Of a stretch of DNA of 64,000 nucleotides, positions 1 through 64,000 are shown piece by piece. The position numbers were made by a program, and so were the translations under genes. Numbering within the stretch: the first letter of the stretch is position 1; every line of letters begins with the position of its first letter. Below the pieces are notes generated by a model. It was not told the DNA's origin, ran no database searches, and was given only the letters and a program-made list of their open reading frames with translations. Source of the DNA: Salinibacterium amurskyense (GTDB lineage: Bacteria > Actinomycetota > Actinomycetes > Actinomycetales > Microbacteriaceae); the NCBI RefSeq assembly GCF_002797685.1, contig NZ_PGFH01000001.1:1736001-1800000 (forward strand), in the 5' to 3' direction.

Positions 1-1
1 C

Positions 2-1312
2 GGGCTCGGCTACCTCTCGCTCGATCGCCCGGCCGGCACGCTCTCCGGCGGTGAAGCGCAGCGCACCAAGATGATCCGTCACCTGAGTTCGTCTCTCACC
101 GACATCACGTACGTCTTCGATGAGCCAACCATCGGCCTCCACCCGCACGATATTCAGCGAATGAACGAGCTGCTGTTCCGGCTGCGCGACAAGGGAAACA
201 CCGTTCTCGTGGTTGAGCACAAGCCGGAAACAATCTCGATTGCCGACCATATTGTCGACCTCGGGCCAGGCGCCGGAACTGAGGGCGGCCAGATTTGCTT
301 CGAGGGCAGTTTCGACGAGCTGCGCCAGAGCGACACGGTCACCGGCCACCACATTGACGACCGCGTCTCGGTCAAAGACACCGTGCGCTCCCCCAGTGGT
401 GTCATGGAAATTCGCGGCGCCGCTACCCACAACCTCAAGAACGTCGACGTTGATATCCCGCTGGGCACTCTCGTGGTGGTGACGGGGGTCGCTGGTTCCG
501 GCAAGAGCTCCCTCATTCACGGCTCGGTCGTCCCGCGTGAGGGCGTCGTGTCGGTGGATCAAGCCGCTATCAAAGGCTCACGCCGCAGCAATCCCGCCAC
601 CTACACCGGATTGCTCGAGCCCATTCGCAAGGCGTTCGCCAAAGCCAACGGTGTCAAGCCCGCTCTGTTCAGCGCGAACTCCGAAGGCGCCTGCCCCAAT
701 TGCAACGGCGCCGGTGTGACTTATACCGACCTCGGTGTCATGGCGACCGTCTCAACGCCCTGCGAGGTCTGCGAGGGGAAACGTTTCATGGCCTCGGTCT
801 TGGAGTACAAGCTTGGAGGAAAGGACATCAGCGAGGTTCTCGGGATGTCCGTTGCCGAGGCCGAAGCGTTCTTCGGCGAAGGCGAGGCACGCACTCCCGC
901 GGCCCACGCCATCCTCGACCGGCTCGTTGATGTCGGGCTGGGCTACCTGCGTCTCGGCCAACCGCTCCCCACGCTCTCGGGTGGAGAACGGCAACGCCTC
1001 AAGCTCGCCACCCAGATGGCCGACAAAGGCGACGTCTATGTGTTGGATGAACCAACCACGGGTCTGCACTTGGCCGATGTTGAGCGGCTCCTCGGCCTTC
1101 TCGATCGGCTCGTCGATTCGGGAAAATCCGTCATTGTCGTCGAGCACCATCAGGCAGTCATGGCCCATGCAGACTGGATCATCGATCTCGGTCCCGGCGC
1201 TGGAAACGACGGCGGCTCGATCGTCTTCGAAGGCACTCCGGCAGATCTCGTCGCGGCTAAGTCAACGCTCACGGGGGAGCATCTTGCGCAGTACGTTGCG
1301 TCGGCGCGCTAG
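2..1312 (+). CDS. UvrA-like ABC ATPase (class II UvrA paralogue), 3' part
   Basis: The reading frame is open from base 2, so the gene is cut by the window edge and not broken. It carries the end of the first ATPase domain, with an LSGGEAQR signature near the left edge, Walker B (FDEPTIGLH) at about 118-143 and an H-loop VVEH. The second ATPase domain has Walker A (TGVAGSGKSS) near 480-510, a zinc module of CPNC and CEVC pairs near 691-775, signature LSGGERQR near 975-998 and Walker B LDEPTTGLH near 1040. UvrA proteins bind damaged DNA as dimers. Shorter UvrA paralogues of this kind in actinobacteria are often linked to drug tolerance, and the compact zinc module suits that class. Without the N-terminus a canonical UvrA cannot be fully excluded. 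No uvrB or uvrC lies nearby. Confidence 0.85.
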   Translation, partial: GLGYLSLDRPAGTLSGGEAQRTKMIRHLSSSLTDITYVFDEPTIGLHPHDIQRMNELLFRLRDKGNTVLVVEHKPETISIADHIVDLGPGAGTEGGQICFEGSFDELRQSDTVTGHHIDDRVSVKDTVRSPSGVMEIRGAATHNLKNVDVDIPLGTLVVVTGVAGSGKSSLIHGSVVPREGVVSVDQAAIKGSRRSNPATYTGLLEPIRKAFAKANGVKPALFSANSEGACPNCNGAGVTYTDLGVMATVSTPCEVCEGKRFMASVLEYKLGGKDISEVLGMSVAEAEAFFGEGEARTPAAHAILDRLVDVGLGYLRLGQPLPTLSGGERQRLKLATQMADKGDVYVLDEPTTGLHLADVERLLGLLDRLVDSGKSVIVVEHHQAVMAHADWIIDLGPGAGNDGGSIVFEGTPADLVAAKSTLTGEHLAQYVASAR

Positions 1313-1389
1313 ACCACCACAACCCTGTTCGAGCGCCCCGCACAACCACCCCGTAGGGTTGCACCAACCACTAGCGCGCTGGAGCACTC

Positions 1390-1770
1390 ATGACTTTCTT
1401 CGAATCAATCACCACAGTTTTTCGCAAGTACGCGGATTTCACCGGTGTCGCAAGCCGCCCCGAGTACTGGTGGTTCGCGCTGTTCTCGTTCATCACGACG
1501 TCGATTGCTGCCTCGCTTGACCCCTCGGCGAGCAGCGAAATGGGCAACTTTGGATTCTCTGTCGGTCTGAGTAGTGCGTGGTCGCTCGCCCTGCTTGTTC
1601 CGCAGCTTGCCGTCGCAGTGCGTAGGTTGCGCGATACCGGCCGCCATTGGACCAACCTCTTCTGGATCCTCGTTCCGATCGCCGGTGTCATCGTTCTCAT
1701 CGTGTTCCTGACCCAGCCGAGCATCAACCAGCAGCCGACCACTCCCCCTCAGCCCACAGCGGCTCCATAA
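1390..1770 (+). CDS. DUF805 family membrane protein
   Basis: This is a 126-residue protein of the DUF805 (YhaH-like) family. It opens with the family hallmark of a short amphipathic region followed by SRPEYWWFALF, then two or three hydrophobic segments (about residues 25-45, 55-75 and 90-108). The RRLRDTGRHW stretch between the second and third segments is typical. The C-terminus is proline and threonine rich. DUF805 proteins are small inner-membrane proteins of unknown function. A GGAG ribosome-binding site sits about 8 bases before the ATG. It is on the same strand as the two lipoprotein genes that follow, 53 bases away, so co-transcription is possible but not shown. Confidence 0.85.
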   Translation: MTFFESITTVFRKYADFTGVASRPEYWWFALFSFITTSIAASLDPSASSEMGNFGFSVGLSSAWSLALLVPQLAVAVRRLRDTGRHWTNLFWILVPIAGVIVLIVFLTQPSINQQPTTPPQPTAAP

Positions 1771-1823
1771 GGGTTTCATAGGAACCACCGCCACCATGGC
1801 TCTCATCACGATCAGGAGAGACC

Positions 1824-2771
1824 ATGAAACGACGATTTTCCACGGTGGCCGCGACAAGCGTGCTGCTTCTTGCCCTTGCAGGCTGTACCGCAGCAGAGAG
1901 CACGGATGCTGAAACAAGCACCCCCACGGTCGAGGCGACAGAAAGCGCTACGACCGCGACCACGGCATCGTTCGCCGCGTCCAACGGAGACTGCGACGCT
2001 ATGGCCGCAACGCTGCGTGAGGTTGAAAGCGCGAACCCCGATCTTGTCGACCCCGAGTTATCAGCAGTGTGCGATGGCGACACCCTGACGATCACCAGCA
2101 ACAGCATCCCTGACTACCTCTACATCGCCACGACGCCTGGTTCGCCCAAGGTTTCTGAGGTCACGATGACTATCCCCGTAAACCCCACGGTGGCGGATGA
2201 ACCCACCGACGTTCCTCTCCTCGGCGCTCTCGGCGTCGCCGTGAACGGCGTCCCCATCTATGGCCCCACGGAAGGCACGGGCGGTGACGTGAAGTCGCTC
2301 GCGGGTGCGCTCTCGGAGTGCGGCAGCCACAGCGGCCCCGCCGACTTCCACCTGCACTGGTTCGGTTACGCCGACGGCGTCGACTGCCTCTATGACGCGG
2401 ATGAGGTCGAAACCGGTGAGTCGCTCGTGATCGGCTGGGCCGCTGATGGCTACCCGATCATGTCCGGAGTCGTGTGCTCCGACGACGAATGCAGCGAAAC
2501 AGTCCAGCTCACGAGTAGCTGGCAGCTCACCGACGAATCGCTCTTTGCCACGGACACCTGGGCTGCCCACAGCTACGTCGAAGGCTCGGGAGACCTCGAC
2601 GAATGCAACGGCCGCGTCGATAGCGACGGCCAATACCGTTACTACTCCACCACCACATTCCCCTACTTCGTCGGTTGCTACTACGGCGATGTCGCAGACG
2701 ACGCCCTCGGCGGCAACAATGCTGCCAATCCCGGCGGCGGCGCTGGCGGCATGCCCGGAGCAGGGGGCTAA
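1824..2771 (+). CDS. YHYH-domain lipoprotein
   Basis: A 315-residue exported protein. The N-terminus is a clear lipoprotein signal with lipobox LAGC (Cys at about residue 21), then a Ser/Thr/Glu-rich linker to about residue 50. The body resembles the YHYH domain: a GVAVNGVPIYGP stretch, then HSGPADFHLHWFG, then GWAADGYPIMSG. The name-giving Tyr-His-Tyr-His is here Phe-His-Leu-His-Trp, a conservative variant. The C-terminus is Gly-rich (GGNNAANPGGGAGGMPGAGG). YHYH proteins are secreted proteins without an agreed function, often found beside other exported proteins. An AGGAGA ribosome-binding site precedes the ATG. The stop lies 2 bases before the DUF305 gene, so the two are almost certainly one operon. 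Confidence 0.8.
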   Translation: MKRRFSTVAATSVLLLALAGCTAAESTDAETSTPTVEATESATTATTASFAASNGDCDAMAATLREVESANPDLVDPELSAVCDGDTLTITSNSIPDYLYIATTPGSPKVSEVTMTIPVNPTVADEPTDVPLLGALGVAVNGVPIYGPTEGTGGDVKSLAGALSECGSHSGPADFHLHWFGYADGVDCLYDADEVETGESLVIGWAADGYPIMSGVVCSDDECSETVQLTSSWQLTDESLFATDTWAAHSYVEGSGDLDECNGRVDSDGQYRYYSTTTFPYFVGCYYGDVADDALGGNNAANPGGGAGGMPGAGG

Positions 2772-2773
2772 CG

Positions 2774-3406
2774 ATGCGCCGCACAACACGCACCGATGAC
2801 GGTGCCCCCAACACCGCTCGCCGCAGCTTCCTCGCTTTCGGGGCGCTCGCGGTTGCAGGCACGGCGCTCGCGGCATGCACCGCCACAGACTCGGATGCCG
2901 CGGGCGAGAGCGCAGAAACTCCCAACGACACCGACATCGGTTTCTTCACTGACATGGCCCTGCACCACGAGCAGGCTCTCGCCATGTGCCAGCGAGTAAT
3001 CGGACGAGACAACGGAGATTCCGTGCAGTCGCTGGCCGCTGACATCCTGCAGAACCAGTCGTTCGAACGCGGGGTCATGCACACGTGGCTCACGGTCTGG
3101 GGCGAAAGTACCGCCCCGCCCGAAACCGTCATGGGGTGGATGGGCATGGAAATGCCCGCAGCCGAAATGATGGGCCTCGCCACTGACGAACAGATGAGTT
3201 CTCTCGCCACGGCCACGGGTATCGCCCAGGGACGGCTATTTCTCACCCTCATGCGCGCTCACCACGTGGGCGGCGTCCACATGGCCGAGATGGCGACTGA
3301 GAATGCGGCAATCGCAAACGTGCGCACCACGGCAGAACGGATGGCCACGATCCAGAACTATGAAATAGGGATCATCGACCAGCTTGTGGCGACCACCTAT
3401 GCGTAG
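2774..3406 (+). CDS. DUF305 family exported lipoprotein
   Basis: A 210-residue protein. The frame is open further upstream, but the ATG at 2774 directly follows the YHYH gene stop and gives a proper signal peptide. The signal has a twin-arginine-like ARRSFLAF and a lipobox LAAC at about residue 34. The mature part fits DUF305, a helical ferritin-like domain: DMALHHEQALAMCQRV near residue 57, a Met-rich GWMGMEMPAAEMMG stretch, and MRAHHVGGVHMAEMA near the end. In Synechocystis the DUF305 protein CopM binds copper, so paired His and Met residues here suggest metal binding; that is an inference for this protein. It probably acts at the outer face of the membrane with the YHYH partner. Confidence 0.85.
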   Translation: MRRTTRTDDGAPNTARRSFLAFGALAVAGTALAACTATDSDAAGESAETPNDTDIGFFTDMALHHEQALAMCQRVIGRDNGDSVQSLAADILQNQSFERGVMHTWLTVWGESTAPPETVMGWMGMEMPAAEMMGLATDEQMSSLATATGIAQGRLFLTLMRAHHVGGVHMAEMATENAAIANVRTTAERMATIQNYEIGIIDQLVATTYA

Positions 3407-3425
3407 CGAAGTGGCCGCGAGTAGC

Positions 3426-3431
3426 TAATCT
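3426..3431 (+). promoter_or_regulatory. Candidate -10 (TAATCT) for a leaderless transcript of the YchJ-like gene
   Basis: TAATCT ends 6 bases before the ATG at 3438, which would place the transcription start on the start codon. No ribosome-binding site is visible and no strong -35 is seen. The same geometry recurs at several other genes in the window. Confidence 0.4.
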
Positions 3432-3437
3432 GGGTAG

Positions 3438-3809
3438 ATGAACGCGTGCCCGTGCCAATCGTCCGAGACCTACGACGAGTGTTGCGGCCGCTTCCATCGC
3501 GGTGAGGCACTCGCTCCCACGGCTGAACGCCTCATGCGCTCGCGGTACAGCGCCTACTCTGTCGGCGACACCGCCTATCTGCTGAAGACGTGGCATCCGT
3601 CTACCCGTCCCGCAGCGCTCGAACTTGATGCGGATGTGCGCTGGTTTCGACTCGACATTGTCTCGCGCACCGGTGGCAGCATGTTCGATACCACCGGCAC
3701 CGTCGAGTTTCGCGCGCACTATCGGCACGATGGCGGAGCCGACCAGCAGCACGAGAACAGCAACTTTGTGCGCGAAAATGGCGCCTGGCTTTACGTTGAC
3801 GCTATCTAA
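3438..3809 (+). CDS. YchJ/UPF0225 family SEC-C protein
   Basis: A 123-residue protein. The N-terminus holds a SEC-C zinc-binding motif (C4, C6, C15, C16 in CPCQSS...DECCGRFH), followed by the YchJ core: LMRSRYSAYSVGDTAYLLKTWHPSTRP, then a beta-rich half with VEFRAHYR and FVRENGAWLYVD. YchJ domains are NTF2-like folds of unknown role, often in proteins carrying one or two SEC-C zinc motifs. Only the N-terminal motif is present. The stop codon TAA overlaps the first possible start of the following glpK frame, suggesting coupling. It is a soluble cytoplasmic protein with no signal peptide. Confidence 0.85.
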   Translation: MNACPCQSSETYDECCGRFHRGEALAPTAERLMRSRYSAYSVGDTAYLLKTWHPSTRPAALELDADVRWFRLDIVSRTGGSMFDTTGTVEFRAHYRHDGGADQQHENSNFVRENGAWLYVDAI

Positions 3810-3832
3810 TGAGTGAGAACCAAGGAGAACCG

Positions 3833-5341
3833 GTGAACTACATACTCTCGATCGATCAGGGCACCACCAGCACGCGCGCGATCATTTTTGATCACGACGG
3901 CAAACCGGTCACTTCGGGCCAGCTGGAGCACGATCAAATCTTCCCCAAGGCGGGCTGGGTCGAACACGACGCCACCCAAATTTGGAACAACACGCGCGAG
4001 GTCATCGGTCAAGCGCTCTCCAAGGCCAACATCACCCGCCACAGCATCGCCGCGGTCGGCATCACCAACCAGCGCGAAACGGCCATCATTTGGGATCGCG
4101 CCACCGGCAAGCCCGTCTACAACGCCATCGTCTGGCAAGACACTCGCACCCAGGCGATCATCGACCGCATTGCGGATGGCGACACCGACAAGTTCAAGAA
4201 GATCACCGGACTGCCCCTGGCGACGTATTTCTCGGCGTCCAAGATTGTGTGGATGCTCGACAACGTCGACGGAGTTCGCGAGCGTGCCGAGGCGGGCGAG
4301 CTCGCCTTCGGAACCCCCGACACGTGGGTGCTATGGAACCTCACTGGTGGCCCCGACGGCGGAGTACACGCCACCGACGTCACCAACGCGAGTCGCACGC
4401 TGCTGATGGACCTCGAGTCGCGCACGTGGAGCGAAGATATTCTCGCCGAACTGGGCATTCCGGCTTCGCTGATGCCCGACATCCGCAGCTCATCTGAGGT
4501 GTACGGCACCGTTTCGACCTCGAGTCTGCTGCGCGAAGTTCCCGTCGCAGGCATTTTGGGCGACCAGCAGGCAGCAACTTTTGGGCAGGCTGCCTTCGAA
4601 GCCGGCGAATCGAAGAATACCTATGGCACCGGAAACTTCCTCATCACGAACACCGGCACCGACATCGTGCACTCCGACAACGGACTCATCACGACGCTCG
4701 CCTACCAACTCGGTGACGACGCACCCCGTTACGCGATCGAAGGCTCGATTGCTGTAACTGGCTCGCTCATCCAGTGGCTGCGTGACAACCTCGGCATCAT
4801 CTCTCGTTCCGAAGAGGTCGAAACTCTTGCCGCGTCAGTCGACGACAATGGCGGCGTTTACTTCGTGCCGGCGTTCTCTGGTCTCTTTGCGCCTCACTGG
4901 CGTCCGGATGCCCGGGGAGCGATTCTCGGCCTCACCCGTTTTGCGAACAAGGGTCACATTGCTCGCGCCGCACTCGAAGCCACCGCGTTCCAAACCAGCG
5001 ACGTGATCGAAGCGGCCAATGCGGATGCCGACGTCGCGATGACGGAACTGCGAGTGGATGGCGGCATGGTCGCTAACTCCGCGCTCATGCAATTTCAAGC
5101 GGACATCCTCAACATGTCCGTCGTTCGCCCCGAAGTCGCCGAGACCACGGCACTCGGTGCCGCATACGCTGCCGGCCTCGCCGTTGACTACTGGAGCGGG
5201 CTCGATGAGTTGCGCGATCGCTGGAACGAAGGCGAACGCTGGGAGCCTCAGATGGATGCTGCTGAGCGTGAGCGCCTCATCCGCAACTGGAAAAAGGCCA
5301 TCACCAAGACGCTCGACTGGGTCAACGAAGACACCGACTAG
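3833..5341 (+). CDS. glpK: Glycerol kinase
   Basis: A 502-residue FGGY-family kinase that phosphorylates glycerol to sn-glycerol 3-phosphate with ATP. The ATG at 3809 overlaps the previous stop, but the GTG at 3833 is preferred because AAGGAG (3822-3827) lies 5 bases before it and the protein then begins with YILSIDQGTTSTRA, as GlpK proteins do. Conserved stretches include GITNQRET, NAIVWQDTRT, YGTGNFLITNTG, ARGAILGLTR and LRVDGGMVANSALMQFQADI. No glpF or glpD is adjacent, so this is a detached glp gene. It runs convergently into trpD, and both genes end in one palindrome. The substrate assignment rests on overall FGGY similarity and length. Confidence 0.95.
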   Translation: MNYILSIDQGTTSTRAIIFDHDGKPVTSGQLEHDQIFPKAGWVEHDATQIWNNTREVIGQALSKANITRHSIAAVGITNQRETAIIWDRATGKPVYNAIVWQDTRTQAIIDRIADGDTDKFKKITGLPLATYFSASKIVWMLDNVDGVRERAEAGELAFGTPDTWVLWNLTGGPDGGVHATDVTNASRTLLMDLESRTWSEDILAELGIPASLMPDIRSSSEVYGTVSTSSLLREVPVAGILGDQQAATFGQAAFEAGESKNTYGTGNFLITNTGTDIVHSDNGLITTLAYQLGDDAPRYAIEGSIAVTGSLIQWLRDNLGIISRSEEVETLAASVDDNGGVYFVPAFSGLFAPHWRPDARGAILGLTRFANKGHIARAALEATAFQTSDVIEAANADADVAMTELRVDGGMVANSALMQFQADILNMSVVRPEVAETTALGAAYAAGLAVDYWSGLDELRDRWNEGERWEPQMDAAERERLIRNWKKAITKTLDWVNEDTD

Positions 5342-5360
5342 GCGGCTCTCGCTCGCCTAG
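5338..5360. terminator. Bidirectional terminator-like palindrome containing both stop codons
   Basis: CTAGGCG (5338-5344) and CGCCTAG (5354-5360) form a perfect 7-bp inverted repeat with a 9-base loop. The glpK stop (TAG, 5339-5341) is in the left arm and the trpD stop (CTA on +, 5357-5359) in the right arm. No clear T-run follows. Confidence 0.5.
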
Positions 5361-6412
5361 CGATTAGTCGCGGCGACCCATTCGTCGAGCTTGGCGCTTG
5401 CGCGGCCGGAGTCAACGATGTCTTCGGCGCGCTCAAGCTGTTCGCGCAGTCGCTGCACGAGAGGTCGCCGGCTTTGATCGGCATCCTTCGCGAGTTCGAA
5501 TGAGGCCAGTCCAGCGGCTGCGTTGAGCAAGACAACATCGCGCGCCGGAGACTTCTCCCCCGCCAGAATCGAGCGAATCACCTGAGCGTTGTACTCCGGG
5601 TCCTTGCCCAAGAGTGCTTCGATCGGCGCGCGCGGGATGCCGAGCTCAAGCGGGTCGAGATCGTGCTCGGTCACGAAGCCGCGCGATACTTCCCACACGT
5701 GGCTGTGACCAGTCGTCGTCAACTTGTCGATTCCATCGTCGCCTCGGTAAACGAGCGCCGTTGCTCCGCGCGTTTGGAACACACCCACGAGCAGGCTCAC
5801 TCGCTCACGGCTACCAACTCCCACGGCCGAGGCCTGCGGACGAGCGGGATTGCAGAGCGGACCAAGAATGTTGAACAGGGTGGGAATGCCCATCTCACGT
5901 CGGGTCGGCCCAGCGTGGGCAAAGCCGGGGTGGAAAAGAGCGGCGTAGACGAAAGTGATGCCCACTTCATCCAGCACTTCAGCGACGCGTTCCGGGGTGA
6001 GATCGAGCTTGAGCCCCAAAGCACTCAGAACATCGGATGCTCCACTCTTGCTACTCGCGCCACGATTGCCGTGCTTAATAACGGGCACGTCCCCCGCTGC
6101 AGCGATCACCGACGCGACGGAGGAGATGTTCAACACAGCGCCGTAGGGGTCTCCGCCGGTGCCTACTATGTCCAATGCCATCGGATCTACGGGCAGAGGC
6201 AGGGCACTAGCCAGCGCAGCATCGCGGAATCCGACGACCTCGTCGACTGTTTCGCCCTTGATGCGAAGCGCGATCAACATGGCGGCCAACTGAGCGGATG
6301 TCGCTTCACCGACCATCACAGAATTCATCGCCCAGGAGGCTTGGCTGATCGACAAATCCTTGCCGGACACAAGCGTTGAAAGGATTTCTGGCCAAGTTGG
6401 GGATGCAGACAT
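5357..6412 (-). CDS. trpD: Anthranilate phosphoribosyltransferase
   Basis: A 351-residue enzyme that joins anthranilate and phosphoribosyl pyrophosphate in the second committed step of tryptophan synthesis. Motifs are clear: GTGGDPYGAVLNISS (PRPP binding), KHGNRGASSKSGASDVLSALG, HPGFAHAGPTRREMGIPTLFNILGPLCNPA and a C-terminal NAAAGL helix. Length is normal for the family. No other trp genes flank it. The position next to divergent ctaE is conserved in mycobacteria (Rv2192c-Rv2193), so this is the usual actinobacterial stand-alone trpD. The start codon follows a TAGGAT hexamer by 7 bases without a ribosome-binding site, suggesting a leaderless message. Confidence 0.96.
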   Translation of the reverse strand: MSASPTWPEILSTLVSGKDLSISQASWAMNSVMVGEATSAQLAAMLIALRIKGETVDEVVGFRDAALASALPLPVDPMALDIVGTGGDPYGAVLNISSVASVIAAAGDVPVIKHGNRGASSKSGASDVLSALGLKLDLTPERVAEVLDEVGITFVYAALFHPGFAHAGPTRREMGIPTLFNILGPLCNPARPQASAVGVGSRERVSLLVGVFQTRGATALVYRGDDGIDKLTTTGHSHVWEVSRGFVTEHDLDPLELGIPRAPIEALLGKDPEYNAQVIRSILAGEKSPARDVVLLNAAAGLASFELAKDADQSRRPLVQRLREQLERAEDIVDSGRASAKLDEWVAATNR

Positions 6413-6419
6413 GAATGAA

Positions 6420-6425
6420 ATCCTA
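6420..6425 (-). promoter_or_regulatory. Candidate -10 (TAGGAT) for leaderless trpD
   Basis: On the minus strand TAGGAT is followed by 7 bases and then the trpD ATG (6412). No Shine-Dalgarno sequence is visible. The -35 region is not convincing. Confidence 0.4.
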
Positions 6426-6478
6426 CCGATCCTGAGCCGACAGGCCGGGGATTGAAAAACTTACGCCGAGTTATCAGC

Positions 6479-6484
6479 CATAAT
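6479..6484 (+). promoter_or_regulatory. Candidate -10 (CATAAT) for leaderless ctaE
   Basis: CATAAT lies 6 bases before the GTG at 6491. A TTGAAA (6452-6457) could act as a -35, but the 21-base spacing is long. The element faces the trpD promoter, so this 78-base stretch holds two divergent promoters. Confidence 0.4.
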
Positions 6485-6490
6485 AGATAC

Positions 6491-7126
6491 GTGACCACAG
6501 CTGCCCTCAACCGCTCTCTTGGAGCCCAGTCTGTCCAGCGACCGAACACTGTTGCGGTCGGTACCATCGTTTGGCTTGGTAGCGAGGTGATGTTCTTCGC
6601 CGGCCTCTTCGCTATTTACTTCACGTTGAAGTCGACGTCCCCCGGATTGTGGGCGGAACAGACCGAAAAGCTCAACGTGCCATTCGCGACGACCATCACG
6701 ATCATCCTCGTGCTCTCGTCCGTGACCTGCCAGTTCGGTGTCTTTGCCGCCGAGCGTATGCAAGTGAGCCGCACAGGTTCGCTGTTCGACATGCGCAAGT
6801 GGGGCATGACCGAGTGGTTCTTCATGACTTATGCCATGGGAGCTGTCTTCGTCACCGGCCAGGTCTGGGAGTACGCAACGCTCGTTTCCGAGCACGTCAG
6901 CCTGTCGAGCGACTCTTACGGCTCGGCCTTCTACATCACTACCGGGTTCCACGGACTCCACGTAGCTGGTGGCCTCATCGCCTTCCTGCTCGTGCTCGGT
7001 CGCGGCTTTGCCGTCAAGAAGTTCGGACACAAAGAGGCAACGACCGCAATCGTTGTTTCCTACTACTGGCACTTTGTCGACGTAGTGTGGATCGGCCTCT
7101 TCCTCATCATCTACGTGCTCAAATAA
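6491..7126 (+). CDS. ctaE: Cytochrome c oxidase subunit III
   Basis: A 211-residue subunit III of the aa3 cytochrome c oxidase. The frame is open to a TTG at 6452, but the GTG at 6491 gives the expected N-terminus and fits a leaderless promoter. Five hydrophobic segments are visible, at about residues 31-49, 72-91, 107-130, 146-166 and 190-210. They carry the family signatures [37 protein letters not shown] and [15 protein letters not shown]. Actinobacterial subunit III has five helices rather than seven, as here. It heads the ctaE-qcrC-qcrA-qcrB operon, 17 bases before qcrC, matching the bcc-aa3 supercomplex gene order of mycobacteria and corynebacteria. Confidence 0.95.
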
Positions 7127-7143
7127 GAAACGGAATAGACGTA

Positions 7144-7953
7144 ATGGCCTCAAAGGCAGCTCGCGCGTCAGGCGGATCTCGATCCGCTGGGCGACGCCAT
7201 CCCCTTGCGACTGTAGCCCTTCTGCTCGTCGGCCTCCTGGGAACGGGCGGTGCATATGCGCTGTTCACTTCCAGTGCAACGGCAGAGACCAGCGCATCCG
7301 CTGAAGCTCTCGTAGAAGAAGGCGGAAAGCTCTTCGCCGCAAACTGTGCAACGTGCCACGGTCTCGACCTTCAGGGAACGACTCAGGGCCCCACGCTTAT
7401 CGGCGTCGGTGCGGCAGCAACCGACTTCCAGGTCGGAACCGGTCGTATGCCCATGGCAATTACCGGCCCGCAGGCTGAAGTTAAGCCGGTGCAGTTCACC
7501 GAAGAGCAGATTCAAGCTCTTTCTGTCTTCGTCGCAGCGCAGGGCCCCGGCCCCGCAATCCCCGCCGACATGTACCTCACCGGCAAGGGCGACGTTTCCA
7601 ACGGTGCTGAGCTCTTCCGCATCAACTGCGCAATGTGCCACAACGTTGCTGGTGCTGGTGGAGCACTGACCGAGGGCAAGTACGCCCCGGCACTCTCCGG
7701 CGTCACCTCAAAGCACGTCTACGAAGCCATGCTTACCGGCCCGCAGAACATGCCCGTATTCAACGACACCAACCTCACCCCTGAAGAGAAGGCTGACGTC
7801 ATCACGTACCTCAAGTACCTCGATGAGACTCCTTCTGTTGGTGGATTCACGCTTGGATCACTCGGCCCCGTTTCTGAGGGTCTGTTCATCTGGATCTTCG
7901 GCCTTGGCGCGATCGTGGCAATCACGGTCTGGCTCACGGCTAAGTCAAACTAG
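7144..7953 (+). CDS. qcrC: Diheme cytochrome c subunit of the bcc complex
   Basis: A 269-residue membrane-anchored cytochrome. It has an N-terminal hydrophobic helix (about residues 21-41), then two heme c sites, CATCH (C68, C71, H72) and CAMCH (C162, C165, H166), with candidate Met axial ligands downstream (GRMPM, NMPVF). A C-terminal transmembrane helix spans about residues 245-265. In Gram-positive actinobacteria this fused diheme cytochrome replaces cytochrome c1 and a soluble cytochrome c, passing electrons directly to the CuA site of CtaC. The frame is open upstream to 6649 inside ctaE; the ATG at 7144 is chosen because it follows ctaE by 17 bases. Confidence 0.95.
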   Translation: MASKAARASGGSRSAGRRHPLATVALLLVGLLGTGGAYALFTSSATAETSASAEALVEEGGKLFAANCATCHGLDLQGTTQGPTLIGVGAAATDFQVGTGRMPMAITGPQAEVKPVQFTEEQIQALSVFVAAQGPGPAIPADMYLTGKGDVSNGAELFRINCAMCHNVAGAGGALTEGKYAPALSGVTSKHVYEAMLTGPQNMPVFNDTNLTPEEKADVITYLKYLDETPSVGGFTLGSLGPVSEGLFIWIFGLGAIVAITVWLTAKSN

Positions 7954-7992
7954 TTAGCGACCGCTTCACAGCGGACGGTTGAAGGGATAAGA

Positions 7993-9069
7993 ATGGCAGA
8001 CGACCACGGCGACACCGCCGGCAGCACGGCTGCGGGTAAGGACGTCGAGAAGCACGGCGCTCCTGCACACAGTGCAGGCACCGCCGTCGTCGCAACTGAT
8101 GAGGTGCCCAACCCCGGGTTCCTCCCGCATCGCCCCCGCGTAACGGACCTCGACCCCAAGGTCGACAAGCAGCAAGAGCGTCGAGTATCGATGCTGTTCG
8201 TGCTGTCGATCGTGGGCAGCGTGCTCGCAGTAGTCGCCTACTTTGCGTTCCCGATCGAGCCCGGCAACATGCAGTCGGTTCGCAACAACACTCTCTTCCT
8301 CGGCTTGGGAATCACCCTGGGCCTTCTAGGAATCGGTGTTGGCGCCGTTCACTGGTCCAAGGCGCTCATGCAGGGTCACGACCTCGTCGAGCAGCGCCAC
8401 GGAACACGAGGCAGCGAAGAAACTCGCGCTAAGGCGATCGAAGTGTTCACGCTGGGCAACAAGGACTCCGGCTTCGGTCGTCGTACGCTCTTGCGCAACA
8501 CCCTCATCGGTGCTCTCGTAGTAACGCCTCTTCCCGCCATCGTTCTTTTCCGCGACTTGGCACCCGCTGAGGACCCCGTAGGGCTGCTCAAGCACACCTA
8601 CTGGGAAAAGGGCATGCGCTTGACGCGCGACCCCAGCGGAACCCCCATCAAGGCATCTGATCTCACGATCGGTTCTGCTTTCCAGGTCATTCCCGAAGGA
8701 CTCAACGACTCCGAGCACCGAATCGAAGAGAAAGCTAAAGCTGCTGTTCTCCTCGTTCGCTTGAAGCCAGAAGACCTGCAGGTTTCCGAGGGACGCGAAG
8801 ATTGGAACTACGACGGAATCGTCGCTTACTCCAAGATTTGCACCCACGTCGGATGCCCCGTTGCACTGTACGAACAGCAGACGCACCACTTGCTGTGCCC
8901 GTGCCACCAATCACAGTTCGACATCAAGCGCGAAGCAGCCGTAATCTTCGGCCCAGCAAAGCGTCCACTTCCGCAACTGCCGATCACGGTCGACTCAGAG
9001 GGCTACCTCATCGCTAAGAGCGACTTTGAAGAGCCCGTCGGTCCAAGCTTCTGGGAGCGCCAGCTATGA
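7993..9069 (+). CDS. qcrA: Rieske iron-sulfur subunit of the bcc complex
   Basis: A 358-residue protein with three predicted membrane segments at about residues 72-90, 99-117 and 175-195, which is typical of actinobacterial QcrA. The C-terminal Rieske domain has CTHVGC (C283, H285, C288) and CPCHQS (C302, C304, H305); one Cys and one His of each motif bind the 2Fe-2S cluster, and the other Cys pair forms the disulfide. The first 60 residues are acidic and low complexity. The ATG at 7993 is the start; its stop overlaps the qcrB start by 4 bases (ATGA), indicating translational coupling. It transfers electrons from menaquinol to QcrC. Confidence 0.95.
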   Translation: MADDHGDTAGSTAAGKDVEKHGAPAHSAGTAVVATDEVPNPGFLPHRPRVTDLDPKVDKQQERRVSMLFVLSIVGSVLAVVAYFAFPIEPGNMQSVRNNTLFLGLGITLGLLGIGVGAVHWSKALMQGHDLVEQRHGTRGSEETRAKAIEVFTLGNKDSGFGRRTLLRNTLIGALVVTPLPAIVLFRDLAPAEDPVGLLKHTYWEKGMRLTRDPSGTPIKASDLTIGSAFQVIPEGLNDSEHRIEEKAKAAVLLVRLKPEDLQVSEGREDWNYDGIVAYSKICTHVGCPVALYEQQTHHLLCPCHQSQFDIKREAAVIFGPAKRPLPQLPITVDSEGYLIAKSDFEEPVGPSFWERQL

Positions 9070-10682
9070 CAACCACCCCCACCCAGGACGCACAGCCCAA
9101 GACGCGCGGACAGCGTTTCACGGGAGCTGCAGCGAACTACATTGACGAGCGCACCAGCATTTCTGGCCTCGTCAAAGAGGTAGGTCGCAAGATCTTCCCC
9201 GACCACTGGTCCTTCATGCTCGGTGAAGTAGCTCTCTATAGCTTCATCGTCATCCTGCTCTCGGGAACGTTCTTGACGTTCTTCTTCGAGGCGTCGATGG
9301 TTGAAGTTCACTACGAGGGTTCCTACGCACCGCTCAAGGGAATCGAGATGTCGGCGGCTATGGCTTCCACGCTCGATATTTCCTTCGACATCCGCGGTGG
9401 CCTCTTGATGCGCCAGGTTCACCACTGGGCAGCACTGCTGTTCGTGGCTTCCATCGGGTTGCACATGCTCCGCGTGTACTTCACGGGAGCATTCCGCAAG
9501 CCGCGTGAGATCAACTGGTTCATCGGTTTCGTTCTCTTCGTTCTCGCAATGGCTGAGGGCTTCACCGGCTACTCGCTTCCCGATGACCTGCTTTCCGGTA
9601 ACGGTCTGCGCATCATCGACGGAATGGTCAAGGGAATCCCCGTCATCGGAACGTGGATCTCCTACCTCCTGTTCGGTGGCGAGTTCCCCGGAATCGACAT
9701 CGTGAGCCGTCTGTACATCCTGCACATCATGTTGCTGCCGGCGATCATCATCGCTGCAATCGGTATTCATATGCTGCTGCTCGTGATCAACAAGCACACG
9801 CAGTTCGCTGGCCCCGGTCGCACCAACGACAACGTCGTAGGCTCCCCCGTCATGCCTGGCTTCGCAGCCAAGGCCGGTGGATTCTTCTTCATCGTCTTCG
9901 GTGTGATCACGCTGATTGCGTCGACGTTCTCGATCAACCCTGTCTGGGTCTACGGACCGTACGACCCCTCGCCTGTTTCTGCAGGTACTCAGCCTGACTG
10001 GTACATCGGGTTCGCCGACGGCGCCCTCCGACTCGTGCCGCCAGGGTGGGAAACCGAGTGGTTCGGCTTCACGTGGTCATTCAACATCATCGCTCCACTG
10101 GTGATCTTGGGTCTCTTCATCGCGATCGTCGCCTTCTACCCCTTCATTGAGGCGTGGATCACCGGCGACAAGCGTGAACACCACATTGCTGACCGCCCCC
10201 GTAACGCTCCGACCCGTACCGCTATCGGTGCAGCTGGCGTCACGTTCTACGCAGTTCTGTGGGCCGCCGCAAGCTCGGACTTGATAGCGACGCACTTCAA
10301 GCTATCGATCGAGGGCGTTATTCACTCTTGCCAGGCTCTGCTCATCTTCGGACCGATCATCGCGTACTTCATCACGAAGCGCGTCTGCCTCGGCCTGCAG
10401 AAGAAGGACCGCGAGATTGCTCTCCACGGCTACGAGTCAGGACGCATCGTTCGCCTGCCACACGGTGAGTACATCGAAGTTCACGAGCAGCTCTCCGAGT
10501 ACGAGCGCTGGAAGCTCGTCAGCTACACGGACTACAAGCCGCTGATGATTCGCCCCAACGATCAGGGTCGTATCACCTTCGGACAGCGTCTGCGTGCTTC
10601 GGCTTCGCGTTGGTTCTTCGAAGACCGCATCGCTCCCGTTTCGCAACAGGAGATCGAGCAGTCCAAGGACGAGCACCACTAA
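9066..10682 (+). CDS. qcrB: Cytochrome b subunit of the bcc complex
   Basis: A 538-residue cytochrome b with eight or nine hydrophobic helices. Two histidine pairs for hemes bL and bH are in the VHHWAALLFVASIGLHMLRV helix and in the LYILHIMLLPAIIIAAIGIHMLLLV helix (window position about 9715-9785). The quinol-site loop contains a PDWYIGFADGALR stretch. The C-terminal 120 residues form the long cytoplasmic extension typical of actinobacterial QcrB, which is the target family of the drug telacebec in mycobacteria. It ends the ctaE-qcrCAB operon and is followed by a strong inverted repeat. Confidence 0.95.
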   Translation: MTTTPTQDAQPKTRGQRFTGAAANYIDERTSISGLVKEVGRKIFPDHWSFMLGEVALYSFIVILLSGTFLTFFFEASMVEVHYEGSYAPLKGIEMSAAMASTLDISFDIRGGLLMRQVHHWAALLFVASIGLHMLRVYFTGAFRKPREINWFIGFVLFVLAMAEGFTGYSLPDDLLSGNGLRIIDGMVKGIPVIGTWISYLLFGGEFPGIDIVSRLYILHIMLLPAIIIAAIGIHMLLLVINKHTQFAGPGRTNDNVVGSPVMPGFAAKAGGFFFIVFGVITLIASTFSINPVWVYGPYDPSPVSAGTQPDWYIGFADGALRLVPPGWETEWFGFTWSFNIIAPLVILGLFIAIVAFYPFIEAWITGDKREHHIADRPRNAPTRTAIGAAGVTFYAVLWAAASSDLIATHFKLSIEGVIHSCQALLIFGPIIAYFITKRVCLGLQKKDREIALHGYESGRIVRLPHGEYIEVHEQLSEYERWKLVSYTDYKPLMIRPNDQGRITFGQRLRASASRWFFEDRIAPVSQQEIEQSKDEHH

Positions 10683-10702
10683 GGCTGCTCCCCCGTTCTA
10701 AC

Positions 10703-10745
10703 CCGTGTGGGCCTCACCGAATTTCTTTCGGTGAGGCCCACACGG
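10703..10745 (+). terminator. Strong inverted-repeat terminator of the ctaE-qcrCAB operon
   Basis: CCGTGTGGGCCTCACCGA (10703-10720) pairs perfectly with 10728-10745, an 18-bp stem closed by a 7-base loop. No long T-run follows, as is common for actinobacterial terminators. Confidence 0.8.
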
Positions 10746-11100
10746 CGTTAACGGGATGATCGACGGCGAATCTAGCGGCCGCGGCAAACTTAAGGTGGCC
10801 CTATGCGGAACCTGCGATCACAGCACCGTGGGGCGCCTCTCAAACGGAACCAGCGGTCCTGCGAACCCCACACCGCAGTTCATATTGCGAACACGAAGAC
10901 CACGCGGCCCCGGACGGCCGCTTTCGCCGACTACCCTCTCACCTCAATACTCCAGCAAGAGTCCCCGTGGAGCCTCATCTGCACGACGCGCACGTTTGTC
11001 GGCTGCGCGAGAACAAGCGCTGCGGAACGAAGAACCCCCGGCTCAACCACCTTCGCGCACCCCAGGGCGTCGACTGGTCTACCCCGCTGGTTCCGGGTGG

Positions 11101-11187
11101 TCCCGGCTGCCCGACTATCCCGGACTGCCCGACTATCCCGGACTGCCCGGCTATCCCAAGCTCCCGGCTACACCAGACTTCCGGCAG
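11101..11187. repeat. Degenerate 17/18-bp tandem repeat, about five units
   Basis: Units follow TCCCGGACTGCCCGACTA. Unit 1 (11101-11117) lacks one base, units 2 (11118-11135) and 3 (11136-11153) are 18 bases and differ at one position, unit 4 (11154-11170) is 17 bases, and unit 5 (11171-11187) is diverged. A further decayed unit may follow from 11188. In one forward frame it reads as repeated Pro-Asp-Tyr-Pro-Gly-Leu, but the unit lengths of 17 shift the frame. Confidence 0.8.
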
Positions 11188-11427
11188 TCCCGTGCTTCCG
11201 AAGCTTCGCTGGATAACGCAGGCTTCCTAGACTTCCAGAGCAGCGCAGGCCGCCCGAGCTGCCCAGACCTGAGCCGATCTCTCCTGCAGCCGCTAGAGCG
11301 CCAAACGGGGCCGACTCTCACGCCGAGTTCGCGTTCTCACTGAGAACGGGCGCGAGCGTAACGCACTAAGAACCCCGCGACTCCTGTGGGAGCGCATGAA
11401 CAGTCTCGCTCAGGCGGCGAGCACAGA

Positions 11428-11517
11428 GAACCTCGTGGAGGTTCACAACGACTGCTGACGTCGCTCAGCAACCCGAGTTGGTCCCGCGTCGGGACGGTCA
11501 CGTCACGGGTTAACCCG
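11428..11517. other. Run of three short inverted repeats
   Basis: GAACCTC-GTG-GAGGTTC (11428-11444), GTCCCG-CGT-CGGGAC (11481-11495) and the palindrome CGGGTTAACCCG (11506-11517) follow one another in 90 bases. They could be the terminator zone of the GNAT operon, part of a structured RNA, or chance in GC-rich DNA. None is followed by a T-run on either strand. Confidence 0.45.
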
Positions 11518-11643
11518 CGGCCTTATGGCGTGCAGATCTCCCGGGGCGATAGCAGAGGCGCAAACGGAGAATCCCGTCGCACACGGCCCAGAGACTGTCC
11601 TCAGTCGCGAAGCACGCAACGCGAACCGCGAAAATTAGAGTGG

Positions 11644-12105
11644 TTAGTCGAAGACGCGCTTCAAGAAGTCGGCGGTCGACATGTAGCCGATGCGCTCAAA
11701 GAAGTCTGCAGAACCACGGCTGGGAACGGTGAGCTGACGCACTCCCCGCTCGAGGCAGACGGCCTCCACCGCTTCAACGAGCCGAGTGCCGATACCGGTG
11801 CTTTGGACACTGCTATCCACTACCAGCTCTTGAAGTTGAGCTGAGCTGCCGTTGGTGTGGAGCAAGTGTGCGATTGTCGCAAAGGCGTAGCCGACAACCG
11901 CGCCAGCCGGCTGCGCTGCAACGAGCATGAGGGTGGTCGCCCGATCGTCGACCGCATGAGCGAAAGCAGAATCGAACGCTGCGCGATCCGGAGCGTACTC
12001 GGTACCCAGCTGCTTGAGCAGCTCGAATACCGAGGACGCGTCCTGAACAGTCGCGGGGCGAATCTGCGTCGCGTTAGTGAGCGAAGTATCCGCGGTAGTA
12101 CTCAT
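11644..12105 (-). CDS. GNAT family N-acetyltransferase
   Basis: A 153-residue single-domain acetyltransferase of the GNAT fold. IRPATVQDASSVFELLKQLG is the usual first strand and helix. The acetyl-CoA region is LQELVVDSSVQSTGIGTRLVEAVEAVCLERG, with the Q/R-x-x-G-x-G/A loop read here as QSTGIG. SRGSADFFERIGY near the C-terminus matches the family's last helix. The substrate cannot be told. The ATG at 12105 lies 32 bases inside the end of ctaF, so translation is probably coupled and the gene is the last of the ctaC-ctaD-ctaF transcript. A link to oxidase assembly is unproven. Confidence 0.85.
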   Translation of the reverse strand: MSTTADTSLTNATQIRPATVQDASSVFELLKQLGTEYAPDRAAFDSAFAHAVDDRATTLMLVAAQPAGAVVGYAFATIAHLLHTNGSSAQLQELVVDSSVQSTGIGTRLVEAVEAVCLERGVRQLTVPSRGSADFFERIGYMSTADFLKRVFD

Positions 12106-12496
12106 ACGTCCACCCTACGAGGCTAACGACGAGAATTCCTCCGCCGATGAATGCAATCCATGGTCCGATCGCTACGCCCAAGAATACGAGCGAAGCAGCA
12201 CCAGCGAGAACGATGGGCCACCAGCTCCAGGGGCTGAAGTGCCCCTGCTCGGCGTCGCCGTCTTCAATGTCGGCATCCAGGCGGTCTTCCGCCAGCTCAG
12301 CGCCCTGTGCCTTGTGAACCTTGTCGAGGTAGAAGGCAATCAGAGCCCAGAGCATTCCGCTCAGGAGAAGCGTGACGGTACCGACCCACTCGACCTGCTG
12401 ATGAGCAGCATCGAGGAGCGACCATGCGGTGTACAGGCCGGCCAAGATGAAGAAGAAGACCGTGAGAATCCAATAGAGCTTGACGTTTGCATTCAT
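12074..12496 (-). CDS. ctaF: Cytochrome c oxidase subunit IV (actinobacterial)
   Basis: A 140-residue membrane protein matching the actinobacterial cytochrome oxidase subunit 4 family. It has two N-terminal helices (about residues 7-25 and 39-57), an acidic cytoplasmic loop (EDRLDADIEDGDAEQGHF), the conserved SPWSWWPIVLAGAASLVFLG helix and a final helix ending in GWTYEYYRGYFAH. It starts 3 bases after the ctaD stop. Its role is structural in the aa3 oxidase. Its position directly after ctaD supports the call. Confidence 0.93.
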   Translation of the reverse strand: MNANVKLYWILTVFFFILAGLYTAWSLLDAAHQQVEWVGTVTLLLSGMLWALIAFYLDKVHKAQGAELAEDRLDADIEDGDAEQGHFSPWSWWPIVLAGAASLVFLGVAIGPWIAFIGGGILVVSLVGWTYEYYRGYFAH

Positions 12497-12499
12497 CGG

Positions 12500-14179
12500 T
12501 TACTTCACCTTCTCATCTGCGAGGTCGTAGACGGGAGCTTCAGGAGCATCCTTGCCTGGACCAATACCAACCGGGATTCCCGCTTCGGGGTGGTTCAAGT
12601 CGAATGCTGGGGACTCTGAACGGATCCGAGGGATAGACGTGAAGTTGTGACGAGGCGGAGGGCAGCTCGTTGCCCACTCGAGTGAACGTCCGTAGCCCCA
12701 CGGGTCATTGACCGTGACCTTGGGCGCCTTGCGGGCCGTCACGTAGACGTTGTAGAGGAACGGGATCATCGAGATCGCGAGAACAAATGCACCGATCGTC
12801 GAGACCTGGTTCATCCACGTCACGCCATCTTCTTCAAGATAGGTGCGGTAACGACGCGGCAGCGCGACGACGCCAGCCCAGTGCTGGATGAGGAACGTCA
12901 TGTGGAAGCCGATGAACAGCAACCAGAAGTGGATCTTTCCCAAGCTCTCGTTGAGCATCTTGCCGGTCCACTTGGGCCACCAGAAGTAGAACCCGCTGAA
13001 CATTGCGAATACAACGGTTCCGAAGACTACGTAGTGGAAGTGAGCTACGACGAAGTACGTGTCAGACACGTGGAAGTCGAGCGGCGGGCTAGCCAGGATG
13101 ACACCCGTGAGTCCACCGAAGGTGAAGGTCACGAGGAATCCGATAGCCCACAACATGGGAGTTTCGAAGGTGATCGAACCGCGCCACATTGTGCCGATCC
13201 AGTTGAAGATCTTCACACCCGTTGGCACCGCGATGAGCATTGTCATGAGCGAGAAGAACGGGAGAAGAACAGAACCGGTGACGTACATGTGGTGAGCCCA
13301 CACCGTGACCGACAGCGCAGCAATCGAGATTGTCGCGTAGATGAGGGTGCTGTAACCGAAGATCGGCTTGCGACTGAAGACCGGGAATACTTCAGAGACG
13401 ATTCCGAAGAACGGAAGCGCGATGATGTACACCTCGGGGTGCCCGAAGAACCAGAAGAGATGCTGCCAGAGCAGAACCCCACCATTTGCCGGGTCATAGA
13501 TATGACCGTCGAATACGCGATCCATGCCGAGGCCAAACATCGCTGCGGCCAGAACGGGGAACGCCATGAGGATCAGCAGCGACGTCACGAGGGTGTTCCA
13601 CGTGAAGATCGGCATGCGGAACATGGTCATACCCGGAGCACGCATCGTAATGATCGTGGTAATGAAGTTGACTCCACCAAGAATGGTTCCGAAACCACTC
13701 ATCGCGAGGCCGAAGACCCAGAGGTTTCCACCGATTCCAGGCGAGAACGTGGTGCTCGACAGCGGTGCGTACGCGAACCAACCGAAGGATGCCGCACCCT
13801 GAGGGGTAAGGAATCCAGCGACGGCGATCAGCGAACCGAAGCTGTATAGCCAGTAGGCGAAAGCATTAAGACGCGGGAAGGCGACATCGGGAGCACCGAT
13901 CTGAAGCGGCATCAGCACGTTCGCGAAGCCGGCAAACAGTGGCGTAGCGAACATCAACAGCATGATCGTGCCGTGCATCGTGAACAACTGGTTGTACTGC
14001 TCACCAGTTGCCACGATCGAGAGACCCGGCTCAAAGAGCTGAGCACGGATGACCAGCGCCATTACACCGCCGAGAAGGAAGTAGAAGAATGACGTGATCA
14101 GGTACATGTACCCAATAGTTTTGTGGTCCGTCGAGGTGATCCAGTTCACCATGACGTTGCCCTTACGTTCGACGCTCAT
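12500..14179 (-). CDS. ctaD: Cytochrome c oxidase subunit I
   Basis: A 559-residue heme-copper oxidase catalytic subunit with twelve predicted helices. It shows [32 protein letters not shown] (first CuB histidine, cross-linked Tyr, and the Glu region of the proton path), WAHHMYVTG (the other two CuB histidines), and [23 protein letters not shown] with the heme a and a3 ligands. It reduces oxygen to water and pumps protons. It is the second gene of the ctaC-ctaD-ctaF operon, 5 bases after ctaC. In M. tuberculosis ctaD lies elsewhere, while here it is with its partners, as in many Micrococcales. Confidence 0.97.
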
Positions 14180-14184
14180 GAGCC

Positions 14185-15042
14185 CTATTCCTCGTCGCTG
14201 CTGCCGTTGCCGGGCAAGTTCTGGTTGACGTTGTATTCGAGTCCGATTTGACCCTCGAAGCCTGCGTCGCGCTGGCCCTCGATGTAGTCGTCGTACTCAG
14301 CCTGAGACACAACCTTGACGGTGAAGAGCATGAGCGAGTGGTACTCACCGCACAGCTCCGCGCACTTGCCCTGGTACGTGCCTTCCTTAGTGGGGATGAA
14401 GTACATGTAGTTGCTCTTGCCGGGGATCATGTCCTTCTTGTAAAGGAAGTCCACCACCCAGAAGGAGTGAATAACGTCGCGAGACTCAATCTTGATCTCG
14501 ACCTTCTTGTCAACGGGAAGCACCAGCTGAGGAAGGTTGTCGACGTCGACAGTGCCGTCGGGGTTGAAGTCTGCCTGAACACCCGCGCTGTAGACGTTGT
14601 CGTCAACGTAGTTGAAGTCCCAAGCCCAACGCTTGCCGATGACCTCGATAGTCACGTCGGGGTTGACCTCGACCTGCTCGATGGCAGCCTGGTCACGCGC
14701 GGTGAACGCGAAGAAACCGATGACAAGGATCAGAGGCACGATCGTGTAGAACACTTCGATCGGCATGTTGTAGCGGAGCTGAACGGGTAGCCCGGTCTGT
14801 CCACGGCGACGGCGGTAAACAACCGCGGCCCAGATAATGAGGCCCCACGTGATGACACCCACCACAAGCAAAACGATCCACGATGTTACCCACAGCCCGA
14901 TGATGCGGCTTGTGTGGTTAGTGGTTTCGGGATCTCCCGGGAGCCAGCCCTGCAACTGCTCTTGAGTACAGCCGGTCAGCACCAGCATCGTAACCAGAGC
15001 GAGTGGGATCGCTGCCCATCGAATTCGGCGGTTAGAGCGCAC
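14185..15042 (-). CDS. ctaC: Cytochrome c oxidase subunit II
   Basis: A 285-residue subunit II. A GTG at 15063 is also possible, but the GTG at 15042 follows GAGAGG by 6 bases and gives a lipoprotein signal (basic start, hydrophobic core, lipobox LTGC). Two transmembrane helices follow (about residues 45-68 and 89-110), then a cupredoxin domain. The CuA site is [12 protein letters not shown] near residues 225-236 with the partner His upstream in the [12 protein letters not shown] region. It accepts electrons from QcrC. It heads the ctaCDF-GNAT operon. Confidence 0.94.
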
Positions 15043-15100
15043 CTGTGACCTCTCGAAGAACACGGACTAATACCTTTCCAGTGTATATGCAGCGAGAGGG

Positions 15101-15113
15101 GGTAATGATTACC
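15101..15113 (-). promoter_or_regulatory. Palindrome upstream of ctaC, possible operator
   Basis: GGTAATGATTACC is a perfect 6+1+6 palindrome, about 60 bases before the ctaC start. A TATACA-like -10 candidate lies between it and the gene on the minus strand. No regulator is assigned. Confidence 0.3.
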
Positions 15114-15130
15114 GCCTCGCCCCGCACAAG

Positions 15131-15163
15131 CGAAAAGGTGCACCAAATCGGCGCACCTTCTCG
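15131..15163 (-). terminator. Terminator after erpA
   Basis: An 11-bp stem with one mismatch (15131-15141 with 15153-15163; core AAGGTGC/GCACCTT) has an 11-base loop and is followed on the minus strand by TTTTCG. It separates erpA from ctaC. Confidence 0.65.
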
Positions 15164-15179
15164 CAAAATTGCTATGAAA

Positions 15180-15536
15180 TTAGTGAAAACTGTCGCCGCA
15201 GGCGCAGCTGCCTTCGGCATTGGGGTTGTCGATAGTGAACCCCTGCTTCTCAATCGTGTCTTCGAAATCGATGCTGGCACCGTCGAGGTACGGAACGCTC
15301 ATTTTGTCGACGACAACCTCGACACCGTCGCCGAAGTCTCGGCTGACGTCTCCGTCGAGGAAGCGCTCGTCGAAGTAGAGCTGATAGATGAGCCCTGAGC
15401 ATCCGCCCGGCTGAACGGCCAAACGAAGACGCAAGTCATCGCGGCCCTCTTGCGACATGAGGCTACGCACCTTGTTCGAGGCAGCCTCGGTCAGCGCAAC
15501 ACCGTGGGTGTCAGTTTCAACAGCGGAATCAGTCAT
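15180..15536 (-). CDS. erpA: Iron-sulfur cluster insertion protein, A-type carrier
   Basis: A 118-residue A-type carrier of the HesB/IscA/ErpA family. The three cluster-binding cysteines are in place: C46 in QPGGCSGLIYQ, and C111 and C113 in the C-terminal GSCACGDSF. It delivers Fe-S clusters to target enzymes; the Rieske protein encoded nearby is a plausible client but this is not shown. It lies 9 bases after the M20 peptidase gene on the same strand and is followed by a terminator before ctaC. In M. tuberculosis the homologous Rv2204c also lies close to ctaC. Confidence 0.92.
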   Translation of the reverse strand: MTDSAVETDTHGVALTEAASNKVRSLMSQEGRDDLRLRLAVQPGGCSGLIYQLYFDERFLDGDVSRDFGDGVEVVVDKMSVPYLDGASIDFEDTIEKQGFTIDNPNAEGSCACGDSFH

Positions 15537-15545
15537 GACGTAATT

Positions 15546-16964
15546 CTACGCCCGCCGTTCCAACTTTGCGAGCAGCAACGCCTCCGTGAGGATGGCGCGC
15601 TTGAAAACCCCGAGGTGGAGCGACTCGTTCGGGCTGTGAGCACGCGACTCTGGGTCTTCAACCCCGGTGACGAGAATTTGCGCCTCAGGAAAAACTTCGA
15701 CGAGGTCCGAAATGAACGGGATTGACCCGCCGATCCCCGTCTCGAGAGGTTCGTTGCCCCAGGCCTCGTGCATTGCCGACTTGACGACTTCAACGGCCCA
15801 TCCACTCGTGTCAACCAAGAACGGGCTGCCCTTGTCGACATCGGAGATCTCGAGGTGGGCGCCAAAGGGTGCGTTTGCTTCGAGATGGTCGCGAAGCGCT
15901 ACGAATGCCTCCTCGGGATCTTGACCGGGTGCGATTCGGGCGCTCACCTTGACCGTCACGCTCGGCGTAAGAGTGTTGGATGCGTTCATCACGGTGGGCG
16001 CGTCGATGCCTGTCACCGTCACCGAGGGCTTGTCCCACAGCCTGCTCAACACGGTTCCATCACCAATCGACGAAACGCCATCGAGAAGTCCCGCTTCGTG
16101 GCGCAGCTTCTCTTCGCTGTACTCGGGGGTCTGCGATTCGCGACTAGTGAGTCCCTCCACCGCGACCGCGCCGTCTTCGCCATGAAGCGTCGCAAGCAGC
16201 TTGATCGCCGCGAGCATCGCATCCGGAACCGCTCCCCCGAACATGCCAGAGTGCGAGGCGTGCGCCAGAGTGGATACCTTGAGCTTGAACGTCACGTTAC
16301 CGCGCAGTCCAACTGTCAGCGACGGGGTATTGATATCCCAGTTGTCAGAGTCGGCAACCACGATAACGTCGGCCGCAAGCTTCTCGCGGTTCTCCGTAAT
16401 GAAGTTCGCGAACGAGCGAGAACCAAACTCTTCTTCGCCCTCGAAGAACGCTACGAGACCGAGATCAAAGTCGGTTCCGACCGTCTCCACAAAAGCGCGA
16501 ATCGCGGCGACGTGCGCCATGATTCCGGCCTTATCGTCAGCCGCACCACGGCCGTACAGGCGGTCGCCGCGCACTGTGGGCTCGAAGGGAGGCGAATCCC
16601 AGTCTTCATCGTGGCCAGGAGGCTGAACGTCGTGGTGGGCGTAGAGCAAGATCGTGGGCTTACCGTTCTTGGCCTTCCGCGTTGCCAAAACCGCGGGATG
16701 CCCCAGCTTGTCACCCTCGATCGGCGCTCGCGCAAGCTCGACGGTCTCGAAAATACCGATGCCCTCGATCAGCGCTTTGGCCGCTTCTGCGCTGCGCTTG
16801 ACTTGGTCTGCGTCGAAGCCATCCCACGATACTGAGGGAATGCGAACAAGAGCCCCGAGCTCGGCAACGGTGGCCGGCAGAGCCGCTTCCACGGCCTCGG
16901 TAAGGGGAACGAGCAGAGGATCGGGAGTCGTCGACGCTGACGTCGGCTGCGGCGTGTGAGTCAT
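15546..16964 (-). CDS. M20 family metallopeptidase (dipeptidase)
   Basis: A 472-residue zinc dipeptidase of the carnosinase-like M20 group. The frame extends to 17015, but the ATG at 16964 gives a compact N-terminus and lies 7 bases after a -10-like TAAGAT. Metal and catalytic residues are visible: HHDVQPPG (metal His and Asp), YGRGAADDKAG (bridging Asp), EGEEEFGS (catalytic and metal Glu), VADSDNW (metal Asp), and RAHSPNES near the end (metal His). The central dimerisation domain is intact. It probably releases amino acids from dipeptides in the cytoplasm. It is transcribed divergently from the DUF3043 gene and leads into erpA. Confidence 0.93.
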   Translation of the reverse strand: MTHTPQPTSASTTPDPLLVPLTEAVEAALPATVAELGALVRIPSVSWDGFDADQVKRSAEAAKALIEGIGIFETVELARAPIEGDKLGHPAVLATRKAKNGKPTILLYAHHDVQPPGHDEDWDSPPFEPTVRGDRLYGRGAADDKAGIMAHVAAIRAFVETVGTDFDLGLVAFFEGEEEFGSRSFANFITENREKLAADVIVVADSDNWDINTPSLTVGLRGNVTFKLKVSTLAHASHSGMFGGAVPDAMLAAIKLLATLHGEDGAVAVEGLTSRESQTPEYSEEKLRHEAGLLDGVSSIGDGTVLSRLWDKPSVTVTGIDAPTVMNASNTLTPSVTVKVSARIAPGQDPEEAFVALRDHLEANAPFGAHLEISDVDKGSPFLVDTSGWAVEVVKSAMHEAWGNEPLETGIGGSIPFISDLVEVFPEAQILVTGVEDPESRAHSPNESLHLGVFKRAILTEALLLAKLERRA

Positions 16965-16971
16965 ACGAGTA

Positions 16972-16981
16972 ATCTTAGATC
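16972..16981. promoter_or_regulatory. Overlapping divergent -10 candidates (TAAGAT on -, TAGATC on +)
   Basis: On the minus strand TAAGAT (16977 to 16972) is 7 bases before the M20 peptidase ATG, a leaderless arrangement. On the plus strand TAGATC (16976-16981) lies 21 bases before the DUF3043 GTG, which has its own AAGGAA ribosome-binding site. The two elements share bases 16976-16977. Confidence 0.35.
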
Positions 16982-17002
16982 GACACCAACGCAAGGAACC
17001 CC

Positions 17003-17584
17003 GTGGCAAAAACATCTTCGACCGATAACACCCCTACTCCCGAGAACTCCGACGAGCACGACAGCGTCACCTCGGGCAAGGGGCGCCCTACCCCCACTCG
17101 CAAGGAGCGCGAAGCCGCAAACTTGCGCCCTCTCGTCTCCAATGACCGCAAAGAAGCGCGTCGCACAGCTCGCACTCAAATGCAGGCAGAGCGCGAACGA
17201 GCCCGCATTGGCATGGCGAACGGCGAAGAAAAGTACCTTCCGATTCGTGACCGCGGACCGCAGAAGCGTTTCGTCCGTGATTACGTGGATGCGCGCTTCA
17301 ACGTAGGCGAACTGCTGGTGCCGATGATGTTCGCTGTGATCATCATGACCTTCTTCCCGCAGCCCGAGGTGCAGGTCATCGGCCTCATGGCGCTGTGGGG
17401 CTTTTTCCTTGTCGCCACTCTCGACGCCGTACTGCTCGGACTTCGACTGCGTAAGAAGATCAACGAGAAGTTTGGCGAGTCTCGCGCCGAACGCGTCCGC
17501 TGGTACGCCGCAATGCGCTCACTCCAGCTGCGCATCATGCGTCTTCCCAAGCCGCAGGTTAAGCGCGGCGAGTTCCCGGCCTAA
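17003..17584 (+). CDS. DUF3043 membrane protein
   Basis: A 193-residue protein of the actinobacterial DUF3043 family. The first 70 residues are charged and low complexity (GKGRPTPTRKEREAANLRPL, then Arg/Glu-rich helix). A conserved YLPIRDRGPQKRFVRDYVDARFNVGELL block follows, then two transmembrane helices (about residues 105-122 and 128-148) and a basic C-terminal tail. Function is unknown; the family is restricted to actinobacteria and is often near trpD/qcr or erpA genes. The GTG start has AAGGAA 5 bases upstream. Confidence 0.88.
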   Translation: MAKTSSTDNTPTPENSDEHDSVTSGKGRPTPTRKEREAANLRPLVSNDRKEARRTARTQMQAERERARIGMANGEEKYLPIRDRGPQKRFVRDYVDARFNVGELLVPMMFAVIIMTFFPQPEVQVIGLMALWGFFLVATLDAVLLGLRLRKKINEKFGESRAERVRWYAAMRSLQLRIMRLPKPQVKRGEFPA

Positions 17585-17597
17585 GGTTCTTTCGTCC

Positions 17598-17637
17598 GAA
17601 CGGCGCCGCGCGTGAGAACACTCGCGTGGGGCCGTTC
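17598..17637 (+). terminator. Imperfect hairpin after the DUF3043 gene
   Basis: GAACGGC (17598-17604) pairs with GCCGTTC (17631-17637), with further pairing of a CGCG-rich inner stem around a short AACA loop. It sits between the DUF3043 gene and the convergent pyrD. Confidence 0.6.
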
Positions 17638-17692
17638 AATGACGTCGCCGTAGCGGGCGTCGTCGTAGCGGGGCGACCTCAGCGCTGCGCTG

Positions 17693-18724
17693 CTAGGCGC
17701 CCTCTGAACGCGTCAGTTTCGCGAGCTTCGAGTTGATCGACCGCGCCCAGAACGGGCCGCGGTAGATGAACCCGGTGTAACCCTGCACGAGCGTGGCTCC
17801 TTCACGAAGCCGCTCGGCAACGTCTTCGGCGGTCTCGACTCCGCCGACGGAGATTACACAGAACTCTGAGGGCACGACCGCCCGGATGATGCGAAGCAGT
17901 TCGAGAGAACGCGCCGCGACCGGCTTGCCCGATACTCCCCCGGCCCCGGCGGCTGCGACCGTCTCGGCGGGCGTTGAAAGACCTTCACGGGAGAGCGTCG
18001 TGTTCGTCGCGATGATGCCATCGAGTTCGTCGACAGCGAGACGCGCGATGGCGCGAGCTTCGTCGTCCGTCACGTCGGGAGCGATCTTCACGAGAACCGG
18101 CGTCTGGCCCGCAGCCGACTTAACTGCGGTGAGCAAAGGCTTGAGCTTGTCGATCTCTTGGAGCCCTCGGAGACCGGGCGTGTTGGGTGAGCTGACGTTG
18201 ACGACGAGATAGTCAGCAAGCGGCGCCAATGCCCGAGCGCTCGTAAGGTAATCCGCCACCGCATCGTCGACCGCGACCACTCGCGACTTGCCGATGTTGA
18301 CACCAATGATTGGTCGACCTGCTCGGCGACGAGCACGCTCGATCACGTGGGCGGCTCGAATCGCTCCCGCGTTATTGAAGCCCATGCGGTTGATGACGCC
18401 ACGATCTGCCACGAGACGGAACAGGCGAGGCTTCGGGTTACCAGGCTGCGGCAACGCCGTGATCGTGCCGACCTCCACGTGGCTGAAGCCCAGCTGACCC
18501 AGGCCCTGAATACCCACACCAGATTTGTCGAACCCGGCAGCGACACCAAAAGGCGAGTCGAAGGTAAGCCCCAGAGTCTCTACGCGCAATGAGGGATCAA
18601 CCGGACGCTGCAACAGCTTTCCCACGCCAACTACGGGCAGCGCACGAATCACTGAGAACGCCAACGAGTGCGCGAACTCTGGATCGAGTCGCTTGAGAAC
18701 AGTGCGGAAGAAAATGTCGTACAT
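17693..18724 (-). CDS. pyrD: Dihydroorotate dehydrogenase (quinone), class 2
   Basis: A 343-residue class 2 DHODH that oxidises dihydroorotate to orotate and reduces the quinone pool, in pyrimidine synthesis. The N-terminal helical extension (YDIFFRTVLKRLDPEFAHSLAF) is the membrane-association element of class 2 enzymes. GVAAGFDKSG, the NRMGFNNAGA substrate region, NVSSPNTPGLR with the catalytic serine, and the C-terminal ISVGGVETAEDVAERLREGATLVQGYTGFIYRGP FMN-phosphate region are all present (last stretch spans about 17760-17860). It stands alone without other pyr genes. It follows nrdR by 57 bases on the same strand. Confidence 0.95.
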   Translation of the reverse strand: MYDIFFRTVLKRLDPEFAHSLAFSVIRALPVVGVGKLLQRPVDPSLRVETLGLTFDSPFGVAAGFDKSGVGIQGLGQLGFSHVEVGTITALPQPGNPKPRLFRLVADRGVINRMGFNNAGAIRAAHVIERARRRAGRPIIGVNIGKSRVVAVDDAVADYLTSARALAPLADYLVVNVSSPNTPGLRGLQEIDKLKPLLTAVKSAAGQTPVLVKIAPDVTDDEARAIARLAVDELDGIIATNTTLSREGLSTPAETVAAAGAGGVSGKPVAARSLELLRIIRAVVPSEFCVISVGGVETAEDVAERLREGATLVQGYTGFIYRGPFWARSINSKLAKLTRSEGA

Positions 18725-18781
18725 GGCTAACGGTGCTCTCAGCGGTAGGAGGTGGGGAGAATCAACAAGTCACCGCGGCGA

Positions 18782-19240
18782 CTACGAAGCGGTGCCGTGG
18801 TCGAGACGAAGTTGGTTGATCGCGGCGTCAAAGTCGTCGAGCGAGTCAAACGCTTGATAGACGCTAGCGAAACGGAGGTACGCGACCTCATCGAGATCAC
18901 GCAACGGCGAAAGAATCGCAAGACCAATCTCATTGGCGTCGATCTGAGCCGCACCCGTTGCGCGAATCGCTTCTTCGACCTTCTGGGCGAGCACCGCCAA
19001 ATCGGTATCGGTGACGGGGCGCCCCTGGCACGCTTTACGTACACCACTGACGATCTTCTCGCGACTAAACGATTCCACGACGCCGTTGCGCTTGATCACG
19101 TTCAACGATGCGGTCTCGGTGGTGGAGAAACGGCGGCCACACTCGGGGCACTGGCGACGGCGACGAATCGAAAGGCCGTCGTCACTGGTTCGTGAGTCGA
19201 CAACCCTGCTGTCAGGATGCCTGCAAAAAGGGCAATACAT
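18782..19240 (-). CDS. nrdR: Transcriptional repressor NrdR
   Basis: A 152-residue repressor of ribonucleotide reductase genes. The N-terminal zinc ribbon has C3, C6, C31 and C34 in CPFC...CPEC, with the RRRR patch used for DNA contact. The ATP-cone follows ([24 protein letters not shown]), which binds ATP and dATP. Length is typical. NrdR represses nrd genes by binding paired NrdR boxes; no nrd genes and no obvious boxes are in the window. It starts 20 bases after hisD, so hisD-nrdR are probably co-transcribed. A short GAGGA precedes the ATG closely. Confidence 0.96.
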
Positions 19241-19260
19241 AGTTCCTCAAGAGTACCCGG

Positions 19261-20574
19261 TTAGCGATCGGTGAATCGCTTACTCACAGCCGAGCCGTGA
19301 GCCGGGAGATCCTCAGCGGTACTGAGCGCCACGATGTGGGGCTCAAGCGCACGCAAAGCGTCGTGGCTGTAGCGAATAACCTGCTGCGGACGCAGGAACG
19401 TGTACGCGCCGAGGCCGGATGAGAAGCGCGACTGGCCGCCGGTAGGGAGTACGTGATTCGAGCCGGCGAGGTAATCGCCCAAACTGACGGGTGACTGGTC
19501 ACCGAGGAAGATTGCTCCGGCGTTATCGATCATGTCGAGTACCGCCCCCGATTCTTCCGTCTGGATTTCAAGGTGCTCGGGACCGTAAGCGTTACTGAGC
19601 GCAGCAGCGGCAGCCATGTCGCTAACCAAAACGATCGCCGACTGCTGCCCGTCGAGAGCCACGGAGGCGCGCTGAGAGTGCGGCGTTGCTGCCAGTTGTT
19701 CAGCAAGGTGCGTTCGCACGGCATCCGCTAGTTCTTCGGAATCGGTGACAAGAACGGCAGCGGCAAGCTCATCGTGCTCTGCTTGGCTCAGTAAGTCTGC
19801 AGCGACGAGGCGGGGATCGGCCGAGCCGTCCGCGATGATCAAGATCTCGGTGGGACCAGCTTCGGAGTCGATGCCGACTACACCACGCACAGCACGCTTG
19901 GCTGCGGCAACATAAACGTTGCCCGGGCCCGTAATGATGTCAACGGGGTCGAGTCCAAGTTCCTGAACGCCATAGGCGAAGGCACCGATAGCACCCGCGC
20001 CACCCATGGCATAAACCTCGTCCACGCCGAGCAGACCGGCCGCACCCAAAATCGTGGGGTGCACTGCTCCCCCGAAACTACGCTGCGGCGGGGAGGCTAA
20101 GGCGACCGACGAAACGCCCGCGATCTGGGCAGGAACGACATTCATGATCACGCTCGAGGGATAAACAGCCTTACCGCCAGGAACATAAAGACCCACACGG
20201 TTGACCGGCTGCCAGCGCTGAACAATCTCTGCCCCGTCACCCAGCTGCGTCATCATGGGCGGCGGCACTTGGGCCTTGCTCGCCGTGCGCACACGGTCAA
20301 TCGCCAGTTCAAGGGCCTCACGAACGGATGGCTCAAGGGCACGAGTTGCTCGAGTGATCTCATCGGCGTGAATTCGTACACGCGCAGGAAGAACGCCGTC
20401 AAGGCGCTCGGCCTGGTCAAGAAGAGCTTGCTCGCCGTGCTCCCTCACATCGTTGATGAGCTGGATCGCGGCGGCGGAGGCCACCGACACGTCCATTTGG
20501 GCACGCGGGATGACACGAGAGAGTTCCGCACGGCTCAGAGCGGCGGACCGGAGATCAATTGTATTCAGCGACAT
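19261..20574 (-). CDS. hisD: Histidinol dehydrogenase
   Basis: A 437-residue enzyme that performs the last two steps of histidine synthesis, oxidising histidinol to histidine with NAD and zinc. Clear stretches are RVGLYVPGGKAVYPSSVIMNVVPAQIAGV, GAGAIGAFAYG, ITGPGNVYVAAAKRAV and GIDSEAGPTEILIIADGSAD in the first half, and the C-terminal NHVLPTGGQSRFSSGLGAYTFLR with the catalytic and metal residues (each within about 19330-20160). No other his genes follow, so the pathway is split. It is divergent from the flavin reductase gene. Confidence 0.96.
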   Translation of the reverse strand: MSLNTIDLRSAALSRAELSRVIPRAQMDVSVASAAAIQLINDVREHGEQALLDQAERLDGVLPARVRIHADEITRATRALEPSVREALELAIDRVRTASKAQVPPPMMTQLGDGAEIVQRWQPVNRVGLYVPGGKAVYPSSVIMNVVPAQIAGVSSVALASPPQRSFGGAVHPTILGAAGLLGVDEVYAMGGAGAIGAFAYGVQELGLDPVDIITGPGNVYVAAAKRAVRGVVGIDSEAGPTEILIIADGSADPRLVAADLLSQAEHDELAAAVLVTDSEELADAVRTHLAEQLAATPHSQRASVALDGQQSAIVLVSDMAAAAALSNAYGPEHLEIQTEESGAVLDMIDNAGAIFLGDQSPVSLGDYLAGSNHVLPTGGQSRFSSGLGAYTFLRPQQVIRYSHDALRALEPHIVALSTAEDLPAHGSAVSKRFTDR

Positions 20575-20641
20575 GGCTTGACCATGCTAGTTCTTTCTCT
20601 GCTTGGAATTCGCCTTGGGCAATTAGGGTTGAGGTGAGCAT

Positions 20642-21160
20642 ATGGATAATTCAGACGTAGCAAACGGAATCGACGCCTTCAAGGCTGCCTTCAGGCGCCA
20701 TGCCGCGGGTGTTGCCGCCATCACATCAGTCGCCCCGGACGGTCGCCCTGTGGGGTTCACTGCGACCTCTCTTGCGTCGCTCGCAGCCGTGCCACCCATG
20801 GCGACCTTCAACATGGCGCAAGTGTCGAGCTCGTGGCCCGCAATCACTGTCGGGAACCAGATCGCGATCCACATGCTGGGCCCCCACAGCCGCCACCTTG
20901 CCGAAACTATGGCCGCCGACCACGACCTGCGATTCGTGGGAGACCACTGGAAGCCCACCGAGAGCGGGCTCCCCCTGCTAGAAGGCGCGACCGCAGTCAT
21001 GATCGGGCGCATCGTTGACGTGCATCCAGTGCACAACAACGCCGTTGTCGTAGTCGAGATCGAGCATGGCATCCTCGGCGACGAAGACGAAGCACTGCTC
21101 TACCACGAGCGCACCTATATGCGGCCAATAGAGCTGGAGCACGAATCGCCTAGCGTCTAG
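20642..21160 (+). CDS. Flavin reductase family protein
   Basis: A 172-residue flavin reductase-like, FMN-binding split-barrel protein. It shows the family's opening helix (FKAAFRRHAAGVAAITSV), the PVGFTATSLASLAAVPPMATFNM flavin region and the LGPHSRHLAETMA loop. Family members use NAD(P)H to reduce FMN or FAD for partner monooxygenases. No monooxygenase gene is nearby, so the partner is unknown. GAGGTG lies 7 bases before the ATG. It faces dnaE, which ends 62 bases downstream on the opposite strand. Confidence 0.85.
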   Translation: MDNSDVANGIDAFKAAFRRHAAGVAAITSVAPDGRPVGFTATSLASLAAVPPMATFNMAQVSSSWPAITVGNQIAIHMLGPHSRHLAETMAADHDLRFVGDHWKPTESGLPLLEGATAVMIGRIVDVHPVHNNAVVVVEIEHGILGDEDEALLYHERTYMRPIELEHESPSV

Positions 21161-21222
21161 CTACCGCGCGCAGTCGCACCCCCGGTGGCCACGATTGAGC
21201 GGACTACCGAAGTACTCCGCAA

Positions 21223-24200
21223 TCAGCCGAGCGAACCCGGCCCCAGCAGAGACTTCACTTCGCCATAAAGATCAGCGGAGACCTTTACTCGGTATGGGAG
21301 TTCGAACACTCGCGCGACATCGCCGCGAACGAGGCGCAAGCGCACTTCGACATCACCAGCGTGCCGGATGAGAACCTCGCCTAGGCCCGACACAACATCC
21401 GTCGTTGCCCGTTGTTCTTTCACCGTGAGCACGATCGGCCCCGAGCCCAAGCTAGGCCCTAGATCAGGCGAGAACATACTCACGGCGTGAAGGTTCATAC
21501 CGTCGTCACGTGCGCTAGCTCGACCGCGCACCACGACGATGGAGTCATTGACTAGCCCAGGTGCAAATTCTTGATACGTCTTGCCCAAGAACATAACGTC
21601 GATCTCGCCCGCAAAGTCTTCTACTGTGACGATGCCGTACTGATTTCCGCTGTTGCGGGCAACTCGATGTTGCACGCTCGTCACGAGACCCGCGATGGAA
21701 ACGTGCTCGCCATCGGCGACCGCGTCCCCCGACAACACCTCGGTGATCGTAAAGTCCTGATGCTTGGCAAGCTGAAGCTCGAGGCCGGACAGCGGATGAT
21801 CGGAGACATAGAGCCCGAGCATCTCGCGCTCGAAGGCCAGCTTGTCGCGTTTCGACCATTCTGGGCGGTCAGGAACACCGTCGTCATCCTCGTCGAAATC
21901 GAAGATTCCCCCGAAGAGATCAACTTGACCGTTCGCCTCATTGCGCTTAAGGCTCACCGCGGAGTCGCAAGCACCCTCGTGAATTTCGAGCAATCCGCGG
22001 CGCGTTGCGCCCAAGGAGTCGAACGCTCCCGACTTAATCAACGACTCCACGGTTCGCTTGTTGGCGACCTGAATCGATACCTTGCGCAAGAAATCATGGA
22101 ACGACTCGAAACGACCCTTTTCGGTGCGCGCGCGCACGATCTGCTCCACGACGGCGGCACCGACGTTACGCACTGCACCGAGGCCGAAGCGGATGTCGCC
22201 GGCGACGGCAGTGAAGTTGACGGTCGACTCATTGACGTCTGGCGCCAGCACCTTGATGCCCATGCGCCGACACTCGCTCAAGTACATCCCGAGTTTGTCT
22301 TTGGAGTCGCCGACGCTGGTGAGAAGCGCCGCCATATATTCGGCCGGGTAGTTGGCCTTGAGATAGGCAGTCCAATAGCTGAGAACGCCGTAGCCCGCAC
22401 TGTGCGCCTTGTTGAAGGCGTAGTCGGCGAACGGCATGAGCGTTTCCCACAACACCTTGACAGCTTCTTTGCTGTAGCCGTTGTTTTGCATGCCGGCTTC
22501 GAAGCCGAGGAATTGCTTGTCGAGCTCTTCCTTCTTCTTCTTACCCATGGCGCGGCGAAGAACGTCGGCTTGACCGAGGCTGAAGCCAGCAACCTTCTGG
22601 GCAACCGACATCACTTGCTCTTGGTACACGATCAGGCCGAACGTTGTACCAAGAATTTCGCGCAGGGGCTCTTCAAGCTCGGAATGAATAGCATCGATGC
22701 CTTCAAGACCGTTCTTACGAAGCGCGTACTTCGTGTGCGAGTTCATTCCCATGGGGCCCGGACGGTACAGGGCGATTACCGCAGAAATATCTTCGAAGTT
22801 GGTGGGTTTCAGCTGCTTGAGCAGGGCACGCATTGGCCCACCATCGAGCTGGAATACACCGAGGGTGTCTCCTCGCGCAAGCAAGTCGTAGGTCTTTTGA
22901 TCCGCATCCAGATCGAGATCTTCGATGATGAGAGGGGACCCGGTATTGGCCTCGATCATCTTGAGCGCATCTTCGATAACTGTGAGGTTTCGAAGACCCA
23001 AGAAGTCCATCTTGATCAAGCCAAGGCTCTCCAGCGGCGGCTGGTCGAACTGAGTGATAATCGCGCCATCATCTTCTCGGCGCATGATCGGCAACACATC
23101 GAGCAGCGGCTCAGCCGAAAGGACAACCCCGGCGGCGTGAACTCCCCATTGGCGTTTCAGCCCCTCAAGGCCAACAGCGGTTTCGAATACTTTCGCGGCT
23201 TCGTGATCAGTATCGACGATGCCCCGGATGTCGGCGGCCTCTTTGTACCGCGCCGCGTCCTTGTTGCGCACATCACCGAGCGAAATATCTTTACCCATGA
23301 TGGCCGGAGGCATCGCCTTGGTGAGCTTCTCGCCCACCGAATACGGCATGCCCAGCACTCTCGCCGAATCTTTCAGCGCTTGCTTGGCCTTGATCGTTCC
23401 GTACGTGACGATTTGAGCTACTCGGTCGTCGCCGTATTTATCGGTGACGTAGCGAATGACTTCGCCGCGTCGACGATCGTCGAAGTCGACGTCGACGTCG
23501 GGCATCGAGACACGTTCAGGGTTGAGGAAGCGCTCGAAGATCAAACCGTGCGCGAGCGGGTCAAGTTCGGTGATTCCGACCGCATACGAGGCCATGGAAC
23601 CGGCAGCGGAACCACGACCGGGCCCCACACGGATGCCCTGGGACTTGGCCCACTGGATGAAGTCAGCGACCACGAGGAAGTAGCCGGGGAAGCCCATCTG
23701 CTGAATAACATCAACTTCATACTTGGCTTGCGCCAAATGGGCCTCGGATGGCGCGTTATTGAAGCGCTTGTTCATGCCCCGCGCGACTTCTTTTTCAAAC
23801 CAGGTCGCTTCGGTCTCCCCTTCGGGGACCGGGAAGCGCGGCATCAAGTCACGGCCTTCAAAGTTGATCTCGCTGCGCTCGGCGATCAACAGAGTGTTGT
23901 TGCACGCCTCGGGATGCTCGCGGAACAACGATCGCATTTCCGCTGCCGACTTGAGGTAGAACTCGTTGGAGTCGAACTTGAAACGGTTGGGGTCGTCAAG
24001 CGTTGAGGCCGACTGTACACACAGCAGCGCTGCGTGGGCGGTGGCATCGTGAGCATGCGTGTAGTGCAGGTCGTTGGTGGCCAGCAACGGCATATCGAGC
24101 TCTTTAGCGAGCTTGATGAGATCGAGCATCGTGCGTCGCTCAATGTCGATGCCGTGATCCATGACTTCGGCAAAGAAGTTCTCTTTGCCGAAGATATCTT

Positions 24201-24747
24201 GGAACTCAGCGGCCGCTTGACGCGCCTCGTCGTAGAGCCCCAAGCGGAGTTTGGTTTGCACCTCGCCACCGACGCAACCCGTGGTGGCGATGATGCCCTT
24301 GGAGTACTGACTCAGCAGCTCGCGGTCCATACGGGGCTTGAAATAGAAACCCTCGATGGAGGCGCGCGACGAGAGACGGAAGAGGTTATGCATTCCCTCG
24401 TTGTTTTGAGAAAGCAACGTCATGTGGGTGTAGGCACCGCTACCACCGACATCGTCGCGAGCTTGGTCGCTACGACCCCAACGAACTCGGGTCTTATCGC
24501 CGCGTGCCGTACCCGGTGTTACGTAGGCTTCCGTACCGATAATCGGCTTGATGCCTTTGGCCGTTGCCTGTTTCCAGAAGTCGTAGGCACCGAACATGTT
24601 GCCATGGTCGGTAATCGCAATTGCAGGCATTCCCTGCTCGACAGCGGCATCCAACAGCGGTCCGACGCGGGCAGCGCCGTCGAGCATCGAGTACTCACTG
24701 TGAACGTGCAAATGCACAAACGAGTCGTTATTAGCAGCCACAGACAC
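21223..24747 (-). CDS. dnaE: DNA polymerase III alpha subunit
   Basis: A 1174-residue DnaE1-type replicative polymerase. The PHP domain opens with FVHLHVHSEYSMLDGAARV and contains ITDHGNMFGAYDFW. The polymerase active site shows GPGRGSAAGSMASYAVGIT and PDVDVDFDDRRRGEVIRYV with its acidic residues, followed by FNKAHSAGYGVLSYWTAYLK. A helix-hairpin-helix region and an OB-fold (VSIAGLVTSVQHRVARNSGNQYGIVTVEDFAG, about 21590-21690) complete the order. Length is normal for actinobacterial DnaE1. The start is a GTG with TTCGGA close upstream. Downstream of rluD on the same strand, an order common in actinobacteria. Confidence 0.97.
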   Translation of the reverse strand: MSVAANNDSFVHLHVHSEYSMLDGAARVGPLLDAAVEQGMPAIAITDHGNMFGAYDFWKQATAKGIKPIIGTEAYVTPGTARGDKTRVRWGRSDQARDDVGGSGAYTHMTLLSQNNEGMHNLFRLSSRASIEGFYFKPRMDRELLSQYSKGIIATTGCVGGEVQTKLRLGLYDEARQAAAEFQDIFGKENFFAEVMDHGIDIERRTMLDLIKLAKELDMPLLATNDLHYTHAHDATAHAALLCVQSASTLDDPNRFKFDSNEFYLKSAAEMRSLFREHPEACNNTLLIAERSEINFEGRDLMPRFPVPEGETEATWFEKEVARGMNKRFNNAPSEAHLAQAKYEVDVIQQMGFPGYFLVVADFIQWAKSQGIRVGPGRGSAAGSMASYAVGITELDPLAHGLIFERFLNPERVSMPDVDVDFDDRRRGEVIRYVTDKYGDDRVAQIVTYGTIKAKQALKDSARVLGMPYSVGEKLTKAMPPAIMGKDISLGDVRNKDAARYKEAADIRGIVDTDHEAAKVFETAVGLEGLKRQWGVHAAGVVLSAEPLLDVLPIMRREDDGAIITQFDQPPLESLGLIKMDFLGLRNLTVIEDALKMIEANTGSPLIIEDLDLDADQKTYDLLARGDTLGVFQLDGGPMRALLKQLKPTNFEDISAVIALYRPGPMGMNSHTKYALRKNGLEGIDAIHSELEEPLREILGTTFGLIVYQEQVMSVAQKVAGFSLGQADVLRRAMGKKKKEELDKQFLGFEAGMQNNGYSKEAVKVLWETLMPFADYAFNKAHSAGYGVLSYWTAYLKANYPAEYMAALLTSVGDSKDKLGMYLSECRRMGIKVLAPDVNESTVNFTAVAGDIRFGLGAVRNVGAAVVEQIVRARTEKGRFESFHDFLRKVSIQVANKRTVESLIKSGAFDSLGATRRGLLEIHEGACDSAVSLKRNEANGQVDLFGGIFDFDEDDDGVPDRPEWSKRDKLAFEREMLGLYVSDHPLSGLELQLAKHQDFTITEVLSGDAVADGEHVSIAGLVTSVQHRVARNSGNQYGIVTVEDFAGEIDVMFLGKTYQEFAPGLVNDSIVVVRGRASARDDGMNLHAVSMFSPDLGPSLGSGPIVLTVKEQRATTDVVSGLGEVLIRHAGDVEVRLRLVRGDVARVFELPYRVKVSADLYGEVKSLLGPGSLG

Positions 24748-24808
24748 TCCGAATTCTTTCGAAATCTAGCCTAAGCCAGCACCCCAGACGGACTCTAACT
24801 GACGCGCC

Positions 24809-25729
24809 CTAGTCGGCCCGAAGCACCTCAAGTGCTGCCTGAAGGTCGGCCGGATACGGCGACTCGAACGTGACCTGTTCGCCCGTGGCAGGATGGGCAA
24901 ATCCCAGCTTGTGAGCGTGCAACCACTGGCGTGTGAGCCCCAGTCGAGACGAGATAGTGGGATCGGCGCCGTACATGGTGTCTCCGACGCACGGATGCCG
25001 TTGTGCGGCCATGTGAACCCGAATTTGGTGCGTTCGCCCGGTTTCGAGGTGCACCTCAACAAGCGCCGCCGAGGGAAATGCCTCGAGTGTCTCGTAGTGA
25101 GTGATCGAGTCTTTGCCGCCGGCAACGACTGCGAACTTCCAACTCGACCCCGGATGACGACCGATCGGTGCGTCGATAGTTCCGGCGAGTGGATCGGGGT
25201 GTCCCTGCACGATGGAGTGGTAAATCTTGCTGACCTCGCGGTCGTGGAACGCACGCTTGAGCGCCGTGTAGGCGATTTCAGACTTCGCAACGACCATAAG
25301 TCCACTCGTGCCCGCGTCGAGGCGGTGAACGATTCCGGCGCGTTCAGCCGCACCCGAGGTGGAGATCCGGTAGCCGGCGCCCGCAAGAGCACCGAGAACA
25401 GTGACGCCGTCCCAACCGATGGAAGGATGCGCGGCAACACCCGCAGGCTTGTCGATCACGACAATGTGCTCATCGTCGTAGATGATGCCCAGAGTGTCGA
25501 GCACCACTGGCACGATCTGCGGCTCGGTCTTTGATACCCACGACACTTCGAGCCACGCACCGGCAGCGAGCCGATCGGACTTGCCCACCGTGGAACCGTC
25601 CATGGTGACGCCACCACCGGCAGCTACCTCAGCGGCGAAGGTACGGGAGAAACCCAACAACTTGGCGAGAGCGGCATCAACTCGTTGCCCCGCGAGGCCC
25701 TCGGGAACCGGCAAGCTTCGAGTTTCCAC
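24809..25729 (-). CDS. rluD: RluD-type 23S rRNA pseudouridine synthase
   Basis: A 306-residue pseudouridine synthase of the RluA/RluD family. The GTG at 25729 is chosen over longer frames because AAGGAG lies 5 bases before it and the protein then begins at the S4 domain region. The S4 domain ([32 protein letters not shown]) is followed by [13 protein letters not shown], the catalytic motif [16 protein letters not shown] with the essential Asp, and [15 protein letters not shown]. The RluD subgroup converts uridines in helix 69 of 23S rRNA. Target assignment is by family only. In many actinobacteria lspA precedes this gene; here divIVA does. Confidence 0.9.
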
Positions 25730-25806
25730 TGATGCTCCTTGATAGTTATGACGAACGGTGTGACGCCACACTCCCCCGGCTTCGCCGAATGGGGTGCGAA
25801 CACAGC

Positions 25807-25824
25807 AAAAGCCGCCAGCGGCGG
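25807..25824 (-). terminator. Terminator after divIVA
   Basis: CCGCC (25812-25816) and GGCGG (25820-25824) form a short stem with a 3-base loop, followed on the minus strand by TTTT. It lies between the divIVA stop and the rluD start. Confidence 0.5.
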
Positions 25825-25870
25825 TGGAGCCTAAGCTCGCACCGACCGACTGACGGCCACTGCAGAAAAA

Positions 25871-26698
25871 CTAGCTACCGGAGAAACCCGAGAAGCTGGC
25901 CGGAGGCTGCTGTGCCGACTGAGGCGCAGCGAAGTCTTCGGGGGTGAGGTGACCAGAGGGCTGCGAGACCGGAGCCTGGCCCTGCTGAGCGGACTCTTGA
26001 AGCGAAGGGCCACCGGCGGTGACCAGGCTCGACGAGTCGAGCTCGTGCAGCTGGTCTTCGATGTAGCTCTTGAGCTTCTCGCGGTACTCGCGCTCGAAGT
26101 TACGCAGCGATTCGATGCGACCTTCGAGAGCTTCGCGCTGCTGCTCGAGAACTCCGAGCTGTTCGCGCTGCTTAGCCTCAGCCTGAGCAGTGATCTCAGC
26201 CGCAGCCGACTTGCTCTCGGCGAGAATCTCGGCAGCAGATGCCTGCCCCTCAGCAACAATTTCAGCGGCGGATGCCTGACCCTCAGCAATGAGAGCGTCA
26301 CGCTTCTGCACACCTTCGCGGACGTGCTCCTCGTGGAGACGACGCGCGAGCTGAAGAAGGTTGTTGGTGCTGCTCGCGTCGTCAAGAACTGACGACACAG
26401 GCTCGGGAGCGGCGACGGCCGGAGCCGGCGCACTCTCGATAGCAGCGGGAGCCGGAGCAGCAATTGCTGCCGGCGCAGGAGCCGCGGCAGCTGCGCTACC
26501 GGCGGACTGCTGAAGTTCAGTCGCCCGAGCTTCAGCCGCACTCAAGCGCTGACGAAGCTCGTCGTTTTCTTGGTTAAGTCGGCGCAACTCAACAACAACC
26601 TCGTCGAGAAAATCGTCGACATCATCTTGGTCGTATCCCTCACGGAATTTTGTTGATTCAAACCGCTTGTTGACCACGTCTTCTGGAGTCAAAGCCAT
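25871..26698 (-). CDS. divIVA: DivIVA/Wag31 polar growth protein
   Basis: A 275-residue DivIVA of the actinobacterial Wag31 type. The ATG at 26698 is used because it gives the canonical ALTPEDVVNKRFESTKFREGYDQDDVDDFLDEVV start; the frame is open three codons earlier. A first coiled coil covers about residues 30-65. A low-complexity Ala/Pro linker (about 65-105) separates it from a long second coiled coil (about 110-215) that contains four near-repeats of (A/E)GQASAAEI. The tail has SGHLTPEDF. DivIVA marks growing poles and curved membrane and recruits the wall machinery. It has its own candidate promoter and ribosome-binding site (AGAGGTGG). Confidence 0.95.
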   Translation of the reverse strand: MALTPEDVVNKRFESTKFREGYDQDDVDDFLDEVVVELRRLNQENDELRQRLSAAEARATELQQSAGSAAAAAPAPAAIAAPAPAAIESAPAPAVAAPEPVSSVLDDASSTNNLLQLARRLHEEHVREGVQKRDALIAEGQASAAEIVAEGQASAAEILAESKSAAAEITAQAEAKQREQLGVLEQQREALEGRIESLRNFEREYREKLKSYIEDQLHELDSSSLVTAGGPSLQESAQQGQAPVSQPSGHLTPEDFAAPQSAQQPPASFSGFSGS

Positions 26699-26726
26699 TG
26701 CCGCCACCTCTAAAACTTTCTTTCAA

Positions 26727-26756
26727 CGTATACACAACGTTCAACGTTCGCGTCAC
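26727..26756 (-). promoter_or_regulatory. Candidate promoter of divIVA
   Basis: On the minus strand GTGACG (26756-26751) and TATACG (26732-26727) are 18 bases apart, about 28 bases before the divIVA start. The spacer holds two tandem AACGTTC-like repeats. The 127-base gap after yggT supports separate transcription. Confidence 0.4.
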
Positions 26757-26825
26757 GATCGTACTGACGGAACCTGATTAGTTGCCGCATGCTCTCTGAC
26801 AAGAGTACATCGGCAGTCGCTAGTT

Positions 26826-27119
26826 CTAAAAGCCCCGCAAAATGGAGGTAAGAATTATGCACACAAGCATGACGAGCATCCACGATAGATCGAGCGCTCC
26901 GTTGCCGATTCTCACCATTGGCACGACCTTGCGGACCGCCTTGATCGGAGGATCAGTAATTGTGAAGACAAGCTCGGAAAGCACAAGACCGACGCCGCTG
27001 GGGCGCCATCCTCGAGCAAAAACGACGACGAGGTCGAGGATGAATCGCGCCCACATCGTAAACATGAACAAAGTGATGGCGTAGTAAGCCACCAGGGCAA
27101 TAACAGAAACGGGATTCAC
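26826..27119 (-). CDS. yggT: YggT family membrane protein
   Basis: A 97-residue YggT (CCB3-like) protein with two transmembrane helices (about residues 6-26 and 75-95) around a cytoplasmic loop containing the conserved LVFTITDPPIKAVRKVVPMVRIGNGALDLSWM region (roughly 26870-26980). YggT proteins lie between sepF and divIVA in many Gram-positive dcw regions and are thought to help division or membrane organisation; the mechanism is not established. It starts 43 bases after sepF, with a GC-rich hairpin between them (27146-27163 area). Confidence 0.92.
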   Translation of the reverse strand: MNPVSVIALVAYYAITLFMFTMWARFILDLVVVFARGWRPSGVGLVLSELVFTITDPPIKAVRKVVPMVRIGNGALDLSWMLVMLVCIILTSILRGF

Positions 27120-27162
27120 CCCTCTAGGTTAGCGGGCTGTGAAGGGCCCGCCGCGCAGCGGG

Positions 27163-27633
27163 CTACTGGCCGAAGAAGGAGGCGTCGACGTCGGACTCGA
27201 CCTCGGCCTGCTCGCCACTGACAGCAACGTGGGCGGGAGACAGCAGGAAGACCTTGCTCGTCACACGCTCAATCTTGCCGTAGAGGCCCAGTGAGAGTCC
27301 GCTAGCGAAGTCGACCAAGCGACGCGCATCCGGCTCACTCATCTGCGACAGGTTAATGATGACGGGGATGCCTTCACGGAAGTTTTCCGCGATCAGCTGA
27401 GCGTCCTTGTACTGGCGCGGGTGCACCGTCAAAATCTCGTTCATCTCTGCCTCCGCAGTGCTGGGCGCAGCACGACGCAACGGGGTAACCGGCGCGCGGT
27501 TAGAGCTCGCTGGAGCCGGTGCTGCTGCGACAGGGGCAACCGGCGCGGCTGGCGCAGTCGTTCCCTGCTCGTACTCGTAGTCCTCATCGGCGAGGCCGAG
27601 GTAGACCATTGTCTTGCGCAGTGGGTTGGCCAT
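27163..27633 (-). CDS. sepF: Cell division protein SepF
   Basis: A 156-residue SepF. The N-terminal [22 protein letters not shown] carries the amphipathic membrane-binding segment. An Ala/Pro/Val linker covers about residues 25-65. The C-terminal SepF/DUF552 domain starts near residue 68, with [32 protein letters not shown] and [23 protein letters not shown] across about 27250-27430. SepF anchors FtsZ to the membrane and is essential where FtsA is absent, as in actinobacteria. The gene follows yggS by 36 bases. Confidence 0.95.
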
Positions 27634-27669
27634 GATAATCCTCCGAATGGTGAAGCTTCTGCTTCGAGA

Positions 27670-28356
27670 TTAACCATGGTCGGGTCGATTTCCCGTGATT
27701 GCCGTGCCAATGCGTAGGTGTGTCGCGCCTTCGCTGATCGCTTCTGCGAAGTCGCCAGACATGCCCATCGAAAGGGCTGAGGCTTCCGGATGCTGCAGCT
27801 GCACGCGCTCAGAGAGACCCCTCAACGCGGCGAACGCCGGCCGCGGGTCTTCACCTAAGGGAGCGACGCCCATGATGCCGCACAGGCGGAGCCCTGGAGC
27901 CGCGGCGACACGATCGGCGAAGGCCTCAAGGTCAGCCGGGACGACGCCACCGCGACCGTGGTCATCAGTGAGGTTGACCTGCACGAACGCATCAATTGGC
28001 GTCTCGGCCTCATCGTTCGCCAACGCGGTAATGAGCGAATCACGATCAACAGAATGAATCGATTGACAGTAGGCACGAACTTGCCGTGCTTTCTTGCTCT
28101 GGAGCTGGCCAACAAAATTCCATCGCAAGTCGAGATCAGCCAGTTCAGCTGCTTTCGCTTGCGCCTCCTGATGTCTGTTCTCGCCGACATCACGAACACC
28201 AAGCCCGTGCAACTCGCGCACGAGACTCGCTGGGTGGAATTTGGTGATCACGATACGCGTGATCGACGACAGATCGCGGGATGCCGCACGTGCGGCATCC
28301 GCGATCCTGTCGTCGACCTCGGCAAGTCGTTCGCCCAACGGAGTTAGGTCGACCAT
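27670..28356 (-). CDS. yggS: PLP homeostasis protein, YggS family
   Basis: A 228-residue PLP-binding protein of the YggS/PROSC family. The PLP lysine is expected in the RIVITKFHP stretch (about residue 39), which replaces the more usual VSKT. GVRDVGENRHQEAQAKA, WNFVGQLQSKKARQV, VQVNLTDD and the C-terminal SMGMSGDFAEAISEGATHLRIGTAI phosphate-binding region are conserved (spread over 27690-28230). It buffers pyridoxal phosphate and has no known enzymatic activity. It starts 5 bases after ftsZ. In many relatives a pgeF-type gene (YfiH) lies between them; it is missing here. Confidence 0.92.
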   Translation of the reverse strand: MVDLTPLGERLAEVDDRIADAARAASRDLSSITRIVITKFHPASLVRELHGLGVRDVGENRHQEAQAKAAELADLDLRWNFVGQLQSKKARQVRAYCQSIHSVDRDSLITALANDEAETPIDAFVQVNLTDDHGRGGVVPADLEAFADRVAAAPGLRLCGIMGVAPLGEDPRPAFAALRGLSERVQLQHPEASALSMGMSGDFAEAISEGATHLRIGTAITGNRPDHG

Positions 28357-28361
28357 CGTGA

Positions 28362-29519
28362 CTACTTCAGGAAGTCAGGAACGTCGAGATCGTTGTCGTT
28401 CTCGTCGTCATCGTCAAAGCTGCGGTCGATCGGCGTTGCCGGAACGACACTCGGCTGCGACTTCCAGTCAGTGTCCTTCGTCGACGCGGAGTCATCCGCT
28501 GCAATGTGCTCGGCCGGGGGCTCGGGCACAACGTAGTTCGTACGACGACCTTCTACGGGCTTAGCCGAAGGCTCTCCCCCGTCGAAGCCGGCAGCGATCA
28601 CCGTTACGCGCACCTCATCACCGAGAGTGTCGTCAATGACGGCACCGAAGATGATGTTGGCTTCACGATGGACGGCCTCTTGAACGAGACGCGCGGCATC
28701 GTTGATCTCAAAGATACCGAGGTTGGATCCGCCCTGAATGGAGAGCAGCACACCGTGCGCTCCATCGATGCTGGCTTCGAGCAACGGGGAGGCAACAGCC
28801 AACTCAGCCGCTTTTATGGCCCGGTCGGCCCCGCGTGATGAGCCAATGCCCATCAGCGCAGAACCAGCACCCTGCATAACCGACTTGACGTCGGCGAAGT
28901 CGAGGTTGATCAGACCCGGGGTCGTGATCAGGTCGGTGATGCCCTGAACGCCGGCGAGGAGCACCTGGTCAGCGGTCGAGAAAGCCTCGAGCATGCTGAT
29001 GCCACGGTCGCTGATCTCGAGAAGGCGATCGTTGGGAACGACGATGAGGGTGTCGACCTCGTTCTTGAGAGTCTCGACACCGATTTCGGCCTGAGATGAA
29101 CGGCGCTTGCCCTCGAAGCCGAAGGGCTTCGTAACGACACCGATCGTGAGTGCACCGATCGACTTAGCGATACGGGCGACCACGGGGGCGCCACCGGTAC
29201 CGGTTCCACCACCCTCTCCGGCCGTGACGAAGACCATGTCAGCACCCGCAAGTGCTTCTTCGATCTCTTCGGCGTGATCTTCGGCGGCACGACGCCCGAC
29301 CTCAGGGTCAGCGCCGGCTCCAAGTCCGCGGGTTAGTTCGCGACCGACGTCAAGCTTCACGTCGGCGTCGCTCATAAGCAGCGCCTGGGCGTCGGTATTG
29401 ATCGCAATAAACTCGACGCCTCGCAGGCCGAGCTCGATCATTCGGTTGACGGCGTTCACGCCACCGCCACCGATGCCGACTACCTTGATGACTGCGAGGT
29501 AGTTCTGGTTTGATGTCAC
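28362..29519 (-). CDS. ftsZ: Cell division GTPase FtsZ
   Basis: A 385-residue FtsZ. The frame is open to 29678, but the GTG at 29519 is chosen because GGAGG lies 6 bases upstream and the protein then opens with [22 protein letters not shown]. The GTP-binding tubulin signature [12 protein letters not shown], the [17 protein letters not shown]-like T-loops and the [22 protein letters not shown] synergy-loop region are in order. An acidic linker leads to the C-terminal peptide DVPDFLK, which binds SepF and FtsW. It polymerises into the division ring. A dyad that may regulate it lies 25-41 bases upstream. Confidence 0.97.
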
Positions 29520-29543
29520 TTTCGGCCTCCACTGGAAACTATC

Positions 29544-29560
29544 AACCTCGACTTGAGGTT
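29544..29560 (-). promoter_or_regulatory. Dyad AACCTC-N5-GAGGTT upstream of ftsZ, candidate MerR-type operator
   Basis: The arms AACCTC (29544-29549) and GAGGTT (29555-29560) are perfect inverted repeats with a 5-base spacer, 25 bases before the ftsZ GTG. The shape resembles MerR-family operators. FtsR, a MerR regulator of ftsZ in Corynebacterium, has a homologue in this window at 60159-60857. Binding here is an inference. Confidence 0.5.
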
Positions 29561-29693
29561 TAAAGTTATGCTCAGTATGTATTTCTTTTGTTGAGAGTAT
29601 GCGGATAGCGCCCCACACGGATGCACCGTGAGCCGCGTGTCGGAAAGTGTTCAGCCAAATCGGGGCACAGCGCACCACACCGAGGGCGCGGCA

Positions 29694-30761
29694 CTAGCTG
29701 GGACGGAAAATTCCGTTGCTGGGAGCCGAGACATCGAACTCGCCGGCCTCGGCAGGATCCCGCTGAGAAATGAGAGCTTCGAGCAGCGCAGCCTTGCGTG
29801 CTGAGTCGCTAGCGCTACCCCACACCACGCGCTGGCCCACACCGGAGAGCACAAACGACACGTCGTCTTTTGTGGTCGCCGACACACTTTCCACACGGGC
29901 ACGAAGATCAGCGGGCAGCGCGAGCAACACCTCAGTGACTGCGGCAAAGGCGGGGCTCGACGTATCTGCTCCCCCAATATCGATGAGCGGCACACCAGCG
30001 ATCCGTTCAGCCGACTCTTGAATTGTGATCCCGGCAGGATCGACGAGCGTGAAGACGCCATCAATCGTGACCGAACCGATCGGCTCACGTTCGACGATGT
30101 GAACCAGAAGGGTATCCGGGGGCACGATTTCGGTCACGTAGCTGCGGATCAAAGGGAATACCGAGAGCTCGGTATTGATGGCGTCAAAGTCGAGCAGCGC
30201 GAGCGGCGTGCCCTCTTGAGTCTCTACCGCTGCTTGGATCTCAGCAGGATCAATACGGTTCGTGCCGTCGACGATCACGGTTCGCAGAGCCAAAATGGGC
30301 GAGAAAACAGCGACCGCGATGAGCCCGAGGAGAACAGCGACAAGAGCTGCAATCGAGAGCAGCGTGTATTTGCGAGTGCGAGCTCGACGAGTGAATCGAC
30401 GCAGCTCAGCCTTCTCTGCCCGTCGTCGATCGCGCGCCGCACGACGAAGCTGCCGCTTGGCGACCACATCAGGACTTGGTTCTGCGCGGCTGAGCCGAAA
30501 ACGGCTGCGCTCCCGTGGAGTGCGGGGTGCTTTCTTCCCGGCAGTCGGAGTGCTCGCCTCGCGCGCGGCACTCGGCGCTGGAGCGCGCGTGGCGGTGGGA
30601 GAACTGACCTTCGGTGCACGCGACGCCCGCAGTTTCTTCGAGGAAACCGCACTGTCACCACCGGTTGCACCAGAATCGGCGGCACCGCGCTTACGACGTG
30701 GCTTTGCCGATGCGGGGTCGGGCTGTTGCGCAGCCTTGTCGAATCCTTCAGGCCTCTTCAC
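29694..30761 (-). CDS. ftsQ: Cell division protein FtsQ
   Basis: A 355-residue FtsQ/DivIB. The GTG at 30761 lies inside the last codons of murC (14-base overlap), which suits a tightly packed operon; longer frames would run far into murC. The first 130 residues are basic and low complexity, an actinobacterial extension. One transmembrane helix follows (about residues 149-172, [20 protein letters not shown]). The POTRA domain ([22 protein letters not shown]) and the FtsQ C-terminal domain follow. FtsQ bridges FtsL/FtsB with the rest of the divisome. The gap to ftsZ is 174 bases and holds the ftsZ regulatory region. Confidence 0.92.
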
Positions 30762-32196
30762 TCGGCACCTGATCTGCCCCGGGCGCGGTGTGCCCAGCCC
30801 CGCCGGAACGGCGATCGATTGCGGAGATGAGCTGCGGAATGATGCGATACACATCGCCACAGCTCAACGTCATCACGATGTCGCCCTCGCGAGCGACCTC
30901 GGCGACGCGCTGCGCGGCCAACTCCCAATCGGGAACAAAATCAACGCGCTTCGAGTCAACAAAGCGCGATGACACGAGCTCGCCGGTGACTCCCGGGATC
31001 GGGTCTTCGCGCGCCCCGAAAACATCGAGCACTACTGTGTGATCGGCAAGTCGCTCATACACTTCGGCAAACTCGGATGCCATATCGCGCGTGCGACTGA
31101 ACAAGTGCGGCTGGTGAACGGCGATCAATCGCCCCTCGCCGACAACGCTGCGAGCCCCACTCAGCGCGGCTTCCACCTCGGTGGGATGGTGGGCGTAGTC
31201 GTCGTACACACTGACGCCATCGACCACCGCGTGCAGCTCAAAGCGGCGCTGAGTACCCGCGAACGTGGAAACCGCATCGATAGCAGCGCCCAGCTCGTGG
31301 CCAAGCCCGATCAGCACGGCAATGGCGCCCGTGGCGTTTATGGCGTTGTGGCGGCCAGGGACGGCGAGTTGAACTCGCTCTTCGCGACCGTCGACAACGA
31401 TCGTGAAGGCTACCGGCCCTTGAGCCGTAATCGAGTGAATGCGAACCGTGGCATCCGCCGCTTCACCGAACGTGACGACGTTGTCGTGTTCAAGGCGCTG
31501 AGTTACGCGCACCGCTCCAGCATCATCACTCGACACCACCACAGCTTCGGTCGCCTTGGCAGCGAACTCAACGAACGCGTCATCGAACGCTTCGTGCGAG
31601 CCATAGTGGTCAAGGTGATCGGCGTCCACATTCGTAATGAGGGCGATCGCTGTGGAGTACAGCAAGAACGAGCCATCGGACTCGTCGGCTTCGACAACAA
31701 AGATGTCATCGGTGCCTGAGCCTGAGCTCGTGCCCAATCCCTGGATAATGCCGCCGTTGACGAAACTCGGCGATGCACCAAGTTCACGGAGCGCGGTGAT
31801 AATCATTCCCGTGGACGTTGTCTTGCCGTGTGCCCCTGCAACAGCAATCAGTCGATCGCTACCGACCAGCCACGCTAAGGCCTGGGAACGGTGCAGTACC
31901 GGGATGCCGCGCTCAACCGCAGCGACGTACTCGGGGTTATCGGGCCAGAGCGCACCCGTGTAGACGAGAGCCTCAGCATCACCGAGGTTTGCGGCGTCGT
32001 GCCCGATAGCAATTGTGGCGCCGGCGGCGCGCAGCGACTCGACGTTGGCGTTCGCTGCGCGGTCTGAACCTGTCACGGTAATTCCGGCATCCAAGAACAT
32101 GCGGGCGATGCCGCTCATTCCTGAGCCACCCACCCCGACGAAGTGCGCCGAGCGCAAGGGTCCGGGCAGCGGCATAGACAAATCGGGGAAGATCAT
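30748..32196 (-). CDS. murC: UDP-N-acetylmuramate--L-alanine ligase
   Basis: A 482-residue Mur ligase that adds L-alanine to UDP-MurNAc. It begins with [20 protein letters not shown] (Rossmann fold) and has the ATP site [26 protein letters not shown] with the conserved acidic residues, and [15 protein letters not shown], which is characteristic of MurC. Its start overlaps the murG stop by 4 bases (ATGA), indicating coupling. It is the second-last mur gene of the cluster. Confidence 0.96.
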
Positions 32197-33287
32197 GATG
32201 TCAATGGTAGATCGCGCGAGAGGGCCAGATCGACGAGCTCGAGCATCCGGTCGGTTCCGTCAAGAGAACCCACCGTGGATGCGCGGGCCGCCATATCAGC
32301 GATGAGTGCCCGTTTACGCAGCATGGGCACGAGCTCGGAGCTCACCCACTGGGGAACAAACTGGCTGTCCGCGACAAGAATGGCGGCGCCCGCATCCACG
32401 GCGGTGCGAGCGTTGTACTTCTGCTCGCCGTTGCCGACCGGGTAAGGAACATAGATTGCCGGGATGCCCAGGCCAGTGAGCTCCGCCACCGTCGAGGTTC
32501 CTGCGCGTGCGATTGCCAGGTCAGCAGCCGCGAGAGCCAGTTCCATCCGGTCGCAATATTTGACGACAACATACCCGGGGAGTTGAGGGTCCTCCACGGC
32601 ATCGCGGTACTCCCCCGTGATGTGGAGCACTTGCCAACCGGCGCCGAGAATGCGGGTGATTGACGCCGCAATCGTGTCATTGATGCGCTTGGCGCCGGAG
32701 GATCCGCCCGTCACGAGCAGCGTCGGCTTCTGGGGGTCGAGCCCAAAGAACGGGTCAGCTTCGGTGCGGGCGGCGAAGCGATCGAGTGTCTCGATTTCTG
32801 CACGCAACGGCATTCCGACGACCACGCCACCACGGATGGGCGTGCGGTCGAAAGCAGTACCAACGAATGGAGTGAAAAACGATCCCAAGCGGTTGGCAAT
32901 ACCCGGGCGGCTATTTGCCTCGTGGATAACGAGCGGAATCTTGGCCTTGCGCGCCCCCAGATAGGCGGGTGCAGCGACGTAGCCGCCGAAACCGATGACA
33001 ACATCTACCTGGCGTTCGGTGATGATCTCGACCACTTCGTCGATCGTTGCGCGAAGGCGAGCAGGAAACTTCAGCGCGGCGCGGTTGGGGCGACGAGGGA
33101 ACGGGAGCTTAGCAATCGTGAGCAGTTCGAAACCGCGCTCGGGCACCAAACGCGCCTCAAGCCCTTCTTCGGTGCCCAAGACCAGCACTTCAGCTTCGGG
33201 CTCACGCACACGAATGCGTTCGGCGACAGCCAGCAAGGGATTGACGTGGCCGGCTGTGCCGCCACCCGCCAGTAAATACGTGGTCAT
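32193..33287 (-). CDS. murG: Lipid II synthase MurG (GlcNAc transferase)
   Basis: A 364-residue glycosyltransferase that transfers GlcNAc onto lipid I to give lipid II on the inner membrane face. The ATG at 33287 overlaps the ftsW stop by 4 bases and gives the standard [20 protein letters not shown]-terminus; longer frames run into fts[49 protein letters not shown] and [23 protein letters not shown] are the expected substrate motifs. Overlap with both neighbours shows a coupled ftsW-murG-murC unit. Confidence 0.97.
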
Positions 33288-34678
33288 CGACGTCCTCGAG
33301 CTCGATTTGCGGCCAACATGCGTGAACGATCCGCGGGCGACTGTACAGGAGCTTCCTGCACCGCGGCAGCCCCCTTGCCTGCAGCCTTTGGCTTGCCAGG
33401 GGTTGCGGCCGGGCGTGGCGTCGAAGCCCCCGGCTTGTTGCCAGCGCGGGCGAACGAGAGCACAACGCCAATAGCGAGCAGCGTGGCGATGAGCGCCGAG
33501 CCACCTGTCGATATTAGTGGCAGCGGTACTCCCAGAACGGGGAGAACACCAAGCACTACAGCGATGTTGACGAAGGCTTGACCAACGACCCACACCATTA
33601 CACCGGCCGTGGTGATGCGCACAAAGCTGTCGTTCGTCGAGCGGATAATGCGCACGAATGCGACAGCGAGCGTGACGAAGAGGAGGAGCACAACGACGGC
33701 GCCGATAAGTCCAAGTTCTTCACCGATGATGGCGAAAACATAGTCGCTGTCGGCGTGAGGCAGCCAACCTCGTTTAGCGACCGAGTTGCCAAGACCCCGG
33801 CCAAAGAGGCCGCCACCCGCAAGCGCCCAATAAGCGTGCTCGATTTGCCAGCACGTGTCTTGGTAGTCGAGTTCAGTACAACCGTTAAGCCACACGCCGA
33901 TTCGCGAGGTACGAGACCCGCTTGTGGTTGCGAACATGATTGCGCCTAGCGCAACGACGACTACGCCCACAGCGAGGAAGCGCAGCTTCACCCCGGCAAA
34001 GAAAAGGCAGGAGAAAACAATGAGCAGCATGATGGATGCTGTTCCCAAGTCGTTTCCGATCAGCACGAATCCAATAGCGGCGCCGGCCACCGGGCCAACG
34101 GGCAGCAGCACCTGTTTCCAGTCGCCGAGCTGATCTTGCTTTGTGGAGAGCACCCATGCCACCCACACGATGACTGCGACCTTGACGAACTCCGATGGTT
34201 GCGCGCTGAACGACCCGATCTGAATCCAGTTTTGGTTTCCGCCGTAGCCCCAACCGATACCGGGAACGAAAACGAGAAGTTGCAGTACTCCGCCGAGGAT
34301 GAGCCCGGGAAGAGCCCAGCGCTTCCAGAATCGCACCGGGGCGCGCGAGGCGACGAGCATGAGCGGGATTCCGATGAGGGCGAATGCGGTCTGGCGCAAG
34401 AAACTGCCGAAGAAACCTTGGTCGGCAGCGTACGACTCCACCGAGGACGACGAGAGCACCATGACGAGGCCAAAAATGACCAAGAACAAGGTGGTGCCGA
34501 ATAGCAAGAAGAAGTCACTCGACTGTGCAGAGAAGATCTTCTTGACGGGAACGCGAGCGGCGACCGGCTTGTCGGAGGGTCCAGTCGACGCCGCGGGCTT
34601 CGCGGCGGGATCCTGTCGAGGCTGCGGCGCTGAGTTAGTCGACCGCGGGGGCCGTTGTGGTCGCTGAGGAGGCGCCAT
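33284..34678 (-). CDS. ftsW: Peptidoglycan glycosyltransferase FtsW
   Basis: A 464-residue SEDS-family polymerase of septal glycan strands with about ten transmembrane helices between residues 55 and 415. The N-terminal 45 residues and C-terminal 60 residues are basic, proline-rich and cytoplasmic. The WIQIGSFSAQPSEFVKVAVI stretch is the SEDS signature, and the catalytic-site region RTSRIGVWLNG plus GGGLFGRGLGNSVAKRGWLPHADSDYVFAIIGEELG (about 33690-33830) are clear. The ATG has AGGAGG 8 bases upstream, inside the end of murD, with a 44-base overlap. It acts with FtsI. Confidence 0.96.
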   Translation of the reverse strand: MAPPQRPQRPPRSTNSAPQPRQDPAAKPAASTGPSDKPVAARVPVKKIFSAQSSDFFLLFGTTLFLVIFGLVMVLSSSSVESYAADQGFFGSFLRQTAFALIGIPLMLVASRAPVRFWKRWALPGLILGGVLQLLVFVPGIGWGYGGNQNWIQIGSFSAQPSEFVKVAVIVWVAWVLSTKQDQLGDWKQVLLPVGPVAGAAIGFVLIGNDLGTASIMLLIVFSCLFFAGVKLRFLAVGVVVVALGAIMFATTSGSRTSRIGVWLNGCTELDYQDTCWQIEHAYWALAGGGLFGRGLGNSVAKRGWLPHADSDYVFAIIGEELGLIGAVVVLLLFVTLAVAFVRIIRSTNDSFVRITTAGVMVWVVGQAFVNIAVVLGVLPVLGVPLPLISTGGSALIATLLAIGVVLSFARAGNKPGASTPRPAATPGKPKAAGKGAAAVQEAPVQSPADRSRMLAANRARGRR

Positions 34679-36179
34679 CGTCGTTTCCTCCTACTCGTTC
34701 GAGCACTGCTGCTGCGAACTTTTCTCCGCGATCCGAATAACTACTGAACTGATCCATGGATGCCGCTGCCGGCGCCAATAAGACGGTGTCGCCTTCTGAA
34801 GCGATCCCGTGCGCCATCTCTACGGCGCGCGGCATCACGTGATTAGTGTCAGTCGCGTCGACCTCGAAGACCGGAATCTGGGGCGCGTGTCGCTCGAATG
34901 CCGCCCGGATTGTCAGCCTGTCGTTACCAATAACGATCGCTGCTTTGAGCCGCGGCGCGTGCTTGGCCACGAGTGGCGCAACATCCACGCCCTTCAGCAG
35001 ACCGCCCACAATCCACACCACAGGGTCTGCGGCAGACAAGGAAGCGCTGGCGGCGTGCGAATTGGTCGCTTTGGAATCGTTGATCCACGTCACTCCCCCA
35101 CTCACGAGCACGACCTGGTTACGGTGTGCATCAATCTCGAAGCTCGCAACTCCAGCGCGCAGCGCTTCGACGCTCACCCCGGCCGCGCGCACGAGCGCAC
35201 TAGCAGCCAGAATGTTCGCGACCATGTGAGGCGCAGCGAGATGACGTTGCTGCAGTTCGTCGAGTGTGAAAAGTTCGAGCGCGGCGTTGTGACGGTCGTC
35301 TCCGAACGCACGGTCAGCCAGAATGTCGCTCACGATTCCGAAGTCGCTGGGCCCCGGAGTGTCGAGGCCAAAGCCGATTGCCCGGCATCCCTCGATGACA
35401 TCGGCGTCTTCGACCATCGCCTGAGTCTCGACGACTGCTCGGTTGTAGACCGCCGCGACCTTCGTGTTGGCATAGACCGTTGCTTTCGCTGCGGCGTATG
35501 CGTCCCGCGAGCCATGCCAGTCGAGGTGGTCGTCCGCAAAATTGAGGCACACGCTAGCGAGGGGCGAGATTGCACCAACGCCGTCGCGCGGCATCCCGTG
35601 CAATTGGAAGCTCGAGAGTTCGACCACGAGAAAGTCGAAGCCATCGGGATAGCGGATCGCATCGAGAACGGGAATGCCGATGTTGCCGACGGCTCCTGCG
35701 CGAAAACCTGCGGTTGTCAGGATGTGAGCGGTCAACTGCGCCGTGGTGGTCTTGCCGTTGGTTCCCGTGATCGCGATCCATTCGGCGGGAGTGCCCGTTT
35801 TGTCGCGCAAGCGCCACGCGAGTTCGATCTCGGTCCACCGGGCAACATTATTCTCGCGGCACCATGCCAGCAGAGCGTGGTCGAGAGGGTAGCCCGGTGA
35901 AACGATCACGACATCGGGGGTATGCGCTGCTAGCGCGGCGACTTGAGCCTCTGAACTACCGCCGAGCGCGAGCGTGGCACCAATGACCTGCGCCATTTCG
36001 ATGCGGTTCTCGGATGCGGCATCCGCGATCACTAGAACGTCAGCTTTCAGCTCGGTGAGGGTGTCTGCCGCAGAGAAGCCTGTTGCGCCCAGCCCGAGTA
36101 CGGCAACGCGGAGCTCGCTCCACGCTGCGTTCCAACTGGTGAATGAAGTGAGGTCACGCACAGCTACTGATTGATCCAT
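34635..36179 (-). CDS. murD: UDP-N-acetylmuramoylalanine--D-glutamate ligase
   Basis: A 514-residue Mur ligase adding D-glutamate to UDP-MurNAc-L-Ala. It has an N-terminal Rossmann region ([18 protein letters not shown]), the ATP site [50 protein letters not shown] and the C-terminal [16 protein letters not shown], all MurD hallmarks. It is somewhat longer than average. Its start overlaps the end of mraY by 16 bases and its end overlaps ftsW by 44 bases. Confidence 0.96.
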
Positions 36180-37261
36180 TCGAGATAGAAGGTTCCGACA
36201 CCGGCAGCGACGAAGAGCGCCGCGATAAGCCAGAAGCGCACCACAACGGTGACTTCGGCCCAGCCTTTGAGCTCGAAGTGATGATGCAGTGGACTCATCA
36301 AGAAGATACGTTTTCCACCGGTGATCTTGAAGTAAGCGCGTTGCAAAATTACTGAACCGGTGACGATGAGGAAGAGACCACCGATGAGCACGAGGAGAAG
36401 TTCAGTGCGGCTCATGATGGCGAGAGCAGCAAGTGCGCCACCGAGACCGAGCGAGCCGGTGTCTCCCATGAAGACCTGAGCCGGCGACGTGTTCCACCAG
36501 AGGAATCCGATGAGCGCTCCGGCGATAGCGGCAGCGATGATCGCGAGGTCTAGCGGGTCACGCACCTCGTAGCACTTGTAGAGCACCTCGCGGTCGATGC
36601 TGGGGTTGCTGCACGACTGGTTGTTCTGCCAGAACCCAATCACGATGTACGAGGAGATCGCGAAAATTGCCGACCCCGTCGCAAGACCGTCGAGCCCGTC
36701 AGCGACGTTGACACCGTTCGAGGTGCTCACGATGATGAGCGTCACCCAAATAGCGAACAGAATTGCGCCGGCAACAACGCCGAACGTCGCAAGGTCAAGC
36801 CACGGAATGTCGCGGATGCCCGAAATCATCGATGACGCCGGCGTCAAACCACCCGGGTCCGGAAAATTCAACGCAAGAGCGGCGAAACCTGCAGCCACGA
36901 TGACCTGGCCGGCCACTTTAGACCAGCCGCCCAATCCAAGGCTGCGCTGCTTGCGGGTCTTCATGAAGTCATCGATAAAGCCGATGAGACCGAGGCCCAC
37001 CATGAGGTAGATCACCAAAAGGCCTGAAAGCGTCACCGGCTCGCTCGCGACCCAATGACCGACGAAGTAACCAATCGTCGCGCCCAAAATAAAGACGATT
37101 CCGCCCATTGTGGGCGTTCCACGTTTGGTGTGGTGACTCTCGGGGCCGTCGTCACGGATGAACTGGCCCCACTTCAAACGGACGAAGAGCCGGATGAACA
37201 TCGGCGTGAGTAGAAGGGTAAAGACGAGAGAGAATCCCGCCGCAATGAGCAGAGCGATCAT
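36164..37261 (-). CDS. mraY: Phospho-MurNAc-pentapeptide transferase MraY
   Basis: A 365-residue integral membrane enzyme that forms lipid I from UDP-MurNAc-pentapeptide and undecaprenyl phosphate. About ten helices are visible. Family motifs are [20 protein letters not shown] near residue 40, [16 protein letters not shown] with the DD magnesium motif, [18 protein letters not shown], and [12 protein letters not shown], with the final HHHFELKGW. The start overlaps the murF stop by 4 bases. Confidence 0.97.
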
Positions 37262-38661
37262 GCGGTCACCTCAGCAATCCGGTCACCGAGGTGCCGTAGG
37301 CCAGCAGAGTTCGACGATTTCACCAACACCACATCGCCCTCTCGCAGTTCTTCACGCAGCACAGCGTATGCCTCTTCGACACTATCGACGAGTACCGACT
37401 CTCCATCCCACGAACCTTCGAGACCTGCAGCGTTATGGATGTGACGGGCTGCGTGGCCCACCACGATCAGCTTCTGCACGTTCAATCGAACGATCAGGCG
37501 ACCGATGCGGTCGTGCTCTTCGTTGGCGTAGTCGCCCAGCTCGGCGATCTCCCCGAGTACGGCAACAGAACGATTGTTCGGCCCGACGACCTGAACAAGG
37601 GTCTTGAGCGCAGCCGCCATAGAGTCGGGGCTCGCGTTATAGGCGTCGTTGATGACGGTGATGCCCCCGGGAGCTTCCAGAAGCTCCATGCGCCAGCGCT
37701 CAGCGCGGTCAATCGACTCCAACGCCGCTACCGAATCGGTCGGCGAAACGCCCAAGGCGCGGGCCGCCGTGATCGCCGCTAGGGCGTTAGTGACGTGATG
37801 CTCGCCCAGGATGCGCAACTGTACCGGCACTACCGTGTCGTCGACGTGCAGGTCGAAGGCGGTGCCCTTCGCGGTCGCTTGGATGTCGTCGGCCCAGATC
37901 TCAGCGGAGGCGTCGAGCCCGAAGAACGCCACCTTCGCGTCCGTCTGCTGCGCCATAGCCTTGACGCGGCCGTCATCACTGTTCAATACGGCTGTCGCGG
38001 TAGCAGGAAGGCTGGAGACCATCTCGGACTTGGCACGGGCCGTGGCCGCGGCATCCCCAAACTTGCCGATGTGGGCGAGGCCAACCATGAGAACAATGCC
38101 GACATCGGGCATTACGACCGATTGCAAACGAGCGATGTCGCCAATGCCGTCGGCACCCATTTCGACGACCAAATAACGCGTGGAGTCGGTGACGCCCAAC
38201 ATAGTGATGGGAGCACCCACATCGTTGTTGAACGAGCCCTGCGGTGCGACAGTTTCACCGCTGCGCTCAAGAATCGTGCGCAACATGTTCTTTGTCGTCG
38301 TCTTACCGTTCGAACCGGTTACAGCAACTACCTGGAGGTCGCCCTTGTCGCGCACCGAAGCAACGACGAACCGTGCCAGAGCTTGAAGGGCGGCGACGCC
38401 GTTGCTCACGATGATCTGCGGCACGTCGAGTTCAAGGGGGCGCTCAGCGATGACGAGAGCGGCACCGTTCTCAACAGCCTTAGCGGCAAAGAGGTGTCCG
38501 TCGGTCGTTTCGCCACGAAGCGCAAAGAAGATGGATCCCGGAGTGTTCAGTCGCGAATCGGTCTGGACGCTGCTGGCTGGGAGTCGCCGCTGACCGTCGC
38601 TGCCGTCGCTCAGCTCTCCGCTGACGGCGGTGGCAATCTCGGCAAAACTCAGTTCGATCAC
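37258..38661 (-). CDS. murF: UDP-MurNAc-tripeptide--D-Ala-D-Ala ligase
   Basis: A 467-residue Mur ligase. The GTG at 38661 is preferred because GGAG lies 8 bases upstream; the longer frame would overlap ftsI from a TTG. MurF-specific features are [20 protein letters not shown], the ATP site [35 protein letters not shown] and [19 protein letters not shown]. These separate it from MurE, which no frame here resembles. It directly follows ftsI, so the usual murE between them is missing. It adds the terminal D-Ala-D-Ala dipeptide. Confidence 0.95.
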
Positions 38662-38696
38662 GTGGGGTGCTCCAGGGTTGATAAACGCGGGGGAAC

Positions 38697-40430
38697 TCAC
38701 CAACGCAACGGCAGATCCGGCCCTGATGTGCTTGAGGGGGTAACACGGTAGGTGGTGAGCGTTTGGGCCATGATGTCGCGGAACGTCGAGGCGATGGCGC
38801 CGGAATATATGCTATCCGGGATCCCGGCAGTCGCGATCACAATGTACTCAGGGTCGTCTGCTGGAGCTAAGCCAGCGTAGGAGATTACAACTTTCCCCAC
38901 GTAAGCACCGTTCTCAGCGACTTGCGCCGTTCCGCTCTTCACAGCGACGCGGTAACCGGGAATCTCAAGATTCGGGGCTGACCCACTCGAGCTATACACC
39001 ATCTCCATCATCTGCAGGGTTTGTTCCGCAGCGGTCTCGGAGATGACTCGCGTGCCTTCGGTCGACGGCGTATCAGTGACGGTACCGTCTGGCCACGTGC
39101 AGCTCTCGACGAGAACCGGAGGCAGTCGGACTCCGTCGTTGCCGAGCGCCTGATACGCGCTCGCCATCTGAATGGATGTCGTGCTCAGACCTTGACCGAA
39201 TTGAACGGCGTAGTTGGTGCGAGCGTCCCAGTCGGCCGCGTCGTACAGGGTTCCACTCGATTCACCGTTAAAGCCGATGCCCGTCGCTTGCCCCAGGCCA
39301 AACTTTTCGAGGTAGTCGTGGCGGGTGGCAGCGTCGAGCAAATCGGTGTACTGCGCAATCGCGGTATTCGAGGACTCGACCAGCGCACCCGCAAGGGTGA
39401 GGCGTTGATCCTCGTGATAAAACGAGTCGCTGATAACGCCGCCACCGTTGGTGAGCTCAAGCGCGTAGGGCGAAACAACCTGCGTTCGCTGGTTGGCCAC
39501 TCCCGCGTCGATGAGGGATGCCGCCGTCAATGCCTTGACCGTTGATCCTGGTTCGTACGGGGTACTGAACGCACGCGAGCCCAAGGCTCCGCGGTCAGCA
39601 AGATTGACATCGTTGGGATCAACCGTCGGCCAATCGCTCACGGCAAGCAGGTGGGCATCGCTGACGCGCATAACAACACCGGTCGCCCAAGTCGCACCGA
39701 GAGATTCGGCAGTCTGCGCCATCCGCTGCTGCACGTAGAACTGGAGGTCACGATCAATTGACAGCGCGAGGGTGCCGCCGTCTTGAGGCGCGAGCGTTTC
39801 TACGGCACTGCCCGGCAGAGCAACACCGTCTTCACCACGGGCATAACTCGCTTCGACATCGGTGCCGGCGAGGCACTCGTCCGCAGTCAGTTCGACTCCG
39901 GCCTGCGGCCCATCTGTACCGATGAAGCCCACGAGGTTGCCGGCGATCTCTCCGTTGGGATAACTGCGCTCCGGATTGAGCTCGTAGTAGAGCCACGAGA
40001 TCCCAAGGTCGGCAACGGCTTGATACTGCTCAAGAGTGATGCTTTTCGCGAGATACTCGAAGTCTGATTCTGGGTTTTCCAGAATCATTGTGAGCATCTC
40101 GTTGGGGTCTCCCCCGATGATGTCCGTTATCTTCTTCAGGTCTTCCAGAACAACCACTGAGGCGTCTTGCCGCAGCAAAGTCACGCGGGGCGAGATGACG
40201 ATGTCGAAGCGCTCAACGCTGTCGGCGAGCACGGCACCTCGCGTGTCAACAATGTCTCCGCGCGTGCCATAGGTGATTTTGGTGAGGGTGCGTTTGGTGT
40301 CAGCTTCGGCATTCAGCGCTTCGGCCTGCACGATCTGCAGATCGATCAGACGCACCATGAAAATGGCGGTCAACACCGTAACGGTGAGGACAACAAACGA
40401 CACTCGAGCGCGAGTAGAGCGTGGTTTCAT
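38697..40430 (-). CDS. ftsI: Class B penicillin-binding protein FtsI (PBP3)
   Basis: A 577-residue septal transpeptidase. One N-terminal transmembrane helix (about residues 8-28, VVLTVTVLTAIFMVRLI) is followed by the PBP dimer domain (GTRGDIVDTRGAVLADS near residue 55) and the transpeptidase domain. Its active-site motifs are EPGSTVKAL (SxxK, catalytic Ser), ESSNTA (SxN) and VKSGTAQ (KSG). It crosslinks septal peptidoglycan with FtsW as partner. GGGGGAGGA precedes the ATG. It lies 28 bases after ftsL. Confidence 0.96.
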   Translation of the reverse strand: MKPRSTRARVSFVVLTVTVLTAIFMVRLIDLQIVQAEALNAEADTKRTLTKITYGTRGDIVDTRGAVLADSVERFDIVISPRVTLLRQDASVVVLEDLKKITDIIGGDPNEMLTMILENPESDFEYLAKSITLEQYQAVADLGISWLYYELNPERSYPNGEIAGNLVGFIGTDGPQAGVELTADECLAGTDVEASYARGEDGVALPGSAVETLAPQDGGTLALSIDRDLQFYVQQRMAQTAESLGATWATGVVMRVSDAHLLAVSDWPTVDPNDVNLADRGALGSRAFSTPYEPGSTVKALTAASLIDAGVANQRTQVVSPYALELTNGGGVISDSFYHEDQRLTLAGALVESSNTAIAQYTDLLDAATRHDYLEKFGLGQATGIGFNGESSGTLYDAADWDARTNYAVQFGQGLSTTSIQMASAYQALGNDGVRLPPVLVESCTWPDGTVTDTPSTEGTRVISETAAEQTLQMMEMVYSSSGSAPNLEIPGYRVAVKSGTAQVAENGAYVGKVVISYAGLAPADDPEYIVIATAGIPDSIYSGAIASTFRDIMAQTLTTYRVTPSSTSGPDLPLRW

Positions 40431-40458
40431 CGGTCCTCCCCCAGAGGGTTCACCTCAA

Positions 40459-41082
40459 TCATCGCGTGACAGGAGCAGGAATCGCGTTATTGGCGGGCTC
40501 TGGCGCGGCGGTCTCTGCTGCGGCTGCCGCAGTGCCCGACGTGGCAGCACCAACGGTCGCAGCAGTTGTAGTCGCAGTCTTCGCAGCGGCTTCTGCAGCC
40601 GCGGCTGCTTCTGCACTCACCAAGGGGACGCCTGAGAGCAACGTGTTGCCGACTAGGCCACAGCTTCCGCCACAGCCAGTGGGATCCGCGCTGCCCGGCA
40701 AACGGAAAACGGATCCGTCGGTGATATCAAGTGAGTACGGCGTCGCGTTAGGAACCATTCCAAAGCCTGCAGCTTGGGCGGCAAGGTTTTGCGAAGACGA
40801 CTGCAAGGACAGCGACTCGAGCAAGCTCTGCTCGGTGCGGATAAGAACCTTCTGCTCGTACTGCAGAGAGTCGATCTGGTACGCACCCTGCGTGACGACA
40901 ATGCTCAGCAACAGCTGGGCGGCAAGGATCACGAAGAAACTGGCAACGGTGACAACGGCATAGAGCATGCGCGGGCGTGCTTTGCGCTGGGCCTTCGTCG
41001 TGGTGACGATCTCGATGTGCGAGGGGCGCCCCGACGGACGGTGCAGCGGTTGTGGCTGTGCATAAGCGAGGTTAGTGCTCAT
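40459..41082 (-). CDS. ftsL: FtsL-like divisome protein
   Basis: A 207-residue bitopic protein at the ftsL position, between rsmH and ftsI. The N-terminal 50 residues are basic and cytoplasmic. One transmembrane helix (about residues 40-63, LYAVVTVASFFVILAAQLLL) leads to a short coiled coil (DSLQYEQKVLIRTEQSLLESL). The C-terminal 75 residues are very rich in Ala and Thr, an extension often seen in actinobacteria. FtsL sequences are poorly conserved, so the call rests on topology and position. The ATG overlaps the rsmH stop by 4 bases. Confidence 0.8.
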   Translation of the reverse strand: MSTNLAYAQPQPLHRPSGRPSHIEIVTTTKAQRKARPRMLYAVVTVASFFVILAAQLLLSIVVTQGAYQIDSLQYEQKVLIRTEQSLLESLSLQSSSQNLAAQAAGFGMVPNATPYSLDITDGSVFRLPGSADPTGCGGSCGLVGNTLLSGVPLVSAEAAAAAEAAAKTATTTAATVGAATSGTAAAAAETAAPEPANNAIPAPVTR

Positions 41083-42032
41083 GAGGTGACTCGCATTCGT
41101 TCAATCGCTCGCAGTCGTACGGGCTTTGCTCTCGGGTTCAGGTCTTGCTCTTCTTGGCTGGCTTGTTCGGAGCCACGGACCAAGAGTTTGAGTTCTGCTT
41201 TGTGCTCGGGAAGCTCGACGGGCAATCCCGCCGGCGCCGTTGAGCGTGAACGGCGCTGCAATTCGCGCTTCACGATCCGGTCTTCTAGCGACTGATACGC
41301 CAGAACGACCATTCGACCGTTCAGGGCCAAAGAATTGACCGCAGCGGGGATAGCGCGCTCCAGAACCGAAAGTTCTTGGTTGACCTCGATACGGAGGGCT
41401 TGAAAAACTCGCTTAGCCGGGTGGCCGGCACGCTGTGCAGCGGCAGGAGTAGCCGCGATGATCAACTCAACCAATTGGGCAGACGTTGTCAGCGGCTGCT
41501 GTTCACGGAACTGAACGATCTTGCTCGCGAATCGAGGAGCGAGCTTCTCGTCGCCATACGCATAGAAGATGCGGCGCAATTCAAGTTCGCTGTAGGTCGC
41601 AAGGATGTGCTCGGCCGTTACCGGCGTCGAGGCATCCATTCGCATGTCTAGCGGAGCGTCTTGAGAATAAGAGAAGCCCCGCTCAACGCGATCGAGCTGG
41701 AGGGATGAGACGCCGAGGTCAAAGAAGATGCCTTCGACTGACGCGATTCCCAATGAATCGAGTGCCTGCGGAATCTCGTCGTAGACAGCATGAACAAAGT
41801 GCGTGCGGCCAGCGAAAGGCTCAAGCCGGCGTCGAGCGATAGCAAGAGCATCCTCATCTCTGTCGACTCCCACGAGCGTGAGGTCGGGGAATCGCTGGAG
41901 GAATGCCTCCGCGTGACCGGCCATGCCGAGGGTTCCGTCAACAAGAACTGCTCCCGGAGCGTTCAGTGCCGGCGCGAGCAACTCAATCGAGCGCTCGAGG
42001 AGTACTGGGGTGTGGATGGTGTTGTCAGCCAT
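41079..42032 (-). CDS. rsmH: 16S rRNA (cytosine-1402 N4) methyltransferase
   Basis: A 317-residue SAM-dependent methyltransferase that modifies C1402 in the 16S decoding centre. The ATG at 42032 gives ADNTIHTPVLLERSIELL at the N-terminus; the frame extends 12 codons more. VDGTLGMAGHAEAFL (SAM site), LVGVDRDEDALAIA, GIFFDLGVSSLQLD, GFSYSQDAPLDMRMD, RRIFYAYGDEKLAPRFA and VLAYQSLEDRIVKR are the family motifs in order. It follows mraZ by 99 bases, the conserved order at the head of dcw clusters. Confidence 0.96.
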   Translation of the reverse strand: MADNTIHTPVLLERSIELLAPALNAPGAVLVDGTLGMAGHAEAFLQRFPDLTLVGVDRDEDALAIARRRLEPFAGRTHFVHAVYDEIPQALDSLGIASVEGIFFDLGVSSLQLDRVERGFSYSQDAPLDMRMDASTPVTAEHILATYSELELRRIFYAYGDEKLAPRFASKIVQFREQQPLTTSAQLVELIIAATPAAAQRAGHPAKRVFQALRIEVNQELSVLERAIPAAVNSLALNGRMVVLAYQSLEDRIVKRELQRRSRSTAPAGLPVELPEHKAELKLLVRGSEQASQEEQDLNPRAKPVRLRAIERMRVTS

Positions 42033-42131
42033 GGCGTAAGGGCCTAGTTCTTGGATGCTGATCCCCATCCGATTCGACCTGATATCGGGGAAGAAAATCA
42101 GGGCGTTCGGCTGGGAGTCAGCGTCGAAGAG

Positions 42132-42563
42132 CTAGAAGAGTCCCGGAATCACCTCCTCGGTGGTGTTGGCGAAGTCGGCCTCGGTGGCCTCGTAGTAGTT
42201 GTTCCAGGCTTCGGTGTCCCAGATCTCAGCGCGATTACCCGCACCAATGACAGTTAGGTCTCGCCCCAGCCCGGCGTATTCGCGAAGCGAGGCAGGGATG
42301 GTGACGCGGTGTTGCTTGTCCGGCGTCTCTTGATTTGCGCCCGAAAGGAACAGACGCAAGAAGTCGCGACCCTGCTTGCTCGTTACGGGAGCTTTGCGGA
42401 TCGCTTCGTGCATCACTTCGAATTCGCGCTGACTGAAGACGTACAGGCACCGTTCCTGGCCACGAGTGACCACAACACCGGAGGCGAGTTCTTCACGAAA
42501 CTTCGCCGGCAGGATGATGCGGCCCTTGTCGTCGAGCTTGGGGGCGTAGGTGCCTAGAAACAC
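42132..42563 (-). CDS. mraZ: Transcriptional regulator MraZ
   Basis: A 143-residue protein with two AbrB-like repeats: [25 protein letters not shown] near residue 2 and [22 protein letters not shown] near residue 76. Each carries a DxK/HxR-x-x(I/T)-x-PA signature. MraZ binds direct repeats with a GTGG-like core upstream of its own operon and represses dcw transcription in E. coli. Three such repeats 10 bases apart lie at 42604-42628, upstream of its start. It heads the dcw operon. The ATG is preceded by GAGGGGAGGG. Confidence 0.96.
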
Positions 42564-42603
42564 GGCGCCCTCCCCTCAATCTCCGGCCCGGATTCTGGTT
42601 GCC

Positions 42604-42635
42604 TCCACTTTACTCCACTTTCAACCACATATCTA
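42604..42635 (-). promoter_or_regulatory. MraZ-box array (three GTGG repeats) and candidate -10 of the dcw operon
   Basis: On the minus strand GTGG occurs three times with an exact 10-base period (CCAC at 42605, 42615 and 42625 on +), as GTGGT, GTGGA and GTGGA separated by TGAAA and GTAAA. A TAGATA -10 candidate (42635-42630) lies just upstream, so the boxes would cover the transcription start and leader, as MraZ boxes do in E. coli. Confidence 0.7.
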
Positions 42636-42661
42636 AGGTTTTCGACGAAGTCGCGTGAAAG

Positions 42662-42670
42662 TTATCCACA
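42662..42670 (+). promoter_or_regulatory. DnaA-box-like site TTATCCACA
   Basis: A perfect match to the consensus DnaA box, about 27 bases upstream of the candidate mraZ -10 element. No dnaA, dnaN or AT-rich unwinding region is near, so it is not an origin. Confidence 0.6.
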
Positions 42671-42717
42671 GATGCCAGTAAATACAAGGACTTTCGGGGT
42701 GGAGGGAAATGGAGCAA

Positions 42718-42726
42718 TTTTCCACA
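42718..42726 (+). promoter_or_regulatory. DnaA-box-like site TTTTCCACA
   Basis: One mismatch from TTATCCACA, in the same orientation, with 56 bases between the start points of this and the site at 42662. Confidence 0.4.
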
Positions 42727-42756
42727 TTGGGGAGCAATCAGCCCTGTTCAGGGCAC

Positions 42757-42787
42757 AAAAAAAGGACCAGCCCGAAGGCTGGTCCTT
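42757..42787 (-). terminator. Rho-independent terminator after the DUF3040 gene
   Basis: AAGGACCAGCC (42762-42772) and GGCTGGTCCTT (42777-42787) form a perfect 11-bp stem with a CGAA loop, followed on the minus strand by seven T residues. Confidence 0.9.
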
Positions 42788-42809
42788 GAAAGTGGAGTAA
42801 GCGGGAGTG

Positions 42810-43193
42810 CTAGCTGCGGCCGTCCTGGCGGCGATCCCAACGCTGGTTGATGGTGTCCATGAAGGACGAACCACGCTTCGGTGAACGCCCCGCCGAAGCC
42901 GGAGAGATATCCGGTTCGGTCTCGGCAGCACCGGAACGAGAAGGAGACACAAACAAGAGGACTCCGGCGAACATCACAACGAAACCGAGAACTCCAATGA
43001 GTGGCTGCTGAATGATTACGCCGGTAAGCAGCGCGATGATTCCAGCGACGCCTACCAAGACGCCAATAACCATCATTCGATAGTTGGGCTTGCCTTTGCG
43101 AGGACTGACTGCGCTGACGAAATCGGCGTCGTTTTGATAGAGGCTGCGCTCCATCTCATCGAGGGCCCGCTGCTCTTGCTCTGAAAGCGGCAT
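42810..43193 (-). CDS. DUF3040 membrane protein
   Basis: A 127-residue protein of the actinobacterial DUF3040 family. It opens with PLSEQEQRALDEMERSLYQNDADF, the family signature, then has two adjacent transmembrane helices (about residues 46-65 and 70-88) and a polar tail rich in Arg and Ser. Function is unknown, but the gene sits just upstream of mraZ in many actinobacteria (Rv2169c in M. tuberculosis). GAGGGGAACGGA precedes the ATG. A TACTAT -10 candidate lies about 45 bases upstream in the divergent gap with idsA. Confidence 0.9.
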   Translation of the reverse strand: MPLSEQEQRALDEMERSLYQNDADFVSAVSPRKGKPNYRMMVIGVLVGVAGIIALLTGVIIQQPLIGVLGFVVMFAGVLLFVSPSRSGAAETEPDISPASAGRSPKRGSSFMDTINQRWDRRQDGRS

Positions 43194-43254
43194 TCCGTTC
43201 CCCTCTCTCTGGGATTTACGGCTAGGTCTCTATAGTACGCCCCGATTCACTAGG

Positions 43255-43260
43255 TAGGCT
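43255..43260 (+). promoter_or_regulatory. Candidate -10 (TAGGCT) for leaderless idsA
   Basis: TAGGCT is followed by 6 bases and the GTG at 43267. No ribosome-binding site is seen. Confidence 0.4.
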
Positions 43261-43266
43261 AGACGA

Positions 43267-44385
43267 GTGCCTGAGAGTAACCAGTTAGTTGACCTTGTCC
43301 AGCTGAAGATTGACGAGTTTCTGAGCGAAAAGCGCAGCGAGCTCGAAGCGATCGCCCCCGAGTTGACAGCCCTCACCGATGTGGGAGGTTCCCTTCTTGC
43401 CGGCGGCAAGCGCTTTCGTGCTCTCTTTTGCTACTGGGGGTGGCAGTCGATAGCGGGACTGGCTTCGCCACAGGACCCCTTCGCTGACGAGACCGACAGT
43501 CACGACCTCACCGGAGTGCTGCTCTCCGCCTCGGCGTTGGAACTTTTCCATGCAGCCGCGCTCGTCCACGACGACATCATGGACCGCTCCGACACCCGCC
43601 GTGGCGCCCCCTCAGCCCACCGACGCTTTGAGGGCATGCACAACGAAGGCGGCTGGAGCGGCAGCGCCGAAGCCTACGGCGAGGCCTCCGCGCTTTTGCT
43701 CGGTGACCTCCTGCTCGGCTGGAGCGACGAACTTCTCGGTCGAGGCATCGCCACACTTCCCCGCCCGTCAGCTCTTGCGGCGCGCAAGGAGTTCATGACC
43801 ATGCGCACGGAGGTCATGGCAGGCCAATTCCTCGACATCCACGATGAGAGCGCCTGGGCTAGCTATCCCGAGTCCGAGGCCCTTGAACGCGCTCAGCGAG
43901 TACTGATTTACAAGTCGGCCAAGTACAGCGTTGAAGCACCCCTGGTACTCGGTGCAAGCCTCGGAGCGGGCAGCGACGAGCAGTTAGCATCGCTCCGCGC
44001 CTTCGGCTTGCCGCTCGGAGTCGCGTTCCAGCTGCGCGACGACGTTCTCGGAGTATTTGGAGATCCCGAAGTCACAGGCAAGCCGGCCGGCGACGACCTT
44101 CGCGAGGGGAAGCGCACGGCAATAATCGCAATCGCACGCCAAAAGCTCTCGGCCAGCGCGAACTCGATCCTCGACGAGCTCCTCGGCGACCCTGACTTGA
44201 GTGACGAGCAAGTCAACATGATTCGCTCCACGCTCCAAGAATCCGGCGCAGTCGACCAGGTAGAGAGAGTTATCTCTCGCAACCTCGAGCGCGCATGTGA
44301 AGCGATTGAGACTGCGAACCTCGCACCGACGGCTCGAGCACGACTTCTTGAGCTCGCTACTGCCGCCACTACGCGTTCGTTCTAA
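43267..44385 (+). CDS. idsA: Polyprenyl diphosphate synthase (geranylgeranyl type)
   Basis: A 372-residue trans-isoprenyl diphosphate synthase. The first aspartate-rich motif is HDDIMDRSDTRRG, the second LRDDVLGVFGDPEVTGKP, with LLAGGKRFRA at the diphosphate-binding start. These enzymes condense isopentenyl diphosphate with allylic primers to make C15-C50 chains, feeding menaquinone side chains, carotenoids or lipid carriers. Exact chain length cannot be read; the bulky residues before the first motif (ALELFHAAALV) suggest a medium chain. It matches the idsA2 position beside Rv2175c in M. tuberculosis. The GTG start lies behind a leaderless-type -10. Confidence 0.9.
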   Translation: MPESNQLVDLVQLKIDEFLSEKRSELEAIAPELTALTDVGGSLLAGGKRFRALFCYWGWQSIAGLASPQDPFADETDSHDLTGVLLSASALELFHAAALVHDDIMDRSDTRRGAPSAHRRFEGMHNEGGWSGSAEAYGEASALLLGDLLLGWSDELLGRGIATLPRPSALAARKEFMTMRTEVMAGQFLDIHDESAWASYPESEALERAQRVLIYKSAKYSVEAPLVLGASLGAGSDEQLASLRAFGLPLGVAFQLRDDVLGVFGDPEVTGKPAGDDLREGKRTAIIAIARQKLSASANSILDELLGDPDLSDEQVNMIRSTLQESGAVDQVERVISRNLERACEAIETANLAPTARARLLELATAATTRSF

Positions 44386-44393
44386 GGGCTGAG

Positions 44394-44431
44394 GCGTCCG
44401 CTTATTCGCGTCAACGCGGGTGAGCGGACGC
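44394..44431 (+). terminator. Terminator after idsA
   Basis: GCGTCCGCT (44394-44402) pairs with AGCGGACGC (44423-44431). A nested CGCGT/ACGCG hairpin fills the loop. It lies between convergent idsA and the Rv2175c-like gene. Confidence 0.65.
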
Positions 44432-44508
44432 GATCGCCCTTCATCTCATCACGCGAGGCCGCCGAGCAGAATCGCGACTATGGCACGAGGCGCAAAGAGA
44501 AAACGCGC

Positions 44509-44850
44509 TTAGAAGCCGAGCGCCTGAGCGACGCGACGTACTTCTGCCTTACGCCCGGCGCGTAGTGCCTCCACCGGAGAGACTCCCAAGCTCGGCTCGC
44601 TCGAGAGCAGCCAATTCATCGCCTCGTCAGAGCTGAATCCCGCGTCAGACAAGACGACAACGGTTCCCTTTAGTTCACGCAACGGAGCGCCATTAGCGAT
44701 GAAGACATCGGGAACTTGCCAGACGCCATCAATCTTGCTGGCGAGCAGGGCGCCCTCTTCAATAAGGCGGCGCACTTGGCTCACCTTGAGCCCGAGGAGC
44801 TCGGTGAGGTCTGGAACAGTAAGCCAGTTGGTGGTGGGTGATTCATTCAC
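44509..44850 (-). CDS. Rv2175c-like DNA-binding protein
   Basis: A 113-residue protein matching the Rv2175c family. A winged helix-turn-helix covers about residues 8-55 (WLTVPDLTELLGLKVSQVRRLIEEG) and the family's C-terminal domain covers 56-113 (LRELKGTVVVLSDAGFSSDEAMNWLLSSEPSL...). In M. tuberculosis Rv2175c binds DNA weakly and is phosphorylated near its N-terminus by PknL, whose gene is adjacent. Here two Thr residues (6 and 7) lie in the flexible start and could serve the same purpose; this is inference. The start is GTG, 6 bases after CAGTCT, a possible leaderless -10. It is transcribed away from the LysM and kinase genes. Confidence 0.88.
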   Translation of the reverse strand: MNESPTTNWLTVPDLTELLGLKVSQVRRLIEEGALLASKIDGVWQVPDVFIANGAPLRELKGTVVVLSDAGFSSDEAMNWLLSSEPSLGVSPVEALRAGRKAEVRRVAQALGF

Positions 44851-44964
44851 ACGTTAAGACTGCCACGTCATTGCGGGAAAACCTGACAGTTCGCACGGCA
44901 TCCGCACATATTCATTAGTGAACTTAGGTAACACCAGTCACATCAGTCACTCCTGCCACAATGG

Positions 44965-44993
44965 TTGACACTAGATCGCTTCTGTGACAACTT
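44965..44993 (+). promoter_or_regulatory. Promoter of the LysM gene (TTGACA-17-CAACTT)
   Basis: TTGACA (44965-44970) is a perfect -35 hexamer; CAACTT (44988-44993) follows after 17 bases as a -10. The predicted transcription start is near 45000, giving a leader of about 50 bases. Confidence 0.6.
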
Positions 44994-45000
44994 TGGAGCG

Positions 45001-45017
45001 GTGATCTCAGTGATCAC
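45001..45017 (+). promoter_or_regulatory. Palindrome GTGATC-N5-GATCAC at the LysM gene start of transcription
   Basis: A perfect 6+5+6 inverted repeat lies directly at the predicted transcription start of the LysM gene, about 37 bases before the ATG, a position suited to a repressor. The regulator is unknown; the half-site is not the usual Crp TGTGA. Confidence 0.45.
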
Positions 45018-45053
45018 ATACACCTTCTCGGGGCCGGGAGCAGGAAGAACGAC

Positions 45054-46520
45054 ATGACACAATTCACAATGGATGACACAGACAGCGTCGCATCGAGCGT
45101 TTTCGCAGGGCTAGTTCCCGCGACATCCGCTCACATTGACGAACGCGCACGCCGCACGGCGCAGCAGCGAGCTCGAGTTAATCGCAGCGTCATGAACACC
45201 GTTCCGGTACTGCTCGTAGGTTCGCTCGCCGCAGCGACCTTCAATCTGACCGGGCCTGTTGAGCCAGTCAACGCCAAAACGCCCGACGATCCCCGGCTAT
45301 CCGCCGAACGCGCCAATAAACCCACCACCATCACAGCAAGCACGGTCAGTGAAGCCTCGGTGGCTGTCATCGGACCGGCTCCCGCGAGTTACCGCGTGGT
45401 CGAAGGTGACACGGTCAGTGACATTGCCTCTCGGTACGGGCTCTCGACGGCATCCGTACTCGCTCTTAATGGGCTGAGCTGGTCGTCAATGATCTTCCCC
45501 GGCCAAGAACTCAAGCTCACGAAAGAAACAGTGGAAACGCTGCCAAGCGTCAATCACGTCAAAACCACCAACGGGCAGTACACCATCGTTGCTGGCGACA
45601 CCGTGAGCGGCATCGCCAACAAGTTCGGTGTATCCACCATCTCCGTAATGTCAGCAAACGGCTTGGGCTGGTCAAGCATTATCTACCCCGGCCAGACCAT
45701 TATCATTCCCGGCAACCTGAGTTCACCCACTCAGGAAACCGAGGAGTACGACTTCACCCTCGACGAGGACTACGCCGACGATTCAGTTTCGTCAGAGGCA
45801 CCCTCCAGCGACGTCGTCGAAGACGATGTCGCTGTCGAAGCCCCCGTCGAAGAAGTCGTCGAGGCCCCCGCAGCCGTCGTCGAACCAGAGCCGGAACCTG
45901 CGCCGGTGCCGGAGCCCGTTTCTGTTTCGGGAACAACGTACCTCGTCGTATCGGGCGACACGATTTCAGCAATCGCTTCACGCGTCGGAGTCTCGACTCA
46001 AGCGCTTCTCGACGCTAACGGTCTCACCGCTTCGAGCATGATTTACATCGGCGACAAGCTCACGATTCCCTCGTCGAGCTCGGTTCCCGCTAGCAGCGGT
46101 GACAGTGTCACCTACTTGAATGCTGAAATGCGGGCGAACGCCGAAGTCATCATTCAGGTGGGCCGCGACCTGGGAGTCTCGGATTACGGCATCACGATCG
46201 CCCTCGCAACAGCGATGCAAGAGTCGAGCCTGCGCAATTTGAACTGGGGCGACCGCGACTCGGTCGGGCTCTTCCAGCAGCGGCCAAGCTCAGGGTGGGG
46301 CACGGTCAGCCAACTCACCACGCCCACACACGCAGCACGCCTGTTCTACGGCGGACCGAGCAACCCGAACAAGGGCATTACGCGCGGATTGCTTGATATC
46401 TCGGGCTGGCAAAACATGACTCTGACCCGCGCCGCACAGGCCGTGCAGATCTCCGGACACCCCGATGCGTACGCAAAGTGGGAAACATCCGCCCGTTCTT
46501 GGCTCCAACAGCTCGGCTAA
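45054..46520 (+). CDS. Three-LysM protein with C-terminal lysozyme-like domain
   Basis: A 488-residue envelope protein. After a 40-residue polar start there is one hydrophobic segment (about 45-63), so it is membrane-anchored or secreted. Three LysM domains follow at about residues 113-156, 176-219 and 296-339, each with the GDT(V/I)SxIAxxxGVS core and ending in a PGQ or GDK strand. An acidic Val/Glu/Pro linker (about 228-290) separates the second and third. The C-terminal domain (about 355-488) shows ALATAMQESSLRNLNWGDRDSVGLFQQRPS, like transglycosylase folds with a possible catalytic Glu in QES. It probably binds and may cut peptidoglycan. GGAAGAACGAC precedes the ATG. The gene sits between the Rv2175c-like gene and the kinase, where M. 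tuberculosis has nothing. Confidence 0.88.
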   Translation: MTQFTMDDTDSVASSVFAGLVPATSAHIDERARRTAQQRARVNRSVMNTVPVLLVGSLAAATFNLTGPVEPVNAKTPDDPRLSAERANKPTTITASTVSEASVAVIGPAPASYRVVEGDTVSDIASRYGLSTASVLALNGLSWSSMIFPGQELKLTKETVETLPSVNHVKTTNGQYTIVAGDTVSGIANKFGVSTISVMSANGLGWSSIIYPGQTIIIPGNLSSPTQETEEYDFTLDEDYADDSVSSEAPSSDVVEDDVAVEAPVEEVVEAPAAVVEPEPEPAPVPEPVSVSGTTYLVVSGDTISAIASRVGVSTQALLDANGLTASSMIYIGDKLTIPSSSSVPASSGDSVTYLNAEMRANAEVIIQVGRDLGVSDYGITIALATAMQESSLRNLNWGDRDSVGLFQQRPSSGWGTVSQLTTPTHAARLFYGGPSNPNKGITRGLLDISGWQNMTLTRAAQAVQISGHPDAYAKWETSARSWLQQLG

Positions 46521-46566
46521 CCGGCAGAACAGCCGTGTCTAGCGGCACTCTCGAAGCTCAGAACTT

Positions 46567-46572
46567 TAGACT
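46567..46572 (+). promoter_or_regulatory. Candidate -10 (TAGACT) for leaderless kinase gene
   Basis: TAGACT is followed by 6 bases and the GTG at 46579. No ribosome-binding site is present. The 58-base gap after the LysM gene could hold a separate promoter. Confidence 0.45.
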
Positions 46573-46578
46573 CTCAGA

Positions 46579-48552
46579 GTGAATGCGAACTCTACTGATC
46601 CGATGATCGGCCGTCTGCTCGACGGCCGCTATCAGATTCGTTCGCGGATCGCCCGTGGCGGTATGGCTACCGTCTACCTGGCAACCGACCTGCGCCTTGA
46701 GCGCAAGGTTGCCATCAAGGTGATGCATGGCCACCTTGCCGACGACAGCAAGTTCAAAGAACGTTTCGTTCAAGAAGCACGTTCCTCCGCTCGCCTCGCC
46801 CACCCCAACGTGGTGAATGTCTTCGACCAGGGTCAAGACAGCGACATGGCGTACCTCGTCATGGAGTACTTGCCCGGCATCACGCTGCGCGACCTCTTGC
46901 AAGAGCACCGCATCCTGACAACCGAGCAAACGCTCGACATCATGGAAGCCGTACTCGCCGGTCTTGCCGCGGCTCACAAAGCGGGAATCGTCCACCGCGA
47001 CCTCAAGCCGGAAAACGTTCTCCTCGCCGATGACGGGCGTATCAAGATCGGTGACTTCGGCCTCGCCCGCGCGGCCAGCGCCAACACGGCCACCGGCGCA
47101 GCACTTCTCGGCACCATTGCTTATCTCTCCCCCGAACTCGTCACGCGGGGTCTGGCTGATACCCGCAGCGACATCTACGCCGTTGGCATCATGATGTACG
47201 AAATGCTTGTCGGCGAGCAGCCCTTCAAGGGCGAGCAGCCCATGCAGATCGCCTATCAGCACGCCAACGAAGTGGTGCCCAGCCCCAGTGCAGCCAACCA
47301 CCTCGTTCCTGCTGAGCTTGACGACCTTGTTCTCTGGGCGACTGCGCGGGAACCGGATGACCGCCCCAAGGACGCTCGCGCCCTTCTCGACCAGCTTTAC
47401 CAAACGCACAGCTCGCTCATGACGGCGCTGCCGCCGACGGCATCCACTGCGGTGCAGCGCACGATGGTCTTGCCGAGCGCTCCCGCTGCCGAGCCGCAAA
47501 ACTCCACCGCGGACACTCAAGTGTTCGGCGCCGAGCTTCAGCAAGTGGCAGCTCCCGCTCCCACTCAGGTTTCGGAGAACACCACGACGCTCTCAACACG
47601 CGCCACCAAGCGCAAGTCGCGCGGCTGGTGGCTCGTCGTTTTGATCGTGCTGCTCGTCGGCGGTGCTGCCGGCGCAGGCTGGTACTTCGGCGCCGGCCCC
47701 GGCTCTCAAGTCACCATTCCCGAAAGCATCAAGAGCGCGACTCCCGCCGAAGCTCAAGCCATGCTCGAAGAGCTCGGACTCGTGGTTAGCGACGAGCTGG
47801 GCGAAACCTACGACCCTGTCGTAGCCGTTGATCTTGTCGCCAACGCCACTCCCGAAATCGGCACCGCCGTGCCTAACGGGTCGACCGTTCAACTTCTGAT
47901 CTCGCAAGGACCACGCCCGATTGCTGTCCCTGACTTTCTCGGGATGACAGAGGAAGAAGCGCGCACCGCCATAAGCGAGGCGCCCTTCACCCTTGTGGAG
48001 CCGACCGTTAAACAGTTCGACGGAGACATCGCTGCCGGCCTCGTTGTCGACGTTCTCGGTGCTGACGGGGCTTCTATCGTGGGTGCCGAAACGTACGGTG
48101 AGCTTCAAGACGTGAGCCTCATTGTCTCAGCTGGCGCCCTCCCCGACGTGAGCTGTTCAACTGTCGATGAAGCGACACAAATTCTGGCGGGAGTGGGGCT
48201 CAACGCTCAGCTCGGCATCGAGGTGTTCAGCGATTGCGCCGAAGGCAGCGTTGTGACGATCGATTCGGAAAAGAACGCCGACGGAGTTGCTCGCACATTC
48301 CGCGAAGGCGACACCGTGACACTCATCACGTCCCGCGGTCCTGACCTTGTTCAGGTACCGGATGTGTCAGGCGAGACCATCAACGGCGCGATTTCGGAAC
48401 TCGAATCTCTCGACTTTGTCGTCAACGTCGAAACTGATCTACCCCAGGGATTCTGGGGATCAGGCCTCGCCATCGTCTCAGGCACTGACCCGGCGGCAGG
48501 TGAAGCTATCAAACGCGGCTCCGAGGTCACGATTTTCGGGCCTCAGATCTAG
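46579..48552 (+). CDS. pknL: PASTA-domain serine/threonine protein kinase (PknL-like)
   Basis: A 657-residue receptor-type kinase. The kinase domain (about residues 16-275) has the Gly-rich loop IARGGMATVY, K47 in VAIKVMHG, HRDLKPEN with catalytic D141, and DFG with D159; the APE motif is SPE. After a linker (about 280-348) comes one transmembrane helix (about 349-371) and four extracellular PASTA domains (about 375-657), the third with a Cys pair. PASTA domains bind muropeptides or lipid II. Synteny with Rv2175c and aroG points to PknL; M. tuberculosis PknL lacks PASTA, while corynebacterial PknL has them. Likely substrates include the Rv2175c-like protein and GarA, by analogy. Confidence 0.92.
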   Translation: MNANSTDPMIGRLLDGRYQIRSRIARGGMATVYLATDLRLERKVAIKVMHGHLADDSKFKERFVQEARSSARLAHPNVVNVFDQGQDSDMAYLVMEYLPGITLRDLLQEHRILTTEQTLDIMEAVLAGLAAAHKAGIVHRDLKPENVLLADDGRIKIGDFGLARAASANTATGAALLGTIAYLSPELVTRGLADTRSDIYAVGIMMYEMLVGEQPFKGEQPMQIAYQHANEVVPSPSAANHLVPAELDDLVLWATAREPDDRPKDARALLDQLYQTHSSLMTALPPTASTAVQRTMVLPSAPAAEPQNSTADTQVFGAELQQVAAPAPTQVSENTTTLSTRATKRKSRGWWLVVLIVLLVGGAAGAGWYFGAGPGSQVTIPESIKSATPAEAQAMLEELGLVVSDELGETYDPVVAVDLVANATPEIGTAVPNGSTVQLLISQGPRPIAVPDFLGMTEEEARTAISEAPFTLVEPTVKQFDGDIAAGLVVDVLGADGASIVGAETYGELQDVSLIVSAGALPDVSCSTVDEATQILAGVGLNAQLGIEVFSDCAEGSVVTIDSEKNADGVARTFREGDTVTLITSRGPDLVQVPDVSGETINGAISELESLDFVVNVETDLPQGFWGSGLAIVSGTDPAAGEAIKRGSEVTIFGPQI

Positions 48553-48608
48553 CGAGGTTCTTCCTGCCCCGGGCTTGTGTGAATCTCGCTCGCTGCGGCG
48601 CCTTCGCA

Positions 48609-48632
48609 CTGTTCACGTGGTGCTGTTCACGT
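48609..48632. repeat. Direct repeat of CTGTTCACGT
   Basis: Two identical 10-base copies at 48609-48618 and 48623-48632 are separated by 4 bases, in the gap after the kinase gene. No role is evident. Confidence 0.6.
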
Positions 48633-48687
48633 CGCCCTCGGGCTAACTCCTGCGAAACAGGCTGACGTCTGTGCCGGATCAGTACAC

Positions 48688-48738
48688 AAAAACGCCCGCC
48701 ACCCGCGCACTTTTCAGTGCGTCGCGGTGACGGGCGTT
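48688..48738 (-). terminator. Terminator between the kinase gene and aroG
   Basis: AACGCCCG (48691-48698) pairs with CGGGCGTT (48731-48738), with further pairing inward to a CAC/GTG-closed loop of TTTTCA. On the minus strand a run of T follows, so it ends aroG; the + side has TTTGTTGTTG, so it may also serve the kinase gene. Confidence 0.85.
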
Positions 48739-48746
48739 TGTTGTTG

Positions 48747-50117
48747 TTAGAAAGCGCGAAGCTCTTCAGCTACCAAGAACGCAAGTTCGAGGGACTGCAT
48801 GTGGTTGAGTCGAGGATCGCAGAGCGACTCGTACCGTGTTGCGAGAGTCGCTTCGTCGATTTGCTCCGAGCCGCCCAAGCACTCCGTGACGTCGTCGCCG
48901 GTGAGCTCGATGTGGATGCCGCCAGGGTAGGTTCCTGCAGCGCGGTGCGCCTCGAAGAATCCCTTGACCTCATCGACAACGTCGTCGAAACGACGCGTCT
49001 TGTAGCCGGTGGGCGTGGTGAGACCGTTCCCGTGCATCGGGTCGGTGACCCAGAGCGGCGTAGCATCCATGCTCTTGATGGCCTCGAGTAGGGGCGGAAG
49101 CGCGTCGCGAACCTTTCCAGCACCCATGCGGGTGATGAAGGTGAGTCGGCCGGGCTCGCGCTCGGGGTCGAGCTTGTCGATGAGCTGCTTCATCGTTTCG
49201 GGCGTCGTGGTCGGACCGAGCTTGACGCCGATCGGGTTGCGCAGTCGCGAGAAGTAATCGATGTGAGCGCCGTCAAGATCGCGGGTGCGCTCACCGATCC
49301 ATAAGAAGTGGGCACTCGTGTTGTACGGGGTGCCGGTGCGCGAGTCGATGCGCGTCATGGGGCGCTCGTAGTCCATGAGCAAGCCTTCGTGGCTGGCGTA
49401 AAACTCAGTGCGCTTGAGCTCGTCGAAGTCGGCGCCTGCCGCCTCCATAAAGCGCACGGCCTTATCGATTTCCTTGGCGAGGCTTTCGTACTGGCGGTTC
49501 GCCGGGTTGGCAGCGAAGCCCTTGTTCCACGAGTGAACCTGGCGCAGGTCAGCAAAGCCGCCCTGAGTGAAGGCCCGAATGAGGTTGAGCGTCGAGGCAG
49601 CCGTGTGGTAGCCCTCGACGAGACGCGCGGGGTCGGCCGTGCGGGATTCGGGAGTGAAGTCAAAGCCGTTGACAATGTCGCCACGGTACGCGGGCAGCGT
49701 GACGTCGCCACGTGTCTCTGAGTCGCTTGAGCGCGGCTTGGCGAACTGGCCAGCCATGCGCCCCATCTTGACGATGGGCTTCGATGCGCCATAAGTGAGC
49801 ACGACGGCCATCTGCAGAATGGTCTTGACGCGATCGCTGATCTGCTGAGCAGTCGCGCCGGCAAACGTTTCGGCACAGTCACCACCCTGCAGCAAGAAAG
49901 CGTCGCCCTGAGCAGCACGCGCGAGGCGTGTGCGGAGACGATCTACTTCGCCCGCGAAGACGAGAGGCGGCAGCGAGGCAATCTTGCTGGATGCTTCGCC
50001 AACGGCGTCGGCATCCGGCCACTGCGGCTGCTGCTTGATGGGGAGAGTGCGCCAGTTGTCTAGACCGGCAATCACGGCGGGATCAGCGAGCACGACTGGT
50101 TCTGACGGGTCGACCAC
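48747..50117 (-). CDS. aroG: Class II DAHP synthase
   Basis: A 456-residue class II 3-deoxy-D-arabino-heptulosonate 7-phosphate synthase, the first enzyme of the shikimate pathway. GDAFLLQGGDCAETFAGATA with the metal Cys, MGRMAGQFAKPRS, NRQYESLAKEIDKAV, FLWIGERTRDLDGAHIDYFS, GVKLGPTTTPETM and GTYPGGIHIELTGDDVTECLGG are the family stretches (48880-49870). The mycobacterial enzyme is feedback-inhibited by aromatic amino acids and forms a complex with chorismate mutase; no mutase gene is here. The start is GTG with AAGGAA 7 bases upstream. A weak hairpin (TGGGT-N5-ACCCA) lies in the 139-base leader. Confidence 0.96.
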   Translation of the reverse strand: MVDPSEPVVLADPAVIAGLDNWRTLPIKQQPQWPDADAVGEASSKIASLPPLVFAGEVDRLRTRLARAAQGDAFLLQGGDCAETFAGATAQQISDRVKTILQMAVVLTYGASKPIVKMGRMAGQFAKPRSSDSETRGDVTLPAYRGDIVNGFDFTPESRTADPARLVEGYHTAASTLNLIRAFTQGGFADLRQVHSWNKGFAANPANRQYESLAKEIDKAVRFMEAAGADFDELKRTEFYASHEGLLMDYERPMTRIDSRTGTPYNTSAHFLWIGERTRDLDGAHIDYFSRLRNPIGVKLGPTTTPETMKQLIDKLDPEREPGRLTFITRMGAGKVRDALPPLLEAIKSMDATPLWVTDPMHGNGLTTPTGYKTRRFDDVVDEVKGFFEAHRAAGTYPGGIHIELTGDDVTECLGGSEQIDEATLATRYESLCDPRLNHMQSLELAFLVAEELRAF

Positions 50118-50256
50118 GAGGAGTTTCCTTCATACATTTACTACGAGAATGACTGGGTTTGTGACCCACTAAGAGCCTACGGCACCGCACGGCGCTCAAT
50201 GTCACCGTTACGAGGCTGTAAGGAGAGAGTTGCACGCCTTCTGGGCGGCGAAGAAG

Positions 50257-50943
50257 CTAGCGACGAGCTGCGCTGCGATCCTTGACGGAAGTGGCATACA
50301 CATCGACGTACTCTTGCCCGCTAATGCGGTTGAGCTCGTACATGATCTCGTCGGTGATCGAGCGAAGGATGAACCGGTCGCCCTCCATGCCTTCAAAACG
50401 GCTGAAGTCGAGCGGTTCGCCGAAAACGATGCCGATGCGTCCCATGCGAGGAATCTTGGTTCCAATAGGCATGACTTTTTCGGTGTCAATCATCGCTACT
50501 GGAACGACCGGCACGTGACCCTCAAGAATCATGCGCGCCACGCCCGTGCGGCCGCGATACATTTTTCCGTCGGGGCTACGGGTGCCCTCGGGATAGATAC
50601 CGAGAACTTCTCCGCGAGCGAGAACAGCGAGCCCAGTGTTCAAGGAAGCCTCGGAGGCTTTGCCACCGGAGCGGTCGATCGGGAGCATGCCCGTGCCGTT
50701 GAAGAACGCACGCGAGAGGAAGCCCTTAATACCTTTGCCGGTGAAGTAGTCGCTCTTAGCAAGGAAGAAAATGCGACGATCCATCACGAGCGGCAAGAAG
50801 ACTGAGTCAATGAAAGACAAGTGATTGCTTGCCAAGATCACTCCGCCTTTACGCGGAATATTCTCCAAACCGGATACCCACGGACGGAAGACGGTCTTCA
50901 AGATGGGACCGGCAACCAGATTCTTCATAAACCAATAGAACAT
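50257..50943 (-). CDS. plsC: 1-acyl-sn-glycerol-3-phosphate acyltransferase
   Basis: A 228-residue PlsC-type acyltransferase. The ATG at 50943 with GAGG upstream is used; a longer frame lacks such support. The HX4D motif is NHLSFID near residue 43, followed by FFLAKSDYF, GTGMLPIDRSGGKAS and the EGTRSPDGKMYRGRTG phosphate-binding motif. It makes phosphatidic acid from lysophosphatidic acid, at the cytoplasmic membrane face, although substrate choice may vary. It matches Rv2182c in the same mycobacterial gene order. It is divergent from fadD. Confidence 0.9.
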   Translation of the reverse strand: MFYWFMKNLVAGPILKTVFRPWVSGLENIPRKGGVILASNHLSFIDSVFLPLVMDRRIFFLAKSDYFTGKGIKGFLSRAFFNGTGMLPIDRSGGKASEASLNTGLAVLARGEVLGIYPEGTRSPDGKMYRGRTGVARMILEGHVPVVPVAMIDTEKVMPIGTKIPRMGRIGIVFGEPLDFSRFEGMEGDRFILRSITDEIMYELNRISGQEYVDVYATSVKDRSAARR

Positions 50944-51105
50944 GGCACCTCTTCTCCTCGTCGCGGGACTACCCACTCTACCGTCCGGCGCCGCGCACCC
51001 CACAAACGGGTGCAAATATTCTCATGCGCCAATTCGCACGTGGTTTGTGCCCCCTCACCTAGCTAGAGTGGAGTAGACCACCTAACCGGTGCCAAAGGAG
51101 TTGCC

Positions 51106-52929
51106 GTGAAACAGTTTGATGTAACAGCCCTAGTTGAGGCTGACCCGGAAGCAAACGCTACCGATCTCTTGATAGATCGCGTTGCGGCTACACCCAATAA
51201 CGCGTTGTTCTCGCTCCCTACAGCCAATGGAGGCTGGAGCGATGTGACGTCGACCGAGTTCCTTACCCAAGTCAAGGCTCTCGCCAAGGGCCTTGTTGCT
51301 GCAGGCATTGAGCCCGGCGACAAAATTGGTCTTATGTGCAAGACCCGTTACGAGTGGACTCTGATCGACTTCGCGACGTGGTTTGCGGGAGCAGTACTCG
51401 TACCGATCTACGAGACAAGTTCGCCCAGCCAAATCCACTGGAACATTACGGATTCAGGCGCGACGGCAATGATCACCGAAACGCCGGATCACTTCGCTCG
51501 CTTCGACGAAATTCGCGCTGATGTCCCCGCCATCACCAATGTGTGGCAGATCGACCTTGGCGACCTCGACAAACTTGCTAAGTCGGGTTCCGTGGTCACC
51601 GACGAAGAGATCGAACGTCGCCGCAACATTGCCAAGGGATCGGACCTTGCGACCCTGATCTACACGTCAGGGACCACAGGAAAGCCCAAGGGTTGCGTCA
51701 TTACCCACTCGAACTTTGTCGAGTTGTGCCGCAACTCGCAGAAGGCGATCCCCGAGGTTGTCAATCCCGATTCGAGCACGCTGCTGTTCATCACGACAGC
51801 GCACATCTTTGCTCGCTTTATCTCGATCCTCTGCATCCACGGTGGAGTGAAGGTCGGCCACCAGCCCGACACCAAGCTCCTGCTGCCGTCGATGGCGTCG
51901 TTCAAGCCGACCTTCCTCCTAGCAGTGCCACGCGTCTTCGAGAAGGTCTATAACTCGTCGGAGCAGAAGGCCGAAGCCGGCGGCAAGGGCAAGATTTTCC
52001 GCAAGGCTGCCGAAGTCGCTATCGCGCACTCCAAAGCGATCGATGCCGGTCACGTACCGCTGGGTCTCAAGATCCAGTTCGCGGTTTTCGATCGCCTCGT
52101 GCTCTCGAAGATCCGTGCTGCACTCGGTGGACGTGTCAAATACGCCGTTTCAGGTTCTGCACCTCTCGGCCTTCGCCTGGGACACTTCTACCGCAGCCTT
52201 GGACTGACCATTCTTGAGGGCTACGGTCTCACCGAGACCACCGCTCCCATCTCGGTTAACAAGCCGTCGAACTTCAAAATTGGCAAGGTCGGTCCCCCGC
52301 TTCCCGGAGTATCGGTCCGCATCGCTGACGATGGCGAGATTCAGGCCAAGGGCGTCTGCGTGTTCGACGGCTACTGGAACAACCAAGCTGCCACTGACGA
52401 AGTGTTTGAAGACGGCTGGTTCAAGACCGGCGACATCGGACAAATCGATGAAGAGGGCTACCTCGAAATCACCGGCCGCAAGAAGGAAATCATCGTGACC
52501 GCCGGAGGCAAGAACGTTGCCCCCGCCGCTCTCGAAGACCCGATTCGCGCTAACCCGATCATCGGACAGGTTGTCGTCGTCGGAGAACAGCGACCGTTCA
52601 TCTCGGCTCTCGTAACCCTCGATGAAGAAATGCTTCCGACCTGGCTTGGCAACAATGGACTTGACGCCACGTGGACTGTAGAACAGGCAGCAGCCCACCC
52701 GGCAGTGCTCGCCGAGGTTCAGAAGGCGATCGACGTTGGAAACTCCCGAGTCTCCCGCGCCGAATCGATTCGCAAGTTCCACATTCTGGACGCCGACCTG
52801 ACTGAGGCGAGTGGTCACCTGACCCCGAAGCTCAGCATCAAACGAAACGTTATCTTGGCTGACTTTGCCGATGTCATCGACGGGCTCTACTCGAACTCGC
52901 CGGCGACCGAGGGAATCTCTCTCAAGTAG
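51106..52929 (+). CDS. fadD: Long-chain acyl-CoA synthetase (FadD15-like)
   Basis: A 607-residue AMP-forming ligase that activates long-chain fatty acids as CoA thioesters. The phosphate-binding loop is LIYTSGTTGKPKGCV near residue 184. AVSGSAPLGLRLGHFYRSLG, ILEGYGLTETTAPI, the ATP-binding WFKTGDIGQIDEEGYLEITGRKKE region and the C-terminal lysine area are conserved. The long-form layout matches FadD15 (Rv2187). AAAGGAG lies 6 bases before the GTG start. It ends in a clear terminator shared with def. Together with plsC it suggests a fatty acid recycling and phospholipid role. Confidence 0.93.
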   Translation: MKQFDVTALVEADPEANATDLLIDRVAATPNNALFSLPTANGGWSDVTSTEFLTQVKALAKGLVAAGIEPGDKIGLMCKTRYEWTLIDFATWFAGAVLVPIYETSSPSQIHWNITDSGATAMITETPDHFARFDEIRADVPAITNVWQIDLGDLDKLAKSGSVVTDEEIERRRNIAKGSDLATLIYTSGTTGKPKGCVITHSNFVELCRNSQKAIPEVVNPDSSTLLFITTAHIFARFISILCIHGGVKVGHQPDTKLLLPSMASFKPTFLLAVPRVFEKVYNSSEQKAEAGGKGKIFRKAAEVAIAHSKAIDAGHVPLGLKIQFAVFDRLVLSKIRAALGGRVKYAVSGSAPLGLRLGHFYRSLGLTILEGYGLTETTAPISVNKPSNFKIGKVGPPLPGVSVRIADDGEIQAKGVCVFDGYWNNQAATDEVFEDGWFKTGDIGQIDEEGYLEITGRKKEIIVTAGGKNVAPAALEDPIRANPIIGQVVVVGEQRPFISALVTLDEEMLPTWLGNNGLDATWTVEQAAAHPAVLAEVQKAIDVGNSRVSRAESIRKFHILDADLTEASGHLTPKLSIKRNVILADFADVIDGLYSNSPATEGISLK

Positions 52930-52941
52930 CTTCAACCGCAG

Positions 52942-52975
52942 AAAACCCCCGTCGCGCCTGCGTGACGGGGGTTTT
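52942..52975. terminator. Bidirectional terminator between fadD and def
   Basis: AAAACCCCCGTC (52942-52953) and GACGGGGGTTTT (52964-52975) form a perfect 12-bp stem, with T-rich ends on both strands. Confidence 0.9.
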
Positions 52976-53022
52976 CTTGTTAATGCGTCTGGTCGCTGTC
53001 AACACCGCGAGATCACTGACCG

Positions 53023-53514
53023 TTAGTACCAGGGTGCCTTACGAATCTCGCGCATCGCTTCACGCTTGGTCTCAGCCTCGAGGCCCTCGATGTAAAGGTG
53101 TCCGTCGAGGTGATCCGTCTCGTGCTGAAGTGCCTGAGCCATCAGGCCATCACCGCTGAGCTCTACAGGGTCCCCCGCGAGGTTCACGCCCGTAACGCGT
53201 GCGAACGGGTAGCGACGGCGTAGAAAATAGAAGCCGGGCACCGAGAGACACCCCTCATCGACGAGCTCCGGCTCCCCCGAAACTTCCGCAAGCACCGGAT
53301 TGATGATGTAGCCGATGTCTCCATCGATGTTGTAGCTAAATGCTCGAAGGCCAACCCCAATTTGATTGGCAGCAAGCCCCGCTCGACCCGGCAGTTTCAC
53401 CGTTTCGATGAGGTCTTCTACGAGCGCCGCGGCGCGCGGGTCTCCGATAGTGATCGGATCGCACGCCGAGCGAAGAACAGGGTCGCCAAAAAGACGGATC
53501 TCACGAACAGCCAT
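53023..53514 (-). CDS. def: Peptide deformylase
   Basis: A 163-residue metalloenzyme removing formyl groups from new proteins. All three motifs are present: GLAANQIGV (GxGLAAxQ type), [11 protein letters not shown] (metal Cys), and [14 protein letters not shown] (HExxH metal site). The ATG at 53514 starts at [14 protein letters not shown], the usual N-terminus. It follows the ParA-like gene by 4 bases, so they are one transcription unit and may be coupled. The C-terminal tail ([14 protein letters not shown]) is typical of actinobacterial Def. Confidence 0.96.
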
Positions 53515-53518
53515 GGTG

Positions 53519-54841
53519 TCAGTTGACCCGAACCGCAGGAAGGCCGTCCATGACGACGGCGGCAAGCTCCGTGGCCGCAGCCTTTGTCAGCTTGTTGAGG
53601 TCGCGGTAGTGCACAACCGAGCCGGTAGCCAAACTGGGGTCGTAAGGAACGCGTACGATTTCGCGAACACGCGACTTGAAGTGCGCCTCAATCTCCTCGA
53701 GCTTGACCAAGTTAGTGCCCTGCGTGGCGGTGTTGATCGCAACGACGGCATTCTTGACGAGGTCTTCATGACCATTGGATTCAAGCCAAGTGAGAGTTTC
53801 GGAGGCGAGGCGAGCTTCGTCGACGCTGCCGCCAGAAACGATGACGATCGAATCTGCGCGCTGCAACGTTGCCCGCATGACCGAGTGCACAATTCCTGTT
53901 CCACAGTCAGTGATCGCAACCGAGTAGAACCGCTCAGCCATATCGGCAACGACGTTGTAGTCGTCTTCGTCGAACGCTTCGGAAACATGAGGGTCGGTGT
54001 CGGACGCCAACACATCGAGACGTGTCTCGTCACGAGACACGACCGTCTGGAACTCGCTAAAGGTGTGCAGTGATTCAGCACGCATGACGACGTCGCGCAC
54101 GGTGGCACGCGTCTGCTTGTCGATTCGCTCTGCGAGGGTGCCGCGGTCGGGATTAGCGTCGATCGCAATGATGCGGTCTTCGCGAGTGTCGGCCAGCGCC
54201 ATCCCCAGCAGTGCAGTGATGGTGGTCTTGCCCACTCCACCCTTGCGGGTCAGAACCGGAACGAATCGCGTGCCGCCCACAAACGTCTTGGTAACTCGAG
54301 CTTCAAGCGCCTTGCGCTCACGCACACGGTAGGAGTCCCCCAGATTGACCAGGTGGAACGTCGCCGCGTAGACGAGCTCTTGCAGGAACCCCTCTGGTGC
54401 CGGCTGGCGGTTCTTCTTGCCCTGATTGATCAAGCGCTCCGCCGTGAGCATCGTCGCCGTCTCGGGCGTCGTGCGTACTTCGGTGCGCTGACGGCCACGA
54501 CGAGTCGTCGGGCGGTCTGCCGGAGGAAGCTCCGGAATCACAGCAGCCTCGGGTACCGACTCCGGCGGAATCGTTACAACGGACTCCGGCGCAAACGCGA
54601 CGGTAGTCGTTGCCATCGCTGCAGGGTCAACGTGATGGGCCGTAACGGCAACATCATCGATGGCCACAGCGGCCTCATGCTCAGGTGTCTCGCGAACGGC
54701 GACAGGCAGCGACAGCGTGAAGGTCACGCTGTCAGAGCTCGGCACCTGCTCAACCGTTGAGTCTTTCGTGTCGTGATCGGTCGACGAATCTTGCTCGTCG
54801 ACGGACGACTGCACATCAGGTTCATTGCGCTTTGTAGTCAC
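53519..54841 (-). CDS. ParA/MinD-like ATPase with long disordered N-terminus
   Basis: A 440-residue protein. The GTG at 54841 has GGAGGGG 8 bases upstream. The first 110 residues are acidic and Val/Pro/Thr rich with no structure visible, then a basic [12 protein letters not shown] segment and a helical region. The ATPase domain occupies about residues 190-435, with the deviant Walker [12 protein letters not shown] near 193-203 and switch residues in [14 protein letters not shown] and [10 protein letters not shown]. It belongs to the MinD/ParA superfamily and resembles actinobacterial orphan ATPases related to septum-site or ESX-type proteins. No parB or minC is adjacent. Its cargo is unknown. 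It is 4 bases before def. Confidence 0.85.
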
Positions 54842-54892
54842 GTGTCGATCCCCTCCAGAAAGCAAACACACCACTTTACCGCGTTAACGAGC

Positions 54893-54928
54893 GAGACGTG
54901 ACCGCTGCTTGCACACCGGTCACGTCTC
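54893..54928 (-). terminator. Terminator after pyc
   Basis: GAGACGTGACCG (54893-54904) and CGGTCACGTCTC (54917-54928) form a perfect 12-bp stem with a 12-base loop, just past the pyc stop on the minus strand. Confidence 0.8.
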
Positions 54929-54949
54929 TACCCTACAAAACACTGAGCG

Positions 54950-57900
54950 TTAGCTGGGCTCGATCTCCACAAGCAGGTCGCCCGCATCCACCTGTTGCGT
55001 CTTCGGAATAGCCAAACGCTTGACCGTTCCCGCAACAGACGCGGTGATCGCGGCTTCCATTTTCATTGCCTCGATCGAGGCAACAGCCTGGCCCGCTTCG
55101 ACCTTGGCGCCCTCCTCGACCTGCAACGTGACGACCCCCGAGAACGGTGCGGCGACGTGGCCCGGCTTCGACGTGTCGGCCTTTTCTGTAGCGGTCGAAT
55201 CAACCTGAATGCTCTTATCGCGGATAAACACCGGGCGAAGCTGACCGTTCAACGTCGCCATCACCGTGCGAATACCTTTCTCGTCCGCCTCACCGATGGC
55301 TTCAAGACCGACGAACAGCTGAACGCCTTTCTCGATCTCGACCACGTGCTCTTGACCCTGCTGAATTCCGTAGAGGTAGTCAGTGCTGTCGAGCTGCGAA
55401 AGGTCGCCATAGGTCTCCCGAGCCGTCTCAAAGATCTGAGTCGGACCAGCGAACAACAGGCGGTTGAGAGCCGAGCGGCGATCCTGCGGTTCGCCATCGA
55501 GCGCAGCCTGGTCCTCAGCGCTGATCTCCTCAACACCGATCTTCACGTTGCGCCCCTTGAGCACCTTCGTGCGGAAGGGTTCAGGCCAGCCGCCGGGAAG
55601 CTCTCCCAGTTCGCCCGCCATGAAGCCGATAACGGAATCCGGGATGTCGTACTTGTCGGGGTTCTCCTCGAAGTCAGCAGGGTCAGCGTTCGCCGCAGCC
55701 AAAGCTAAGGCCAAGTCACCAACGACCTTGGATGACGGGGTCACCTTCGGCGGACGCCCGAGCATCTTGTTAGCCGCAGCATAAAGATCTTCGATTGTTT
55801 CGAACTGATCGGCCAGACCGAGCGCAATCGCCTGCTGACGCAGGTTGGAGAGCTGACCACCGGGAATCTCGTGGTGGTAAACGCGCCCTGTGGGGCCGGG
55901 AAGACCCGACTCGAACGGAGCGTAGGCGTGGCGCACGGCCTCCCAGTACGGCTCGAGATCCGAGACCGCGTCGAGCGAGATTCCGGTGTCACGTTCGGTG
56001 TGCGCGAGCGCAGCAACCAAGGCCGACATCGAGGGCTGGCTGGTTGTTCCCGCCATTGGAGCGCTAGCGACATCCACAGCATCCGCACCGGCACGCGACG
56101 CAGCCAAGAAGGTGGCTAGCTGGCCACCAGCCGTGTCGTGAGTGTGCACGTGGACCGGAGCGTCGAAACGCTCGCGGAGAGCCGTTACGAGCGTCTCAGC
56201 GGCTTCTGCGCGCAGCAGACCAGCCATGTCCTTGATCGCGAGCACGTGAGCGCCGCTCTCCATGATCTGGTCGGCGAGCTTGAGGTAGTAGTCGAGCGTG
56301 TACAGATCTTCGTTGGGGTCAAGAAGATCTCCCGTGTAGCAGAGTGCAACTTCGGCGACAGCAGTGCCCGTGTTGAGGACTGCGTCGATCGCCGGACGCA
56401 TCTGCGAAACGTCGTTGAGCGCATCGAAAATACGGAAGATATCGACACCGGTGTCGGCGGCTTCGCGAACGAAGGCATCCGTCACCTCAGTGGGATACGG
56501 CGTGTAACCCACGGTGTTGCGGCCGCGCAGCAGCATCTGGATAGCGACGTTGGGCAGAGCCTCACGCATCGACGCCAGTCGCTCCCACGGGTCTTCGGCC
56601 AGGAAGCGCAGCGCAACGTCGTAGGTTGCACCGCCCCAGGCCTCGACAGACAGCAGTTCAGGCGTCAGGCGCGCAACGTGCGGCATTACTGCTACCAAGT
56701 CACGAGTACGCACGCGAGTCGCCAAGAGCGACTGGTGGGCATCCCGGAACGTGGTTTCTGTGACGGCAAGCGACTTCTGCTCGCGCAGAGCGGAAGCAAA
56801 ACCGGCCGGGCCGAGTTCGAGTAGCCGTTGGCGCGAACCAGCTGGAGCATCAACCGTGAGGTCAACCTCCGGCAGCTTCAGCTGCGGCTTGATAATTCCC
56901 GCACCATCGCCGTTGGGCTGGTTGACGGTGACATCAGCGAGCCACGTGAGGATCTTGGTTCCACGATCCTTCGAGCGGTGCGAGTTGACGAGCCACGGAC
57001 GCTCATCGATGAACGCCGTACTCACGTCGCCCGCAATGAACTCAGGGTCATCGAGAACGCCCTGCAAGAACGGGATGTTCGTGGTGACGCCGCGAAGACG
57101 GAACTCTGCGAGTCCACGACGAGCGCGGCGCACGGCCGACGCAAAGTCGCGGCCACGGCAGGTCATCTTCACGAGCATGGAGTCGAAGTGGGGTGAGATC
57201 TGCGCACCCGCAGAAACCGTTCCACCATCCAGACGGATGCCGGCGCCGCCGGGCGAACGGTACGTCGTGATCTTGCCGGTGTCAGGTCGGAACCCACTAG
57301 CAGGGTCTTCGGTGGTGATGCGGCACTGCAGGGCAGCTCCGCGCAGTTTGAGTTCGTCTTGACGGAGCCCGAGCTCTTCGAGTGACTCTCCATAGGCAAT
57401 TCGCATTTGCGACTGAACGAGGTCGACATCGGTGACCTCTTCGGTAACCGTGTGCTCGACCTGGATGCGCGGGTTCATCTCGATGAAGACGTGCTCGCCC
57501 TTGCGCTCCCCCGCCGTGTCGAGCAGGAACTCAACGGTTCCCGCATTGACGTAGTCGATCGACTTCGCGAAAGCGATGGCATCGCGGTACATCGCTTGAC
57601 GGGTGTCTTCGTCGAGGTTGGGCGCCGGAGCGATCTCAACAACCTTCTGGTGACGACGCTGGACCGAGCAGTCACGCTCGAACAGGTGAATCGTGCCGCC
57701 GTGCGAATCCGCAAGGATCTGCACCTCGATGTGACGCGGGCGAACTACCGCCTGCTCAATGAACATCGTGGGGTCACCGAAAGCGCTGTCGGCTTCACGC
57801 ATGGCCTCTTCGAGAGCACCGCGCAGGTCTTCCTTCTTGTCGACTCGACGCATACCGCGACCGCCACCACCGGCGACAGCCTTGGCGAACACCGGGAAAC

Positions 57901-58354
57901 CGATCTCATCAGCGCCAGCAAGTAGGGCCTCGAGGTCGGTGCTCGCGGGAGTGGACTTGAGCACGGGAACTCCCGCCGCGATGGCGTGTTCCTTAGCGGT
58001 GACCTTGTTACCGGCCATCTCCAGCACCTTGGTGGGTGGACCGATGAACGTGATTCCGGCGTCTGCCGCTGCACGAGCGAGGTCAGGGTTCTCCGAAAGG
58101 AAGCCGTAGCCGGGGTAGATCGCGTCTGAGCCGGACTCCTTCGCTACTCGAATAATTTCCGAGACGTCGAGGTAGGCCCGAACGGGATGCCCCTCCTCAC
58201 CAATCTGATAAGCCTCATCGGCTTTCAGACGATGAACCGAGTTGCGGTCCTCGTACGGAAAAACGGCCACGGTTCTTGCCCCGAGCTCGACAGCCGCACG
58301 CATAGCGCGGATGGCAATTTCACCTCGGTTGGCAACGAGTATCTTCTTGAACAT
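54950..58354 (-). CDS. pyc: Pyruvate carboxylase
   Basis: An 1134-residue biotin enzyme converting pyruvate and bicarbonate to oxaloacetate, replenishing the TCA cycle. The ATG at 58354 gives FKKILVANRGEIAIRAMRA, the biotin carboxylase start; an alternative start 8 codons earlier lacks support. The ATP-grasp region (AVAGGGGRGMRRV), the HIEVQILADSHG stretch and FIEMNPRIQVEHTVTEE are in the first 450 residues. The carboxyltransferase barrel (DAHQSLLATRVRTRDL, IKDMAGLLRA, HVHTHDTAGGQ) lies in about 530-800. The C-terminal biotinyl domain has EAMKMEA near residue 1097 with the biotin Lys. It is one polypeptide, unlike two-subunit enzymes. Confidence 0.97.
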   Translation of the reverse strand: MFKKILVANRGEIAIRAMRAAVELGARTVAVFPYEDRNSVHRLKADEAYQIGEEGHPVRAYLDVSEIIRVAKESGSDAIYPGYGFLSENPDLARAAADAGITFIGPPTKVLEMAGNKVTAKEHAIAAGVPVLKSTPASTDLEALLAGADEIGFPVFAKAVAGGGGRGMRRVDKKEDLRGALEEAMREADSAFGDPTMFIEQAVVRPRHIEVQILADSHGGTIHLFERDCSVQRRHQKVVEIAPAPNLDEDTRQAMYRDAIAFAKSIDYVNAGTVEFLLDTAGERKGEHVFIEMNPRIQVEHTVTEEVTDVDLVQSQMRIAYGESLEELGLRQDELKLRGAALQCRITTEDPASGFRPDTGKITTYRSPGGAGIRLDGGTVSAGAQISPHFDSMLVKMTCRGRDFASAVRRARRGLAEFRLRGVTTNIPFLQGVLDDPEFIAGDVSTAFIDERPWLVNSHRSKDRGTKILTWLADVTVNQPNGDGAGIIKPQLKLPEVDLTVDAPAGSRQRLLELGPAGFASALREQKSLAVTETTFRDAHQSLLATRVRTRDLVAVMPHVARLTPELLSVEAWGGATYDVALRFLAEDPWERLASMREALPNVAIQMLLRGRNTVGYTPYPTEVTDAFVREAADTGVDIFRIFDALNDVSQMRPAIDAVLNTGTAVAEVALCYTGDLLDPNEDLYTLDYYLKLADQIMESGAHVLAIKDMAGLLRAEAAETLVTALRERFDAPVHVHTHDTAGGQLATFLAASRAGADAVDVASAPMAGTTSQPSMSALVAALAHTERDTGISLDAVSDLEPYWEAVRHAYAPFESGLPGPTGRVYHHEIPGGQLSNLRQQAIALGLADQFETIEDLYAAANKMLGRPPKVTPSSKVVGDLALALAAANADPADFEENPDKYDIPDSVIGFMAGELGELPGGWPEPFRTKVLKGRNVKIGVEEISAEDQAALDGEPQDRRSALNRLLFAGPTQIFETARETYGDLSQLDSTDYLYGIQQGQEHVVEIEKGVQLFVGLEAIGEADEKGIRTVMATLNGQLRPVFIRDKSIQVDSTATEKADTSKPGHVAAPFSGVVTLQVEEGAKVEAGQAVASIEAMKMEAAITASVAGTVKRLAIPKTQQVDAGDLLVEIEPS

Positions 58355-58475
58355 TCGGTCCTTCCTGACAAAAACCAAGCCTAGAGTGATTGAACTCTGG
58401 CAGTTTCCTCAAGGGTGCGCAAAAGTTGGCGGAGTTTTAGGTTTCTTAACTGTAGTGAAGGTATCGTCGTTACTC

Positions 58476-59282
58476 GTGCACGTACTTAGCGTTAGCTCCC
58501 TCAAGGGGGGCGTGGGAAAGACGACCGTTACGCTTGGGCTCGCTTCAGCAGCCTTCGCTCGCGGTCTTCGAACTCTCGTCGTCGACCTTGACCCCCAGTC
58601 CGATGTTTCGACCGGAATGGACATTGATGTCACCGGTCACCTCAACGTGGCTGATGTCCTTGCCTCGCCCAAGGAGAAGATCGTGCGCGCCGCGATCGCT
58701 CCCAGCGGCTGGACTAAAGGCCGCCCCGGCAAAGTGGATGTGCTCATTGGCTCACCGTCAGCCATCAACTTCGACGGCCCGCACCCCAGCATCCGCGATA
58801 TTTGGAAGCTTGAAGAGGCCCTCGCTAACGTTGAAGCGGATTACGACCTCGTTCTAATCGACTGCGCGCCGTCGCTCAACGCCCTCACCCGCACCGCCTG
58901 GGCTGCCAGCGATCGTGTATCGATTGTTACGGAACCCGGACTGTTTTCTGTCGCCGCCGCTGATCGCGCATTGCGCGCCATCGAAGAAATCCGTCGCGGC
59001 CTCTCCCCTCGTTTGCAGCCGCTCGGCATTATTGTGAACCGTTTGCGCTCACAATCGCTTGAGCACCAGTTCCGCATCAAGGAACTTCGCGACATGTTCG
59101 GCCCCCTCGTGCTGTCACCGCAATTGCCCGAACGTACGTCGCTGCAACAGGCCCAGGGCGCCGCAAAGCCCCTTCACGTGTGGCCAGGGGAAAGTGCCCA
59201 AGAAATGGCGCGCTACTTCGACCAGATTCTCGACCGTGTCATGCGCGCAGCGCGCATGGGCGAGTACAACAGCGGCCAATAG
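58476..59282 (+). CDS. ParA family ATPase
   Basis: A 268-residue ParA-type ATPase. The frame is open from 58242, but the GTG at 58476 gives [22 protein letters not shown], the standard ParA start. The Walker A KGGVGKTT is at residues 10-17; LVVDLDPQSDVSTGMDI and LVLIDCAPSLNALTRTAW carry the switch residues. LVLSPQLPERTSLQQAQGAAKPLH resembles the ParA C-terminus. ParB is absent, as is a par site, so this is an orphan ATPase, probably with positioning duties other than chromosome segregation. It is divergent from pyc and ends at a strong terminator. Confidence 0.88.
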   Translation: MHVLSVSSLKGGVGKTTVTLGLASAAFARGLRTLVVDLDPQSDVSTGMDIDVTGHLNVADVLASPKEKIVRAAIAPSGWTKGRPGKVDVLIGSPSAINFDGPHPSIRDIWKLEEALANVEADYDLVLIDCAPSLNALTRTAWAASDRVSIVTEPGLFSVAAADRALRAIEEIRRGLSPRLQPLGIIVNRLRSQSLEHQFRIKELRDMFGPLVLSPQLPERTSLQQAQGAAKPLHVWPGESAQEMARYFDQILDRVMRAARMGEYNSGQ

Positions 59283-59300
59283 CTCCGCACTGCGCGTGAA

Positions 59301-59325
59301 GCCAGCACTTCGGTGCTGGCTTTTT
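59301..59325 (+). terminator. Terminator after the ParA gene
   Basis: GCCAGCAC (59301-59308) and GTGCTGGC (59313-59320) form a perfect 8-bp stem with a TTCG tetraloop, followed by five T residues. Confidence 0.9.
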
Positions 59326-59384
59326 GCATGCCCACGAACTGCGTCGCTCTCGCAGAGAGAAACGCGGGGAGAAAGAAGCGTCGT

Positions 59385-59933
59385 TTAGGAGGCGCGGGAT
59401 GCGCGGCGCTTCGCCAGCTCATCCATGGGGTCTTCACCCTTGACGGTGTCAAGATCGATCAGGCTGGTCTCTACCTCGCGGAGAACCTTACCGACGGCGA
59501 TGCCGAACACACCCTGGCCGCGGCTCACGAGGTCGATAACCTCATCGTTTGACGTGCAGAGGTACACACCAGCGCCATCGCTCATGAGCGTGGTCTGAGC
59601 AAGATCGTGGATGCCGGATTCGCGCAGTTGATTGACCGCGATACGAATCTGCTGCAGCGAGATTCCGGTGTCGAGCAGTCGCTTGACGAGCTTGAGCACG
59701 AGGATGTCGCGGAAGCCGTACAGTCGTTGCGATCCTGAGCCGGCAGCACCGCGAACGGTGGGTTCTACGAGCTGAGTGCGAGCCCAGTAGTCGAGTTGGC
59801 GATAGCTGATGCCCGCAGCGCGAGCAGCTACAGCGCCGCGGTAGCCCGACGTGTCGTCGAGGTCAGGCATTCCGTCGGTGAAGAGGAGGCCAAGGTCGTA
59901 GCGTGATTCTTCGCTACGGTTCACTTCACTCAT
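59385..59933 (-). CDS. MerR family regulator (Rv1830-like)
   Basis: A 182-residue MerR-type regulator. The first 25 residues are polar. The helix-turn-helix is YRGAVAARAAGISYRQLDYWARTQLVEPTVR, followed by the wing with RLYGFRDILVLKLVKRLLDTGISLQQIRIAV (about 59640-59830). The C-terminal domain differs from metal sensors and lacks conserved Cys. In M. tuberculosis the cluster is garA-Rv1828-Rv1829-Rv1830; this gene fits Rv1830, the second MerR. The intervening bifunctional nuclease gene (Rv1829) is missing here. AAAGGGG is its ribosome-binding site. A dyad similar to that of ftsZ lies 44 bases upstream. Confidence 0.88.
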   Translation of the reverse strand: MSEVNRSEESRYDLGLLFTDGMPDLDDTSGYRGAVAARAAGISYRQLDYWARTQLVEPTVRGAAGSGSQRLYGFRDILVLKLVKRLLDTGISLQQIRIAVNQLRESGIHDLAQTTLMSDGAGVYLCTSNDEVIDLVSRGQGVFGIAVGKVLREVETSLIDLDTVKGEDPMDELAKRRASRAS

Positions 59934-59976
59934 GGCTTTGCCCCTTTAGTTCTGATTGATCAGCACGAAAACAACG

Positions 59977-59994
59977 AACCTTCATGTTGAAGTT
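59977..59994 (-). promoter_or_regulatory. Imperfect dyad upstream of the Rv1830-like gene
   Basis: AACCTTC-N5-GAAGTT (59977-59994) resembles the ftsZ dyad AACCTC-N5-GAGGTT in arm sequence and spacing. It is 43 bases before the MerR start, so the MerR proteins could control themselves. Low sequence support. Confidence 0.3.
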
Positions 59995-60158
59995 GACGCT
60001 TAATGTTTCGTGTTACCCCACGGTAGTCACGCCCACCGCCTCGATCAACGACATTCGCAAAAACTCGGCGGCGTGTCGGAATCAGTTGGATAAAACTGGG
60101 CCAACCTCACTGAACCGTCGTCGGCGGGAGCCGGAAAACGGTCAACAGATCGACCGTA

Positions 60159-60857
60159 CTACGAATCGAGTCTGCTGAGGGCGGATCGAATAAGACTGCT
60201 GCGAACAATCTCCAACTGGCCCGCAATTTCGCGCGCCATCTCAGCCGCACGCGCACGGCTTGACGCATCTTTGCGACGAGCAACCGGCATCAATGCACTC
60301 TCAATCAGGCCCAGCTCGCGCTCTGCAGCCGCACGAAAGCCCCGAAGGTGTCGTGGCTCAATGCCGCTGCGCTGAAGCTCCACAAGAGACTTGAGCACGG
60401 CGAGAGAATCTTCACCGAAAACATCGGAGGCCACGATGAGCGATGACGAAATAGCGTCACCCAAGAGCATCGGGCTCGCGCCGGCCTCGCGGATCAGCTC
60501 ATCGCGCGTGAGCTTGCGCTCCGCCGAGAGCATGGAAGCAGCAGCAACGGCACCGCCAGGAAGCTCAGGGGTACGCCCCGCATCCATCTCTTCTAAGTAG
60601 CCACGAATGACCTTGAGCGGAAGGTAATGGTCGCGCTGCATAGTGAGCACGAAGCGCAAACGCTCCATGTCTGCTGAAGAAAACTTGCGATACCCGGATG
60701 CCGTACGTGCCGGAGCAACAAGCTTGCGCTCTTCAAGAAAGCGAAGCTTCGACGGGGTCAAATCGGGAAACTCAGGACTGAGCTTGGCAAGAACTTGGCC
60801 AATACTCAGCAGCGCGGGAGCCGGGGCTGACCGCGCTTGGCGCGCGACGCTAGCCAC
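60159..60857 (-). CDS. ftsR: MerR family regulator FtsR (Rv1828-like)
   Basis: A 232-residue MerR-type regulator. The helix-turn-helix is LSIGQVLAKLSPEFPDLTPSKLRFLEERKL near residues 17-46, then the wing with GYRKFSSADMERLRFVLTMQRDHYLPL (about 60590-60700). The C-terminal half is helical and is used for dimerisation; no metal-binding Cys is visible. Its place directly after garA identifies it as the Rv1828/FtsR type, which in Corynebacterium glutamicum activates ftsZ. Its start overlaps the garA stop by one base. A plausible target dyad is at ftsZ (29544-29560). Confidence 0.9.
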   Translation of the reverse strand: MASVARQARSAPAPALLSIGQVLAKLSPEFPDLTPSKLRFLEERKLVAPARTASGYRKFSSADMERLRFVLTMQRDHYLPLKVIRGYLEEMDAGRTPELPGGAVAAASMLSAERKLTRDELIREAGASPMLLGDAISSSLIVASDVFGEDSLAVLKSLVELQRSGIEPRHLRGFRAAAERELGLIESALMPVARRKDASSRARAAEMAREIAGQLEIVRSSLIRSALSRLDS

Positions 60858-61366
60858 TAACTGCCAGCCGGCGGCGTGAGATCGCGGCGCGACGCGTAGA
60901 ACGTGAGCTTGTACTTGCCGATTTGAACCTCAGCCTGGTCACGAAGCACAGCGGTCGTCGCAATGCGGTCTCCACTGAGGTAGGTGCCGTTGAGCGATCC
61001 AAGGTCTTTGACATCGAACGTCGTTCCATTACGCAAGAACTCAACATGACGTCGCGACACCGTGACGTCATCGAGAAAAATATCTGCCTCGGGGTGACGA
61101 CCCACCGTGGTGAGGTCGGCATCAAGCAGGAAGCGGGCACCCACATTGGGGCCTCGGCGAACGATCAACAACGCTGAGCCCGACGGCAAAGCAGAAATTG
61201 CAGACTGCTCGTCTGCCGACACATCCGCGGCCATCGCCGCCACCTGCGCCGCAAACTCATGACTGTACGTAGCAGTGGTGTCGATGCGCTCGACAATAGG
61301 CTGCGCGGACGTCTCGTTTGCCGACTGTACGTCGGCGCCGTGACCACTATTCATTGACTCAACCAT
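60857..61366 (-). CDS. garA: FHA-domain protein GarA/OdhI-like
   Basis: A 169-residue protein. The N-terminus is flexible, with IDTTATYSHEF (T30 and T31) in the place of the ETTSVFR phosphorylation motif of mycobacterial GarA. The FHA domain covers about residues 65-155: GR at 89-90, SRRH at 104-107 and NGT at 126-128, with LDDVTVSRRHVEF. GarA-type proteins bind and inhibit 2-oxoglutarate dehydrogenase and related enzymes until phosphorylated by Ser/Thr kinases. The kinase at 46579 is a candidate. GGGAGG precedes the ATG. It follows pgsA by 44 bases and overlaps ftsR by one base. Confidence 0.9.
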   Translation of the reverse strand: MVESMNSGHGADVQSANETSAQPIVERIDTTATYSHEFAAQVAAMAADVSADEQSAISALPSGSALLIVRRGPNVGARFLLDADLTTVGRHPEADIFLDDVTVSRRHVEFLRNGTTFDVKDLGSLNGTYLSGDRIATTAVLRDQAEVQIGKYKLTFYASRRDLTPPAGS

Positions 61367-61410
61367 CGCAAACCTCCCTGACTAACCAGCGTATCGGATC
61401 GGAGCACTCC

Positions 61411-61995
61411 TCAGACCCTCGGAAGGCGAGAAATTCGGACAGATTGTGCAACGTAAATGAAACCTGCCCACCAATACAAGAACGCACCCCACAGCGCGAA
61501 TGCCCACCCCACCGGATCAGTGACGCTCGCAATCGCAGGAAATGCCTGCCCCAGCATGAGAACGGGAAGCGCATAGAACAGGGCCGCGGTGGCCACTTTG
61601 CCCAAATGATGAACGGGAAGGGGCCCGAAACCGTAGTTGGCAGAAATGATGCCCAGCATGGCCAACATGACCTCGCGCGCAACAATCACGAAGAACAGCC
61701 ACCACGGAATCACGTTGCGAGCAGCGAGACCAATCAGAGCAGCAAAAATGAACAGGCGATCGGCGGCGGGGTCAAGCAACTGCCCCAATCGCGTCATCTG
61801 GTTAAAACGTCGAGCAATGAAGCCATCGAGGTAGTCGCTGAGACTGGAAAACACCAACACGAGCAGCGCGAGAGCGTCTTGCGCGGTGATGATGAGATAG
61901 AGAAAAACGGGGACGAGCCCGAGCCTGAGAAAACTCAAGATATTGGGCACAGTCCACACACGATTGCTGATCTCGGGTGAACTACTACTGGCCAC
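61411..61995 (-). CDS. pgsA: CDP-alcohol phosphatidyltransferase (PgsA-like)
   Basis: A 194-residue integral membrane enzyme. The family motif D-G-x2-A-R-x8-G-x3-D-x3-D is present, starting at SDYLDGFIARRFNQMTRLG and running to LLDPAADR, with both metal aspartates. Five or six helices surround it. The likely product is phosphatidylglycerol phosphate from CDP-diacylglycerol and glycerol 3-phosphate, although cardiolipin or phosphatidylinositol phosphate synthase activity cannot be excluded. It starts with GTG 6 bases after TAGACT, a leaderless arrangement. It heads the pgsA-garA-ftsR unit. Confidence 0.88.
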   Translation of the reverse strand: MASSSSPEISNRVWTVPNILSFLRLGLVPVFLYLIITAQDALALLVLVFSSLSDYLDGFIARRFNQMTRLGQLLDPAADRLFIFAALIGLAARNVIPWWLFFVIVAREVMLAMLGIISANYGFGPLPVHHLGKVATAALFYALPVLMLGQAFPAIASVTDPVGWAFALWGAFLYWWAGFIYVAQSVRISRLPRV

Positions 61996-62001
61996 AGTTC
62001 G

Positions 62002-62007
62002 AGTCTA
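62002..62007 (-). promoter_or_regulatory. Candidate -10 (TAGACT) for leaderless pgsA
   Basis: On the minus strand TAGACT is followed by 6 bases and the pgsA GTG (61995). No ribosome-binding site is visible. Confidence 0.45.
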
Positions 62008-62065
62008 GCGAGCATCCGCATCCAAAATGCCGAGAATGCAGCGCTGTCTCGCAGGGGCTCACGAG

Positions 62066-62071
62066 TATCCT
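62066..62071 (+). promoter_or_regulatory. Candidate -10 (TATCCT) for the HEAT-like gene
   Basis: TATCCT lies 7 bases before the ATG at 62079, supporting that start over the longer open frame. Confidence 0.4.
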
Positions 62072-62078
62072 CGAGACC

Positions 62079-62522
62079 ATGTCATGCATCCGGTTCAACA
62101 CTCCTGCCCAACGGGCACAAATGCGAGCAATGGCCCCCTCGATGCTTAGCGCCGAGGAAGCTGCCGCGCTCCACCCCGCGCCCGAAGTTACTGACAGCAA
62201 GATTGCACGCCTGCGTCTTCTCGCGGCCGACCCCAATCCCAAAATTCGCGAGAGCGCTGCCAGCAGCCACCACACCCCGGTTGACGTATTTGAAGCTCTC
62301 GCTCGCGACAGCGATGCTGGCGTTCGCGCCTGTGTCGCCCGCAACGAACACGCCCCGTGCGATGTGCTGCGGATGCTCGTCGATGACCCCTCCGAGGTTG
62401 TGCGCGGCTTTCTCGCCATCAACTTCTATGTGCCCGATGACGCGATGAACACTCTCGCGGCAGACGGCAGCGCCACAGTGCAGCGCCTCGTTCAGTGGAA
62501 AACTGAACTCGCAACGGTCTAA
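62079..62522 (+). CDS. HEAT-like repeat protein of unknown function
   Basis: A 147-residue protein. The frame is open from 61977, but the ATG at 62079 is chosen because it has a -10-like TATCCT 7 bases before it, and longer starts would overlap pgsA. After about 35 residues there are three helical repeats with the pattern R-x-x-x-A-x-(D/N)-(P/S)-(N/D): LRLLAADPNPKIRESAASS, ALARDSDAGVRACVARN and MLVDDPSEVVRGFLAIN. These resemble the leucine-rich repeat variant/HEAT-like units of scaffold proteins. No function can be assigned. The stop codon overlaps the next gene start by one base. Confidence 0.7.
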   Translation: MSCIRFNTPAQRAQMRAMAPSMLSAEEAAALHPAPEVTDSKIARLRLLAADPNPKIRESAASSHHTPVDVFEALARDSDAGVRACVARNEHAPCDVLRMLVDDPSEVVRGFLAINFYVPDDAMNTLAADGSATVQRLVQWKTELATV

Positions 62523-62920
62523 TGGCCGCGGGAACTGTTCGCGTCGACAGTTGGCTGTGGGCAGTGCGCGTCTATAAAACTCGCTCGCAAGCAACAGCGG
62601 CCTGCCGTGCTGGCCATGTGAAAATCGGCGGCACAAGCGTCAAGGCTGCCCAGCCGGTTCGCATCGGCGACCAAGTGCGCATTCGTATCGCTGGCTTCGA
62701 TCGCATCCTTGTCGTCAAGCAGACGATCGTGAAGAGAGTGTCGGCGGTGACCGCCGCCGAAAGCTACATCGACGAGACTCCCCCGCCGCCCTCTCGCGAG
62801 GAGCGGGCTTTCGCTCCCCTGCGCGACCGCGGTGCCGGGCGTCCGACCAAGCGCGAGCGTCGGGAGATCGACAAGCTGCGCGGCAGAGATGGCAACGAAG
62901 AATGGATGCCCGAACTCTAG
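62522..62920 (+). CDS. hslR: S4-domain RNA-binding protein, Hsp15 (HslR) type
   Basis: A 132-residue RNA-binding protein. The S4 domain opens at VRVDSWLWAVRVYKTRSQATAACRAGHVKIGG (about 62540-62632) and continues with VRIGDQVRI, then a proline-rich tail (ETPPPPSREERAF) and a basic GAGRPTKRERREIDKL region. This is the layout of Hsp15, which binds stalled 50S subunits carrying nascent chains. The name is by family resemblance; conservation outside the S4 domain is modest. The ATG overlaps the previous stop by one base, indicating coupling. Confidence 0.85.
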   Translation: MAAGTVRVDSWLWAVRVYKTRSQATAACRAGHVKIGGTSVKAAQPVRIGDQVRIRIAGFDRILVVKQTIVKRVSAVTAAESYIDETPPPPSREERAFAPLRDRGAGRPTKRERREIDKLRGRDGNEEWMPEL

Positions 62921-62937
62921 TTGTGTCTAGGCTCGCG

Positions 62938-63816
62938 TCAGCCTTCGAGCGAGCGCGATTCGGCAGGAACTTCGTCGAGCGCCTGCGCCCGGGCCTGTGA
63001 GCGCCGCGACACGAGCCAGACCACACCGGCGACTGCCGCGGAGAGTGCGACTGCTGCGCCCAGGAAGAGGGCGTTATCGATGCTCGAGCCGGTCGTTGCC
63101 GCCCACGACTCAGCGCGGTACTGGAAGGTGATCGGGATGACTCCCCCCAATGACGCGGTGCCGTCGCTCACCAGCAAAAGGATGCCGATTCCGATAGTCA
63201 GCGCGCCAGACACGATCATCGTCCACGAGTTTGACCACCCACGGATAGTGAGCGTCCGTGGCCGCAGCCAGCGACGCCCCCGCGCACCGAGCCGCTTCCA
63301 AACAGCAGCCAGAACGAGCAACGGCACCGTCAGCCCGAGCGCATAGAGCGTGAGCATGATGGCACCGTAGACCGCGTTTCCGCTGAGCGCCGCGACGGCG
63401 AGCACGGAGCCGAGGATCGGGCCCGCGCAGACGCCAGCGACGGCATAAACCATGCCGAGTGCGAAGACCGAGACGGCAGAGGTGCGGTCGGTTGCAGCAT
63501 CCGCACTCTCCGTTCTGGTCAGGCCGGGAACCGGAATGGCGAACAGCTGAACAGCACCCGCGGCGATGACGAGGACGGCAGCCCCGACAATCAGCGCGCC
63601 GCGGTTTTCGTTCACGAGGGAGCCCAGCGTTGCCGAAAAGACTCCCAGAGGAATGAGCGTCGTGATGAGGCCGCCAAAGAAAAGCACCGTCCGCGCAAAT
63701 AGAGCCGAAGCAGAACCAAAAGCGTAGGCAAAGAACGCCGGCAATAGCATCACCGAACACGGACTCAAGAGAGCGAAAAGCCCGCCGATAAAGGCCCCGG
63801 CGTAACCAATATCCAC
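62938..63816 (-). CDS. ccdA: CcdA/DsbD-type cytochrome c biogenesis protein
   Basis: A 292-residue membrane protein with six or seven helices. The motif ALLSPCSVMLLPAFFAYAFG near residue 16 and AVAGVCAGPILGSVLAVAAL near residue 135 carry the two membrane cysteines that relay electrons across the membrane. CcdA passes reducing power to outer thioredoxin-like partners for heme c attachment or disulfide repair. The only c-type cytochrome seen here is QcrC. The start is GTG, 2 bases after the stop of a DsbA-like gene, so the two are coupled. The C-terminal region is basic. Confidence 0.88.
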   Translation of the reverse strand: MDIGYAGAFIGGLFALLSPCSVMLLPAFFAYAFGSASALFARTVLFFGGLITTLIPLGVFSATLGSLVNENRGALIVGAAVLVIAAGAVQLFAIPVPGLTRTESADAATDRTSAVSVFALGMVYAVAGVCAGPILGSVLAVAALSGNAVYGAIMLTLYALGLTVPLLVLAAVWKRLGARGRRWLRPRTLTIRGWSNSWTMIVSGALTIGIGILLLVSDGTASLGGVIPITFQYRAESWAATTGSSIDNALFLGAAVALSAAVAGVVWLVSRRSQARAQALDEVPAESRSLEG

Positions 63817-63818
63817 TG

Positions 63819-64000
63819 TTACTGGGCTGCCAGTCTCAACTGCTCGTCGATGACATCCTGGAACACCTGAAGCGGCTGGGCGCCGGCAATGGCGACATCA
63901 TTGATCACGATAGACGGGACGCTCGTTACACCGATTTGTTGAGCCTCCTGCGCGTTGATCTGCACCCGCTGCACTAGTGCGGGGTTCGCAAGGTCTGCCT
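63819..64000 (-). CDS. DsbA-family thiol oxidoreductase, C-terminal end
   Basis: The last 60 codons of a gene whose start lies beyond the window. The visible C-terminal part reads QRVQINAQEAQQIGVTSVPS (cis-proline motif) followed by IVINDVAIAGAQPLQVFQD, as in DsbA-type thioredoxin-fold proteins. The CxxC motif would be outside the window. It directly precedes ccdA by 2 bases. The two together suggest an exported thiol-disulfide pair, perhaps for copper or heme c assembly. The subclass is uncertain from so little sequence. Confidence 0.75.
   Translation of the reverse strand, partial: ADLANPALVQRVQINAQEAQQIGVTSVPSIVINDVAIAGAQPLQVFQDVIDEQLRLAAQ

Follow-up and report, generated by a model that had tools for sequence, protein, structure and literature searches.

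Two adjacent genes of Salinibacterium amurskyense, one encoding a YHYH-domain lipoprotein (YHYH-A) and the other a DUF305 protein (DUF305-A), form a real unit, as their adjacency across genomes is far beyond chance. The best reading of this unit is an exported metal-transfer pair, with copper most likely as the metal. The pair lies in the window, the 64,000-nucleotide stretch of DNA analyzed here (contig C1:1736001-1800000 of a 2.78 Mb genome; Table 1). That these are two lipoprotein genes, one of the YHYH and one of the DUF305 family, only 2 nt apart, had been claimed in a first-pass annotation and is borne out by the open reading frames, by the Pfam scan (94.1 bits for YHYH-A against the PF14240 cut-off of 25, and 118.7 bits for DUF305-A against the PF03713 cut-off of 27), and by lipoboxes read by eye.

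Table 1. Coordinates of the YHYH-A/DUF305-A pair and its features in the window.
Feature	Position	Strand	Basis
Spacer 5' of the pair	1771..1823	+	Ribosome-binding site AGGAGAG at 1814-1820, from sequence
YHYH-domain lipoprotein, subtype YHYH-A, 315 aa	1824..2771	+	PF14240, E=1.4e-26
YHYH-A Sec-type signal peptide and lipobox LAGC (Cys21)	1824..1886	+	Read by eye
YHYH domain, residues 115-288	2166..2687	+	Pfam match; AlphaFold2 model, pLDDT 83 (whole protein)
H169 ... F-H176-L-H178, invariant His triad, FHLH form of the YHYH motif	2328..2357	+	Alignment
D208, invariant Asp in DGYPI, probable fourth residue of the predicted metal site	2445..2447	+	Alignment
DUF305 protein, paired clade DUF305-A, 210 aa	2774..3406	+	PF03713, E=3.1e-34, residues 54-203; tree
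DUF305-A RRSFL twin-arginine-type motif and lipobox LAAC (Cys35)	2819..2878	+	Sequence; lipobox by eye
DUF305-A first HH motif, M61-x2-H64-H65 ... C72	2954..2989	+	Alignment of paired clade
DUF305-A Met-rich loop, M120-x-W-M123 ... M132	3131..3172	+	Alignment of paired clade
DUF305-A second HH motif, M160-x2-H163-H164 ... M170	3251..3283	+	Alignment of paired clade

To survey the pairing at species level, 84,980 species, each represented by a single genome, were scanned with a seven-sequence alignment as query. The scan found 455 relatives, of which the best 80 were used (79 loci); 51 of these loci are of the window type, including one (L154) that was assigned by hand as its motif region is cut off, and 28 carry other YHYH domains. 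Hosts of the window type among the best 79 loci are Salinibacterium, Acidimicrobiales/Ilumatobacter, Granulosicoccaceae, and one Myxococcota MAG. Within these best 80 of 455 relatives, a DUF305 gene follows downstream on the same strand in 43 of the 51 window-type loci, which are not independent cases since some MAGs give two or three loci, and none of the 28 other YHYH loci contains a DUF305 gene. The remaining window-type loci comprise one divergent locus (L120), two at contig ends, and five that lack DUF305 (L104, L108, L114, L122, and L128) despite 730-4985 nt of sequence; three of the five are fused to other extracellular modules, as judged by eye.

In the genus sample, YHYH is present in 12 of 27 genomes, and all 13 window-type loci, distributed over 11 of these genomes, have DUF305 directly downstream. 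YHYH is found in 17 of the 396 genomes of the phylum sample, where the window type occurs in the own genome and in three genomes of another class (G279, G361, and G436), with DUF305 adjacent in all. Of 25 rechecked YHYH loci fetched from the family and phylum samples, only L077-L079 have the window-type motif, and the others lack it. Searches in the reverse direction, using the paired DUF305s, returned four matches of at least 289 bits in the 396 phylum genomes (next, 144 bits) and 13 of at least 289 bits in the 27 genus genomes (next, 139 bits). With the own genome present in both samples, these amount to 16 distinct strong matches to DUF305-A, and 16/16 adjoin YHYH-A. The sole unpartnered near match in the reverse searches, in G404 (L228), has decayed to a fragment that contains a stop codon and has no partner alongside.

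The first-pass annotation had proposed a survey of co-occurrence; at the level of whole genomes there is no enrichment: DUF305 is found in 10 of 15 YHYH-positive genomes versus 166 of 249 family genomes overall. The link between YHYH and DUF305 is instead one of adjacency between specific subtypes, and it holds in both search directions. Proximity to a DUF305 is not in itself unique to the window subtype, because seven Salinibacterium loci have canonical YHYH genes with a DUF305 0.1-3.6 kb away; none of these DUF305s that the tree includes belongs to the paired clade.

In a quick tree, the 46 paired DUF305s group with the divergent one in a single clade (SH-aLRT 99), separate from 29 solo DUF305s, drawn from the 80-genome search and the own genome, and from six second-module or other Salinibacterium DUF305s; the paired proteins had been fetched via YHYH, so that pairing in the tree is by construction, and it is the reverse searches that test the other direction. 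The distances of YHYH-A and DUF305-A are correlated, with a Mantel r of 0.77 for 46 pairs and of 0.54 for the 35 pairs outside Salinibacterium (0/2000 permutations as high in both cases). The pair is surrounded by at most 36 different flank contexts across 42 loci, a number that is an upper limit owing to ORF picks by the analyst and to short contigs, and no gene cluster other than the pair itself is common to more than six of 51 loci. Salinibacterium sp. G-O1 has three copies of the pair in three contexts. The Granulosicoccaceae DUF305s nest among those of Acidimicrobiales in the tree, which suggests that the pair has moved between lineages as a cassette.

An upstream comparison covered 10 loci of the pair. 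A block extending from TTTCATAGGAA to the ribosome-binding site is common to the window and to a Salinibacterium sp. G-O1 copy at another chromosomal place (L091), and the pair may therefore carry its own promoter. An apparent repeat 5' of the pair was considered as a common operator and rejected; part of it is the end of the upstream DUF805 gene, and hence no operator is claimed.

The flanking genes were examined by motifs, and by Pfam for chosen proteins. The motif scan of 444 flank ORFs of the relatives detected no copper ATPase, HMA, multicopper-oxidase, or CsoR signatures, and gave one CopC-like and two cupredoxin-like matches at the pattern level only. A copper neighborhood of two-component or RND efflux genes, such as CopM has in Synechocystis, was seen neither among the scanned genes beside the window pair nor, by motif, in the flanks of the 51 relatives. 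Two-component genes lie next to the pair in L101 and L116, as does a kinase-like ORF in L110; the two-component systems beside YHYH genes resemble many regulator families, with none above the NCBIfam cut-off among the matches listed. Pfam confirms a cytochrome oxidase subunit III gene at 6452 (PF00510), and the first-pass annotation had offered the nearby oxidase operon as a possible reason for copper handling. We rejected this explanation: the flanks vary among relatives and show no clear copper genes in the motif scan, so the oxidase is not a conserved context. Neighbors unrelated to metals, which the same annotation would have counted against a metal-binding role, are indeed found around the pair in relatives; by that yardstick the role is partly refuted, which is offset by other YHYH genes that adjoin metal genes (see below).

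All motifs quoted in the first-pass annotation are present: FHLHWFG at residue 175 of YHYH-A, and LHHEQALAMC at 63, GWMGMEMPAAEMMG at 121, and AHHVGGVHM at 162 of DUF305-A. Its description of both proteins as rich in His and Met applies to the Met content of DUF305-A (7.1%, with 0 of 19 reference ORFs of the window as high), but not to its His content, which is ordinary (2.9%, with 6 of 19 as high). Nor does it apply to YHYH-A, for which the comparison with the 19 ORFs rules out richness in either residue: the protein has only four His and five Met, and 16/19 and 15/19 reference ORFs, respectively, contain as much or more. What matters in YHYH-A appears to be the position of its His residues, not their number, since H169, H176, H178, and D208 are invariant in an alignment of 64 relatives, and the invariant His are three of the four in YHYH-A. 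The literal Tyr-His-Tyr-His is absent from YHYH-A, which reads FHLH, and in that sense the motif is replaced, as had been noted; both motif His are invariant, however, so the change keeps the His intact. FHxH is found in 37 of 51 window-type loci and YHxH in 13, with the last one cut off in the motif region. Eight of the 13 YHxH loci belong to Granulosicoccaceae, where paired relatives still read YHYH. A His triad plus an Asp in YHYH domains has been described as a predicted zinc site in the relevant part of a 2021 survey of jumbo phages (PMC7824862); H169, H176, H178, and D208 match the residues of that predicted site, D208 probably corresponding to its Asp.

In DUF305-A, 12 positions are invariant in 46/46 paired DUF305s: M61, H64, H65, C72, M102, M120, M123, M132, M160, H163, H164, and M170. 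Residue 72 separates the paired proteins from the others, being Cys in all 46 versus 0 of 29 solo DUF305s. Ligand sets of Met plus Cys are typical of Cu(I)/Ag(I).

The AlphaFold2 model of YHYH-A (pTM 0.79) matches no solved fold: the PDB search gave nothing at E≤0.001, and of 428 aligned chains not one reached Z≥2; five viral matches were obtained at E≤0.001, of which two are named YHYH proteins and three are nameless. The DUF305-A model (pLDDT 88) was matched by Foldseek to 2qf9 (8.9e-9, TMt 0.87), to 3bt5 (2.5e-7), and to Cu(I)-, Cu(II)-, and Ag-bound CopM (8e-5 to 4e-4), and these matches support a CopM fold for DUF305-A, the helical bundle of solved DUF305 proteins. The protein scores below the equivalog-domain cut-off of the NCBIfam CopM model NF049983 (52.8 versus 90 bits).

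As judged from a signal read by eye, YHYH-A is probably a Sec-type exported lipoprotein. A regular expression detected a lipobox-like motif in 40 of 46 paired YHYH-A relatives, and the other six consist of five with a looser lipobox by eye and one incomplete sequence. An RRx-hydrophobic pair precedes the first HH motif by 39-56 residues in 46/46 paired and 1/29 solo DUF305s, as tested by a regular expression over at most 90 residues before the first HH; two of the six second-module DUF305s also match, 75 residues before HH and outside the apparent gene start. The Pfam scan returned no TAT_signal match on DUF305-A. The conserved RR motif identified in this way suggests that the paired DUF305s are exported by Tat. 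Tat export of a metalloprotein has a precedent in the Mn-cupin MncA, which, according to the available portion of PMC4192464, is folded in the cytoplasm and so traps Mn ahead of any contact with Cu and Zn; its Sec-exported cousin CucA takes Cu.

YHYH genes other than YHYH-A place the domain in further settings. In our searches, YHYH was found in bacteria, marine archaea, and viral contigs (25 loci in the latter), and an excerpt of PMC11992049 records it in diatoms. The own genome has four YHYH genes: 8 kb upstream of the window pair is a canonical YHYH gene with DUF3105 and a second DUF305, and contig C2 opens with two YHYH lipoproteins ahead of a HupE/UreJ_2 protein (PF13795), which would have an N-terminal His after removal of its apparent signal peptide, together with a divergent two-component system. 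The YHYH pair, HupE, and the kinase recur in G082 and G197, two YHYH genes adjoin HupE/UreJ_2 in G539, and HupE_UreJ_2 adjoins other YHYH genes in five loci. A related two-component system, a second-type YHYH, YHYH-A, and DUF305-A stand in a row in the Acidimicrobiales MAG DHS20C19 (L101). A SCO1/SenC homologue directly follows YHYH in 5/5 Poseidoniales loci (Pfam on two: 1e-21 and 3.6e-21), and in the distant set nine of the 10 gammaproteobacterial loci have, after YHYH, a secreted His1-type protein with an N-terminal His as counted after the apparent signal peptide, the exception being L165 from Leucothrix. Multicopper oxidases adjoin YHYH in L060 and L080. The neighbors are unrelated or housekeeping genes in eight planctomycete and three Microbacteriaceae loci, which carry other YHYH types. 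As these sets of metal-gene neighbors come from few lineages, the counts are not independent. A 2025 study (PMC12537917) reports, in the section concerned, that N-terminal-His domains (Ang-2) on HupE/UreJ-2 proteins of Actinomycetota bind Cu, and calls the HupE/UreJ-2 domains known nickel permeases.

We consider an exported metal-handling unit to be the best explanation of the pair and hold the following mechanism, taken as a whole, with about even confidence: (i) DUF305-A would be a four-helix CopM-type protein, probably exported folded via Tat by means of its RRxFL motif, that binds a soft metal, most likely Cu(I), through two Met-HH motifs, the Met loop, and Cys72; (ii) YHYH-A would be a lipoprotein that is exported by Sec, acquires its fold outside the membrane, and binds metal through H169, H176, H178, and D208; and (iii) metal would be exchanged on the outer face of the membrane, with DUF305-A either loading YHYH-A or taking metal from it. 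The exported metal-binding module put forward in the first-pass annotation thus survives in the module itself, in the modeled CopM fold, and in the invariant residues of metal-ligand type, and loses the oxidase as its reason. Copper appears to be the likeliest metal, as CopM with the same fold binds copper and several unrelated YHYH neighbors are copper proteins, and the lack of efflux genes in the scanned flanks of the pair would favor supply over detoxification. More tentatively, and with confidence clearly short of even, YHYH may be an exported copper-handling domain, with a fold new among solved structures, that works with interchangeable dedicated partners: DUF305-A here, SCO1/SenC in marine archaea, N-terminal-His proteins in Alteromonadales and their kin, and, in Actinomycetota, HupE/UreJ_2 importers and multicopper oxidases. 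In that case the window pair would be a copper supply unit, in which a Tat-exported, pre-folded DUF305 hands Cu(I) to the YHYH lipoprotein.

YHYH-A could instead be a hydrolase that depends on a metal (Zn) and has the cell envelope or an external substrate as its target, with DUF305-A as an accessory partner for metal delivery or folding. The pertinent text of PMC7824862 predicts the zinc site and proposes a tail-associated metal-dependent hydrolase, the three His and the Asp are invariant in YHYH-A too, YHYH occurs in viral contigs, and the best viral matches of the model are phage YHYH proteins. We nevertheless regard this role as unlikely: no solved fold was matched and thus no hydrolase fold recognized, the SCO1, HupE/UreJ_2, His1-type, and multicopper-oxidase neighbors of other YHYH genes point to metal handling, and a Met-rich, Cys-bearing CopM-type partner would suit Cu(I) better than Zn. 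The partner's DUF305 fold and HH motifs, which it shares with CopM, could also speak for Cu/Ag detoxification, in which the pair would sequester surplus Cu outside the membrane in the manner of Synechocystis CopM, whose mutants are copper sensitive (PMC4335983, in part). This we find rather improbable, given that the motif scan recognized neither an efflux pump nor a copper ATPase or sensor around the 51 window-type loci, that DUF305-A falls under the CopM cut-off, and that a free scavenger would presumably need no fixed YHYH partner.

The Met and Cys ligands, in turn, argue against a metal other than copper (e.g. Mn, Fe, or Ni), as does the same-fold CopM, solved with Cu and Ag, and we hold it very unlikely that handling of such a metal accounts for cytoplasmic folding and Tat export of DUF305-A. 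The idea derives from the RR motif in 46/46 paired DUF305s, from the MncA/CucA precedent (PMC4192464, in part), which leaves room for a non-copper metal in DUF305-A, and from the designation of HupE/UreJ-2 as nickel permeases in the cited section of PMC12537917. It is scarcely credible that two exported genes without a joint function co-travel by chance on a mobile or inherited segment; many window-type flanks consist of unrelated genes and the pair has clearly moved, yet only these two genes stay together through all the contexts, L120 keeps both although divergent, and the one near match that stands alone is the decayed L228 fragment.

An exported metal-transfer pair would bear on a widespread family with almost no literature: the open-access search found three papers that name the domain, and the one function proposed in the texts consulted is that of a phage-tail hydrolase (PMC7824862). 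A fixed partner with copper-binding fold relatives, supported by 16 reciprocal pairs in many contexts, narrows YHYH from "function unknown" to testable roles. With its own Cys and export motif, DUF305-A is a distinct protein that a plain "DUF305" or "CopM-like" annotation hides. In the open-access literature, we found no co-mention of YHYH and DUF305 among the matches listed, none of the YHYH domain with copper, and none of DUF305 with twin-arginine; PMC4520260, considered as a DUF305 source, was set aside as the part consulted concerns DUF3050.

Among known systems, CopM of Synechocystis (sll0788; PDB 5fej/5ffc/5ffd), which binds Cu(I) and confers copper resistance (PMC4335983, in the portion available), resembles DUF305-A in its DUF305 fold, its HH motifs with neighboring Met, and its export. 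Unlike CopM, DUF305-A has Cys72, an RR signal motif, and a fixed YHYH neighbor, and is not surrounded by a copper operon. The closest solved structure is 2qf9, a putative secreted DUF305 protein of Streptomyces coelicolor with 38% identity over 154 columns. YHYH-A agrees with its family, PF14240, in the whole-domain match and in the invariant His triad and Asp, and its type departs from the family norm in having FHxH for YHxH in 37 of 51 loci and a near-fixed DUF305 neighbor. Finally, the Ang-2-HupE/UreJ-2 "anglerases" of Actinomycetota have a likely counterpart in the own genome, where a similar N-terminal-His HupE/UreJ_2 protein (cleavage TAAWA|HDGT, read by eye) adjoins another YHYH pair, separate from the pair in the window.

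The same genome has another YHYH (PF14240) cluster on contig C2 (L010), whose arrangement of tandem YHYH genes, HupE/UreJ_2 (PF13795) gene and divergent two-component system recurs in loci L040 and L042 and, in part, in L073. Removal of the apparent signal peptide would leave the L010 HupE/UreJ_2 protein with histidine at its N-terminus, and the cluster looks like a regulated metal-uptake operon. A second module, made up of canonical YHYH, DUF3105 and DUF305 (PF03713) genes, precedes the window pair at a distance of 8 kb.

Positions of YHYH-associated features
Feature	Locus	Position
Two tandem YHYH lipoproteins, then HupE/UreJ_2 protein; two-component system divergent	L010	C2:1103-6685
Canonical YHYH, DUF3105 and another DUF305, one strand	L009:5515-8102	C1:1729515-1732102
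Exported ~250-aa protein	L073	9286-10095
	L076	7610-8371
	L080	6149-6886
	L158	4128-4955
YHYH, then ...A|HLMVA... protein (Gammaproteobacteria)	L148, L156, L157, L159, L162-L164, L166, L167	

In Gammaproteobacteria, a secreted protein bearing the tabulated HLMVA motif is encoded 3' of the YHYH gene (spacing -21 to +26 nt); Pfam scans gave no match for the L148 copy and only a below-cut-off EF-hand for that of L163. The exported ~250-aa protein (VWADNW...GEDSV.ITTERSFNAE) recurs near YHYH genes at four Actinomycetota loci, its L080 and L158 copies having no Pfam match.

By eye, the window-type YHYH domain is joined to other extracellular modules in L104, L108, L120 and L122, including RTX-like repeats in L108 and L120; DUF305 is divergent in L120 and absent from the other three loci. 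YHYH-domain genes also occur on 25 viral contigs (L169-L193), with distant kinship to the window protein.

A multicopper oxidase gene adjoins YHYH in L060 (genome G657), where DUF305 is also nearby, and in L080 (G339), where YHYH flanks it on both sides and a two-component system is present. In Poseidoniales archaea (L143-L146, L149), a homologue of the SCO1/SenC copper chaperone (assigned by Pfam in L143 and L146) lies directly 3' of a large YHYH-domain protein.
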